Positions 1 to 39,781 of a stretch of 39,781 nucleotides of DNA are shown here, piece after piece. Position 1 is the stretch's first letter. Each line of letters opens with the position of its first letter. Both the position numbers and the translations under genes were made by a program. The notes beneath the pieces were generated by a model. It searched no databases. It was given only the letters and a program-made list of their open reading frames with translations, and was not told where the DNA came from. Source of the DNA: a virus; the IMG/VR virus record IMGVR_UViG_3300008448_000229, positions 1-39,781 of that record; one strand, given 5' to 3'.

Positions 1-114
1 AAGCCCGGTGACAAGGTTGAACTCCCATGTCCATGTCAGGGACGAGAGGGAAAACACCGGATGGCCCGCCACCACATAGACGGAGGCCGAAATCGTGTCC
101 TTGTTGACGACGCT
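1..114. repeat. Terminal direct repeat, left copy
   Basis: The first 114 bases are identical to the last 114 (39668-39781). The gp10-like gene continues in frame from base 1 to 39667, so the repeat is best read as assembly overlap of a circular or circularly permuted genome. A true terminal redundancy of fixed ends would not normally fall inside a structural gene. Confidence 0.95.
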
Positions 115-918
115 CTGGATCGCTCGTTCCACGTCCTTCGTGCTGACGCGGGTTGGCGTGTAGCCGTCCATCTTGCGCACGGTGCCGTCAGCGGCGACGA
201 AGATCAGAGGGCCATCCCAGCCGCTTTCAAAGCCCGCTATGGCGAATTGCGAGAGCAGCCCGACCGACACCACCTCCGAGCGGGTGAAGGGGAATGGCGA
301 CGTGCCCACGTTGCTGTAAATCTCGCAGGAGGCGTCCCCGAAGACGTAGACCTGCCGGCCATAGGCTACCAGCCGCGTGCCGCCATCGGGGTTGGCCTGG
401 CATTGCGTGAAGCTCAGCGGGTTGACCGTGACATCGTTGAGATCGGTCGCCCAGAACTGGCCCGAGCCGGTCAAGCCGACAATGTAGCCGTCCAGATTGG
501 CGACGCACTTCATCGAGGGCCAGTCAGTGTCCGCAAAGGCCGTAACCGCGCTCGATGACACGCTGTAGGTGTTGGACCCGTCGCACAGCACGACATCGGG
601 CGTCGGGCTCTTGTTGTTGCGAGCCCATGTGATGTTGTTGGTGCCCGCTACCGTGCCCGTCAGGGCGGTAATCACGGCGTTGGAGGTGATGGTGACCACC
701 GTGTCCTCAAAGGCCGCGTACAGCACGCCGCCATTGTTGAGGAAGCCGCGCGGGGTCGAGAGCGTCGTATCGCAGAACAGCGAGAAACCGGGGGACGCGC
801 GCCATGTCGGCACGCCCGCATCCACCTCGCAATAACAGTTGATGAGCCTGCCCTGGCCCTCGCCCGGCTGTTGGCCCGGTAGCGAGGATTTCGGGAAGGG
901 GATATCGACGGTGGCCAT
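1..918 (-). CDS. P22 gp10-like packaged-DNA stabilisation / tail hub protein, N-terminal part
   Basis: This holds the first 306 codons of a gene cut by the window edge; the remaining 165 codons, counting the stop, are at 39667-39173. Joined, the protein has 470 residues, close to the 472 of P22 gp10. P22 gp10 forms a hexamer that closes the portal channel after packaging and links gp4 to the needle and spikes. The sequence is beta-rich with propeller-like repeats such as GYIVGLTGSGQFWATDL and RQVYVFGDASCEIYSN, typical of the phage-stabilisation family. The ATG overlaps the stop of the gp4-like gene (TGATG), matching the P22 order gene 4 then gene 10. The family call rests on pattern, length and gene order. 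Confidence 0.85.
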   Translation of the reverse strand, partial: MATVDIPFPKSSLPGQQPGEGQGRLINCYCEVDAGVPTWRASPGFSLFCDTTLSTPRGFLNNGGVLYAAFEDTVVTITSNAVITALTGTVAGTNNITWARNNKSPTPDVVLCDGSNTYSVSSSAVTAFADTDWPSMKCVANLDGYIVGLTGSGQFWATDLNDVTVNPLSFTQCQANPDGGTRLVAYGRQVYVFGDASCEIYSNVGTSPFPFTRSEVVSVGLLSQFAIAGFESGWDGPLIFVAADGTVRKMDGYTPTRVSTKDVERAIQSVVNKDTISASVYVVAGHPVFSLSSLTWTWEFNLVTGL

Positions 919-1271
919 CAGAAGTAATCCACCTGCAACGTCTCGTAGGAGGGCCGCGTCGCCGTGATGCGGCGGATGACGTTCATGGCGTTCTGGCGGG
1001 CGTCGTCAGAGGGAGCGGGCAGGCCGAACTCGGCGGCGATATCCATGGCCAGCAGGGTGGAAATGCCCTGGTAAAGCTCGTCAGGGATTTCCTCGGCTGA
1101 GGTGTCGGTGCTGATGACCACGTTCGCCACTTGCAGCGCGCGCAGTTCCTCCAGCAGAGGCTCCAGCGCGCCCGACGCAATGGCCACGTCCTCAGCCGAG
1201 GCGACCTGACCGGAGCCAACCGCGCCGATCTTGACCAGCGCTCGGGTGAACAGCTCCGTTTGCGTTTTCAT
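918..1271 (-). CDS. P22 gp4-like head-to-tail adaptor
   Basis: A 117-residue, mostly helical protein. It begins MKTQTELFTRALVKIGAVG, the pattern of P22 gp4 and related adaptors (a helix with an AL.K.G core), then a long helix with EPLLEELRAL. P22 gp4 binds beneath the portal ring and starts tail assembly; it is longer (166 residues) and has a muramidase-like activity that cannot be claimed here. The position between capsid genes and the gp10-like gene supports the role. Its ATG overlaps the upstream stop and its own stop overlaps the gp10 start, so the three genes are translationally coupled. Confidence 0.7.
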   Translation of the reverse strand: MKTQTELFTRALVKIGAVGSGQVASAEDVAIASGALEPLLEELRALQVANVVISTDTSAEEIPDELYQGISTLLAMDIAAEFGLPAPSDDARQNAMNVIRRITATRPSYETLQVDYF

Positions 1272-1537
1272 CAGGCGCTCTTGCGCGGACGACCGCGCTT
1301 TTTGGGCTCCTGAACATAGCCGCTGCCAAGGGCGGCTAGCGCCGTCGCCTTGGGCTCGTCTTCGCCGGGTTCATCATCCTCGCGCTCGTAGTGCGAGTGG
1401 CCATCCAGCTTGGCGGTCATGAAAGGGTCGGAGACATCGGCCCACTCGTCGCGGGAGAACTCGACACCCATCCACATGAAGCGGTCGGGGCCGTCGAAGC
1501 CGTCCAGCGGGTCGCCAATGAAGCGATAACGGGGCAT
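1271..1537 (-). CDS. Small acidic protein with AT-hook-like C-terminus
   Basis: An 88-residue protein starting MPRYRFIGDP. I prefer this ATG because GAGG lies seven bases upstream; an ATG four codons earlier is also in frame but lies on the terminator edge. The N-terminal half is aromatic and acidic. The middle is a run of Asp and Glu, and the C-terminus ends KKRGRPRKS, which resembles an AT-hook and may bind DNA or be a basic tail. Small proteins of this type often sit between coat and adaptor genes in podophages. No function is claimed. Confidence 0.7.
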   Translation of the reverse strand: MPRYRFIGDPLDGFDGPDRFMWMGVEFSRDEWADVSDPFMTAKLDGHSHYEREDDEPGEDEPKATALAALGSGYVQEPKKRGRPRKSA

Positions 1538-1550
1538 GGGATACCTCATG

Positions 1551-1579
1551 AAAAAGGCGGCGCACCGAAGCGCGCCGCC
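1551..1579 (-). terminator. Rho-independent terminator inside the late operon
   Basis: On the minus strand an 8-bp GC stem (GGCGGCGC/GCGCCGCC) with an 8-base loop is followed by five T. It lies between the putative decoration gene and the small acidic gene. Full termination would silence gp4 and gp10, so it probably lowers expression after the abundant capsid genes or is read through. Confidence 0.75.
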
Positions 1580-1588
1580 CTACAGGGA

Positions 1589-2065
1589 TCAGGGGGTGAT
1601 GTAGTAGACGACGACCGAGAGCGTGCCGGCGGCGAAGGTCGCGGCGGTGGCAACGCAGTTGACGGTGATCGTGGTCTCGGCGGTGAACGCCTGCGGGCCA
1701 TCGGTGATGAGCTTGCCGCCGAGGGAGTAGTTGTAACCGCCCTCTGCCTTTACGCCGGCAACGGTGTCGGTGCCCTGCACGCCCAGATTGCCGAAGCCAT
1801 CGGGGTCAGCAGCCTCGACGCCGTTGGCAGCCCAGCCGATGTCGAGATCCAGCGTTTCCGTCGCGTTGGTGTCGAGATCGTCGGAGTAGACGCGCCCACC
1901 AACGACAACCGCGCCAGCCGGAACCTTGCACATCGCATAGACATCGTTTGCGACGGGGTTGGCCGCCACTTCGATGACGCCATAGGCGCAGTTGAGATTG
2001 CCCGCGCCCAGGCCCTTGTAGGTCGGGAAGGTCGAAGCCGCCCGCGTTGCAGTGAAAGTCGCCAT
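1589..2065 (-). CDS. Putative capsid decoration/stabilisation protein
   Basis: A 158-residue protein, starting MATFTATRAASTFPTYKG, rich in Ala, Val, Thr and Gly with alternating hydrophobic residues. This suggests an all-beta fold; it has no signal peptide or membrane segment. It lies 70 bases downstream of the major capsid gene and ahead of a terminator, so it would be made at levels like the coat protein. Genes in this slot often encode decoration proteins or head fibres. The role is inferred from position and composition; no family was firmly recognised. Confidence 0.6.
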   Translation of the reverse strand: MATFTATRAASTFPTYKGLGAGNLNCAYGVIEVAANPVANDVYAMCKVPAGAVVVGGRVYSDDLDTNATETLDLDIGWAANGVEAADPDGFGNLGVQGTDTVAGVKAEGGYNYSLGGKLITDGPQAFTAETTITVNCVATAATFAAGTLSVVVYYITP

Positions 2066-2134
2066 TGTGGTTCTCCAAAAACGCGAACAGCCCCGGTTAA
2101 GGGGCCGCTCGCATCAAGTTTCAGGGGGTGAGGA

Positions 2135-3232
2135 TCAGGCCAGGCCAGCGGTCGCGAAGTATCCGCTCACAACCCCGTGATCTTTGAGATCGTCGCGATC
2201 AGCAGAGCCGGAGCCGAACTGCATCTTGTTGATGCCGTAGATCGCTTCGATGGCGACGCCGTGCTTGTCGCCGTAGTCGAAGTCCTCCTGCTTGGAGGTC
2301 CAGCGCTTGGCATACGCCGCACCGACCGCCTGCGCGCCGCAGAGATACGCGCCGACGACGCGGGCCGAGCTGTTGCCGACCAGACCGAAGTCCCACTCGG
2401 TGACAGCCTGCTCGATCTGCTTGACGATGACGCCATCCCAGAGGAGGTCGCCGCCTTCGAACAGACGCTCGTTCTCCATCTGGAGCGACACTTCACGCTG
2501 AGCCTGCGTGATCGTGGTGTCGGCCTTCAGATCGTTGAAGGCGTAGGGGTGAGCGTACAGGATGAAGTAGCGACGCCCGTTCTTCACCGACCGGATGGGG
2601 CGGATCAGGGGGTTGGCGACGGTCTCCGCGATGGTCTTCATCTTGGAGATGGCAGCCGCCGTCAGCTTGTCGGCGGTGGTGTCCACGTTCAGCAGCGAGG
2701 CCGAGTGGTCGTTGGCCGAGTTGTTCGAGCGCAGAGCGCCAAACAGCACGCGGTCAGCGTTGTCCACCAGCCAGGCGTCCTTGGTGGCTTCCGACGCCGA
2801 GGCGTAGCGGGTGCCGTTGAATGACGAGAGGGCGCGGATGATCAGATCTTCCGTGTCCTTCAGGCTCCACTCCTTGAGGGTGTACTTGGCAGCCTCGCGG
2901 AGAGAGATGGCGCTGAACTGCTCGTCCAGTTCCGCCACGCGGACGCCGTTGCGGCGCTTGGTGACGGCGACTTCGAACGAGCGGGACGCCATGTCCTCCT
3001 CGTTGCCTTCCAGCGTGGAGGTGCCGGTGACAGCGTCGTTGGTCAGGCGGTTGACGAGCGCGAAATTGACGCGGTCGCCGGGCTTCTTCATCAGGTTCTC
3101 TTTGACCTGAATGATGGACATCTCGCCGGTGCCCATTTCGCCAGCGAAACGGTTTTCGGTGAGGTACTCTACGAAGAACTTCTCGTCCCACTGTTCGACA
3201 GTGAGGCCGGTGGAAACGCGGGTATCGGCCAT
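2135..3232 (-). CDS. Major capsid protein (N4-gp56 / Phage_capsid_3 type)
   Basis: A 365-residue protein that should form the icosahedral shell. It begins MADTRVSTGLTVEQWDEKFF, then EYLTENRFAGEMGTGEMSII and KKPGDRVNFALVNRL. These are hallmarks of the N4-gp56 (HK97-fold) capsid family: an early WDEKFF.EY segment, a GDRV.F strand, and a C-terminal receptor-like GAYLCGAQAVGAAYAKRW segment. P22 coat belongs to another family, so the capsid module differs from the rest of the P22-like set. It follows the scaffold gene, from which a terminator separates it. The start ATG lies at the expected N-terminus. Confidence 0.88.
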   Translation of the reverse strand: MADTRVSTGLTVEQWDEKFFVEYLTENRFAGEMGTGEMSIIQVKENLMKKPGDRVNFALVNRLTNDAVTGTSTLEGNEEDMASRSFEVAVTKRRNGVRVAELDEQFSAISLREAAKYTLKEWSLKDTEDLIIRALSSFNGTRYASASEATKDAWLVDNADRVLFGALRSNNSANDHSASLLNVDTTADKLTAAAISKMKTIAETVANPLIRPIRSVKNGRRYFILYAHPYAFNDLKADTTITQAQREVSLQMENERLFEGGDLLWDGVIVKQIEQAVTEWDFGLVGNSSARVVGAYLCGAQAVGAAYAKRWTSKQEDFDYGDKHGVAIEAIYGINKMQFGSGSADRDDLKDHGVVSGYFATAGLA

Positions 3233-3275
3233 GATGGCGGTCCTTTGAGGATGAAGGACGCCTGCTCCCGCTCAT

Positions 3276-3300
3276 AAAAAAACCCGCCGGTGAGGGCGGG
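3276..3300 (-). terminator. Terminator between scaffold and capsid genes
   Basis: The minus strand reads CCCGCC-CTCACC-GGCGGG followed by seven T. The 18-base hairpin is identical to the plus-strand terminator after the repressor (17573-17590). Lying just ahead of the capsid gene, it could act as an attenuator, or a promoter for the capsid gene may lie in 3233-3275. Confidence 0.8.
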
Positions 3301-3304
3301 TTGC

Positions 3305-4117
3305 TTACTTGCGGTTGAAGATGTCCTGAAGGGGCGTTGGCCCGCTCCAAGCCGGTCCTGATCGGTTTCCGACATTGCGAGCGGCTGCGAAGTTCGAAGG
3401 CATCACCGGAGCGGGCTGATTGCCGGCTGGGGCTCCGCCTCCCTGAATTTCGGCCATCACCTGGGCGCGGATTTCGGCCTCTTTCTGAGCCCGCCATGCG
3501 GCAGGGTCAGCGCCGATCTCGCTCATGGTGCTGGTATGCTGATGCCACTCGACAGCGGCAGCGTAAGGGTTGGGGCTGGCATTGATCCGGCGATGGATTT
3601 CCGGGTCGATTTGGCCTGTCGCAGCGGCGCGGTTGAACGCCTCCTCCGCTTCCTTGACGATGCCGGGCTGTTCCCTGAATTGTATCTCGGCCACACTTCG
3701 CGCCATGGCGAGCATCTGCTGTTGCAGAGGGCTGACCATTTCCATTGCCTGCGAGCGAACGAAGGCGTTGGGATCGTCCCAGATTTCAGGCGCAGGAGCC
3801 GCCGCAGGCTGAGCCTGCTTCGGAACGACCGCCGTCATGATCTGGCTGAAGCGCTGCTCCCACTGAGCGTTCTGCTGTTCGAGCTTCGTCTGAAACTCGG
3901 CAACCTGCTCGGTGTACCGCTTGACCTTGCTCCGCTCCGCATGAAGCGCTGCGAGTGGGACTTTCCCCGTCTCGTCAGCTTGCGGCTCGGCATCGGAAGA
4001 CGGCTCGGGCTGGCCTTGCGGCTGCTCCCGCGTCGTCTCAGGCGTTGCGGTGGGGGTGGCTTGGGGCTCAGACGCAGGTGCGCCTTCCCCGGAGAGAATG
4101 CTTTCCAGAGTGGACAT
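3305..4117 (-). CDS. Scaffolding protein
   Basis: A 270-residue, highly charged, Gln/Glu/Pro/Ala-rich protein. The N-terminus is disordered and proline-rich (residues 10-50). A coiled coil at about 55-100 contains KVPLAALHAERSKVKRYTEQ. Further helices follow, then a basic, Asn-rich C-terminus ending in IFNRK. This layout is usual for internal scaffolds, which guide coat assembly and leave before packaging; the basic C-terminal helix usually contacts coat. Its place between portal and coat matches P22 gene 8. There is no catalytic signature. Confidence 0.85.
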   Translation of the reverse strand: MSTLESILSGEGAPASEPQATPTATPETTREQPQGQPEPSSDAEPQADETGKVPLAALHAERSKVKRYTEQVAEFQTKLEQQNAQWEQRFSQIMTAVVPKQAQPAAAPAPEIWDDPNAFVRSQAMEMVSPLQQQMLAMARSVAEIQFREQPGIVKEAEEAFNRAAATGQIDPEIHRRINASPNPYAAAVEWHQHTSTMSEIGADPAAWRAQKEAEIRAQVMAEIQGGGAPAGNQPAPVMPSNFAAARNVGNRSGPAWSGPTPLQDIFNRK

Positions 4118-4234
4118 CAGATTTCCTGTTTACGTGTGGATCACGAAGCGCCCGGAGCCCGGCGACAGCATCCCGTTAGTGAGGTGGGACAAAGCCTCTG
4201 ACGCCCGTTGAGCCCGGCGACGGCTATCCAGCGA
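4118..4234. other. Portal-scaffold spacer with a 12-bp direct repeat
   Basis: This 117-base non-coding gap holds two exact copies of GAGCCCGGCGAC (4155-4166 and 4210-4221), 55 bases apart. No terminator or convincing small gene is seen. The minus-strand end carries the scaffold ribosome site (AGGAAAT). Confidence 0.5.
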
Positions 4235-6196
4235 TCAAGCCCCGAAGGACTGTTCCGCCTTCATTCGTGATGCCTCGGCCTGCTGCGCCGCCTGCTGGGG
4301 AGCCAGCATGGTTTCGACGCCGACTTGCTCGGCCCTGGCATAATTGAGAACGGCGGCGCTCTGCTTCTGCTCTGCGCTCGCCATGGTTTCCATCAACTCG
4401 GCCTGTGTTGGGCCGGGGTCGATCTGCTGCGGCTGCTGGCCTTCGGGCATCATCGCCTTCTGCGCCTGCGCCATCTTCAACTGCGCCGCTGCCTGCTCGT
4501 TGGCGACCTTGGCCTGAGCCATCTGCATTTCGAGCTGCTTCATCTGCTGCTGAAGCTGGGCGACCTCGGGCGGAGGCTGCTTCGCCTCGTCCATCGCCGC
4601 CATCACCTGTTCCTTGTTCTTCAGGTTGGGCATGGCAGCCACGATGGCGCGGAACGGCATTTCGCCGTTGGCGTCCATCTTCTTCAGCTCGACAAGGCTC
4701 TGGAACTGCTCAAGCTGCGGGGTCAGCCCGTCCGGTGCGTCGTCAATGATGATGTCGCAGTCCAGTTCGGCAATGCTGGCGACCGTGCCGGCGATCTTGT
4801 CGGGGTTCTGCGCCTTCAGCATCTCGGCCTGGTCGGGCGGGATGTTGAGGCCAAGCCACTTCACGTTGCGCTCGTCGTCGGTGACGCGCACCCACTTCTC
4901 AGCCGTCCAGAACTGCCGGATGCGATACCAGATCGCGCGGAACACCCGCACGTCCATGTCCCGCAGGCTGTCCATGATCGGCGCGACTTCCATTGCCCCG
5001 CCCTGCTGGCTGGCGATGATGGCCTTGCCCGACGCCGCCGACTTCTGGAGCGCATTACCCTGCAACGCGATATTGCCGGCCATCATGTCGATCTCGCCCT
5101 TGGCCTCCTGCAAGAGCTGCATATGGCCCTGCGCAAGATCCACGCGGGTTTCCGACATCACCTTGTCGAAGAAGCCAGGGTTGACCTTCATCACGCCATC
5201 GGGGCGAGCCTTCTCCCTGCGGAACAGCTCGACATCCTGGATTGCGCCGTCCTCGTAGGTCGTCTGGTTGACGTTCAGAAGGTGAAGGGCCTTCGACCGA
5301 CGCTTGTTGATCTCGTCCTGAATGGAAATCATCTCGCGAACCAAGCCGTAACGCTCGTTCTCGCGGTTCACATAGGCCGAGCCGAACACAAGCTCGCAGT
5401 CGCTCTCGCCCTTGTCGGTGACGTACGGCGACGGGCCAGCCTTCAGGATGCCGCCCTTCGTGAACTCGGCAAAGTGCCACTGGCCCTGCTTCTTGATCCA
5501 CATGAAGACAATGCGAACGCGCTTGCGCTTCTTGTCAGCCCAGACGCGGAACTTCGGCTTGTCGTCATAGGTGTCGGAGATCGAGGCCGCGTCCATCGTG
5601 GTATTGAGCGCCTCAACGGCGTCGGGATATTCCGCTGCCGCCTCGTCAAAGTCCTTCCAGATCACGCCGCCGAGGTAGCCGGCATCCGAGAAGTCAGGCT
5701 CCGAGGAATGCGGGTCGTAAAACATGCGATCCCAGGCCACGCGGTTCAGCGTGATCTCCATGTCGCCGTTCGGCCCCTGCTTCACGCCGACGCGGTAGCC
5801 GCCCATGCCCTCAACCAGCAGGTTGTCGAACACGCGCGAGCGGAGCTGGTCGAAGCGCTCGGTCTCGGCCACATAGCGGAGAGCCTGCTGCACGCCGTCT
5901 GCATCTGCCTCATGGCGAGGGGTACGCGGCATGGCGCGGGGGTCGACCCGCTGGCTCATCTCGTAGCCGATCAGGAAGTCACGCTTGCGCTTGATCCGGT
6001 TGGCAATCGTCACCGGCTGCTTGCGCTTGTTCAGTTCCTTGATCTCGGCAGCGGTGTACTGAATGTTGTCGACGTAATCGCGGTCGCGCTCGGAAAGCTG
6101 GCGGGACGAGACAGTCGCATCCTCTGCCGTCTCAAACATTTCGACCAGATCGGCCACGTCAAGCAGGTTCGCGGTCTGGGGCTGGTCAGTGACCAT
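4235..6196 (-). CDS. Portal protein, P22 type
   Basis: A 653-residue protein that should form the dodecameric channel through which DNA enters and leaves the head. It shares the P22-type portal pattern: DRDYVDNIQYTAAEI near the N-terminus, then KRKRDFLIGYEMSQRVDPR, DNLLVEGMGGYRVGV, NRVAWDRMFYDPHS, and the C-terminal helical barrel region rich in Gln (VAQLQQQMKQLEMQMAQAK). P22 gp1 is 725 residues. I start at MVTDQPQ because GGGAGG lies about eight bases upstream; in-frame ATGs at 6214 and further upstream lack a ribosome site or lie within the large terminase gene. It follows TerL with a 17-base gap. Confidence 0.93.
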   Translation of the reverse strand: MVTDQPQTANLLDVADLVEMFETAEDATVSSRQLSERDRDYVDNIQYTAAEIKELNKRKQPVTIANRIKRKRDFLIGYEMSQRVDPRAMPRTPRHEADADGVQQALRYVAETERFDQLRSRVFDNLLVEGMGGYRVGVKQGPNGDMEITLNRVAWDRMFYDPHSSEPDFSDAGYLGGVIWKDFDEAAAEYPDAVEALNTTMDAASISDTYDDKPKFRVWADKKRKRVRIVFMWIKKQGQWHFAEFTKGGILKAGPSPYVTDKGESDCELVFGSAYVNRENERYGLVREMISIQDEINKRRSKALHLLNVNQTTYEDGAIQDVELFRREKARPDGVMKVNPGFFDKVMSETRVDLAQGHMQLLQEAKGEIDMMAGNIALQGNALQKSAASGKAIIASQQGGAMEVAPIMDSLRDMDVRVFRAIWYRIRQFWTAEKWVRVTDDERNVKWLGLNIPPDQAEMLKAQNPDKIAGTVASIAELDCDIIIDDAPDGLTPQLEQFQSLVELKKMDANGEMPFRAIVAAMPNLKNKEQVMAAMDEAKQPPPEVAQLQQQMKQLEMQMAQAKVANEQAAAQLKMAQAQKAMMPEGQQPQQIDPGPTQAELMETMASAEQKQSAAVLNYARAEQVGVETMLAPQQAAQQAEASRMKAEQSFGA

Positions 6197-6213
6197 CTCT
6201 TGACCCTCCCTCA

Positions 6214-7707
6214 TCAGACCACTTTCCATGTGTCGCTGTCCTCTGTGTCTCGCTTGCGGTCCCATCGGTCGCGGGCCGGCTTGTCTTTCGACCGGGTCGG
6301 CGGCGTCCACGGGCGGGACATGCAGGCGTAGCGCGCCTCGTCAGCCACGTGGTCTTCGCTGGCGGTGTCGATGTCTTCCATGCGCTTGGGGTCGTGCGGC
6401 AGGCTCGGGACCGTCCTGATGAAGTCCCGGCACGTGTCGAAGACGTAGAGCATTGGGGTTCCGACAGCGCCGGCCACGCCACCAGAGCCCTTCAAGCGCT
6501 GGCGCATTTCATCCCAGCCGCCCATGGCACCGTTGCCAGAGACGCGCTTGTTATCCGCAGGGCGGAAGAAAACCTTGTTGCGGGCGAATATCTCCGACCG
6601 GGCTGGCCCGCCGTCCTCAGAGAAAATTGCTGGGTCAGCGACAGAATAGGCGAACACCTCACCCACATCACGCTCGATGATGCCGCGCGCCACTTCCTCA
6701 GTCGTGAGCTTCAGGCCCTTCTTCGGCCCTGATGCGCCATACCATTCGCGATACCGGATCAAGGCACCGCGAGGGATCTTGCCGTGGTCGTCTCCGGCCA
6801 CAGCCCACCATCCGACAGAGAACGGAGACGCAGAGCCCCAATCGAACGAGCGGAACTTCAGCCAGTCGTGAGGAATGGCAAACGGCGGCACGACATGCTT
6901 GGCGCTATTCCAGCAGTCGAAGAACGCGCCCTCGACAACATCCCAATCGCCTTCAAGCCACGCCTTGACCAGCGCCGCCGAGCCAGCCCGAAACAGGTTG
7001 GCGACATAGCGCGGGTCATTGTTCAGCAGCTCGGGGTTATCCGAGAGCTTGGCCGGGATGAAGACGCGGCTGCTTTCAATCTCCTGCCCGTTGAACGGGT
7101 TGATGAACCGCTCCTTGACGATCCGATAAGCGCCCGCATCGATGTAGCGGTCTTTCACCCAGGTGTGGCCAGGCCCGCCGGGATTGCATGTCGCCCGAAA
7201 CCCCGTAGGCACACCCGCCGCAGAGCGCAGCGTCGCCTTCAGCTTGTCGAGCGGGCCAGGGTCTGGGAACTGTGTCAGCTCCTCGACATAAACCCGCGTG
7301 TAATCGTGGCCCTGGTAATTGTCCGCGTCCGCATCGCGCTCCAGATAGCGGAAATACAGGATGGCCCCGTTAGGCCAGACGAACCGTGACTTCTGCTCCT
7401 GCCACACCGCGCCGAGCGGCTTGTACAGCCTCTTAGCGCGTTCAATGGTCGGTCCTAGCGCAATCAGCGTGCGCCGAATAAACAGGCCCTTGGCATCCGC
7501 CCCATAGCGCTTGGCGTGGATAGCCCATTCGCCCAGCGATGCGTCTGTCTTGCCGCCACCGCGAGCGCCGCCGTAGCACACCTCGAACACAGGGCACGTG
7601 ACGAACGAAGCCTGTGGCCCCGCTTGAGGCCGCCAGACAATGTTAGTGAGCGGCTGGGTGAGCGGCGGCCCATTCTTCTTCTGAAGCGGGCTGATCGCTA
7701 ACGTCAT
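6214..7707 (-). CDS. Terminase large subunit
   Basis: A 497-residue packaging motor. The N-terminal ATPase has Walker A GGARGGGKT at 46-54 and Walker B VYVEEL at 139-144, with the catalytic Glu after the strand. The C-terminal RNase H-fold nuclease shows FDWG (Asp289), ADPAIF (Asp358) and DHVADEARY (452-460), the expected acidic triad region. It translocates DNA through the portal and cuts concatemers. Together with the circular map, headful packaging is likely. Its 5' end overlaps the small terminase gene by 65 bases; no better start was found further in. Confidence 0.95.
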   Translation of the reverse strand: MTLAISPLQKKNGPPLTQPLTNIVWRPQAGPQASFVTCPVFEVCYGGARGGGKTDASLGEWAIHAKRYGADAKGLFIRRTLIALGPTIERAKRLYKPLGAVWQEQKSRFVWPNGAILYFRYLERDADADNYQGHDYTRVYVEELTQFPDPGPLDKLKATLRSAAGVPTGFRATCNPGGPGHTWVKDRYIDAGAYRIVKERFINPFNGQEIESSRVFIPAKLSDNPELLNNDPRYVANLFRAGSAALVKAWLEGDWDVVEGAFFDCWNSAKHVVPPFAIPHDWLKFRSFDWGSASPFSVGWWAVAGDDHGKIPRGALIRYREWYGASGPKKGLKLTTEEVARGIIERDVGEVFAYSVADPAIFSEDGGPARSEIFARNKVFFRPADNKRVSGNGAMGGWDEMRQRLKGSGGVAGAVGTPMLYVFDTCRDFIRTVPSLPHDPKRMEDIDTASEDHVADEARYACMSRPWTPPTRSKDKPARDRWDRKRDTEDSDTWKVV

Positions 7708-8047
7708 GGTTGATGTTCACGTTCTCGGAGCGCTCGACAAACATGCCGATCTCTTTGCCGATGAGCTGAAGCGCTTGGTTGCTGGGGCCGATGTCGCCCT
7801 GCTTCTTTGCCTGCGAGGCATTATCGACTAGCTGCTCAAGCACCCATTCACGGCTGATGACGACATTTGCCGCAGCCCGTTCTTGCAGTTCTGCAAGGCG
7901 AGCCTGGACGTTCACATTTGTTGACAGGCGCGATGCTGCGGATCTGCTCTCGCCATATCCCGCCGCAACATAGGCTTCGCTCGCGCTCTTGCCCTTGGCT
8001 AGCTCTTGGGCGAAGCGCTCATGGCGGGGGTTTTCAAGCGCCGGCAT
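7643..8047 (-). CDS. Terminase small subunit (Terminase_2 type)
   Basis: A 134-residue DNA-recognition subunit of the packaging enzyme. It begins MPALENPRHERFAQELAKGK, then SASEAYVAAGYGESRSAASR, the N-terminal HTH of the Terminase_2 family (NPRHE.FA......S..EAY..AGY). A helical oligomerisation segment and an acidic tail ending EEWAAAHPAAH follow. I place the start here, not at the earlier in-frame codon 46 residues upstream, because the family begins at this point. The gene overlaps the upstream mini-gene by 14 bases and TerL by 65. Confidence 0.92.
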   Translation of the reverse strand: MPALENPRHERFAQELAKGKSASEAYVAAGYGESRSAASRLSTNVNVQARLAELQERAAANVVISREWVLEQLVDNASQAKKQGDIGPSNQALQLIGKEIGMFVERSENVNINHDVSDQPASEEEWAAAHPAAH

Positions 8048-8189
8048 TATCCGCCAACCATTTCTCGGCAACCTTACGAGCCGCTTCTTTCGTCTCAGGC
8101 CGATACCAGACCGCGAAGCCTGAACCCCCAACGCTCGCCATGAAGCAGCCTTCGCCTGGAAACTCGGTTGAGGGGCGGTCCTCAACCAT
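8034..8189 (-). CDS. Mini-gene, 51 residues
   Basis: Reads MVEDRPSTEFPGEGCFMASV, then GGSGFAVWYRPETKEAARKV and an amphipathic helix ending DNAGA. It is below the usual length cut-off but sits tightly in the operon: its ATG overlaps the upstream stop (TGATG) and its end overlaps the small terminase start by 14 bases. The form (short beta hairpin then helix) is that of many small phage proteins. Function unknown. Confidence 0.65.
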   Translation of the reverse strand: MVEDRPSTEFPGEGCFMASVGGSGFAVWYRPETKEAARKVAEKWLADNAGA

Positions 8190-8353
8190 CAGCTTGCCAC
8201 CGTCATCCCGGCCTTGAGAAACTTCAGGACGCGCTCGGCTTCCTTGACAACCTCTTGAGGGAGGGTTTCGGGAGGCATGCGCTTGTCTGCGAGGCTGAGG
8301 GCCTGCTGGCGAGCCTGGGCTTCCTGCTGGGCGATGATCTGCTCTGGGGTCAT
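8189..8353 (-). CDS. Mini-gene, 54 residues, helical
   Basis: Reads MTPEQIIAQQEAQARQQALS, then LADKRMPPETLPQEVVKEAE and a helix ending KAGMTVAS. It is almost entirely helical with Gln/Ala-rich repeats. The start lies five bases after the upstream gene's stop. The stop overlaps the next ATG (TGATG). The unbroken coupling chain makes it a likely real gene. Function unknown. Confidence 0.65.
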   Translation of the reverse strand: MTPEQIIAQQEAQARQQALSLADKRMPPETLPQEVVKEAERVLKFLKAGMTVAS

Positions 8354-8357
8354 GGTG

Positions 8358-8678
8358 TCACCGAATGAAGTTGTGAGAATGACCGCCGTCGATAGCCGTA
8401 TGGCTATGGGGTGCGGCGGAAGGTGCCATCAGCGGCGCAACGCCGATGTCCACCCACTCACTGCCGTTCCACTGCTCATAGCGCGAGACGGCGTAAGCTG
8501 CTGACGAATACGGCGTGCCGATCCTATCAATCTGCCAATGCACATGTGCGGCGCGGATCTGGCCAAGAAATGGGCTGGGCTCGATTGGAGTCGCGACGAT
8601 AGCGGCTTCAGCAACCGCCGGCGCGGCCACGGCAAAGCCAGCAAGCCATCCGAACAGTGAGCGACGCGATGCCTTCAT
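8358..8678 (-). CDS. Exported protein with Tat-like signal
   Basis: A 106-residue protein starting MKASRRSLFGWLAGFAVAAP. The twin arginines followed by S-L-F-G, a moderate hydrophobic stretch and an A-E-A-A cut region fit a Tat or lipid-free Sec signal. The mature part has two Trp-rich strands (AHVHWQIDRIG, YEQWNGSEWVDIG) and a His-rich end (PHSHTAIDGGHSHNF) that could bind metal. A signal-bearing gene directly upstream of the terminase genes is unusual and may be an accessory gene. It starts four bases after the upstream stop. No family recognised. Confidence 0.7.
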   Translation of the reverse strand: MKASRRSLFGWLAGFAVAAPAVAEAAIVATPIEPSPFLGQIRAAHVHWQIDRIGTPYSSAAYAVSRYEQWNGSEWVDIGVAPLMAPSAAPHSHTAIDGGHSHNFIR

Positions 8679-8682
8679 GCTG

Positions 8683-8892
8683 TCAGCCCTTGATTGCGAA
8701 TGTGATGGTGATTTGTTCGCCGTCACGCTTTACGCCGTAGCCGTCGAGACTGATCTGCTTTCCGGTCGTCGCAGCGATGGCGCTCGCCTTGGCTTGCGCC
8801 TCAGCTAGAAGCTCATTGCCGCCCGCTGCGCCCTTCATGCTGACGGTGACGGAGATCGAACCGTTGGGCGCTGCAATCTCACGCTCGCTCAT
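8683..8892 (-). CDS. Small conserved-type protein, 69 residues
   Basis: Begins MSEREIAAPNGSISVTVSMK and continues with a helix (ELLAEAQAKASAIAATTGK) and a final strand (GEQITITFAIKG), so strand-helix-strand. It is the first gene after a strong minus-strand terminator, and therefore probably heads the transcript that runs into the terminase genes. An in-frame codon five residues earlier lacks a better ribosome site. Function unknown. Confidence 0.7.
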   Translation of the reverse strand: MSEREIAAPNGSISVTVSMKGAAGGNELLAEAQAKASAIAATTGKQISLDGYGVKRDGEQITITFAIKG

Positions 8893-8905
8893 GGTGATCC
8901 TCAAC

Positions 8906-8931
8906 AAAAAAACCCAGCCGCTAGGGCTGGG
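8906..8931 (-). terminator. Terminator closing the early/replication block
   Basis: On the minus strand CCCAGCC-CTAGC-GGCTGGG is followed by seven T. It lies just ahead of the first virion-module gene, so it probably ends transcripts from the leftward early operon. It is the last of a row of hairpins (see 8932-9271). Confidence 0.85.
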
Positions 8932-9271
8932 CTGTTGGCTAGGACGAACCTAGCCAGGGGAATGATCGTGCGGGCTAGGCGCTAACCCCTAGCATCTCTT
9001 CGCGCGTCGCACCCTTGCGGGTCGGTGGCTGCGCTACTGTCCTACCGCTGTAGGGTGACGGGAAGCCGTTCCGTCCTCCGCACGAACTCTTGCCTGATGC
9101 CGAAGCAGAGCAGGGAAATGGCAGGGGCGCCCGGGATTTTCACCCTGTCTCATGCCGTGGTGTGCACCACACGAACATTGAAGCCGAGCACGGCCATAGG
9201 CGACCCACAAAGCGCTCAACTCTGAACGCAAATCGGAATGGTGAATATCATGCACTGGCGCAAGATTGGCG
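8932..9271. other. Unassigned 340-base region with a row of hairpins
   Basis: No gene can be assigned. Perfect short hairpins lie at 8936-8956 (8-bp stem, TGGCTAGG/CCTAGCCA), 8974-8993 (GCTAGG/CCTAGC), 9011-9022 (ACCC/GGGT) and 9041-9054 (CCTAC/GTAGG), leading into the terminator at 8906-8931, which also carries CTAGC. On the minus strand this could be a structured RNA or a mRNA 3' end. All minus frames of 9034-9160 are open for a short way; one ends TRKGATREEMLGVSA before a stop at 8975 but has no start codon. It could be the remnant of a gene displaced by the HNH gene. Confidence 0.5.
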
Positions 9272-9784
9272 TCAAGTGGCGCGGGCGAATTCGCCGTGGT
9301 GAAAAGCCGCCGCTTTGCAGTACGCGCTGTGCGCTTCCTCGGGGGTATCAAACTGCCCTAGATACTGACGCTGGCCGCCGCCGGTTATCATGGCAGCCCA
9401 TCGACCGGTTTTGGCGTTCTTGTAAACGCCTTTGAAGCCGCTCTTGTTGTTGCTGGGTCTCCTGACATTCCGGCTGTTCTCGGCATGTGTCGCAAGCCGT
9501 AAATTGGCTCGGCGATTATCCAGCCCGTCGCCATTGATGTGATCGACTTGGACGCCATCAGGTGCGCTGGTGATGATCCGGTGCAGCCCATACTTCTTCT
9601 GCCTCCCGTCTACGCGGGCGCACCGCTGAGCATAGACGGTTTTGCCATTCGGCACCGCCGACCAATTCCATCCTTCAGCAAGGTGCGCGTCAGCCGCATC
9701 AATGGTGGCTACATATCCCCTTGTCATTTGGATGTATGCAACGTTGCCCTCAATGCGGATCGGGCGTAATTCTTTGACAGCCAT
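9272..9784 (-). CDS. HNH endonuclease with AP2 domain
   Basis: A 170-residue free-standing homing-type nuclease. Residues about 60-105 hold the HNH fold (YGLHRIITSAPDGVQVDHIN, then NRRANLRLATHAENSRN). Residues about 110-165 hold an AP2-like DNA-binding domain (SGFKGVYKNAKTGRWAAMI, YLGQFDTPEEAHSAYCKAA). Such genes cut sites lacking the insertion and spread themselves; many phages carry several. It stands between the last early gene and a structured non-coding region, consistent with a late insertion. A second gene of the same design is at 13772-14305. Confidence 0.9.
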   Translation of the reverse strand: MAVKELRPIRIEGNVAYIQMTRGYVATIDAADAHLAEGWNWSAVPNGKTVYAQRCARVDGRQKKYGLHRIITSAPDGVQVDHINGDGLDNRRANLRLATHAENSRNVRRPSNNKSGFKGVYKNAKTGRWAAMITGGGQRQYLGQFDTPEEAHSAYCKAAAFHHGEFARAT

Positions 9785-9810
9785 GGCGCGCTCCTATCGC
9801 GTGGTGGTTA

Positions 9811-9851
9811 GGGCCGGCTCGGTGCGTCAACACCAAATCGGCCCGTTTTTT
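9811..9851 (+). other. Plus-strand hairpin with T tract
   Basis: GGGCCG/CGGCCC with an inner GGTG/CACC stem, followed by G and six T on the plus strand. It has terminator form but no plus-strand gene lies upstream. It may stop antisense transcription or be the leader of the HNH gene on the other strand. Confidence 0.35.
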
Positions 9852-9866
9852 ATAGCAGAATCAATG

Positions 9867-10424
9867 CTATGCGGCAATCGAAACACCGCCGGAATTGGGC
9901 CGATCCTCGCCTTTCCACTCAATACCGAAGTGGTCTGCCAGAACCTTCAGGCCCTCAATCGACTGGTACGCCAGCCAGAACGGCGGCTCCCAGTTCTCCT
10001 CATGGTGTTCACAGCACAGCATGAGCGTCGCCTGCCTGATCGGCTGCCCCGCCCGCTGAAGGACGCTGTTGGCATCCTCGAACGCCCTGATGACCCGCAA
10101 GGTGCGGGCTTCGTCCTCCGGCGCAGATGTCCCGCCAGATGTCACTGCCATGGGCCGTCGCGATGCGATAGCTGACTGATACGCTCCGTATAGGGCTGCA
10201 AGCCTCTCAGCGGCCCGGTGAAGGGCCTCGCGGCTCATTCCGGTGGTGAGCACGCTGTCATCGCTGACCAGCCGTCCTGCGGCGCTGCTGCGCGTTTGCG
10301 ACAAACTGCCTTTCCGATGCATTTGGGCCAACACCGTCGCCCTCGGATCTTTGCCCGCCCTGCTCACCGCTCCCGATGGGGTACGCGCCACGCCCTGCTT
10401 CCTTTTCCGCCCAGCCTTTGCCAT
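9867..10424 (-). CDS. Unrecognised protein of the early operon, 185 residues
   Basis: The N-terminus is strongly basic and probably disordered (MAKAGRKRKQGVARTPSGAV). A helical middle follows, with REALHRAAERLAALYGAYQS, then a compact C-terminal part containing LMLCCEHHEENWEPPFWLA and GLKVLADHFGIEWKGED. The Cys-Cys-Glu-His-His cluster could bind metal. It is the last gene of the leftward early operon before the HNH insertion and starts four bases after the upstream small Cys-rich gene, so the two are likely cotranslated. The position next to late genes is where lambdoid phages keep late regulators, but nothing in the sequence shows that role. Confidence 0.65.
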   Translation of the reverse strand: MAKAGRKRKQGVARTPSGAVSRAGKDPRATVLAQMHRKGSLSQTRSSAAGRLVSDDSVLTTGMSREALHRAAERLAALYGAYQSAIASRRPMAVTSGGTSAPEDEARTLRVIRAFEDANSVLQRAGQPIRQATLMLCCEHHEENWEPPFWLAYQSIEGLKVLADHFGIEWKGEDRPNSGGVSIAA

Positions 10425-10427
10425 TCG

Positions 10428-10634
10428 TCAGGTCACTTTCACGTTCGAGGATTTGCGCCCGCAATCCCACCGCTGGCAGGTCTGCTCGGCTGTTGGGGGG
10501 CAGATGCAGCCTTTCGCCAAAGGGACGACTGCCGGGGACGGATAAGGCTGCGGGAAGCTAGGCGGCGGTTCGATGCCACACGCGCCCGTGCAACCTGCCG
10601 CACTGCAAAATGGACAGTTCAGCATGCGCTCCAT
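10428..10634 (-). CDS. Small Cys-rich zinc-ribbon-like protein
   Basis: A 68-residue protein with eight Cys. MLNCPFCSAAGCTGACG near the N-terminus and KGCICPPTAEQTCQRWDCG near the C-terminus flank a proline-rich linker, giving two possible zinc-binding knuckles. CICPP....TC...C is a pattern seen in small prophage proteins of alphaproteobacteria. AAGGA eight bases upstream supports the first ATG. Likely a nucleic-acid or protein adaptor; function unknown. Confidence 0.65.
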   Translation of the reverse strand: MERMLNCPFCSAAGCTGACGIEPPPSFPQPYPSPAVVPLAKGCICPPTAEQTCQRWDCGRKSSNVKVT

Positions 10635-10638
10635 CTGG

Positions 10639-10935
10639 TCAGTCCTTCGTCTTGAGATTGTGGATTGGCGGCGCGTCCCAGTCCGGAGGGTTGTCGATCA
10701 TGTCCCTGATGGCCCAGGCACTCTGCTCGGGGGTCAGGACAATCTGGTCTGGGAGCGCTTCAAAGACTGTCGCCGTCCGCTCCAGCGCCTCATTCCTCGC
10801 GGAGGCTTGGGCTTCTCGGATTGCAGAGGCGATGATGGCTTCAGCGCGGTCGCATGCGATGAAAAGCAAATCCCCAGCGCTGTCGTAGGCGCGGCATTCC
10901 TCGACAATCGACTTCGCGCGGTGTTCAGCGCTCAT
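10639..10935 (-). CDS. Unrecognised helical protein, 98 residues
   Basis: MSAEHRAKSIVEECRAYDSA begins an almost continuous helical protein with an Ala-rich middle (EAIIASAIREAQASARNEAL) and a C-terminal WAIRDMIDNPPDWDAPP segment. It overlaps the upstream macro-like gene by four bases (ATGA). Proteins of this type are common and unnamed in early operons of temperate phages. Confidence 0.65.
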   Translation of the reverse strand: MSAEHRAKSIVEECRAYDSAGDLLFIACDRAEAIIASAIREAQASARNEALERTATVFEALPDQIVLTPEQSAWAIRDMIDNPPDWDAPPIHNLKTKD

Positions 10936-11330
10936 GCTGCTGTTCCTTCTGTGGTGGGGGATTTATTTGAGTGCGCATCCGCGAGTGTCCCAACGAACTC
11001 GGCAGGCATGGTTACGTTGGGGGGCGCGTGGCGGAACATCGGCGCGATCTGCTCTGGCTTGTATCCCGCCAGCCCGCACCCGATTGGTGTGAGGCGAAAT
11101 GTGCGATCGGAATAAACACGGGCGCAGACGAGAAAATGCGCAACGTATGTTTCAATCACCGACAGCGGCAATGTGCGCAGGTTCTCGTCTTTCGTCGGTA
11201 TCGCGTAGCTGAAGCCCTGCAATCCCTCACCGCGCCCGTATATCGCGCCGTGGCTCTGACGGGCATGAAGCGCCGCGCCTTTGCCGTGCCTGCCCGCGAG
11301 GTTGCTTCCGAAGACGAAGATTTCCCTCAT
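10932..11330 (-). CDS. Macro-domain-like (ADP-ribose-binding fold) protein
   Basis: A 132-residue protein. IFVFGSNLAGRHGKGAALHA at 4-23 resembles the N....HG.G.A loop of macro domains, which bind or remove ADP-ribose. SYAIPTKD and LTPIGCGLAGYKPEQIAPMF correspond to the later strand and phosphate loop (macro consensus aiPaiGtG). The family is common in phages as a short single domain. The ligand and activity are not known. It lies between the helicase-loader candidate and small early genes, overlapped by four bases on each side. The fold call is by motif reading only. Confidence 0.65.
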   Translation of the reverse strand: MREIFVFGSNLAGRHGKGAALHARQSHGAIYGRGEGLQGFSYAIPTKDENLRTLPLSVIETYVAHFLVCARVYSDRTFRLTPIGCGLAGYKPEQIAPMFRHAPPNVTMPAEFVGTLADAHSNKSPTTEGTAA

Positions 11331-11887
11331 GCTGCGTTCCTCTCCCTCTCCGCATAGGCTTCGTAAGAGGTGCCGGGGTCATCGACGGCGATGGTGTCGA
11401 GGTGATCCTTGGTGAAGGTCGCGAGAGCAGCGGGGGAGAGCGTGAACTGCTTTTCCCGCAGCTCCCGCACGATGTCGCCGGGCTCGCGGGGCTTGAAGCC
11501 GCTGGAGTTCTCAGGCGTCCGGTCCTTCACCCACTGGCGGACCTTCTCGGCAACGCGAAGGCGCTCGGCCTGGGTTGGCTCATGCTGGCCCGGCGCAGGA
11601 ATGGCTTTGCGAGGCTCAGGGGGGCTGATGAGGTATTCGCAGTGCCTGACCACCGTGGCGACCTGCGGGGGCGTCGGCAGGAAGCGCATGTCGTGCTGCG
11701 GCACCTGGCCCTTGATGAACCGCTTTACGGCCATCGAGATCGCCTGCATCGAAAAGCCTTCGACTGCGATCAGGTAGGTGGCCGCTGCACCGACGCCATC
11801 GCCGCGATCTGCGGGGAACGCTTCGAACAGCGCGCGGAGGATGCCGGTAGCCTCAGACCGCGAGGCGGGGGTAAGCGGGGCGTTCAT
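11327..11887 (-). CDS. Replication-associated protein, helicase-loader candidate
   Basis: A 186-residue protein placed directly downstream of the O-like initiator, the slot of lambda P. Residues 30-80 read GDGVGAAATYLIAVEGFSMQ and IKGQVPQHDMRFLPTPPQVA, a pattern of alphaproteobacterial prophage replication genes. A linker and a helical C-terminus follow. There is no Walker motif, so it would load rather than be a helicase. The ATG at 11887 has AGGAG eight bases upstream; the TTG two codons earlier is less likely. It overlaps the initiator gene by 35 bases. Confidence 0.6.
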   Translation of the reverse strand: MNAPLTPASRSEATGILRALFEAFPADRGDGVGAAATYLIAVEGFSMQAISMAVKRFIKGQVPQHDMRFLPTPPQVATVVRHCEYLISPPEPRKAIPAPGQHEPTQAERLRVAEKVRQWVKDRTPENSSGFKPREPGDIVRELREKQFTLSPAALATFTKDHLDTIAVDDPGTSYEAYAERERNAA

Positions 11888-12623
11888 CTGCAAATCTCCT
11901 TTCGATTTCGTCTAGGCCGTCGAGCATGGAACGGTTGTTGCGCAGGGCTTTGCCAGGTGGCGCATGGCCTGTCTGGCGGTAGGGGCTATCGATCCAAGTG
12001 CGCCACGCGGCGTCCCAACTGGCCATCAGGTTGCCCTTGGATGTGTGGTGGTTGACGAAGCGCGTGACCTCGCGCCAAAGCGCATCACCCGACAGGCCGC
12101 GCTTGGCGGCATACTCAAGACCGCTTTCCGATGGCTGCCATTCCGGCTTGATTGCGGATTTTTTGGCCTTGGGGCGGGATACAGAAGCGTTAGCTTCTGT
12201 TCTTTCTGTCTCTGCTTCTGCTTCTGGCGCGTTACAGAGCGTTACAGGTGCGTTACGCGGCTCATCATGCGTTGCAGTAACGGCCTTTTCGGCCTTCTTT
12301 TCGCGCCATGCCTTGACCCGATCCCGGCTGTCATCTTCGCGTTTGGGCTGGCGCTTCCGCCAATTGCGGATCTCTCCTTCCTCAATCAGCCCCTTGTCTG
12401 CGAGCGTGCGCAGGATGGCCTCGACGCCTTCCGGCTCGTAGCCATAGGTGACTGCGATTTCCTCGGCATCGAGTTCGCCCAGGCAGCCATCGGACTGCCG
12501 AGCGCGCTCCAAGAGCCATGCCCAGATCGCCACGATGTTGCCGACCGGCTGACCGGAGCGGGCGGCGATGACGCGCCATTTCGGATCGGAGCAAGTGCCG
12601 TCCCACCAGCGAAGCCAGCTCAT
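11853..12623 (-). CDS. Phage replication initiator (lambda O-like role)
   Basis: A 256-residue protein. The N-terminus (MSWLRWWDGTCSDPKWRVIA to about residue 90) looks like a winged-helix domain with LGELDAEEIAVTYGYEPEGV and TLADKGLIEEG. A charged linker at about 90-150 follows, and then a C-terminal domain with SGDALWREVTRFVNHHTSKG and SWDAAWRTWIDSPYRQ, known from phage replication proteins. The linker-coding DNA carries repeated GCGTTAC iterons, as the lambda O gene carries ori. The start overlaps the upstream stop (TGATG). No primase or helicase motif is present. Confidence 0.75.
   Translation of the reverse strand: MSWLRWWDGTCSDPKWRVIAARSGQPVGNIVAIWAWLLERARQSDGCLGELDAEEIAVTYGYEPEGVEAILRTLADKGLIEEGEIRNWRKRQPKREDDSRDRVKAWREKKAEKAVTATHDEPRNAPVTLCNAPEAEAETERTEANASVSRPKAKKSAIKPEWQPSESGLEYAAKRGLSGDALWREVTRFVNHHTSKGNLMASWDAAWRTWIDSPYRQTGHAPPGKALRNNRSMLDGLDEIERRFADERPAYPRLAV
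12181..12277. other. Putative phage replication origin: iterons inside the initiator gene
   Basis: Four copies of GCGTTACAG or a near match lie at 12229-12237, 12239-12247, 12250-12258 (GCGTTACGC) and 12269-12277 (GCGTTGCAG), at 10-, 11- and 19-base steps, so roughly phased with the helix. Beside them is a perfect inverted repeat, ACAGAAGC-GTTA-GCTTCTGT (12181-12200), followed by a pyrimidine-rich run. The location inside the initiator gene copies the lambda plan. Adjacent DNA is not strikingly AT-rich. Confidence 0.6.
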
Positions 12624-12967
12624 CAGAACTCCTCGATCTTCCACCCGCCACCCTTCGCCTTTGCAAGCGGCTGGGCGGCGATGAACTTGAAGGGGTACAG
12701 GGAGGCGGCGACCTTGATCTTCACCCGCGCATCGTCCTGCCAGTGGCCCTTGACCTCATGGCATTCGATCTGCCCGGTGGATCTCATCACCACGAAGTCG
12801 GGGCTGTAGAAGGTGCTGTCCGCCAGGCGCAGCTTGACGCCCTCGAACTTCCACCACGCGACATCGCCGCAGGCAGCAAGCGTGCGGAGGAAGCCGTCAT
12901 ATGCGGCTTCGGTGCGGTTCATCGTCCCGGTGGGGAGACGGCCTAGAGCCTGGAGGGATGCGCGCAT
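12623..12967 (-). CDS. DUF1064-type PD-(D/E)XK nuclease-like protein
   Basis: A 114-residue protein. NRTEAAYDGFLRTLAACGDV is followed by a strand-rich part with FYSPDFVVMRSTGQIECHEV and KGHWQDDARVKIKVAA. PDF with E.HEVKG is the catalytic core of the PD-(D/E)XK fold as seen in DUF1064. A recombination or junction-cutting role near replication genes is plausible. The ATG chosen has GGAGG seven bases upstream and overlaps the methyltransferase stop; the ATG one codon earlier is possible. Confidence 0.78.
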   Translation of the reverse strand: MRASLQALGRLPTGTMNRTEAAYDGFLRTLAACGDVAWWKFEGVKLRLADSTFYSPDFVVMRSTGQIECHEVKGHWQDDARVKIKVAASLYPFKFIAAQPLAKAKGGGWKIEEF

Positions 12968-13545
12968 CATGCTGCCTCCTGCTGGCGGATATCCCCGCCC
13001 CACTGCTCAGCCATGGCCTGCGCAATGCCCTCAAAGGTGCGGCTGCGCTCTTTCCAGCGATTGGGGCCGGGGGGCATCCGGTGAACGCGGGCTTCACGCC
13101 CCTCGACAATGTTGGTCGGGCGCAGCGGCATCAGGCCGTTGAGCCAGAGGCATGTCGCCTTCGTCTCACCATGGCCGAACTGCCAGGGCTGAATGATCTG
13201 GTCGGGCTTGCGGATGCGGCTGGAGATGATGCTGATCGGGTTCTCGATGCAGTACCGGCCCGGAAACGCCATGAGAGCGCTGACGAACTCCAGAGCGCGC
13301 TCCTGCCGGCCATCGGCCTGCTTGGCGGCGAAGTGACGCGCGCCGCTGACGGCAAGGTCAGTGCAGGGCGGATGCCCGATCAGCAGATCCCAATGGCCGC
13401 GCATTGCGTCCAGAGCATCGCCCTGGATGTGCCAAGGGCTATCGTCCTCCGCCGGTAGGAGATCGCATGACCATGCTTCATGTCCGAGGGCGCGGAACGC
13501 CCTGCGGACGGTGCCGGAAAATTCGCAGGCGACAAGAACCCTCAT
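12967..13545 (-). CDS. DNA cytosine methyltransferase-like protein
   Basis: A 192-residue protein, shorter than standard C5 methyltransferases (over 300). MRVLVACEFSGTVRRAFRAL is a SAM-binding motif I analogue; CDLL holds an acidic motif; LIGHPPCTDLAVSGAR at 55-70 holds the PPC catalytic loop (Cys61). The C-terminal ATCLWLNGL, ERSRTFEGIAQAMAEQWG are typical of this short phage/prophage family. The usual target-recognition region is very reduced, so activity cannot be assumed; methylation against host restriction is the likely role. Coupled by ATGA overlaps on the upstream side. Confidence 0.82.
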   Translation of the reverse strand: MRVLVACEFSGTVRRAFRALGHEAWSCDLLPAEDDSPWHIQGDALDAMRGHWDLLIGHPPCTDLAVSGARHFAAKQADGRQERALEFVSALMAFPGRYCIENPISIISSRIRKPDQIIQPWQFGHGETKATCLWLNGLMPLRPTNIVEGREARVHRMPPGPNRWKERSRTFEGIAQAMAEQWGGDIRQQEAA

Positions 13546-13775
13546 CGTCCCGCATCCCGAATGCGAGAGAGAGCGTTGGCTGCTGCTGCGGGGGTGCAGT
13601 GAAGATGCTTGGCGATGGACACCGTGTCCTTGCCGGCGGCGAACAGCTCCGCCACCTGGCTCTCTCGATAAGCATCAAGGTTGGTGACGGCCTGGTATTT
13701 GCCGGGCGGGGTGTAGGGCTTGCCAGAGGCTCGGCGCGGCTGCCCGACGTAGGGGATGAGAGCGGGGCGGGTCAT
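13542..13775 (-). CDS. Small HTH protein, 77 residues
   Basis: MTRPALIPYVGQPRRASGKP forms a basic, proline-rich N-terminus. RESQVAELFAAGKDTVSIAK followed by HLHCTPAAAANALSRIRDAG reads as a helix-turn-helix of the kind that recognises DNA. The ATG at 13775 overlaps the upstream HNH stop; codons further upstream lie inside that gene. Probably a DNA-binding accessory protein; target unknown. Confidence 0.65.
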   Translation of the reverse strand: MTRPALIPYVGQPRRASGKPYTPPGKYQAVTNLDAYRESQVAELFAAGKDTVSIAKHLHCTPAAAANALSRIRDAGR

Positions 13776-14305
13776 CGGGCAAGCCTCTCTGGTTGGCGAC
13801 AAGCGAACCTGCCAAAGAACCTGTCGGCGGCGGCGACGTAGGCTGCGTGGGCTTCATGCGCCGTGTCGTAGTATCCAAGAAAGTGCAGCCGGACGCCGAC
13901 CTTAATCTGAGAGCGCCATTGCTTGCCTTTTCGGCAGGCATGAAAATAAGCGCCCTTCAAACCAGAGCGGTTGTTGCTCTGAACGGCTCTGTTCATCTTC
14001 TGCTGAGATGAAGTAGCCAGCCGCAGATTTGAAATGGCATTGTTCGATTGATCGCCATCTTTGTGGTCGATTTCGAAGCCGGCAGGGATTGGCCCGTGGC
14101 ACCAAACCCAAGCGATCCGATGGGCGCAAAGCTGCGGGGTGTGGGGCAGCTTGATAAATACCTGCCCGGTGATGCGACGGGTGCCGGCAATCTGGCCGAC
14201 CACGGGGCGGATAGCGCGGGGCTCTTTAGCCCAGCGGAAAATGCCGGTGTTAGGGTCGTAGTCTAGCCATTCACGCAGGAAAGATGCGGGCGGAATGTTA
14301 TTCAC
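13772..14305 (-). CDS. HNH endonuclease with AP2-like domain (second copy type)
   Basis: A 177-residue protein. It reads FLREWLDYDPNTGIFRWAKE (the NUMOD-like start of such nucleases), then the HNH core CAHRIAWVWCHGPIPAGFEI, DHKDGDQSNNAISNLRLAT, and an AP2-like C-terminus (SGLKGAYFHACRKGKQWRSQ, LGYYDTAHEAHAAYVAAADR). I place the start at GTG 14305 because GAGGAGG lies eight bases upstream and it overlaps the DnaA-like stop; an ATG 12 codons earlier has no such site. Like the gene at 9272-9784 it is a probable mobile nuclease. Confidence 0.88.
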   Translation of the reverse strand: MNNIPPASFLREWLDYDPNTGIFRWAKEPRAIRPVVGQIAGTRRITGQVFIKLPHTPQLCAHRIAWVWCHGPIPAGFEIDHKDGDQSNNAISNLRLATSSQQKMNRAVQSNNRSGLKGAYFHACRKGKQWRSQIKVGVRLHFLGYYDTAHEAHAAYVAAADRFFGRFACRQPERLAR

Positions 14306-14849
14306 CAGCCGCCTCCTCTTCGCGATGGAGATCAGCCACAATCCCGTCGATGGCGCGGCGGATGTCGCTGCGCCCTTCGGCCAGGAGGCGGTCTATTTTC
14401 CGAATGGCCGAGAGCGCGGTTGTGTGGTCCCTGCCACCGAGCCTTCTGCCGATATCCGGCAGTGACATTCCGGTGTGGTTGCGCATGATCCAGCAGGCGA
14501 CCATGCGGGGCAGAACAATATCCGCTGACCTGCTCTGGCCGGTCAAAAGACTGACCGAGACGCCGTAGGCTTCGCAAACCAGCAGCAACACCCGCCGATG
14601 ACATGACGGCTTGAGCGCTTCCGGCGACGCCACCGACAGCCAATCCCTGAACGCCGCAGCCTCGATGATCTTGGCGGGCGTCGGGGGGTAGTTGTGCGGC
14701 TGCGCCATGCGGGCAGCCTTGATCTTGCGCTGCGGGACAGCGGGGCTGACGGCGACGCGGGGGGAGTAAAACATCGCCCGGCGGGCCTTGGCGTCGACAA
14801 TGATCTGCGCGGCTGTTTCCGGCGTGTATTCGCGGACGGCGACGCTCAT
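14298..14849 (-). CDS. Stand-alone DnaA domain IV-like protein
   Basis: A 183-residue protein whose C-terminal third matches the DNA-binding domain of the bacterial initiator DnaA: RMVACWIMRNHTGMSLPDIG then RRLGGRDHTTALSAIRKIDR at 115-154. GGRDHTT with a following helix is the DnaA-box recognition signature. The AAA+ ATPase part is absent. The N-terminal half is basic and unassigned. It may bind DnaA boxes in the phage or host origin and either recruit or compete with host DnaA. Overlaps both neighbours by a few bases. Confidence 0.85.
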   Translation of the reverse strand: MSVAVREYTPETAAQIIVDAKARRAMFYSPRVAVSPAVPQRKIKAARMAQPHNYPPTPAKIIEAAAFRDWLSVASPEALKPSCHRRVLLLVCEAYGVSVSLLTGQSRSADIVLPRMVACWIMRNHTGMSLPDIGRRLGGRDHTTALSAIRKIDRLLAEGRSDIRRAIDGIVADLHREEEAAGE

Positions 14850-15187
14850 CGCGACACCATCTGATAGCTGGGCGAGACATGGCCCGCGAGGATGGCGACG
14901 AACGGCAGGCTGATCTTGGCGGGGGCCGGGGCTACCGGCTCAGCCGCGCCGGGGTTCTGCCGCTCGTTCTTCCTCACGACGAGGCCAGTTCCGCCAGTGC
15001 GGCGCTGGTTCAGCAGCTTGTCGATGCCGCGCCTCTTGCGGCTGGCGTTCTTCGCCTTCTCTCCGCAGATATCGAGCTGATACCGGAGAGTGGATACGCT
15101 CACGCCAAGGGCGTCTGCGACTGCCGTGGCTGCCATCCCTTCTGACAGCAGGCGGCTGGCGTCTTCGATCCATGCGGGGGTTGTCAT
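14846..15187 (-). CDS. HTH protein, 113 residues
   Basis: WIEDASRLLSEGMAATAVAD followed by ALGVSVSTLRYQLDICG is a clear helix-turn-helix at residues 6-42. A basic stretch (KNASRKRRGIDKLLNQRR) and a proline/alanine-rich tail follow. It lies directly upstream of the DnaA-like gene (ATGA overlap), so they are probably cotranslated. Likely a DNA-binding early regulator; target unknown. Confidence 0.68.
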   Translation of the reverse strand: MTTPAWIEDASRLLSEGMAATAVADALGVSVSTLRYQLDICGEKAKNASRKRRGIDKLLNQRRTGGTGLVVRKNERQNPGAAEPVAPAPAKISLPFVAILAGHVSPSYQMVSR

Positions 15188-15190
15188 CGG

Positions 15191-15628
15191 TTACGCCCCC
15201 ACGCAATCAAAGAGGCTCCGAGCCCGGCAAGCCAGACTCCGAAGGCGAGCAACTTCCTCCCGGTTGCCGTAAGCGTCTGTGAGAGCCAGCCGCGATGCGT
15301 GGACTTCCAGGGTGTTGGCATGGTCGCTGATTTCCTTGGTGATGATGCGCTCAGCGATGCGGGCGCGGGCGGCTTCCAGCGCGTGGATCTCGCAGGCCAG
15401 CACAGCGCGGGCCTCCTTGTTCCAGAGGGCGCGGGCGCGGCGGGCGTTGATCCCGATGAAGGCGGCTGCGCGAGGCAGTGCCGACTTCATGGGCAAGCTG
15501 GGCGCAACGAACTGGATGATGGCCCCGATGTGGCATCGGGCTTGAACTGCAATACTCATGGCAGCGGCCTCGCTGTTGCTGTTGGTGGCCTTGGCTCGTT
15601 GAGCCAAGCGCTCGTTATGCGTTTCCAT
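15191..15628 (-). CDS. Unrecognised helical protein, 145 residues
   Basis: Starts METHNERLAQRAKATNSNSE, with AAGGA nine bases upstream of the ATG; earlier in-frame codons run into the hairpin region and lack a site. The middle segment IGINARRARALWNKEARAVL resembles an HTH recognition pair, and long Ala/Arg-rich helices follow. It starts a second stretch of the leftward operon after the hairpin at 15750-15773. Function unknown. Confidence 0.62.
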   Translation of the reverse strand: METHNERLAQRAKATNSNSEAAAMSIAVQARCHIGAIIQFVAPSLPMKSALPRAAAFIGINARRARALWNKEARAVLACEIHALEAARARIAERIITKEISDHANTLEVHASRLALTDAYGNREEVARLRSLACRARSLFDCVGA

Positions 15629-15677
15629 GTCCTCGGTTCCTTCGGCTGCGATTTTCAGGTCGCAACCGGAGGGGCAC

Positions 15678-15890
15678 ATGGCGTTCATCAGTCTGGGTGA
15701 AGCTCTCGACAGAGTTCTGGAAAAGCTGGCTGTCGAGAGAATGGAAAGGGCGGGCGGCATCAAAGCCGCCCGCAGTTGCGCACCCGCCGAGGGGAGGATT
15801 ACCGGGCGCGGAGACGGTCACGGCAGCACAGCCAAGGCGATGCCGAGAAACACGGTGATCGGGAGGAAGGCGATGAGAAGGGCGAAATAG
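15678..15890 (+). CDS. Possible antisense small gene, 70 residues
   Basis: GGAGGGG five to six bases before an ATG opens MAFISLGEALDRVLEKLAVE, then RMERAGGIKAARS and a basic tail. The first 30 residues form a good amphipathic helix. About half of it lies where no minus-strand gene is seen (15629-15817) and the rest runs antisense over the membrane micropeptide gene. It may equally be chance, since the operon here runs the other way. Confidence 0.3.
   Translation: MAFISLGEALDRVLEKLAVERMERAGGIKAARSCAPAEGRITGRGDGHGSTAKAMPRNTVIGRKAMRRAK
15750..15773 (-). terminator. Strong hairpin in the leftward operon
   Basis: A perfect 9-bp stem (GCGGGCGGC/GCCGCCCGC) around a six-base loop. On the minus strand it is followed only by CCTTTCC, so termination would be weak or partial. 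It separates the cro-side genes from the DnaA-like group and could grade their expression. Confidence 0.45.
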
Positions 15891-15895
15891 GCCAT
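15818..15895 (-). CDS. 25-residue membrane micropeptide
   Basis: The whole protein is one membrane segment: MAYFALLIAFLPITVFLGIA followed by LAVLP. Its ATG overlaps the stop of the GapR-like gene (TGATG), so it would be translated by coupling. Size and hydrophobicity fit tiny phage peptides that act on host membrane proteins. Too short for usual gene finders. A plus-strand counterpart of the same length and design is at 18513-18590. Confidence 0.55.
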   Translation of the reverse strand: MAYFALLIAFLPITVFLGIALAVLP

Positions 15896-16152
15896 CACGC
15901 GGCCCTCTCGTGCACGTGCACACGTGAGGGCGCGGTGACCGCGTTCAGGTACAGATCGCGGATGGCGTCGCGCTCGTCGCGCTCGGCGGCGGGCTTCTCA
16001 AGCTCGCGCACCACCCACTTGATCGCATCCTTGTCAAAGCCGTTGGCCTTCGCCTCGGCGTAGACCTCGGCAATATCGGAAGCGATTGTCTTGCGTTCTT
16101 CCGTGAGCCGCTGGATGCGCTCAACGATGGATTTGATCTGGTGGGGGTCCAT
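15895..16152 (-). CDS. GapR-like / DUF2312 protein
   Basis: An 85-residue protein. KSIVERIQRLTEERKTIASD followed by IAEVYAEAKANGFDKDAIKW matches DUF2312, the family of the alphaproteobacterial nucleoid protein GapR. GapR binds overtwisted, AT-rich DNA and helps replication and chromosome order in Caulobacter. The C-terminus is longer than minimal and includes VTAPSRVHVHERAA. It may organise phage DNA or interfere with host GapR. The ATG overlaps the GIY-YIG stop. The family is almost limited to Alphaproteobacteria, which supports the host call. Confidence 0.85.
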   Translation of the reverse strand: MDPHQIKSIVERIQRLTEERKTIASDIAEVYAEAKANGFDKDAIKWVVRELEKPAAERDERDAIRDLYLNAVTAPSRVHVHERAA

Positions 16153-16559
16153 CACGCTCGCTCCTGCTTGAGTGCTTTTCGGAAGGCGCGGCGCTGAGCC
16201 TGCAATTCCCGCCATTCGGGATCGGCCCATTTGGCTTTTGCGCGGGCGGAGAAGCCGGGCGAAGGGTCGCCAATGCGGATGCCGAGGGCGTCCCAATCGG
16301 GAATGCTATCAACGCCGACGCCGCGCATCTCCGCGACGAAATCCGCAAACTCGCCAGCGACGGAGAACCATTCGCTATGGGCACGAACGGACGCAAAACG
16401 GCGGTGGTAGAGGTACTCCGCCTTTCTCTCGGCGGGCCATTTGGCGATCAGCCGGCAGAGGCTTGGCGAGAACGCCTGAATGCTGGCGGTGCGGGCTTCT
16501 GGCGTGACCGAATATCCGATCTTCACCAAGCCCATCTGGGACTCGACAAGGTACATCAT
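16152..16559 (-). CDS. GIY-YIG domain protein (T5orf172/MUG113 type)
   Basis: A 135-residue protein. MYLVESQMGLVKIGYSVTPE gives the Y-L-V...V-K-I-G-Y start of the T5orf172/MUG113 branch of GIY-YIG nucleases. EYLYHRRFASVRAHSEWF supplies the H..F......EWF part. The C-terminal helix is basic (RAKAKWADPEWRELQAQRRA). These domains are nucleases or DNA-binding parts of anti-repressors. Second gene of the leftward operon, right after the Cro-like gene, with overlapping start and stop. Start may be the first or second of two adjacent ATGs. Confidence 0.8.
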   Translation of the reverse strand: MMYLVESQMGLVKIGYSVTPEARTASIQAFSPSLCRLIAKWPAERKAEYLYHRRFASVRAHSEWFSVAGEFADFVAEMRGVGVDSIPDWDALGIRIGDPSPGFSARAKAKWADPEWRELQAQRRAFRKALKQERA

Positions 16560-16786
16560 GCCGCCACCTGCCTGCCGCGAAGCGGAGGGGTGTCTCGCAT
16601 GAAGGATCTGACTTGCTCAGCGGTCTCCGGCCAGATCCGAGCGGGTTTGCCCTCGGATGTTGCTGAGCGAAGACGGTCAACGAACTTCCAGTTGCCAACG
16701 GCACGCTGTCCGAACGTCTTGGCGGAGAGCCGATGAGCGCGGCAGTAAGCCTCGATATCGGCAAGAAGGGCGGCTGTGTCTGTCAT
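16556..16786 (-). CDS. Cro-like regulator, first gene of the leftward operon
   Basis: A 76-residue protein: LADIEAYCRAHRLSAKTFGQ, then RAVGNWKFVDRLRS and a C-terminal ETAEQVRSFMRD. The pattern (AYC....S..TFG..A..N..FV..LR) is known from small lambda-repressor-like HTH proteins of alphaproteobacterial prophages. Its place, divergent from the CI-type repressor and first behind an operator-bearing promoter, is the place of Cro. The putative -10 box ends seven bases before the ATG, so the mRNA would be leaderless or nearly so, and no ribosome site is seen. Confidence 0.75.
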   Translation of the reverse strand: MTDTAALLADIEAYCRAHRLSAKTFGQRAVGNWKFVDRLRSATSEGKPARIWPETAEQVRSFMRDTPPLRGRQVAA

Positions 16787-16793
16787 GCCGTCT

Positions 16794-16822
16794 ATGTAAT
16801 CGGCAATTGCCGATCATGTCAA
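16794..16822 (-). promoter_or_regulatory. Putative leftward early promoter with repressor operator
   Basis: On the minus strand TTGACA (16822-16817), a 17-base spacer and TTACAT (16799-16794) form a good sigma-70-type promoter for the Cro-like gene. The 16-bp perfect palindrome ATCGGCAATTGCCGAT (16799-16814) lies almost exactly in the spacer, so repressor binding would block polymerase. The same 18 bases CGGCAATTGCCGATCATG recur at 17614. Confidence 0.75.
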
Positions 16823-16872
16823 CAGGCAATCCGCTTATCGCCAAGCAGGGCGATTCAGCACATAGGGGATTT

Positions 16873-17547
16873 ATGAACGACGACTGGCGCGAGAGGCTGA
16901 TCGAGGCGATTGAGGCGAAGGGCCTCAACATGAAATCCGCGTCTGTCGGCGCGGGCCTTGAGGCTGGCGCGGTCTATGACATTTCGCGCGGTCGCGACCC
17001 CAGCTTCACAAAGATGGTGAGGCTCGCACAGGCCCATGGTTTTTCATTAGACAGCTTATCAGGTAGCCCCCACATTGAGCCCGTTCGCTCAGGGGGAATA
17101 CCAGTGAAGGGACAAGTCGCCGCCGGCGTCTGGCACGAACTGGAAAGCTCAGACACAGAGCCTTTCGAGCCCCTGCCCGTCGCTTTGGATATGCGCTACC
17201 CAGCCGAAGCTCAGTACGGCCTTGTTGTTCGCGGAAGTTCCATCAACCGATTTGCCTCTGCGGGCGACGTTCTGGTTTGCCTAGACCTGGGGATGACCGG
17301 CCTGCAAATTGCCGACGACGACATGGTTGTGGTCGAGCGGATCAAGCACCAGGCCGGGCTTCGCGAGGTAACTGCAAAGAGGGTTAAATTTCTGGATGAC
17401 GGGGTGGAGCTGTGGCCCGACAGCGACGATCCGGCATTCCAGACACCAGTCCTGATCCATCGGGGAGAAGCGAACACCGAGGATGACGGCATAAGGATTA
17501 TCGCCCGCGTTGAATGGGCGTTCAAATCTCCGCGAAATCGGAGATAA
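16873..17547 (+). CDS. CI/LexA-type phage repressor
   Basis: A 224-residue repressor of lytic genes. The N-terminal HTH (about 5-62) includes IEAKGLNMKSASVGAGLEAG and VYDISRGRDPSFTKMVRLAQ. The S24 self-cleaving domain follows: the cut site is likely Ala84-Gly85 in QVAAGVW, the nucleophile is Ser123 (or Ser122) in VVRGSSINRF, and the base is Lys169 in EVTAKRVKF. DNA damage would thus induce the phage through RecA. The ATG at 16873 has AGGGGA upstream; an in-frame ATG at 16816 lies at the operator edge and lacks a site. Three operator copies flank the gene, and a terminator follows it. Confidence 0.93.
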   Translation: MNDDWRERLIEAIEAKGLNMKSASVGAGLEAGAVYDISRGRDPSFTKMVRLAQAHGFSLDSLSGSPHIEPVRSGGIPVKGQVAAGVWHELESSDTEPFEPLPVALDMRYPAEAQYGLVVRGSSINRFASAGDVLVCLDLGMTGLQIADDDMVVVERIKHQAGLREVTAKRVKFLDDGVELWPDSDDPAFQTPVLIHRGEANTEDDGIRIIARVEWAFKSPRNRR

Positions 17548-17572
17548 GCAGCTCAAATTTTGGCCTATGCCG

Positions 17573-17599
17573 CCCGCCCTCACCGGCGGGTTTCTTTTT
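17573..17599 (+). terminator. Terminator after the repressor
   Basis: CCCGCC-CTCACC-GGCGGG then TTTCTTTTT on the plus strand. The hairpin is the same 18 bases as the minus-strand terminator before the capsid gene. It keeps repressor transcripts out of the rightward operon. Confidence 0.9.
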
Positions 17600-17612
17600 G
17601 CCTGAAAATAAT

Positions 17613-17626
17613 TCGGCAATTGCCGA
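17613..17626. promoter_or_regulatory. Repressor operator, middle copy
   Basis: TCGGCAATTGCCGA, a perfect palindrome, shares 18 bases (through ATCATG) with the leftward operator. Its centre is 34 bases from that of the next copy, so repressor dimers could bind both cooperatively upstream of the rightward promoter. Confidence 0.75.
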
Positions 17627-17635
17627 TCATGGCAC

Positions 17636-17664
17636 TTTACATCTAATCGGCAATTGCCTATTGT
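17636..17664 (+). promoter_or_regulatory. Putative rightward early promoter with repressor operator
   Basis: TTTACA (17636-17641), a 17-base spacer and TATTGT (17659-17664) precede the first gene of the rightward operon. The third operator, CGGCAATTGCCT (17648-17659), one mismatch from the palindrome, fills the spacer. The layout is the same as in the leftward promoter. Confidence 0.7.
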
Positions 17665-17691
17665 CTCCCCATCGAACAGGGGAACAAGCCA

Positions 17692-17931
17692 ATGACCGCG
17701 ACGACCACCAAGCCCCTCGTCAGCCGCGACTTTCTGATGCGCGTTCTCGTCAGCATCCAGAACGTCCCCGGCAACTGGGAGCGAGACATCGTGACCTTCT
17801 CAGCCTTCCTCGATGACAGCGAGCTGGCCGACCACATCCTGCGCGAGTTTGGCAAGCTGCCTGACGCCTCTCGTCGCCTCGTTTTCGAGACGACACGTGA
17901 GCGCCGCGCCTCCCTCGACATCGCCGCCTGA
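17692..17931 (+). CDS. First gene of the rightward early operon, 79 residues
   Basis: MTATTTKPLVSRDFLMRVLV leads into SIQNVPGNWERDIVTFSAFL and a helix with LADHILREFGKLPDASRRLV. AGGGGA lies about nine bases upstream. As the first gene after the repressor-controlled promoter it would be made at once on infection or induction. No family recognised; size and helical make-up are those of small host-interaction or regulatory proteins. Confidence 0.7.
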   Translation: MTATTTKPLVSRDFLMRVLVSIQNVPGNWERDIVTFSAFLDDSELADHILREFGKLPDASRRLVFETTRERRASLDIAA

Positions 17932-17944
17932 AGGGACACAGCCA

Positions 17945-18289
17945 ATGCCCTACCGCCACGAATACACGACGACCTTCACCCTCGGCAGCCATGAGCGCGA
18001 CGTGGTGATCCAGTACACCGTCACGCCCGGCTGGGAAGGTGACAGGACCGATCCCGGCTATCCGGCAGAGGTCAGCATCGAGCGCGTCGAGATCGAGGTT
18101 CAGTCGGTCGAGCGCTTCGGCAAGCCGACCGTCAAGACATTCGAGCCCGCCCCGCAGTGGCTGATCGACATCATCTCGAACTGCCCGGACCTCGATAGCG
18201 AAATGCTGTGCGAGGCAGGCGAAGACGAGATCGCCGCAGCCGACGCCGCCGCAGAGATGCGCTGGGAAGACGCGAGGATGGGGCTATGA
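17945..18289 (+). CDS. Unrecognised early protein, 114 residues
   Basis: MPYRHEYTTTFTLGSHERDV opens a beta-rich half with VVIQYTVTPGWEGDRTDPGY and VSIERVEIEVQSVERFGK. An acidic helical half follows with LIDIISNCPDLDSEMLCEAG. This outline resembles small prophage proteins found beside recombination genes. The TGA overlaps the next ATG (ATGA). Function unknown. Confidence 0.7.
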   Translation: MPYRHEYTTTFTLGSHERDVVIQYTVTPGWEGDRTDPGYPAEVSIERVEIEVQSVERFGKPTVKTFEPAPQWLIDIISNCPDLDSEMLCEAGEDEIAAADAAAEMRWEDARMGL

Positions 18290-18516
18290 CCCGCCCCGCC
18301 ACCCGCGAGCGCAAAGAGCGCTTCATCAGCAGCTTCGACGCCTACAGCTTCTCGATGAAGACGGCGCTGACAGCGATCAGCAACCGGATCGAGCGCGAGG
18401 GCCTTTCCTGGCTCACCGACGATCAGCTCTCCGACATTACCGAGGACGTTGTGGAGGCTGTCGTCTCCAGCCAGCGCCGGATGATCCGCAATCGCAACAT
18501 CAGGAGGGTGGCATGA
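18286..18516 (+). CDS. Unrecognised early protein, 76 residues
   Basis: MTRPATRERKERFISSFDAY begins a basic, helical protein with SISNRIEREGLSWL-like helices (actual segment TAISNRIEREGLSWLTDDQL) and a C-terminal Arg-rich tail (SSQRRMIRNRNIRRVA). It is coupled to both neighbours through ATGA overlaps. The basic tail suggests nucleic-acid contact. Function unknown. Confidence 0.65.
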   Translation: MTRPATRERKERFISSFDAYSFSMKTALTAISNRIEREGLSWLTDDQLSDITEDVVEAVVSSQRRMIRNRNIRRVA

Positions 18517-18590
18517 GCCGCGTCTTCGAAGGGGCCTCTCTCGTTTGGCTGATGGGTGTCGTGGCCGCGTTCTGGTGGATTACGCCGTGA
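18513..18590 (+). CDS. 25-residue membrane micropeptide
   Basis: MSRVFEGASLVWLMGVVAAF followed by WWITP: a single membrane segment after a short charged start. GGAGGG lies five bases upstream, and the ATG overlaps the previous stop. The stop overlaps the next GTG (GTGA). A separate tiny hydrophobic gene in a coupled chain, like 15818-15895. Target unknown. Confidence 0.6.
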   Translation: MSRVFEGASLVWLMGVVAAFWWITP

Positions 18591-18748
18591 GCGCCAACGC
18601 GATCCTCACAATCTGCCTCGGGTTCATGGCGGGCGCGAATGGCTATCTCGCGCTCACCGATGGAGCCCTTGTCAGCGCCTTCGTTTGCGGCGGCTGCCTG
18701 AGCAGTTTTCTGCATGGGCTGGTTCGTCTTTGGGGCGAGCGCCCATGA
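18587..18748 (+). CDS. Small membrane protein, 53 residues, GTG start
   Basis: Starts (GTG) SANAILTICLGFMAGANGYL and continues with ALVSAFVCGGCLSSFLHGL and a basic end RLWGERP. Two membrane segments with small-residue packing motifs (GFMAGANG, CGGC) suggest a hairpin in the inner membrane. The GTG overlaps the micropeptide stop, and its own stop overlaps the next ATG. Function unknown. Confidence 0.6.
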   Translation: MSANAILTICLGFMAGANGYLALTDGALVSAFVCGGCLSSFLHGLVRLWGERP

Positions 18749-18885
18749 CCCGCCGCAAGACCCTCACCTTCACCCGCAGAGCCATCACGATCTCCGCAAG
18801 AGCCGATGAGCTGCTGCGCATTGCGAAACTCAAGGCGCTGGCTGCCGAACTTGGCAAGAGCGTCAAGGTCAAGGAAGCCCGATGA
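18745..18885 (+). CDS. 46-residue basic protein
   Basis: MTRRKTLTFTRRAITISARA, then DELLRIAKLKALAAELGKSV and a basic end. A beta-turn start and one amphipathic helix; very basic. Coupled by ATGA overlaps at both ends. It could bind RNA or DNA; nothing more can be said. Confidence 0.55.
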   Translation: MTRRKTLTFTRRAITISARADELLRIAKLKALAAELGKSVKVKEAR

Positions 18886-19034
18886 CAAGCGCATCCATCC
18901 AACTCGCGATGAAGCCGCAGATGGCGATTGTGTACCTCGCCGTCGCCGCTGACCGCCGCCGCGCAGGGCTTTTCGATGAGGCCCGCATCGCCATCCGCAC
19001 TTCGCGCATCTTCGACAAGCCGAGGCTCCCATGA
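18882..19034 (+). CDS. 50-residue helical protein
   Basis: MTSASIQLAMKPQMAIVYLA, then VAADRRRAGLFDEARIAIRT and a basic end KPRLP. Two helices. Its ATG overlaps the previous stop and its stop overlaps the Gp157 start, so it belongs to the recombination transcript. No family recognised. Confidence 0.6.
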   Translation: MTSASIQLAMKPQMAIVYLAVAADRRRAGLFDEARIAIRTSRIFDKPRLP

Positions 19035-19528
19035 ACCCCGCTCTCGTTTCCCGCGTCGTTCGCGAAATCACCGACCTCCTGGCCGTCTATCCTGAGCTTG
19101 CCGAGGACGAGACGCTGCGCGCCGACACGCTTGAAGGCGCGACCGATATCAACGGCATCCTCGCCAAGCTCGTTCAGGAGCGCGAGGCGGCTTACGGCAT
19201 GGCCGAGGGCGTCAAGGTGCCGGTGGATGATCTCCGCCAGCGCAAGGCCCGTCTGGAGCGCCGTGGCGATGGCTACGGCGAGGCCATCGAGCGCGTGATG
19301 AACGCGGCGGGTCTGTCCAAGGTCATCCTGCCGAACGCGACGCTCTCGATCAGCAATGCGCCGCCGTCCGTCACCGTCGCTGACGAGCAGGCCGTCCCCG
19401 ATCAGTTCTGGCGCGTGAAGCGCGAGATCGACAAGCCCGCCATCAACGCCGCCGTCAAGGCTGGCGAGGAAATCCCCGGCGTTGCCGTCAGCAACGGTTC
19501 CACGCGGCTCACAGTGCGAGTTCGATAA
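19031..19528 (+). CDS. Gp157-like protein
   Basis: A 165-residue member of the siphovirus Gp157 family. The N-terminus is helical with ETLRADTLEGATDINGILAK (consensus acidic-D-T-L-E) and a coiled coil with DDLRQRKARLERRGDGYGEA. The C-terminus follows the family ending: LPNATLSISNAPPSVTVADE, then VPDQFWRVKREIDKPAINAA, and GEEIPGVAV. In Streptococcus phages Gp157 was linked to phage resistance, but its mechanism is open. It lies just before the annealing protein, a common pairing. Confidence 0.88.
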   Translation: MNPALVSRVVREITDLLAVYPELAEDETLRADTLEGATDINGILAKLVQEREAAYGMAEGVKVPVDDLRQRKARLERRGDGYGEAIERVMNAAGLSKVILPNATLSISNAPPSVTVADEQAVPDQFWRVKREIDKPAINAAVKAGEEIPGVAVSNGSTRLTVRVR

Positions 19529-20274
19529 TGACCGACAACCTTGCTATCTGGAACACGCTTGGCCGCACCAGCCCCGACCAGACAAAGGGCTTTTCGAGGG
19601 CCGGCGGCTTTCGCGGGACGGCGGTTAAGCCCGTCTACACCGAGCAGAAGATGACGGAGCTGTTTGGGCCTTGCGGCATCGGCTGGGGCTTCACCGAGCC
19701 GACATTCCAGCTTGTGCCGGGCTCCGATGGGCAGACCGCCGTCTATTGCTGGCTGTCGCTCTGGTACGTCCATGAGGGCGCGCGCTCGCAGTCGATCCCT
19801 GGCGTTGGCGGTGACATGGTTGTCGTCAAGCAATCTTCCGGCCTTCGCACCGATGACGAGGCATTCAAGAAGGCTTTTACCGACGCCATCGGCAACGCCA
19901 TGAAACACATTGGCATGTCGGCAGACGTTCACATGGGCCGCTTCGATGACAGCAAGTATGTCAACGATCTGCGCCGCGAGGATGCCGAAGCCAACACCAA
20001 TCCCGCGCCCTCACAGGCACGGGTCACGCCCGCTAACCATCCCGTCACTCGCACTGACACCGGCCCTGCGGGCGTGCCTCTTTCCGTCACCGAGCGCATG
20101 ATCGCGGCGCTCGATGGCTTTGACGATGCGCATGCCGTCTTCGCCTGGTGGAACAACGCCAAGGTGCAGGAAGCCTACAGCGGGCTTTCCGAGGCAGCAA
20201 AGATGTCGGTGGACGCGGCTCGCAAGCGCCGGATCGACATCATTGAAGGCCCGGCACAGGAGGCGGCGGAATGA
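19528..20274 (+). CDS. Rad52-type single-strand annealing protein
   Basis: A 248-residue recombinase. GTAVKPVYTEQKMTELFGPC GIGWGF is a Rad52-fold start, with strands YCWLSLWYVHEGA and a loop VGGDMVVVKQSS. The helix DDEAFKKAFTDAIGNAMKHI followed by GMSADVHMGRFDDSKYV mirrors the Rad52 segment that binds DNA. It would anneal single strands during phage recombination or concatemer formation. A linker and a C-terminal helical tail (DAHAVFAWWNNAKVQEAYSG) resemble partner-binding tails. The TAATG overlap couples it to Gp157, and NinB follows. Confidence 0.78.
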   Translation: MTDNLAIWNTLGRTSPDQTKGFSRAGGFRGTAVKPVYTEQKMTELFGPCGIGWGFTEPTFQLVPGSDGQTAVYCWLSLWYVHEGARSQSIPGVGGDMVVVKQSSGLRTDDEAFKKAFTDAIGNAMKHIGMSADVHMGRFDDSKYVNDLRREDAEANTNPAPSQARVTPANHPVTRTDTGPAGVPLSVTERMIAALDGFDDAHAVFAWWNNAKVQEAYSGLSEAAKMSVDAARKRRIDIIEGPAQEAAE

Positions 20275-20669
20275 GCCGCCGCACCATCGTCATTCGGTCG
20301 CCCGCCGACCGCTCGCAAGTCACCCGTTGGGCAATGAACGTGCCTGTCGGGACATCCATCGAGTTCAAGGCCGCGCGCCGGTCTGTAGACCAAAATGCAA
20401 AGTTATGGGCGGCTCTGCACGATGTCAGCCGGCAGGTCGATTGGTACGGGCAGAAGCTCGCGCCTGAGGACTGGAAAGATGTCTTCACCGCCTCGCTGCG
20501 GCGGGTGCGAGTGGTGCCCGGCCTTGATGCTGGAACTTTCGTTCCTCTGGGCATGCGGACATCGGACATGACGAAGGTCGAGTTCAGCGACCTGCTGGAA
20601 CTCATCATGGCCTTCGGTGCTGAGCGCGGCGTCCAATTTAACGACAGCGAGGCTCGCGATGCGGCGTGA
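20271..20669 (+). CDS. ninB: NinB family recombination protein
   Basis: A 132-residue protein of the NinB/Orf family. R.RSVDQNAKLWAALHDVSR (within AARRSVDQNAKLWAALHDVS) and KLAPEDWKDVFTASLRRVRV are the family core, followed by MRTSDMTKVEFSDLLELIMA near the end. Lambda Orf helps load recombinases at single-strand DNA coated with SSB. The gene overlaps the annealing protein's stop by four bases and the HNH gene by 11, so the three form a recombination set. Confidence 0.92.
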   Translation: MSRRTIVIRSPADRSQVTRWAMNVPVGTSIEFKAARRSVDQNAKLWAALHDVSRQVDWYGQKLAPEDWKDVFTASLRRVRVVPGLDAGTFVPLGMRTSDMTKVEFSDLLELIMAFGAERGVQFNDSEARDAA

Positions 20670-21057
20670 GTTTTCGCGCGCCCAAAAGGCTCAGATGCTC
20701 AAGCGCGCCAGCAACGCGAGCGGGCTCATCTTCTGCGAGGGATGCGGCCTCAACATCACCGGCAAGGCCGTCGAGTTCGATCACATCATCATGGAAGCCA
20801 TGGTGGTGGACAAGAGCAAGCCGCTGACCATCGAGGACGGCAAGGCCCTTGGGCGTGATTGCTGCCACCGAGCGCCCGGCGGGAAGACGGCACAGGATCT
20901 AGCCGCGCTCGCCAAGGCCAAGAGACGCGAGGCGGATCACCTCCGCATCGCCAAGCCCCCTTCACTACGCAGCGCAGGGTTCGCCCCTAGGGCAGCGCAG
21001 CGCAAAGCCAGCGCACCACTCATGAAGCAATTGCCGCCACGTCGAGGTTTCCCATGA
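20659..21057 (+). CDS. HNH nuclease-like protein of the recombination set
   Basis: A 132-residue protein. MRREFSRAQKAQMLKRASNA leads to a zinc-binding FCEGCGLNI and the HNH core VEFDHIIMEAMVV, with GRDCCHRAPGGKTAQDLAA completing the metal site. The C-terminus is basic and disordered. In lambdoid phages NinB is often followed by NinG or an HNH protein, so a junction or flap nuclease role is likely. The ATG was set at 20659, inside the NinB end; upstream codons belong to the NinB frame region. Confidence 0.78.
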   Translation: MRREFSRAQKAQMLKRASNASGLIFCEGCGLNITGKAVEFDHIIMEAMVVDKSKPLTIEDGKALGRDCCHRAPGGKTAQDLAALAKAKRREADHLRIAKPPSLRSAGFAPRAAQRKASAPLMKQLPPRRGFP

Positions 21058-21263
21058 TCCTCTACATCGCCACCGAGACCAGGGCGGACGCAGAGAAGCG
21101 CGCAGAGGCTATCCGCTCAGGTCGCATTCCCTGCCTTCGTATTTACGAGACGAGAGAGGCCGCAGAGGCTTGGGCTGCGTCCATGAACGCCATCCACACA
21201 GACAAGCGCACTGTGTTCGAGATCAGCATTCCAACAGAGCAACAGGAGAGGGACGCAGCATGA
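21054..21263 (+). CDS. Unrecognised small protein, 69 residues
   Basis: MILYIATETRADAEKRAEAI, then RSGRIPCLRIYETREAAEAW. A strand-helix-strand-helix outline with acidic C-terminus. It overlaps both neighbours by four bases. Possibly a small alpha/beta protein that binds a host factor; nothing more is visible. Confidence 0.62.
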   Translation: MILYIATETRADAEKRAEAIRSGRIPCLRIYETREAAEAWAASMNAIHTDKRTVFEISIPTEQQERDAA

Positions 21264-21511
21264 GCGACGTTGTTTGGCTTCGCGACCGGGACGGGACAGG
21301 CAGCATGCATGCCTGCGCTCACGGCGACCCGGGTTCTGTCGCGTATGCGCCGGCAGATGATTTTGTCGTCGTGCTGGACGCATTGAAGGAAATGGTGCGC
21401 TGGCACGCCAAACGCGGCGGGCCTGATGATCTTCCCCTTGGCGAGGACGAGCAAGATCCCGAGGTGGCGCAGGCCATGAGGGCAATTGCACGTGCAGAGG
21501 GCCGCACATGA
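21260..21511 (+). CDS. Unrecognised small acidic protein, 83 residues
   Basis: MSDVVWLRDRDGTGSMHACA continues with YAPADDFVVVLDALKEMVRW and a helical acidic end. The ATG overlaps the previous stop; GGAGAGG lies upstream. No family recognised; a member of the coupled small-gene chain. Confidence 0.62.
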   Translation: MSDVVWLRDRDGTGSMHACAHGDPGSVAYAPADDFVVVLDALKEMVRWHAKRGGPDDLPLGEDEQDPEVAQAMRAIARAEGRT

Positions 21512-21630
21512 CCGCCGCAGCATGGGCAGCCATCACCGTCTTGTTTCTCTCCTTCGTGGTTTGGGTGACAGCTCGCGTTCTGTTCCCTGAGCCTATTGTG
21601 GATCGACATGAACAGGGAGATGACCTGTGA
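21508..21630 (+). CDS. 40-residue single-pass membrane protein
   Basis: MTAAAWAAITVLFLSFVVWV is a membrane helix; TARVLFPEPIVDRHEQGDDL is a charged tail. Coupled to both neighbours by ATGA and TGATG overlaps. One of several tiny membrane proteins in the early operons. Confidence 0.55.
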   Translation: MTAAAWAAITVLFLSFVVWVTARVLFPEPIVDRHEQGDDL

Positions 21631-21932
21631 TGATTAGTGATGGCATCCGCGAGACTCGCGCGCCTCAATGGCAGCCGGTGTCCTCAACGCCTGACCAGCC
21701 AATGACGGTGATCTTCTACAGCGTCACGCGCTCTTGGTACGACAGAGAGGGCAAGAAGATCGCTGATCCTTGGCCTGATTATCGCGATGAACGCGCAGAC
21801 ATCGGATTTTGGGACGGAAGCGACTGGCACTGGCAGGGGACCGCCCATCGCGTGTGGGAATGGCCCGAGCATGATGGCGACACCGATCTCCCCACCCATT
21901 GGATGCGCCTCCAGCCCCCGGCCTACCCATGA
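21630..21932 (+). CDS. DUF551 family protein
   Basis: A 100-residue protein. WQPVSSTPDQPMTVIFYSVT, GFWDGSDWHWQGTAHRV and the end THWMRLQPPAYP fit DUF551 (W.P.s..Pp, then vtHWmplP). The family is frequent in temperate phages and its role is unknown. The ATG at 21630 overlaps the previous stop; a GTG one codon earlier is also possible. Its stop overlaps the next mini-gene. Confidence 0.8.
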   Translation: MISDGIRETRAPQWQPVSSTPDQPMTVIFYSVTRSWYDREGKKIADPWPDYRDERADIGFWDGSDWHWQGTAHRVWEWPEHDGDTDLPTHWMRLQPPAYP

Positions 21933-21979
21933 CAGACCGCCGTCCTCTCACCCCGGCTATGGTGGCGGAGCGCTCATGA
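21929..21979 (+). CDS. 16-residue possible leader peptide
   Basis: MTDRRPLTPAMVAERS lies between two genes with ATGA overlaps at both ends. It may be a true micropeptide or simply carry ribosomes across the gap to the next start. Confidence 0.35.
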   Translation: MTDRRPLTPAMVAERS

Positions 21980-22185
21980 GCCGCGCCCGCGCATCGCAAG
22001 CCGCAGTCACGCGCGCCATCAAGGCCGCGTCCAACGCTGGCGTGCGCGTTGGGCGCGTCGATATCCGCCCCGATGGCACAATCTCAATCCTGACCGTTGA
22101 CGCCGCCCCCGCTCTGTCCATGCTGCCCGCAAACGGGGAGCATAACGAATGGGACGAGGTGTTTCAGCCGGGGGCGTCACGGTGA
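21976..22185 (+). CDS. Small conserved-type prophage protein before the integrase
   Basis: A 69-residue protein: MSRARASQAAVTRAIKAASN, then AGVRVGRVDIRPDGTISILT. The helix (ASQA.VTRAIKAA..AG) followed by a strand pair (V.IRPDGTI.I) recurs directly upstream of integrases in many alphaproteobacterial prophages. Function unknown; small DNA-binding or Xis-like roles are possible. Overlaps the integrase start by 37 bases. Confidence 0.7.
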   Translation: MSRARASQAAVTRAIKAASNAGVRVGRVDIRPDGTISILTVDAAPALSMLPANGEHNEWDEVFQPGASR

Positions 22186-23216
22186 CGATCAAGCACGTCC
22201 ACCGCTTCAAGGATCGGCATGGCAAGGTGCGGCACTATCTGCGCCTGCCCGGCTGCAAGTCTGTCGCCCTCCCCGGCCAGCCCGGCGAACCGGCCTTCAT
22301 GCTGGCCTATCATCAGGCGGTGGAGGCGCTGCCCAAGCCTGAGGCCGAACTGGCGTCCAAGGCCATCCCAGGCTCAATGCGCGACCTTGCAGAGCGCTAC
22401 TATGCCAGCGGGCGCTACCTCAATAAGAGCGAGCGGACCCGCTACGTCGAGCGCAAGATTTTCGACCGCTTTATGATCGAGCACGGCAACAAGCGGGCGG
22501 CGGCAGTCGAGACGCGCCACCTCGACACGATATTCACGAAAATGGCTGACCGGCCGGCAGCGGCAATGGATCTCCGCAAGCGGCTGCGCAACCTGTTTCG
22601 GCTGGCGATCAAGCTCGGCTGGCGCAAGGATGACCCGCTTGCGGCAACCGACACCTTCAAGCTCGGCACCTGGCACACATGGACGGATGACGAAATCGCT
22701 GCATTCGAGGCGCGGTGGCCCGTCGGAACGCGACAGCGGCTGGCCTTCGACCTGCTGATCTACACCGGCCAGCGATCAGGCGATGTCAGGCAGATGCTCT
22801 GGACCGACGCCAAACGCGGCAAGACGCTGGTGGTGCAGGCGAAGACGGGGGCAAAGGTCACGATTGCCCAGCACCCTGCCCTTATGCCGTCGCTTGACGC
22901 CTTTCGCAAGGATGTCGGCTGTATGGTCGTCACCGAGTTCGGAAAGCCCTTTAGCGAGCATGGCTTTGGCAACTGGATGGCCGACGCCATCGGGGCCTCC
23001 GGCGTTCCCGATCATTGCGTGACGCATGGGCTGCGCAAGGCAGCGGCGCGGCGGCTGGCCGAGGCCGGGTGCACGGCGCACGAAATTCAGGCCATCACCG
23101 GGCACACGACGCTCAAGGAAGTCGAGCGCTACACCGCAGACGTGTCGCGGGAGCATCTGGCGACATCGGCAATCGGCAAGGTTTCTGCCGGATCAAATAC
23201 CAGAAATGGGATTTAG
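22149..23216 (+). CDS. int: Tyrosine integrase
   Basis: A 355-residue site-specific recombinase. An arm-binding N-terminus (KHVHRFKDRHGKVRHYLRLP) and a core-binding domain (about 75-160) precede the catalytic domain. Residues seen are Arg209 (TGQRSGD), Lys232 (QAKTG), His293 and Arg296 (THGLRKAAA), His319 (ITGHTTLKE) and nucleophile Tyr328 (VERYTADV). The full RKHRHY set indicates an active enzyme. GGGGAG eight bases ahead supports ATG 22149; a GTG at 22182 overlapping the upstream stop is an alternative. A probable attP lies about 220 bases downstream. Confidence 0.95.
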   Translation: MGRGVSAGGVTVTIKHVHRFKDRHGKVRHYLRLPGCKSVALPGQPGEPAFMLAYHQAVEALPKPEAELASKAIPGSMRDLAERYYASGRYLNKSERTRYVERKIFDRFMIEHGNKRAAAVETRHLDTIFTKMADRPAAAMDLRKRLRNLFRLAIKLGWRKDDPLAATDTFKLGTWHTWTDDEIAAFEARWPVGTRQRLAFDLLIYTGQRSGDVRQMLWTDAKRGKTLVVQAKTGAKVTIAQHPALMPSLDAFRKDVGCMVVTEFGKPFSEHGFGNWMADAIGASGVPDHCVTHGLRKAAARRLAEAGCTAHEIQAITGHTTLKEVERYTADVSREHLATSAIGKVSAGSNTRNGI

Positions 23217-23228
23217 CATTAGACCATC

Positions 23229-23246
23229 TATCCCGAATATGGGATA
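23229..23246. promoter_or_regulatory. Inverted repeat ahead of the HTH gene
   Basis: TATCCC-GAATAT-GGGATA lies just before the ribosome site (AAGGGG) of the 77-residue HTH gene, and a further ATGGGAT is at 23206-23212. A likely operator for autoregulation; it differs from the CI operators. Confidence 0.5.
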
Positions 23247-23253
23247 AGGGGTG

Positions 23254-23484
23254 ATGACACCAAGCGACTGGATCAAATGGCGCGATCACCTCGGCATCAC
23301 CAACGCCGAGGCCGCGCGCCGCCTGGGTATCTCGAAGAACATGCCGGCTGCGTATGAGCGCGGGGAAAGCCCTATCCCGCTCTACATCGCGCTGGCTTGC
23401 GCCGCCCTCGCCTATGGGTTGCCGGCATGGAACATCTGCTTGCAAACCGTCCGCGATAAGTTCGCAAACCTTACAAAAAAGTGA
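23254..23484 (+). CDS. HTH (XRE/Cro-type) protein between int and attP
   Basis: A 76-residue protein: MTPSDWIKWRDHLGITNAEA then ARRLGISKNMPAAYERGESP form a lambda-repressor-type HTH (ITNAEAARRLGISKNMPAAYE). The C-terminal part is helical (LACAALAYGLPAWNICLQTV). It could regulate int or serve as excision factor. The GTG one codon earlier is also possible. Its 3' end contains two of the proposed integrase arm sites. Confidence 0.78.
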   Translation: MTPSDWIKWRDHLGITNAEAARRLGISKNMPAAYERGESPIPLYIALACAALAYGLPAWNICLQTVRDKFANLTKK

Positions 23485-23622
23485 GCGAAATCAAATGCTT
23501 AGAAAAGGGAATGGTGCCCAGAGCTGTTATCGGCTGACTGAGCATTTTCAATACGATAGCTCTCGCAAACCAGCTGAGCCCGGCTCAACCAGATCAACGG
23601 GTTACGTTCAGGCTCGCAAACC
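23439..23622. other. Probable attP region with integrase arm-type sites
   Basis: Four direct copies of YTYGCAAACC lie at 23439-23448, 23461-23470, 23572-23581 and 23613-23622. They form two pairs flanking about 100 bases of AT-richer, gene-free DNA. In the middle, TGGTGCCCAGAG (23512-23523) is the reverse complement of a typical tRNA 3' end (CTCTGGGCACCA), a common integration target. The match stops before a T-arm, so the core identity would be short. No gene is seen in 23485-23685. Confidence 0.5.
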
Positions 23623-23685
23623 TTTTGCCCTCTCCCCCTCTCCGGTTCAATCGCGCCAGAGAGCACTCCGTAGGGAGGTGGTGTG

Positions 23686-24150
23686 ATGGACGATCTGATC
23701 GCGAGGCTGGAAAGCGGAGAAGGGGCTGACCGGGAGTTGGACGCGGACATCTGCGTCGCGCTCAGTTGGATCGGCACCGTTCGGGACAACTCAACGTTCA
23801 ATGGCCCGCCGCTGAATGTGAGGCGCGCGGACTACCCGTCATACGACGATGAGCCGCACGATGAACTCGACTACGAAAGCGCCGATAACGAGTCGTGGAC
23901 CAGCGACACGCCAGCGATGACCACCAGCCTCGACGCTGCCGTTGCCTTCATGGAGCGGAGACTGCGTGACTGGTCGGACTGGTCAATCAGCACGGAGGAA
24001 AACGGCGCAAGGTTCGTCGCTCGCGTCGTGCCGATGCACCGCGATGATGCTGTGACGGGCTGCGCCAAATCCGCCGCCCGAGCCCTGGTGGCGGCTGCCC
24101 TGCGCGCCCTCTCCCCCACCCCCACCGAAGGAGATCACCATGGCCGTTGA
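23686..24150 (+). CDS. Phage ABA sandwich domain protein
   Basis: A 154-residue protein. DDLIARLESGEGADRELDAD at the start, then TSLDAAVAFMERRLRDWSDW in the middle and a C-terminal CAKSAARALVAAALRAL match the small phage ABA-sandwich family (L...EG.DRELD..I ... SLDAAL.L.ERR.. ... ALA.AALRA). Role unknown. GGGAGG seven bases upstream supports ATG 23686. It overlaps the next gene by 11 bases. Confidence 0.8.
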   Translation: MDDLIARLESGEGADRELDADICVALSWIGTVRDNSTFNGPPLNVRRADYPSYDDEPHDELDYESADNESWTSDTPAMTTSLDAAVAFMERRLRDWSDWSISTEENGARFVARVVPMHRDDAVTGCAKSAARALVAAALRALSPTPTEGDHHGR

Positions 24151-24874
24151 ACCGACGAGCGGGGTGAAGGCGTTCCACGAAGCCTACGAGCTGATTTTTG
24201 AGGCGCACGCTAAGCCGGCAGACGTGTTCGACAATGACACGCAATGGGCGATGTTCCTGAGCGGGAAGGTGAACGCCGCAATCAGCTACATGAGGACGGC
24301 CCGCGCAGCCCTCGCCACCCCTGCCGCCAGCCCGGCGACGGAGCCTGTGGCTTGGATGCAATATGTGTGTGGCGACATCCGTCTAAGCCGCGAGGAATGG
24401 AAGGATCAGGGGGCATTCCCGGTTTACACGCACCCTCCCGCCAGCCCATCCCCCGCACCGGCAGCGGTAGAGGAACTGGCACAACGGCTCCGCGACACTG
24501 CCCACGGCATTGAAGCCGGGAACGTAGCTGATCCGCATGGTCGCAAAGTTGGGTTGCTACGCGAAGCCGCCACCGCCCTCTCCACGCTCGCCGCAGATAA
24601 GGCGAGGATTGAGGCGGAACGGGATGCGGCGCTGAATGCATTTGCGAGCGGGGCTTATCTCGACGCCTGCAAGGGTGGCGGCGACATCTACCAGCACTCG
24701 CTTGCGCTGACGGTCGAGAAGTTCCGAGACGCCGAAGCCCGCGCCTCAGTCTTGGAGGGTGCGCTTGTGAAGATCGAGCGCCTTGGATCAGACGGGGAGC
24801 ATTCCGGTGATCGGCACGCGCAATGCCGGGCCATCGCGCAGTCCGCTCTCGCTGCAAGCCAGGGGGAGAGGTGA
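24140..24874 (+). CDS. Ea22-like accessory protein
   Basis: A 244-residue protein. The N-terminal region is helical (KAFHEAYELIFEAHAKPADV). WMQYVCGDIRLSREEWKDQG with FPVYTHPPAS is the hallmark strand-and-Y-T-H-P motif shared by many ead/Ea22-like phage genes. A coiled coil follows (ADKARIEAERDAALNAFASG) and then a helical C-terminus (LEGALVKIERLGSDGEHSGD). Such modular genes sit near attP and integrase. Function unknown. Confidence 0.62.
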   Translation: MAVEPTSGVKAFHEAYELIFEAHAKPADVFDNDTQWAMFLSGKVNAAISYMRTARAALATPAASPATEPVAWMQYVCGDIRLSREEWKDQGAFPVYTHPPASPSPAPAAVEELAQRLRDTAHGIEAGNVADPHGRKVGLLREAATALSTLAADKARIEAERDAALNAFASGAYLDACKGGGDIYQHSLALTVEKFRDAEARASVLEGALVKIERLGSDGEHSGDRHAQCRAIAQSALAASQGER

Positions 24875-24939
24875 GGCCCCTAGCCTCCGAGCCCGATCCT
24901 ATGGTCTAAGCAATTCGGCATAAGCCTAAAGGGATGGAC

Positions 24940-25215
24940 ATGAACCAGGAAGTTAGCGACGCACTGTTCGAAAAATACGCCGTGTTGCTGTCAGTGCGCG
25001 TCATTCGCGCCGTTGTGACGTTCTTGGCGGCGATCCTGCTGCTATCGGCGCAGACCTACATCGCAACCGGCCACTGGCTGATCTCGTTTGCGCTCGCCTT
25101 TCTGGCGACGTTGGCATCGATGAGAATTCCGGTCGCCGGAGCGTTTGTCGCGCTACTGGCGCTTGCAGTGATCCCCCACGGGGTCGGGGAGTTCTTTATG
25201 CAGATGGTGCGGTGA
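24940..25215 (+). CDS. Integral membrane protein, 91 residues
   Basis: MNQEVSDALFEKYAVLLSVR then three membrane segments: VVTFLAAILLLSAQTYIA, LISFALAFLATLASM and AGAFVALLALAVIPHGVG. AAGG seven bases upstream supports this ATG; one two codons earlier sits on the ribosome site. Last gene of the rightward block, next to attP. Could be a lysogenic conversion or superinfection-exclusion protein; this is position-based only. Confidence 0.62.
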   Translation: MNQEVSDALFEKYAVLLSVRVIRAVVTFLAAILLLSAQTYIATGHWLISFALAFLATLASMRIPVAGAFVALLALAVIPHGVGEFFMQMVR

Positions 25216-25255
25216 GCCAGCGCCGCGCGAAGAACCCTGACGGCAGCAAGTGTCG

Positions 25256-25294
25256 CCTTCGCACTACGAATACCACCGATCTGTAGTGCGAAGG
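25256..25294. repeat. 12-bp perfect inverted repeat between convergent blocks
   Basis: CCTTCGCACTAC (25256-25267) and GTAGTGCGAAGG (25283-25294) flank a 15-base loop. There is no T tract on either side. It lies where the rightward and leftward transcripts meet, so it may be a bidirectional stop or a protein site. Confidence 0.65.
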
Positions 25295-25300
25295 TCGCAA

Positions 25301-25354
25301 CCTAACGCGGCTCATCCCTCGTCATCTCATGCGCGACTTCCTTGAGGATGTTAG
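25301..25354 (-). repeat. Diverged copy of the 26645-26836 gene end
   Basis: This segment aligns without gaps to 26644-26697 (43 of 54 bases). In one minus frame it reads NILKEVAHEMTRDEPR and a stop, against NILKEAAHEMTRDEPR in the intact gene. Most changes are silent. It is a gene tail left downstream of the ART gene. Confidence 0.8.
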
Positions 25355-26634
25355 CGCTGGCTGTCGGCGGCTTGCGCCTGATCTGGCGTTAGCCCCATGC
25401 CAGCCAGCACAGAGGCAGGAAGCGCGGCAAGCGAGCCGACGCCATACTTCCGCATAATGTCGATCAGATTGTCGTCAAAGACAACATAGTTGCGGGAGCC
25501 GTCACCTGCGGCGCGGGAGCCGGCGTCGAGGTATTTTATGCCGGGGATGCCGCGTTCTAGGAGGTCACGCCGCGCCAATTCGGTGGATTTAGCGAACAGA
25601 GCATCTTCGCCAAATTGCGGCTTCAGAGCGTCTCTGTTGGCTTCGAGCGACCGTGACAACGAATTATAAAGCCCCGAGCCGGTCATGTTTTCGTTTCTGG
25701 AAGCGAGAAACGCGTCCTTCGCCATATTGCGATCTGCCGCGTTCATTGCGCCCGACCCCTGCATTCCTAGCTCAGCGACGCGCTCGCGCAGTGGGTTGCC
25801 CATAGGAACAGGCGCGTCCCAGTCCAGCATCTTCGCCGGGTCGGCGTTGATGTTGACCTCGTACATGCGACCATCGCGGGTGAACTGAGGCGCGATCTCT
25901 TTTTCAAACCAAGCAACGGCTTTCGGGTCGTATGCTCCGTCCTTCGCCAGTTCGCGCACATGGCGAACGTCGCCGCCATTTATCAGGTCTTCTAGCAGCC
26001 CCAATCGGTTATAGCCCTCTTCTGCCTGCTTGATCGGCATCCGGTCTACGGTGCTTTGCAGCCCCGAATAATAGTCGTTGATCGGCTTGCCAGCGATCCG
26101 GGGATCGGCATTCGGCGTCAACGCATCACGATATCCGCGCGCAACCGTCTCATTCCCTGCAAAATACAGCCCATGCCCATAAGCCTGCGCCCCTTCGCCC
26201 GTGCCAATCCTCGACAGATCGAAGCGGTCGAAATCATGCGGGCTGCCGTGATAGGCTTTGATGCCGGCGCGCAACTCGGTTCCCGCCCCCTTGGCTGCCG
26301 GGAACGCGCCAGAGCCCAGCGTCGCCAGCCCAGCCAGATCCACCGACCGACCGAGCGCTTCCTCGCTATTAGGGTCAACCCGCCCGGCATAGACATCGCC
26401 CGGCAGGGTTGCTGCGTTGAACGCAGACTTCGCCATTTGCGCCGGCCACGTTGTCGCGAGAGCGCTGCCCAGCCGGCTGAGCGTCGAGCCCTTATCAACC
26501 GGAGCCGGGAACTGCCCGAGATAGCTAAGTAGGTTCCCGTTGACATCTTGACGGTCAGGGAATGGCTGCCCCAAAGACGACAATGGCTGCTGCGCCTTCA
26601 CGGGCGGCAGGAACTGTCCGAAATAGTTGTCCAT
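25351..26634 (-). CDS. ART-PolyVal-type ADP-ribosyltransferase-like protein
   Basis: A 427-residue protein. The N-terminus holds two copies of a 20-residue motif (5-24 FGQFLPPV...LSSLGQ; 39-58 LGQFPAPV...LSRLGS), perhaps a packaging or docking tag. The ART part runs from 126: AYHGSPHDFDRFDLSRI, GEGAQAYGHGLYFAG (146-160), a DWDAPV strand region and the end NYVVFDDNLIDIMRKYG. These match the ART-PolyVal family found in polyvalent proteins delivered with phage DNA. It may modify a host protein on entry or be a toxin-like accessory. It lies last in the late block, between two copies of a gene tail. NAD binding is inferred. Confidence 0.8.
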   Translation of the reverse strand: MDNYFGQFLPPVKAQQPLSSLGQPFPDRQDVNGNLLSYLGQFPAPVDKGSTLSRLGSALATTWPAQMAKSAFNAATLPGDVYAGRVDPNSEEALGRSVDLAGLATLGSGAFPAAKGAGTELRAGIKAYHGSPHDFDRFDLSRIGTGEGAQAYGHGLYFAGNETVARGYRDALTPNADPRIAGKPINDYYSGLQSTVDRMPIKQAEEGYNRLGLLEDLINGGDVRHVRELAKDGAYDPKAVAWFEKEIAPQFTRDGRMYEVNINADPAKMLDWDAPVPMGNPLRERVAELGMQGSGAMNAADRNMAKDAFLASRNENMTGSGLYNSLSRSLEANRDALKPQFGEDALFAKSTELARRDLLERGIPGIKYLDAGSRAAGDGSRNYVVFDDNLIDIMRKYGVGSLAALPASVLAGMGLTPDQAQAADSQR

Positions 26635-26643
26635 TGTAACGCC

Positions 26644-26697
26644 CCTACCGTGGTTCGTCCCGCGTCATCTCGTGAGCGGCTTCTTTCAGGATGTTGG
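26644..26697 (-). repeat. Intact partner of the duplicated gene tail
   Basis: The 3' end of the 63-residue gene; 43 of 54 bases match 25301-25354. The two copies are direct repeats flanking the ART gene, about 1.3 kb apart. Confidence 0.8.
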
Positions 26698-26836
26698 AGA
26701 CGCGACGGGCGCACAGTTCGAACTCATGCACCTTCCCGCCGGCAACGATGCTCATCATTCGGATGCCGGTGGAGCTTCGCCAGATGGTGACCAGCTCGGC
26801 TCTCGGGGCTGCCGGTGGGGTTCGCGGATTGGACAT
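26645..26836 (-). CDS. Unrecognised small protein, 63 residues
   Basis: MSNPRTPPAAPRAELVTIWR, then SSTGIRMMSIVAGGKVHEFE and the helix CARRVSNILKEAAHEMTRDE. Strand-rich middle and C-terminal helix. It starts inside the preceding gene (82-base overlap). The tail is repeated at 25301-25354, and the mainly silent changes there suggest that the protein sequence is under selection. Confidence 0.68.
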   Translation of the reverse strand: MSNPRTPPAAPRAELVTIWRSSTGIRMMSIVAGGKVHEFELCARRVSNILKEAAHEMTRDEPR

Positions 26837-26961
26837 TGGCACACCCACCGGGCAAGGACGCTGTAGTCCTGATGATGACAATACGAAGTCTCGGGAATGA
26901 CCATCCAGCCGAGTTCCAGATGGGCCTCGATGTCGTGCAGGCAGACGTACTTGACGATCAC
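26755..26961 (-). CDS. Unrecognised small protein, 68 residues, GTG start
   Basis: Reads IVKYVCLHDIEAHLELGWMV after the start codon, then IPETSYCHHQDYSVLARWVC. The pattern V-K-Y-V-C-x-H...I..(Y/H)L..GW......HH..YSVL is familiar from small phage proteins. Three Cys and a His-His pair could bind zinc. GTG overlaps the metallophosphatase stop (GTGA); the last third reads over the next gene. Function unknown. Confidence 0.62.
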   Translation of the reverse strand: MIVKYVCLHDIEAHLELGWMVIPETSYCHHQDYSVLARWVCQCPIREPHRQPREPSWSPSGEAPPASE

Positions 26962-28184
26962 GACCAGGCCGGGACGCGAACCCTAGGCTTCTCGACGGGC
27001 TCAGGATCGCTCAGCATGATGTCGGCCCGTTCCCGCAGCCACCAGCGCGAGTGCAGCAGGAACAGCCACTGACGCGGCGGCTCGGGTGATGCGCGGATGA
27101 CGTTGCCGTATTCCGAGTTTCCGGGGAGCGCGCCGTTTGAAAGCACCGCGCCCGCATTCCCAGAATGGTGGAAATGCCCGTGAAGGATCAGATCCGGTCG
27201 CCGGCCAAACCGCGCTTGCTGCGCCTCGACCTTCTTCGTTCCTCTGATGATGGGCAGCATCGGCCCCGCGAAGCCCTGGCCGCCGCCTGTTCCGATGGCG
27301 TCGCCATGGGTGAGGAATACCGTGCGCCCGAAGACAGGGACGATCTGGTCACGCGCCGGGCCATATTGGAACGTGATGTTCTTGTCGCCCTTGAACCTCT
27401 CGGCCAACATGGCGGCGATCATGGTGTCGTAGCTCAGGCGCGAATAGAGCTTGGCGGTGCTTTTGTGGGTGGTCCTGCTGTGGTTGCCTGGCACGCTCAC
27501 GACATGGACGCGGCCATAGGTGAGCCGGAGCTTGATGATACCGGCAGCCAGCACCTCAACCGCCGCCACGACCTGCTCGGGGCTCGTCAGGGCGTTTGTC
27601 TGCGCTAGCTCGTCATGTATGGAGCCTGACACCTGATCGCCGCCTAGCGCCAGCAGAGCGCCTTCGCATTGGGTGTCTGCCGCCCAGCGCTTCCCGACGA
27701 CGCAAGCCGCCTCGAAATAGCGCTTCATCCGCTCCCGGCAGATGTCGGGATCGAAGGCGTTTACCCCGTCCATTTCCTCGGCGTTTATGACCTCGCCCAT
27801 GTGCATATCGGAGACGAGGCAGCCGATGACGGAACGGCCCTTTTCGCCCTCGCTGGCGTCGATCAGCCAGTCAGGGATGGACCATGCGATCTTGCGGACG
27901 CCGGCAAGTTCCTCCGCAATGTGTTCGGCCTCGTCTGCGGCCTTCTGCGCATCGGCAGCCTTCTTGCGCCAGAACGCGGCGTCGAAGCGCTCGCGCCCGG
28001 TCAGGGGTTCCGGCTCAGGCGCACTGGTGGGCTCGACCGCCAGCCTCTCCGCATGGAACAGCCGGTTTTGCAGCGTAGAGCGGGAGATGCCCAGCGCCCG
28101 CGCTGCTGCGGCTTGGTTCCCACCATGCGCCTGGAGGAGTTCGGTCGTCTTGAGGATTTCTGAGTCTGTGAGACGGCGCGACAT
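26958..28184 (-). CDS. HTH-metallophosphatase fusion
   Basis: A 408-residue protein. Residues 8-43 form a Fis-type HTH (ILKTTELLQAHGGNQAAAAR then ALGISRSTLQNRL). A linker leads to a calcineurin-like phosphoesterase: SDMHMGE (125-131, Asp126/His128), LGGDQ (180-184), VPGNHSR (231-237), LTHGDA (291-296) and HGHFHH (335-340), the complete two-metal site. It should cleave phosphoesters, possibly of nucleotides or DNA ends. GGAGGG lies seven bases ahead of the ATG, which overlaps the upstream stop. Related fusions occur near virion genes of other phages, role unknown. Confidence 0.88.
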   Translation of the reverse strand: MSRRLTDSEILKTTELLQAHGGNQAAAARALGISRSTLQNRLFHAERLAVEPTSAPEPEPLTGRERFDAAFWRKKAADAQKAADEAEHIAEELAGVRKIAWSIPDWLIDASEGEKGRSVIGCLVSDMHMGEVINAEEMDGVNAFDPDICRERMKRYFEAACVVGKRWAADTQCEGALLALGGDQVSGSIHDELAQTNALTSPEQVVAAVEVLAAGIIKLRLTYGRVHVVSVPGNHSRTTHKSTAKLYSRLSYDTMIAAMLAERFKGDKNITFQYGPARDQIVPVFGRTVFLTHGDAIGTGGGQGFAGPMLPIIRGTKKVEAQQARFGRRPDLILHGHFHHSGNAGAVLSNGALPGNSEYGNVIRASPEPPRQWLFLLHSRWWLRERADIMLSDPEPVEKPRVRVPAWS

Positions 28185-28468
28185 CAACCAGCCCTCCGAA
28201 AGAGCTGACTGATGATCGTCCATTTTTCTTGAACGAACCAAACGACTGGCGCGATCACAACGCCTGTCCCGACCAGCACGCGAAACATGCTCCGGCCTAT
28301 CTTGGCGAAGGTGACGGCATCAGCCACTTGCTGCACGGTTGGGGCCATGCGCGAAACCTGCTCAGACAGATCCTGGATCTGCGTGTCGCGGGCGTGAGAC
28401 AGACGGATCAGGTCGTCTAGCTTCTTTTCTATTGAGTCCATGCGGGAGGCGTCTGAGCGGGCCATCAT
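28184..28468 (-). CDS. Coiled-coil/membrane protein (XhlA-like design)
   Basis: A 94-residue protein. DASRMDSIEKKLDDLIRLSH, then ARDTQIQDLSEQVSRMAPTV form an N-terminal coiled coil; FRVLVGTGVVIAPVVWFVQE is a C-terminal membrane segment. The plan is that of XhlA-type lysis helpers, and it lies just after the spanin genes. Both of the first two codons are ATG. The stop overlaps the next ATG. Confidence 0.65.
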   Translation of the reverse strand: MMARSDASRMDSIEKKLDDLIRLSHARDTQIQDLSEQVSRMAPTVQQVADAVTFAKIGRSMFRVLVGTGVVIAPVVWFVQEKWTIISQLFRRAG

Positions 28469-28533
28469 AGGCCCTGCCTCACTGACGGCGCTTGCGTCAT
28501 TTTTGATTCAGGGATTTGAATGCGGGCAGCCAT
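28465..28533 (-). CDS. Possible 22-residue coupled micropeptide
   Basis: MAARIQIPESKMTQAPSVRQ and GL. AAGGA lies nine bases before the ATG and the stop overlaps the start of the next gene. It may be real, or only provide coupling across the gap between the o-spanin and the coiled-coil gene. Confidence 0.35.
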   Translation of the reverse strand: MAARIQIPESKMTQAPSVRQGL

Positions 28534-28603
28534 GGCGTCGGTTCCTTCGTCGTCGCGGTTAGGCGCGGAGTGACTTGCCAGAGCCATTCCGTGCCGCCTG
28601 TTC

Positions 28604-28822
28604 TCAGGGCTTCCAGGCGCAAAGCGCCGCCCCAACTGCATTGTGCTGCTTTGCCTGCAACACGCTCTCGCTGGTATCCTGAGACGACCACCGAATGGGT
28701 TTGAATTGATCGCAGAGCGCGCGCTCAGTCGCGCCGCCAGCCGTCCGACTTGCGCAGCCCATCAGGGGAAACGTCAGCGTTAGCGCGAGCGTCAGCGCCC
28801 TTGCGGCGGATATCGTTTGCAT
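28604..28822 (-). CDS. o-spanin (Rz1-like lipoprotein)
   Basis: A 72-residue lipoprotein. MQTISAARALTLALTLTFPL then MGCASR form a signal peptide with lipobox L-M-G-C. The mature part contains ALCDQFKPIRWSSQDTSESV, typical of short Rz1 analogues. It would be anchored in the outer membrane, pairing with the inner-membrane spanin to disrupt the outer membrane in lysis. Its start lies within the i-spanin gene in another frame, the classic Rz/Rz1 arrangement. Confidence 0.85.
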   Translation of the reverse strand: MQTISAARALTLALTLTFPLMGCASRTAGGATERALCDQFKPIRWSSQDTSESVLQAKQHNAVGAALCAWKP

Positions 28823-28961
28823 TGGACAAATCCTCTAGCTGGGCCTTCGCCTTCGCGTCCTGCCGACCCTTGAGATAGATCGCGCCGATGGCGGCAACCG
28901 CAGCCCCGGCAGCGGCAATCCAGCGCCAGACGGGGGCCAGCAGCGACAGGAACAGGCTCAT
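28725..28961 (-). CDS. i-spanin (Rz-like)
   Basis: A 78-residue protein. MSLFLSLLAPVWRWIAAAGA then AVAAIGAIYLKGRQDAKAKA: a membrane anchor followed by a charged coiled-coil ectodomain (QLEDLSNANDIRRKGADARA). Shorter than lambda Rz (153) but of the right layout. The ATG overlaps the holin stop (ATGA); the 3' part overlaps the o-spanin gene by 98 bases. Confidence 0.8.
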   Translation of the reverse strand: MSLFLSLLAPVWRWIAAAGAAVAAIGAIYLKGRQDAKAKAQLEDLSNANDIRRKGADARANADVSPDGLRKSDGWRRD

Positions 28962-29182
28962 GGCGCGGGCTCGCGCTTCTGCCCGATGCGGATGACCCAG
29001 CCGATGATGCCCACGCCGAGCGGGACGATGGCCAACTCCAAAAGGTCCACCACTGGGGCCGAGATCAGATCCGCCACCGACTGCGGCAGGCTCAGCTTCG
29101 ACACGGCGTAGCTGAGAAACAGCGGCGTCACGACAAGCGCGATCTGCCGGGCGAACACCGGCCAACTGTTGATGAAGCTCAT
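28958..29182 (-). CDS. Holin candidate
   Basis: A 74-residue membrane protein: MSFINSWPVFARQIALVVTP, then two membrane segments (ALVVTPLFLSYAVS and LLELAIVPLGVGIIGWVI) and a basic end GQKREPAP. Position directly between endolysin and spanin genes makes it the best holin. The ATG lies two bases after the endolysin stop; earlier codons are in the endolysin frame region. Confidence 0.75.
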   Translation of the reverse strand: MSFINSWPVFARQIALVVTPLFLSYAVSKLSLPQSVADLISAPVVDLLELAIVPLGVGIIGWVIRIGQKREPAP

Positions 29183-29183
29183 G

Positions 29184-29975
29184 TCACTTGCCCTTGAACA
29201 GCGCGCCGAGCGCGGCAAACATGGCCTGCCAGAAGCCCTCGGAAGCCGGGGCCTGGTGCGTGCCATCGTTGCGGGTGGGGGCCGGCGCGGGGGAGCTGTA
29301 TGCACTTTCTGCATATTGCTCGACGGGCGCGGAAGGGGATGGTGGATTATCGGCGGATTTCGGGGCCGATGCAACCTCTGCGCCGTAGCCTGCGGCAATC
29401 AGCGCCTTTTCAAACGTCTTGGCGTGGCTGGCGATGAGGCTGGCCCTATCCGTGCCGTTGATGATGCGCCGGGCTCCGGCATAATCGGGCGGGCTCTTGT
29501 CGAGATAGTCGCGGTTGGCCTTGCCTGTGTACGAGCCGGTTTCCATGCCCCAGATCAGGATGCGGGCCGCAAGCGTCGGCTCGGCGGCGCGGTCAGGGTC
29601 TTTCTCCAGATCCACGCCAACATGCTTGCCGGCCTTGCGATAATTGCTGCGCCCGGTCAGTTGGACAAAGCCGCGACCGAAGAAGCGCGCACCATCGCCG
29701 CGCTGTGTGTTGCCGAGCGTCGCCGCCACCTTGGGACGGTTGCCGGCCATGTCATACATGCGGTGGAAATACTCGGTGCCGCCCATCTCCTTCAGGGTGG
29801 AGAAGCGGGCACTTTCGTGAAAGCTCGTCGCTAAGGCATAAGCCGCGTGCGATCGCGGCCACTCGGCGGCCTCTATAGCGTCCAGCAATGTCTCGATGTT
29901 GTAGACTTGGCCGGGCTTCAGCCCACTCGTAAACAGCGGGCCACGGATGGCCGAGAAAAACGCGCGTTTGTCCAT
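29184..29975 (-). CDS. Endolysin, glycoside hydrolase family 19 type
   Basis: A 263-residue cell-wall hydrolase. FHESARF (52-58) carries the first catalytic Glu54; MGGTEYFHRMYD and FFGRGFVQLTGRSNY are GH19 (chitinase-like lysozyme) core motifs, and the second Glu is probably near EMGGTEYF. It would cut peptidoglycan. The last 60 residues are a proline/serine linker and a hydrophobic helix (EGFWQAMFAALGALFKGK) which may hold the enzyme at the membrane. There is no N-terminal signal, so release depends on the holin. Confidence 0.9.
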   Translation of the reverse strand: MDKRAFFSAIRGPLFTSGLKPGQVYNIETLLDAIEAAEWPRSHAAYALATSFHESARFSTLKEMGGTEYFHRMYDMAGNRPKVAATLGNTQRGDGARFFGRGFVQLTGRSNYRKAGKHVGVDLEKDPDRAAEPTLAARILIWGMETGSYTGKANRDYLDKSPPDYAGARRIINGTDRASLIASHAKTFEKALIAAGYGAEVASAPKSADNPPSPSAPVEQYAESAYSSPAPAPTRNDGTHQAPASEGFWQAMFAALGALFKGK

Positions 29976-29998
29976 GATGATGCCTCAGGCTGGAAAGG

Positions 29999-30328
29999 TC
30001 AGGAGCCGTTCGGGCGCGCGTAGAAACAGCGCATGGTCGCCGGGTCGGGATAAATGCAGGCGAAGAACCGCTGCTCGCCGTCCATCGACACGCGGGCCTT
30101 GTCGAACGGCACGCGGTAGGTGTGCGTCATCACCTCTTTGGCCAGCATTGGATGATCTTGCGGGCGCAGGGTGATGACATAGCCTTGCGGCGTGACCTTC
30201 ACGGCCTCGTCGGGGATCGGCTGGCAGTCCTTATCGTTGCAGCACCACGGGTCGAACCAACTGTGAGCGCGTGCGGGATCAGTCCCCGGCCCAAGGATGA
30301 GCAGGAGCGACAACCAGAACAGTCTCAT
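29999..30328 (-). CDS. Secreted Cys-rich protein
   Basis: A 109-residue protein. MRLFWLSLLLILGPGTDPARA is a signal peptide; the mature part starts HSWFDPWCCNDKDCQPIPDE and has KVTPQGYVITLRPQDHP and a C-terminal FFACIYPDPATMRCFY. The HSW.DP.CC...DC start recurs in secreted proteins of alphaproteobacteria and their prophages. Six Cys suggest disulphides in the periplasm. It lies between tail-fibre genes and the endolysin, ahead of which a terminator is placed, and may be an accessory gene. Confidence 0.72.
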   Translation of the reverse strand: MRLFWLSLLLILGPGTDPARAHSWFDPWCCNDKDCQPIPDEAVKVTPQGYVITLRPQDHPMLAKEVMTHTYRVPFDKARVSMDGEQRFFACIYPDPATMRCFYARPNGS

Positions 30329-30339
30329 GATGCACCCAT

Positions 30340-30361
30340 AAAAAAACCGCCCTGAAGGCGG
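30340..30361 (-). terminator. Terminator after the tail-fibre genes
   Basis: On the minus strand CCGCC-TTCAG-GGCGG (a short GC stem) followed by seven T, just before the secreted-protein gene. Confidence 0.7.
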
Positions 30362-30389
30362 CGGGGACTGACGGCGGTGATGGGTGGCG

Positions 30390-30824
30390 CTATGCAACGG
30401 CCTCGATGCTGAAGCACGTGCCCGTCGATTTCAGGATTTGCAGCGCGTAACCGCAGTTTTGATACGGATGCACCTCGAAATAGTCGCCCTCGTTCACCTC
30501 GATCACATGCGAGATAGCTTCGTGATCTGTGGTGGTGTCCGTGATGGCGCGCAGATTGTTGGGCTGGACGCCGAAGCAGAACGCGCCGTTCTTCCAGATG
30601 ACGATCTGGCGGATGCCGACAGGCTCCAAAGCCCACACAAGAGAGGCTTTGACGCGGACGCGGTCAACACCGGCTGGAACGACAAGACGCTTCGCAGACG
30701 AATTGAACCAGCCGCCGACATCGTATTCGACATCATCGAATGCCGCTTTAGCGTAAGGGCTGGTTGCGTTGTTGGTGATGAATTGGTTGGTGCTGAGACC
30801 CAACAGAGCGCCGGAAAATGCCAT
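30390..30824 (-). CDS. Tail-fibre-associated beta-sandwich protein
   Basis: A 144-residue protein. MAFSGALLGLSTNQFITNNA, then AAFDDVEYDVGGWFNSSAKR, LVVPAGVDRVRVKASLVW and EGDYFEVHPYQNCGYAL give a C1q/TNF-like jelly-roll pattern (aFDdv.YD.gg.fn...krl.VPaGV..V). Such proteins form trimers at fibre tips and may contact the receptor. It follows the long fibre gene with a four-base gap. Confidence 0.7.
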   Translation of the reverse strand: MAFSGALLGLSTNQFITNNATSPYAKAAFDDVEYDVGGWFNSSAKRLVVPAGVDRVRVKASLVWALEPVGIRQIVIWKNGAFCFGVQPNNLRAITDTTTDHEAISHVIEVNEGDYFEVHPYQNCGYALQILKSTGTCFSIEAVA

Positions 30825-30828
30825 GTGC

Positions 30829-32121
30829 TTATGCTTTCAGTTCTTCAAGGACGAGGGTTGCCCGCATGGCTCCCCCAAGGAAACGGGCAGAGCTGGTGCC
30901 GTTCATGCGAACCGTTGCGGCGCTGGATGCTCCGATGCGTATTTCGACAGACTGCGAGGTCGTCGCTCCCGGCACGTATTCGAACTCTAAGACCATTGGG
31001 TATCGGTAATCGACCACGCCGACTGTCATCTGTTCGGCAGCAACGGCATTTGCTCCCCCGTTCACGAAGGCGGCAACGGTGACGTTGTTAGGCGCGGCGC
31101 TACAGGCAAACGTCCCCCGCCAGCGGATGCGAACGCGGTTTGTGGTACTTTTGGGCGTCAGAGCTACCGTGTTGATCGACGAGCCTTCCGTCACCTGCGG
31201 GATCGTGTCGTCGGAGGGGATCAGGGTCGTAAGCGCCGCGCTTGTGGTGTATTCGTTGTAGGCGCGGTCCACGACAAAGCCGCTAGGGAGGATGGTGTCG
31301 CGCACATCGGAGCCCGCCAACACTTCGGGAACGCCCGTGGCCGCTGTTTTCCTGCCGATGACAGACGCGGTGGTAATGTCAGCCTGCTTCGCGAGGGTGA
31401 CGGCCTTGTCGGCAATGCCGTCCGTGGCGACCTGCCCGAAGCCTAGCGCTGTGCCGGAGCGGCGCAGGACATGGCCATCAGTTCCGGCCGCGATATCGGC
31501 AACCGTGCCGGCAGTGTTCGCTGAGCGTCCGATGACGGATAGCGCAGCGCCGGGGCGCAACTGCTCATCCGCCACCAGCGCAATCGTCCACTTGCTGATG
31601 CCGTCCGAAATCAGCCGAGCGCCAGTGCGCGCCACATTCAGAACCGAAGTCGTCGCCCCGTTGATCGTGTCCGACGCCGAGCGGGTGATGGTCAGCGTAT
31701 TGGTCGAGCCGATGCCCGCAGCCTCGTCAATCACGTCGACGGCAGTGCCGCCCGCAACGTTCGCGGCAGCCGGCAGCGTCCACGTCCTGGGAGCCGTCAG
31801 CGACGCCGTGAGGGCCACAACGCGGTCGGTGGTGAGGATGGTGTAGTCGGCATCCCCGCGCGCCGTGCGCTGGCCTGCGGCGGGGAAGACGAGCTGATCG
31901 AGGCGAGCAAGCTCATAGGTGCCATCGGCCTGGCGATACACCACGATCTGAGCCGTTGCCGGATCTGCGATGCCGGGGGTCGGCGCGACGCCGGCATAGT
32001 CCAGCCCGATGGTTTTCGTTCCGGTGGCCGTCTCGATCCCGATACCCGTCCCCTCGGCAAGCGAGACGGGATAGGTCGGGACAAAGCGCACATTCATGAT
32101 GCGAGAGGGGAGCGTCGGCAT
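30829..32121 (-). CDS. Tail fibre/receptor-binding structural protein
   Basis: A 430-residue, Ala/Thr/Val-rich, beta-repeat protein. A strand-rich N-terminus (PVSLAEGTGIGIETATGTKT), a middle with ARTWTLPAAANVAGGTAVDV like fibre shafts, a segment DGIADKAVTLAKQADITTAS, and a C-terminal jelly-roll-like part (PKSTTNRVRIRWRGTFAC, EFEYVPGATTSQSVEIRIG). Likely part of the fibre that recognises the host. No enzymatic motif was seen. Confidence 0.72.
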   Translation of the reverse strand: MPTLPSRIMNVRFVPTYPVSLAEGTGIGIETATGTKTIGLDYAGVAPTPGIADPATAQIVVYRQADGTYELARLDQLVFPAAGQRTARGDADYTILTTDRVVALTASLTAPRTWTLPAAANVAGGTAVDVIDEAAGIGSTNTLTITRSASDTINGATTSVLNVARTGARLISDGISKWTIALVADEQLRPGAALSVIGRSANTAGTVADIAAGTDGHVLRRSGTALGFGQVATDGIADKAVTLAKQADITTASVIGRKTAATGVPEVLAGSDVRDTILPSGFVVDRAYNEYTTSAALTTLIPSDDTIPQVTEGSSINTVALTPKSTTNRVRIRWRGTFACSAAPNNVTVAAFVNGGANAVAAEQMTVGVVDYRYPMVLEFEYVPGATTSQSVEIRIGASSAATVRMNGTSSARFLGGAMRATLVLEELKA

Positions 32122-32460
32122 TTACAGGCCCTCAAGGATTGAGACGTGGAGAAGGATGATTTGCAGTTCCCGACCGTCCCGCTCCGCGAGAATGCCGCAC
32201 TGGTAGGTGGCCGCTTCGACGCTCGACAGCGTGTCAGGGGAGATGTCCCAGACCACGTATCCGGCCTCCGGGAAGGTCAGCGTCCCGTCAGCGGTGGAGG
32301 CGATTGTCGTCTCGGTGCTGTAGCCCTTGCGCCGCAGCTTCATGGTCGCGGTCGCGCCGGTCAGGTCGATGAGGGAGCCGTCTGTCGCGTCCGTCATCTT
32401 GACGCCTGCGAACCAATCGGCACGGTTGGACACGCCCTCGAATGGGCCTTGGAAGCTCAT
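32122..32460 (-). CDS. Small tail structural protein
   Basis: A 112-residue protein with strands LTGATATMKLRRKGYSTETT, AGYVVWDISPDTLSSVEAAT and YQCGILAERDGRELQIILLH then VSILEGL. The plan (A...LR..G, W.is...l..l..GtY...i....dG) is common in small fibre or baseplate proteins of many phages. It is inserted between the collar fibre and the long fibre genes. Confidence 0.68.
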   Translation of the reverse strand: MSFQGPFEGVSNRADWFAGVKMTDATDGSLIDLTGATATMKLRRKGYSTETTIASTADGTLTFPEAGYVVWDISPDTLSSVEAATYQCGILAERDGRELQIILLHVSILEGL

Positions 32461-32470
32461 GGGGCGATCC

Positions 32471-33556
32471 TCAGAGTTTGATGAGCCAGGTGACCAGCAG
32501 GAAGGGCGGCATGTTGTTGTGAGCGTCGCCGGAGCCGGATGCGGCGGTCGTGAAGCTGTGGGTGTGATCGCCGGTCGTGTTCGTGCCGAACGTGTGCGTA
32601 TGTGTGCCGTTCTGGTTGATGCTCAGAATGTGCGTGTGCGCGCCGCTGCTGTCGGTCGTGGTCGCGGCGTTCGGCGGGGCGAAGACAGAGCCGCCAGTCG
32701 TACCGCCAAGGCTGAGTGCGTTGGAAAACAGATAGCCATGGACATGCGCGCCATCGGAGAGGGTTGAGCCGGTGTGAGCGTGCAGTCCGTCCGCCGCAGT
32801 CGTGCCGGTGTGGGCATGGCTGCCGGATGAGCCTGTCGTGCCGGTGTGAGTGTGCGATGCCAGTTCAGCCGTGGTCAGCGTGTGCAGCGCCGCGCCGCCG
32901 CTCGCGCCAAGGGCGTCCGCCGAGCCAGACGCGAAGGTCACGCCAGCCAGCAACCCGGCAGGGCTGTTGCCCATCGAGTCCCGCCCAAATAGAGCCCGGC
33001 CCCGACCGCTCGGCAGTGCAATCGTCTTATTGGCTGCCCAATCCGCCGCAGCCGACGCGCCCCGCCCACCGGATACGGCTAGCGTGCTGTCGGCAGCCCA
33101 CAGGAACAGGAACAGCGCCTCTGTGTCGTCATTGGCCCGCTCGGTTGCGCCAGACGCTGCCGAACCGATGGTGCGGCCATTGAGGCGCACCCAGCCTGTC
33201 GGCGCTGCCGTTCCCCACGTCCAGCCGCCGATGCCGGTGGCGACCGTGATGCCCCCGCCGCCACCACCCCCGCCCGCCTCGACATCGCCGGGGATATTGT
33301 CAACGGTGTCGATCAGCGCGCCGCCGGGCGTCTTGATGATGGCCTTGTACGGGTTGCCCTGGCCCCAGATGTTGGGGAACTGCGCGTTTGCGTCCGACGC
33401 GATGTTGTCGGGATCGAACGGCGTGTTCAGGTCGCCGTCCTGATACATCGTGCGAGGCGTGTTTGTGCCCGCGTCGAAGAACGTGACCTTTGCTCCGACG
33501 ATGAACTCGCCCTGATAGCGGGCGATCTGTCGGGAGATGAGGGAGTAAAAGGCCAT
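32471..33556 (-). CDS. Tail fibre with HxH metal-needle repeats
   Basis: A 361-residue protein. FYSLISRQIARYQGEFIVGA, then KVTFFDAGTNTPRTMYQDGD and IASDANAQFPNIWGQGNPYK form a known podovirus fibre N-terminus that binds the tail. A Gly8 hinge and a collar-like domain (PTGWVRLNGRTIGSAASGAT) follow. Seven H-x-H motifs (HTH, HAH, HAH, HVH, HTH, HTH, HTH) lie in the last 130 residues; in T4 gp37, such motifs hold a row of iron ions in the fibre needle. Ends NMPPFLLVTWLIKL. I start at MAFYSL; upstream codons read through the terminator. Confidence 0.85.
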   Translation of the reverse strand: MAFYSLISRQIARYQGEFIVGAKVTFFDAGTNTPRTMYQDGDLNTPFDPDNIASDANAQFPNIWGQGNPYKAIIKTPGGALIDTVDNIPGDVEAGGGGGGGGITVATGIGGWTWGTAAPTGWVRLNGRTIGSAASGATERANDDTEALFLFLWAADSTLAVSGGRGASAAADWAANKTIALPSGRGRALFGRDSMGNSPAGLLAGVTFASGSADALGASGGAALHTLTTAELASHTHTGTTGSSGSHAHTGTTAADGLHAHTGSTLSDGAHVHGYLFSNALSLGGTTGGSVFAPPNAATTTDSSGAHTHILSINQNGTHTHTFGTNTTGDHTHSFTTAASGSGDAHNNMPPFLLVTWLIKL

Positions 33557-33567
33557 GGGCGGCTCAC

Positions 33568-33594
33568 AAAAAAAGCCGCCCGGTGAGGGGCGGC
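33568..33594 (-). terminator. Terminator before the tail-fibre genes
   Basis: On the minus strand GCCGCCC-CTCACC-GGGCGGC and seven T. The loop is the same CTCACC as at 3276 and 17573. It lies between the plus-strand cassette and the fibre genes. Confidence 0.85.
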
Positions 33595-33602
33595 TTGTGG
33601 GT

Positions 33603-33620
33603 AGGCAATTCGAAATGCCT
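33603..33620. promoter_or_regulatory. 18-bp near-palindrome ahead of the plus-strand cassette
   Basis: AGGCAATTCGAAATGCCT pairs at 16 of 18 positions about a TTCGAA centre. A half-site CGAATTGCCT recurs inverted at 33685-33694. The 175-base gap is AT-rich and would hold the promoter for 33769. Likely an operator; the GGCAATT part resembles half of the CI operator. Confidence 0.5.
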
Positions 33621-33768
33621 AAAAATACCAAGCCAAAACAATGACTTGCGACTTAGTGAAAACCCGGTTTGCCTATCTGCCTACCGAATTGCCTCTTGGC
33701 TGATTGAGCCGAGGAACTGGCAGCGTTTGCGCTAGACTCGCGAGGGCGCGTCAGGCAGGCTTGAACCC

Positions 33769-34056
33769 ATGAAACAGGTCATTCGAATTGCGTTGCTGCT
33801 CGCCGCAGCCGGGTTTTCAACAGCGGGCCATGCCGCTTGCTCTTGCACATGCGTCAACGGCCAGGTTCAGGCGATCTGCGAGAGCGCCATTGACTTGCGC
33901 CCGATCTGCTCGCCGCAGATTTGCCCACTTGTGCCGCCGTCCATCGCGCCATTGCAGACGCCTATGGTCCCGCCGGTTGGCACGTCCCATTGCCGGCAGG
34001 TTCAGGCTATCGACCGTTATTCCGGGCAGTATCAGTGGCGCACGGTGTGCCAGTGA
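33769..34056 (+). CDS. Secreted Cys-rich protein of the plus-strand cassette
   Basis: A 95-residue protein. MKQVIRIALLLAAAGFSTAG then HAACSC is a clear signal peptide. The mature part, CSCTCVNGQVQAICESAIDL then PICSPQICPLVPPSIAPLQT and GQYQWRTVC, has nine Cys and many Pro. Proteins with this C.C.CVNGQVQ.IC pattern occur in alphaproteobacterial genomes and prophages. It is transcribed against the late operon, with its own promoter region, so it is a likely lysogen-expressed accessory gene. Confidence 0.78.
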   Translation: MKQVIRIALLLAAAGFSTAGHAACSCTCVNGQVQAICESAIDLRPICSPQICPLVPPSIAPLQTPMVPPVGTSHCRQVQAIDRYSGQYQWRTVCQ

Positions 34057-34247
34057 TCCGCGCCATTCAAATTGCACTGCTGCTGGCCGTAATCATCCCG
34101 TTTGCGTGGGCCGTAAAAAGCGGCGTCTCGATGCTGCCCCGCGACTTGGTAATGATCGGGGCCGGTATTCCGATAGGGCTTGGCCTCTCAATGCTGCTTG
34201 ACAGGTGGGACGCCCGCATTCGTCAGCGTGACGGGACCGGCAACTGA
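34053..34247 (+). CDS. Small membrane protein of the plus-strand cassette, GTG start
   Basis: A 64-residue protein: (GTG) IRAIQIALLLAVIIPFAWAV, then MLPRDLVMIGAGIPIGLGLS. Two membrane segments with a basic end. The GTG overlaps the previous stop (GTGA). Its 3' end overlaps the end of the convergent ejection-protein gene by 25 bases, showing a tight insertion. May work with the secreted protein at the envelope. Confidence 0.68.
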   Translation: MIRAIQIALLLAVIIPFAWAVKSGVSMLPRDLVMIGAGIPIGLGLSMLLDRWDARIRQRDGTGN

Positions 34248-35890
34248 TCCGCCTGCGTCTGAGCGCCACCTTGCAATGCAGCGCGGACACGGCTTTCGAT
34301 GAGGGCGCGGACCTGAGGCGTCACGGTCTGGTTGCTGAGATAGCGCTGAACCGGGCCTGACCAGAGCGCACGCCCGAAAGCGCTGGGGCCAAGCGCAACG
34401 ATAGCCGCCATCATCGGATCGCCGGTCATCGCCGCTGTCGCGCCGCCGCCGCCTGCCATGCCGGTGATGAGGTTACGCTGGGCTGTTCCCGAATTGGGGA
34501 GCGGGGTCATGACGGCGTTGCCGGCGCGGGCCAGTTCCGCGAAATCACCCTGACCGCGCGCATAGGCTTCGCGATTATTCCCGCTTGCCGTTGCCGACCG
34601 AAGCGCCTGGGGCGTTATCAGCCCCTCGGCAGTGCCGGCTCCAGCGCCAGATGACGCTTTGGCGAGATCCTTCCAGTTCCCGTATTCGCTGCGGGCAGTA
34701 GCCCATGCAGCCGCATCGTCTGACCCCGCCGGGATCGAACGCACCATGCCGTTATCAAGCGCATTGCGCATGCCACGGATCGCGTCGGCGAAATCGGGGT
34801 CTGACTGGCGGTTATTGTTCGCCATGCGGGAAAGCCGCGAGCGTGCAGTTTGATATTCCGACCCCGGCATGACGCCGCCGCCGGCGCGGAACCGCTCGAC
34901 AATATCCGTGGCGAGGTTCCCAACGATCTGGCGCTGCTCCGCCGGCAAAACGCGATCATATTCGCGAAGCGTGGTGCCGAGGTCTTGCGCAAATTGCTGG
35001 TCTGCCCGCAGATTGTTGCGCGAAGACAGATCGCGGAATGTCTGGCCGATGCGGTCGTAATTGGCCTGCATATTATCAGGGGAAGCGCGGCCCGCACCGC
35101 CAGCGCGACGCATGGCAGCGTCGGTGAAAGCCTCAGCCTGGTCCGTCATCATCCGCTGACCGCCGCCGACGAAGGGCGCATCGCCCAGCACGCTCTCAGC
35201 ATACTGGAGCCCCTTGGAGCCGGTGCGCTGCCCTGCCGATAGCGGGACGCCCTCGCGGGTCAGCGTGTCGATCATGGCCTGCCGCTCCGGCGGGATTGTC
35301 ATGGGCGTCACGGCTCGTCCTGTCAGCGCTCCGATGCCCCGCGCAGCAACGGGAACAGCCGCGCCGACTGCCGCTCCTGTCACAGCGCCTTGCCCGGCTC
35401 CAAGCAAGCGCGCGTCAAGCCCGCCCTCGGCATTTGCACCGCCAGAAACCGCGCCATATGCCGCGCCTTCAACCGCGCCTGCCCGAACCATCTGCGGCAG
35501 CGTCATCCCCTGACGCATCAGTGTTGCGCCGCTGCGAGCAAGGCCGAGGCCCGTTCCCATGCCGCCCGCAATTTCTGCCGCCGTCGCCGTGATCGGGTTG
35601 GCCTCGCGGCCCGCTTTCTCCTTGCCGCGAAACTCCGAGACGCCGCGCTCGTAACCTGCGCCGAAGCCCTCCCCGGTAAACAGCCCCTTGACGCCTTGCG
35701 TGAGACCGTAGCTCTCATCAGCGAGGCCCATGGTCAGGCCGGATACGCCACTGCGCAAAGCCGTCTCCCCCATGCCGGGGCGCGCGTCTGCCGGCTTGGG
35801 GACGAGATCAGCGAAGGGGCTGCCCGGCGCAGACACAGACGGCGCGCTAGGCCCGCTCGCCTTGGGGATCAGGTCGTCAAAAGCGCCCAT
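34223..35890 (-). CDS. Ejection (internal virion) protein, P22 gp16-like position
   Basis: A 555-residue protein. MGAFDDLIPKASGPSAPSVS begins a low-complexity N-terminus with a repeated F.DL.PK motif (FDDLIPK, FADLVPK). A Gly/Ala-rich membrane-active section (AAEIAGGMGTGLGLARSGAT, QGAVTGAAVGAAVPVAARG) follows. Then a long helical part (FRDLSSRNNLRADQQFAQDL) and an Ala/Gly-rich end. P22 gp16 and gp20 have like composition; they leave the head first and form the route for DNA across the envelope. Family identity is by composition and position. Confidence 0.72.
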   Translation of the reverse strand: MGAFDDLIPKASGPSAPSVSAPGSPFADLVPKPADARPGMGETALRSGVSGLTMGLADESYGLTQGVKGLFTGEGFGAGYERGVSEFRGKEKAGREANPITATAAEIAGGMGTGLGLARSGATLMRQGMTLPQMVRAGAVEGAAYGAVSGGANAEGGLDARLLGAGQGAVTGAAVGAAVPVAARGIGALTGRAVTPMTIPPERQAMIDTLTREGVPLSAGQRTGSKGLQYAESVLGDAPFVGGGQRMMTDQAEAFTDAAMRRAGGAGRASPDNMQANYDRIGQTFRDLSSRNNLRADQQFAQDLGTTLREYDRVLPAEQRQIVGNLATDIVERFRAGGGVMPGSEYQTARSRLSRMANNNRQSDPDFADAIRGMRNALDNGMVRSIPAGSDDAAAWATARSEYGNWKDLAKASSGAGAGTAEGLITPQALRSATASGNNREAYARGQGDFAELARAGNAVMTPLPNSGTAQRNLITGMAGGGGATAAMTGDPMMAAIVALGPSAFGRALWSGPVQRYLSNQTVTPQVRALIESRVRAALQGGAQTQADQLPVPSR

Positions 35891-38034
35891 TACAACCCCT
35901 CCGGCGTGATGCCGTAGTCTTCCTTGAGGCGCTTCAGGACGCCTTCACGCGGCGCTCCGCTGGCGATGGCCTGCTGAGCCTGCTCGCGCAGCCCCTTAGC
36001 GCGCTCCATTGTCATCGGTCCGCCCGTCTTGCGCTCTTGATTGGTCAGCGTGCGCCCATGAACGACGCGCTCAAAAGTGGCGCGAACACGGCCAAGGTTC
36101 GTTTTGAATTGGTCGGGGGACTGGCTTTGCGAGAGGTTCGCATAGCTGTTTTTGAGAAGCTGAAGCTCGCCCTCGGTGATGCCACCCAGCGCGCCGCCCG
36201 TTGGTGACGACTCGCGCATCTGCTGGAGCTGCCCGAAGCTGATGTTTGCGCCGACCGTCTCTAGGGCTTTGGCAACATCATGCGCGGCAGTGCCGGGGAT
36301 ATTAGCAACCCGAGCCCCGAGCGCGCCAGCAACAGGCAGCGTGGCCGAACCGGCAAGACGGTCGATATCGTCCAGAGCATTAGCGACAATGTTGCCGGTT
36401 TCCGCCTTCAGGACATCGGCCTTGGCCTTTTTCTCGGCAATTTGTTTGACTTCAGCTTCGGCCTTGCTGCCAGGGATTGGTTCGATGCGCTCCAAATTGC
36501 CTTCCGGGTCACGAACCGCCCGATAGCCTGGGGGCAATGTCGCCTCGTTGACGGTTCTGCCGGCTTTGGCCAGTCGGATTTTCTGAGCTTCCTGCTCAGG
36601 CGTGAGGACACCGGAAACCTCGCGCTCCAGCTTCTGTATCTCAAGGCCCTTCTTCTGCGTCTCAAGACGCGCCTGTTCCCGCTTTTCGGGGGCGGTCTCG
36701 GCAGAATAGGCTTGGCGCTGGTTGTATACCTGCACTGCAAGCGCATGGTCTGGATGCTTGGCGTTGCGGACGAGCGGGATCAGCGCCTCCGTCGCCACGT
36801 TGGGGAACGGGTCGTTCGGCGGCAGCGTCGGCGTCCCCGGCAGGCGGAACCCGCCAGGCTGCTCGGTGACGGGGGTTGCACCCTGCGCCGGCATGTCAGC
36901 GACGGGGCTGCCGGGCTGCTGCGGCTCAACGGGAGCCTGCGCGACCTGAACCGGAGCGGCGGGCTGCTGGGGCTGCTGCGGGGCTGCGGGCGCGCTCTGG
37001 CGACGTGCAAGCTCCTGCTGCATCAGCGCCTTGAGGTTCGGCGCGACGTTGGGATTGTTGAGATAGCCGTTCAGCGTGGCTTCATCGACGCCAGCATAAA
37101 CCCCGCCGCTGCCGACCGGAGCGCCGGGCTCCGCCGGGGCTTGCGCAACCTGCGTCTGCGGCACGAACGCACCAGAGGCCGGAGCAGGCTCACCACCGAG
37201 AACGAACTGATTGGCCCCGGCGACGCGCTCATTTGCCTTCAGCGCGCCCATGGGATTGCCGGAGGTGTAGCCCTGCGGCCTGAAATACCCGATGGCCGCC
37301 GCGCCGGCCTGCTGGGGCGTTTGCGCGTTGGCGATGGCGGCGCCCGAGCGCCCTTCCGTGGTGCGCAGTTCGTAGGCGATGAAATCGGACTGCACATTCG
37401 GGTCACGCCAGTCCTTGCCCTGCTGCGCGGCGAACTGCTGAAGCGCCTGCGCGCGGGGGCCGTTCCACTGCGCAAGGCCGATGCTGTCAGATCCGTCCCG
37501 ACCGTCGCCAGGGTTGCGCGCATCTGTGCGGAAGCGGCTTTCTGTGTTGAGGTTGCCGGCGATGCCAGCCGCAGCCGTGGGTGTCAGCCCGTTGTTGACC
37601 AAGCGCGCGGCCACCTTCTGGCCCGGCGTTCCCGTCGAGCCTTCCAGCGCCTGCACTTCCGCCTCGGAGGTCGCAATCGTGGGAACGGGCTTGTATCCGC
37701 TTTCGCCGGGGCGAGACTGCCCAAGGCTGGACAGAGCCGGCGCAACCGGAGAGCGCGGCGTCCCCATGCCACCGCCGCCCGCGTTGAACGGGCTCGACTT
37801 GTAAGCCTGATCGGTCAGCGAGCGTTCACGGGCTTTCTCCGATAGCGCAAACATGTTGGTCGCGCCGCCGATATCACCAAGCGCAAGCAGGCTCTGCCCA
37901 GCCTTGGCAAAGCCCTCTGGCGTGCCGTCGATACCCTGCCCGAGCTTCGACAACTGCTGCCGCTGGGCAATGCTGTTGATGCTCTTGTCGAGGCCGGAAA
38001 AGTCGAGGGCCTTGTAGTCCGTGAACGCTGCCAT
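35890..38034 (-). CDS. Ejection protein with phage tail lysozyme domain
   Basis: A 714-residue protein. Residues about 140-255 match the phage tail lysozyme fold: KVAARLVNNGLTPTAAAGIA, GNLNTESRFRTDARNPGDG (catalytic-type Glu165), SIGLAQWNGPRAQALQQFAA. It would open peptidoglycan during DNA entry. A Gln/Pro-rich linker (340-400) and a coiled-coil C-terminal half (EKREQARLETQKKGLEIQKL; DVAKALETVGANISFGQLQQ) follow. TAATG couples it to the next gene. The P22 counterpart by position is gp20, which lacks such a domain. Confidence 0.85.
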   Translation of the reverse strand: MAAFTDYKALDFSGLDKSINSIAQRQQLSKLGQGIDGTPEGFAKAGQSLLALGDIGGATNMFALSEKARERSLTDQAYKSSPFNAGGGGMGTPRSPVAPALSSLGQSRPGESGYKPVPTIATSEAEVQALEGSTGTPGQKVAARLVNNGLTPTAAAGIAGNLNTESRFRTDARNPGDGRDGSDSIGLAQWNGPRAQALQQFAAQQGKDWRDPNVQSDFIAYELRTTEGRSGAAIANAQTPQQAGAAAIGYFRPQGYTSGNPMGALKANERVAGANQFVLGGEPAPASGAFVPQTQVAQAPAEPGAPVGSGGVYAGVDEATLNGYLNNPNVAPNLKALMQQELARRQSAPAAPQQPQQPAAPVQVAQAPVEPQQPGSPVADMPAQGATPVTEQPGGFRLPGTPTLPPNDPFPNVATEALIPLVRNAKHPDHALAVQVYNQRQAYSAETAPEKREQARLETQKKGLEIQKLEREVSGVLTPEQEAQKIRLAKAGRTVNEATLPPGYRAVRDPEGNLERIEPIPGSKAEAEVKQIAEKKAKADVLKAETGNIVANALDDIDRLAGSATLPVAGALGARVANIPGTAAHDVAKALETVGANISFGQLQQMRESSPTGGALGGITEGELQLLKNSYANLSQSQSPDQFKTNLGRVRATFERVVHGRTLTNQERKTGGPMTMERAKGLREQAQQAIASGAPREGVLKRLKEDYGITPEGL

Positions 38035-38037
38035 GGA

Positions 38038-38964
38038 TCAGAACCCGAAAAGTTTGGTGCCGGCGTTGAATAGGGTCGTGCCGATATTCACAGCGGTTTG
38101 CTGGTTGGCCTGCTTGGCCGCGTCGCCAGCCTTGCCGGCTTCGGTGACGCCCTGCGCGATGCCCTGCGTGGTGAACTGGCCAAGCTGGTTGAGGCTGTTG
38201 CCGAGGCCGGTGTTGACGCCCGCTTCCTGCGCGCCCGTCCCGGTGAAGACGTTGCCGAGCGACGTGCCGAGGTTCGTGTAAACGCCCGCCTGCTTGTCAG
38301 CGAGGCCGGTAGAGAGCCCGGCAAGGGCATTGCCCTGCCCGACGCCCAACTGCGCAAGCTGGCCGTAGCCCTGCTGCTGCTGGCCTGCCGCCTGCAAGCC
38401 GGTCTGGCTCAGCGAGCCGAGCTGCCCGAAGTATTGCTGCCCGGTCTGGTTGGCGAGTTCGCCGCCGATCCTGCCCAACTGGTCGATCTGGTTGCCACCG
38501 AGACCGCCGACCACAGAGGCTTTCCGAAGGGCCGCGTCCGCGGTCGAATTGACCACATCCTGGTAGCCCGTCGCATTGCGCCAGGTATCGAGCGCCTGCT
38601 GCTGCGCGCCAGATGCGGCTGCGCCGTTGAGCCCGAGGAAGTCGCTCTGAGCGTTCGACGCTGACTGACCGTTCTGCACCCACGGGTTGAACAGGTCGAT
38701 CCCGGTCTGAGTATCGGCGCGGGCCTGACCATAGCCGCCCGTCACATCGTTGCGGGCCTGCGTGTAGCCGGTGCCGAGCGAGCCGAGCGCCAGGTTTGCG
38801 TTGCCCTCCAGCGCGCCGACTGCGTTCGTGCGGCCCTGCCCGATATTGCCGAGCGCGGTAGCCGACTGCGTCAATAGCTGGTCGGTGGTGGCCTGCTGGT
38901 TCGGCCTGAAAAGCTGGCCCGCGTTGTAGGACGCAGCCGTGCGTTGTCCGCTTGCTGTTGCCAA
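38038..38964 (-). CDS. Ejection protein, P22 gp7-like position, TTG start
   Basis: A 308-residue protein almost wholly made of Gly, Ala, Gln, Leu and Asn repeats with a heptad-like period (LGQLGSLSQTGLQAAGQQQQ; GYGQLAQLGVGQGNALAGLS). This is typical of head-stored ejection proteins, and C-terminal NIGTTLFNAGTKLFGF is a hydrophobic tail. The frame has no ATG near its start; TTG 38964 with GGAGA six bases upstream is the best start. It follows the terminator at 38979. Confidence 0.75.
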   Translation of the reverse strand: MATASGQRTAASYNAGQLFRPNQQATTDQLLTQSATALGNIGQGRTNAVGALEGNANLALGSLGTGYTQARNDVTGGYGQARADTQTGIDLFNPWVQNGQSASNAQSDFLGLNGAAASGAQQQALDTWRNATGYQDVVNSTADAALRKASVVGGLGGNQIDQLGRIGGELANQTGQQYFGQLGSLSQTGLQAAGQQQQGYGQLAQLGVGQGNALAGLSTGLADKQAGVYTNLGTSLGNVFTGTGAQEAGVNTGLGNSLNQLGQFTTQGIAQGVTEAGKAGDAAKQANQQTAVNIGTTLFNAGTKLFGF

Positions 38965-38978
38965 GGGACTTCTCCATG

Positions 38979-39003
38979 AAAAAAGCCGCCCTTGCGAGGC
39001 GGC
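38979..39003 (-). terminator. Terminator before the ejection-protein genes
   Basis: On the minus strand GCCGCC, a 7-base loop, GGCGGC and six T. It lies between the 48-residue gene and the TTG of the gp7-like gene, so that gene's ribosome site lies inside the terminator edge. Confidence 0.75.
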
Positions 39004-39026
39004 TGGAAAACGGGATGCGTGAGGGG

Positions 39027-39173
39027 CTAGACGGCTAGGGCGAGCTGCCGGAGGTACTCAGCCATCTGGTCGTAGAAGGTGATCCAAGCGGGCGTCATGC
39101 GGCCCGTGGCGGGGTCCACAACGGGAACGGACGCCGGAGGGCGCTGGGGTACGGGGAGCGCGGTGAATGCCAT
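39027..39173 (-). CDS. 48-residue protein after the gp10-like gene
   Basis: MAFTALPVPQRPPASVPVVD, then PATGRMTPAWITFYDQMAEY and LRQLALAV. A proline-rich start and one amphipathic helix; VVDPATG..T..W...(F/Y) is a motif of small virion proteins next to P22 gp10-like genes. Its ATG overlaps the gp10 stop (TGATG). The slot is that of P22 gene 26 (tail needle), but it is too short to be that protein. Confidence 0.68.
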   Translation of the reverse strand: MAFTALPVPQRPPASVPVVDPATGRMTPAWITFYDQMAEYLRQLALAV

Positions 39174-39781
39174 CAGGCTGGCTTCCGTTGCTCGGCATCC
39201 GCCACGCGACCGCCCCGGAAAGTTCGGTACACAGGCGATGACGTGGTGAGGCGAAAGCGGGTGCCGTGGTGGGTGCTAATCGGGATGCGGTTGACGCGGA
39301 TCTGGTTGACGAACTCGCCTTCACCGCCAAGCGAGCGGACGTTGGTCTCATTTGACCACGTTGCCCCGCCATCTCTTGACCACAACACGGAAACGGTCGG
39401 GTTCACTTCGTCGTCCGTGCCTAGGATCGACCCCTGACCTGTGGTCCAGTCGAAGAAGGCATTTTTGACTACCACGCGAAATGGGAACTGCTTTACCGGC
39501 CCGCTTTCCAGCGTCATGACGATCTGCGCGCTGTCCTCGGTAAAGGACGACTCCGCCAGATAAAACAGCTTGCCGCTCTGCGTGTCACCGACAACCCATT
39601 GGCCGTTGAAGAACACGCCCTGAGAGCCGCGCCAGCGGTCCAGCCCGTAGCTCTGGCGCTCATGCCAAAGCCCGGTGACAAGGTTGAACTCCCATGTCCA
39701 TGTCAGGGACGAGAGGGAAAACACCGGATGGCCCGCCACCACATAGACGGAGGCCGAAATCGTGTCCTTGTTGACGACGCT
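39173..39781 (-). CDS. P22 gp10-like tail hub protein, C-terminal part
   Basis: The 3' part of the gene that begins at 918. It includes GVFFNGQWVVGDTQSGKLFY, LESGPVKQFPFRVVVKNAFF and a final WSRDGGATWSNETNV, RSLGGEGEFVNQIRVNRI, matching the C-terminal half of P22 gp10, where strands LSWS.D.G.TWS and R..R.R.IGR... are conserved. Bases 39668-39781 repeat the start of the window, so 38 codons are counted twice if both pieces are joined naively. Confidence 0.85.
   Translation of the reverse strand, partial: SVVNKDTISASVYVVAGHPVFSLSSLTWTWEFNLVTGLWHERQSYGLDRWRGSQGVFFNGQWVVGDTQSGKLFYLAESSFTEDSAQIVMTLESGPVKQFPFRVVVKNAFFDWTTGQGSILGTDDEVNPTVSVLWSRDGGATWSNETNVRSLGGEGEFVNQIRVNRIPISTHHGTRFRLTTSSPVYRTFRGGRVADAEQRKPA
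39668..39781. repeat. Terminal direct repeat, right copy
   Basis: Identical to bases 1-114; see the left copy. Removing one copy gives a 39,667-bp circle. Confidence 0.95.

Follow-up and report, generated by a model that had tools for sequence, protein, structure and literature searches.

The window (the whole stretch of DNA analysed here) spans a complete virus record of 39,781 bases and is, by its gene content (repressor and integrase), a temperate phage; terminase, major head protein, endolysin and an Rz-like spanin were also recognised in it. The late genes lie on the minus strand and run, in the part considered here, from a 308-aa protein through a gp20-like protein and a DNA-ejection protein to a tail fibre, the last two being separated by a gap of 666 bp. 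This gap, hereafter the slot, harbours two small plus-strand genes, ORF1 and ORF2; the two-gene unit read against the virion genes that an initial annotation had proposed is indeed found between the minus-strand ejection and tail-fibre genes. The same slot is filled in two relatives, the metagenomic phage contig L002 and L003. The features of the locus are:

38964..38038, minus strand: late gene for the 308-aa protein
38034..35890, minus strand: late gene for the gp20-like protein, with a tail lysozyme domain
34223..35890, minus strand: DNA-ejection protein of 555 aa in the position of P22 gene 16 (phrog_26400, E 6e-33; 60% identical to that of L003)
34053..34247, plus strand: ORF2, 64 aa, GTG start, two hydrophobic helices and a basic C-terminus (slot relative in L003)
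33769..34056, plus strand: ORF1, 95 aa, with a signal peptide and a mature part that is rich in Cys and Pro and predicted to be secreted (slot relative in L002; chromosomal family, alignment A4)
33598..33768, plus strand: AT-rich leader or promoter region of the cassette, without a convincing sigma-70 promoter (composition, promoter scores)
33685..33694: inverted half-site CGAATTGCCT (P = 0.06 in shuffles)
33629..33648, minus strand: second, weaker late-strand terminator-like hairpin (terminator scan)
33602..33621: near-palindrome TAGGCAATTCGAAATGCCTA (TAGGCAATTC GAAATGCCTA) of 20 bp with 9 of 10 pairs, a possible operator
33573..33596, minus strand: late-strand intrinsic terminator at the slot boundary, 17 nt before the tail-fibre start (also in L002, L003 and many relatives with an empty slot)
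32471..33556, minus strand: tail fibre, 361 aa (phrog_8763, E 3e-39)

ORF1 begins with a hydrophobic stretch (residues 4–22), in agreement with the signal peptide proposed earlier; the signal is of the A-x-A type and has no lipobox. Read from the sequence, the protein contains eight Cys (C24, C26, C28, C37, C47, C52, C75 and C94), which would probably form disulphides, rather than the nine first counted, and its C-terminus has the form C...W..VCQ. ORF2 has hydrophobic segments at approximately residues 7–25 and 31–50, as anticipated for a two-pass membrane protein, and is predicted to reside in the inner membrane. The suggested coupling of the genes is seen in the overlap of the ORF1 stop with the ORF2 start in GTGA, and the two would be translated as a coupled pair; the last 25 bp of ORF2 lie within the 3′ end of the ejection gene. 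The coding starts of the two genes (33776–33800 and 34060–34084) are near-repeats (CATTCRAATTGCRYTGCTGCTSGCC; IRIALLLA and IQIALLLA), possibly a recombination point or a duplication. Elsewhere in the late operon, beside the endolysin gene, a further small secreted Cys-containing protein is encoded on the minus strand at 29999–30328 (MRLFWLSLLLILGPG...), with no match in PHROG or Pfam.

One secreted Pro-rich protein and one small membrane protein with overlapping genes might also represent a late lysis pair (spanin or antiholin) read from the other strand. We consider this very unlikely, as endolysin, a holin-like gene and the Rz-like spanin are already clustered on the late strand (28725–29975), the cassette is oriented opposite to the late genes, and ORF2 is almost devoid of a periplasmic domain for spanning. 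A spanin or lysis pair was rejected on account of this separate cluster; identity with Rz/Rz1 was likewise rejected, ORF2 lacking the periplasmic domain, ORF1 the lipobox, and neither matching a spanin PHROG.

Both ORFs are small and codon usage does not favour them, as would be the case for chance open frames lying antisense to or between late genes. Codon usage is uninformative for both, and it is on homology that we take ORF1 and ORF2 to be real coding sequences. L002 carries a relative of ORF1 in the corresponding slot, likewise running against the late genes; in the block IAPLQTPMVPPVGT its protein is identical to ORF1 and the DNA differs at codon positions 1, 2 and 3 by 1, 0 and 6 changes, respectively. 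A relative of ORF2 (48% over 62 aa) occupies the slot of L003, again on the strand opposite to the late genes. These were the only slot relatives found, one for each gene. Their common orientation and third-position-biased changes, together with the chromosomal family of ORF1 described below, make chance frames a highly improbable explanation.

The DNA similarity between the window and L002 stops at the ORF1 stop, and that between the window and L003 starts at the ORF2 start. This switch of homology at the junction indicates, at the level of sequence, that the cassette is mosaic. In the place of ORF1, L003 has a lipoprotein gene (LSGC lipobox) whose stop overlaps the start of the ORF2 relative in TTGA, and the second gene of L002 is a 33-aa reading frame with a single helix. 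The cassette is thus composed of two parts that can be exchanged, while the junction between them is conserved; it would probably have been acquired and reshuffled by recombination.

Upstream of ORF1, the region 33598–33700 has a G+C content of 45.6%, compared with 62.9% in the window, a value this low occurring in just 0.2% of 103-bp windows; this agrees with the AT-rich region described initially. The near-palindrome and the inverted half-site of that description are both present; the former has P = 0.004 in local intergenic shuffles, and about 0.6 matches are expected window-wide in a looser pattern search. A three-site operator was rejected: two further partial copies of the core, at 33778 and 34062, belong to the coding sequence where ORF1 and ORF2 begin and are therefore weak as operator evidence. 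An operator shared with the repressor was also rejected, the cassette palindrome being absent near the repressor gene, where other palindromes stand. Those upstream of the repressor gene (16803–16854) are ATCGGCAATTGCCGAT and ATCGCC-N6-GGCGAT, and they are likely repressor operators. No promoter above background was detected upstream of the cassette (best score 7.4; 90th percentile of windows 8.2). A good candidate, TTGGAG-17-TATGAT, is found upstream in L002 (score 11.1, above the 95th percentile), and scans of the other filled slots remained at background level, perhaps with the exception of L027 and L032. By analogy, the expression in a lysogen put forward in the initial annotation would be plausible.

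A consensus scan of 33000–34500, of a kind that misses terminators of other types, gave no terminator-like site on the plus strand; morons are usually, but not strictly, flanked by their own terminator. On the late strand, a terminator precedes the tail fibre at 27 of 59 tail-fibre starts, compared with 21 of 390 other genes; it is present in the window and likewise in L002 and L003. Such an association could point to a cis-acting unit, the reverse genes acting through their promoter and the late-strand terminator to tune read-through into the tail-fibre gene; for P22, an effect of this kind of the ant moron on the tailspike has been proposed (PMC2629481). However, the terminator also stands before the tail fibre in empty slots and therefore belongs to the slot and not to the cassette, and conservation at the protein level shows that the proteins matter, so that we hold a cis-acting function to be unlikely. 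Within 33556–33600, the late strand offers the terminator's 3′ arm (GGGCGGC) two possible partners, its own 5′ arm and the GCCGCCC that stands directly before the tail-fibre ATG, and terminator and start-site hairpin would therefore exclude each other; this alternative pairing is not seen in L002 or L003.

The slot was surveyed at 70 loci whose tail fibre is related to that of the window, by measuring the distance from this gene to the next long gene upstream. In 29 of 60 loci this gap is shorter than 100 bp, in 11 it is between 100 and 250 bp and in 20 it is longer; 8 of 10 upstream genes tested match ejection-type PHROGs or PHROGs accompanying those. When the longer gaps are pooled with the slots of the window, L002 and L003, the opposite strand holds 31 ORFs of at least 45 aa with a hydrophobic helix, versus 2.7 expected from dinucleotide shuffles, a count that includes related phages and hence non-independent cases; on the same strand there are 5 versus 0.3. 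By sequence, the slot is a site of opposite-strand membrane genes: when filled, it holds unrelated membrane or secreted genes, mostly in this orientation, and the gene sets differ among the window, L002, L003, L013–L022 and L032. Two marks of a moron, insertion between genes that are adjacent in relatives and differing gene sets across relatives, are found here. The accessory cassette (moron) aimed at the envelope that the initial annotation had put forward is thus backed by comparison, through the variable slot contents and the match to a moron site of P22. We conclude that the two reverse genes very probably form a genuine moron of mosaic make-up, placed in a slot of known type and encoding two undescribed proteins, and that it is likely to act on the envelope.

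The largest slots observed, of 3.3–3.6 kb (L015, 1335–4964; L022, 1710–4967), contain about seven opposite-strand genes for small membrane proteins, several of which have a motif like WYVLxRVTDRTEVLIVT; those tested have no PHROG match.

Neither ORF1 nor ORF2 matched any family in Pfam, PHROGs, NCBIfam or PADLOC, and the same holds for the members of the ORF1 family tested; as judged by sequence, both proteins stand outside any described family. A profile of ORF1 gave strong chromosomal matches in 2 of 398 Sphingomonadales and approximately 5–6 of 397 Rhizobiales genomes. Members of this family share paired Cys at both ends and an Ala preceding the first Cys, the latter in keeping with signal peptidase I. 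The chromosomal relatives are mostly single genes among varied housekeeping or unrelated neighbours, without ORF2, and one of them (L201) lies in a phage-like element, its neighbours being judged by eye. In two Rhizobiales genomes (L203 and L205) the relative stands beside genes of the dTDP-rhamnose sugar type, as named by eye. No ORF1 relative was found in phage and plasmid records, or in a genome scan with the ejection protein as query. For ORF2, 348 Sphingomonadales and 347 Rhizobiales genomes gave nothing, or two weak partial matches regarded as chance, and its family is seen only in phage slots.

As it occurs both on chromosomes and in phage, ORF1 looks like a gene shared by the two, as morons often are, and because its chromosomal relatives stand alone it need not act with ORF2 or against phages. 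The single chromosomal genes among housekeeping neighbours would suit lysogenic conversion without exclusion, in which a change of the envelope (e.g., in stress tolerance or surface properties) benefits the host and ORF1 is a captured host gene keeping its host role. We regard this as possible, although rather doubtful, considering that the slot beside the ejection gene is the exclusion site of P22 and that the ORF2 family is confined to phage slots.

The explanation we prefer, with middling confidence, is a reverse moron in a P22-type slot that acts from the prophage on the host envelope, its most likely effect being superinfection exclusion at DNA entry. The cassette occupies the place of the exclusion gene of P22 and is therefore probably a related lock-out or envelope-changing add-on; that it specifically excludes incoming phages as their DNA enters has, in our judgement, about an even chance. 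In P22, SieA is an inner-membrane protein expressed from the prophage that blocks injection, and escape mutations fall in gp16 and gp20 (PMC10883804). By analogy, the cassette would alter the host envelope from the prophage, with ORF2 at the inner membrane hampering, in the way of SieA, the ejection-protein conduit of related phages as they come in. ORF1 would be exported, probably disulphide-bonded in the periplasm, and may be a partner of ORF2 or act separately at the cell surface. Against exclusion speak the dissimilarity of ORF2 to SieA and the absence of either protein from the four family collections, the want of a clear promoter and of a plus-strand terminator, the occurrence of chromosomal ORF1 relatives without ORF2, and the single slot relative per gene.

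SieA belongs to a small number of exclusion proteins whose known point of action is the ejection conduit, and the ability of one protein to cope with diverse ejection proteins is described as hard to understand (PMC10883804). We tentatively suggest that the ejection/tail-fibre slot of P22-like phages, probably of alphaproteobacteria, may be a reservoir of undescribed exclusion proteins; the cassette would then be a modular two-part form, consisting of an inner-membrane part and a part that is periplasmic or a lipoprotein, with exchange of the parts at an invariant overlap of start and stop so as to suit differing incoming injection machines. A second lineage with the same arrangement and unrelated small proteins would offer independent test cases in which the candidate target is encoded next door, and the slot is a defined place to look for new phage-against-phage membrane proteins.

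One of the closest known systems is P22, in which the region from gene 16 to gene 9 carries sieA and mnt on the reverse strand; a distance of 23 bp separates sieA from the end of 16. The gp20-like gene, ejection gene, reverse cassette and tail-fibre gene of the window correspond to 20, 16, sieA/mnt (reverse) and 9, and in both cases a membrane-protein gene, ORF2 in the window, is convergent with the ejection gene and next to it. The P22 region, named "ant moron" in a study of epsilon34, is empty in some P22-like phages and otherwise filled in others (PMC2629481), so that in both groups the slot is empty or differently filled among relatives. The correspondence of the ejection protein to gp16 was established by PHROG and gene order, BLASTP giving no similarity between the two. 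On the other hand, the window has no mnt, arc or ant, and a secreted Cys-rich gene (ORF1) is coupled to ORF2. Membership of ORF2 in the SieA family (similarity, at least three transmembrane helices and an FxRYPxEAxxFNK motif) was rejected, because neither sequence nor helix number fits: SieA has 164 aa and three helices, ORF2 64 aa and two, and the two do not align at E values up to 100.

Small exported phage proteins such as the receptor-blocking Cor and Llp also bear some likeness, the L003 lipoprotein standing in the ORF1 position; this lipoprotein matches the Cor PHROG through its signal only (E 0.012). ORF1 differs in having an A-x-A signal and no lipobox, and a Cor-like receptor blocker was rejected for it, as no PHROG matched at E up to 1. 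In HK97, the "reverse moron" gp23 is a reverse gene in a slot directly before a tail-fibre-type gene (J), and a putative late-strand terminator (15107–15129) stands 12 bases before J (15141), as one does before the tail fibre of the window; HK97 is, however, another type of phage, and gp23 is an unrelated single gene annotated with its own terminator. HK97 gp15, a small membrane protein, differs from the cassette in location and sequence and is likened to it by description only. The title of a work cited in PMC10883804 describes gp15 as a moron-encoded superinfection exclusion protein. Taken by position and predicted topology, the cassette would work in the manner of the P22 ant moron and the HK97 reverse moron.
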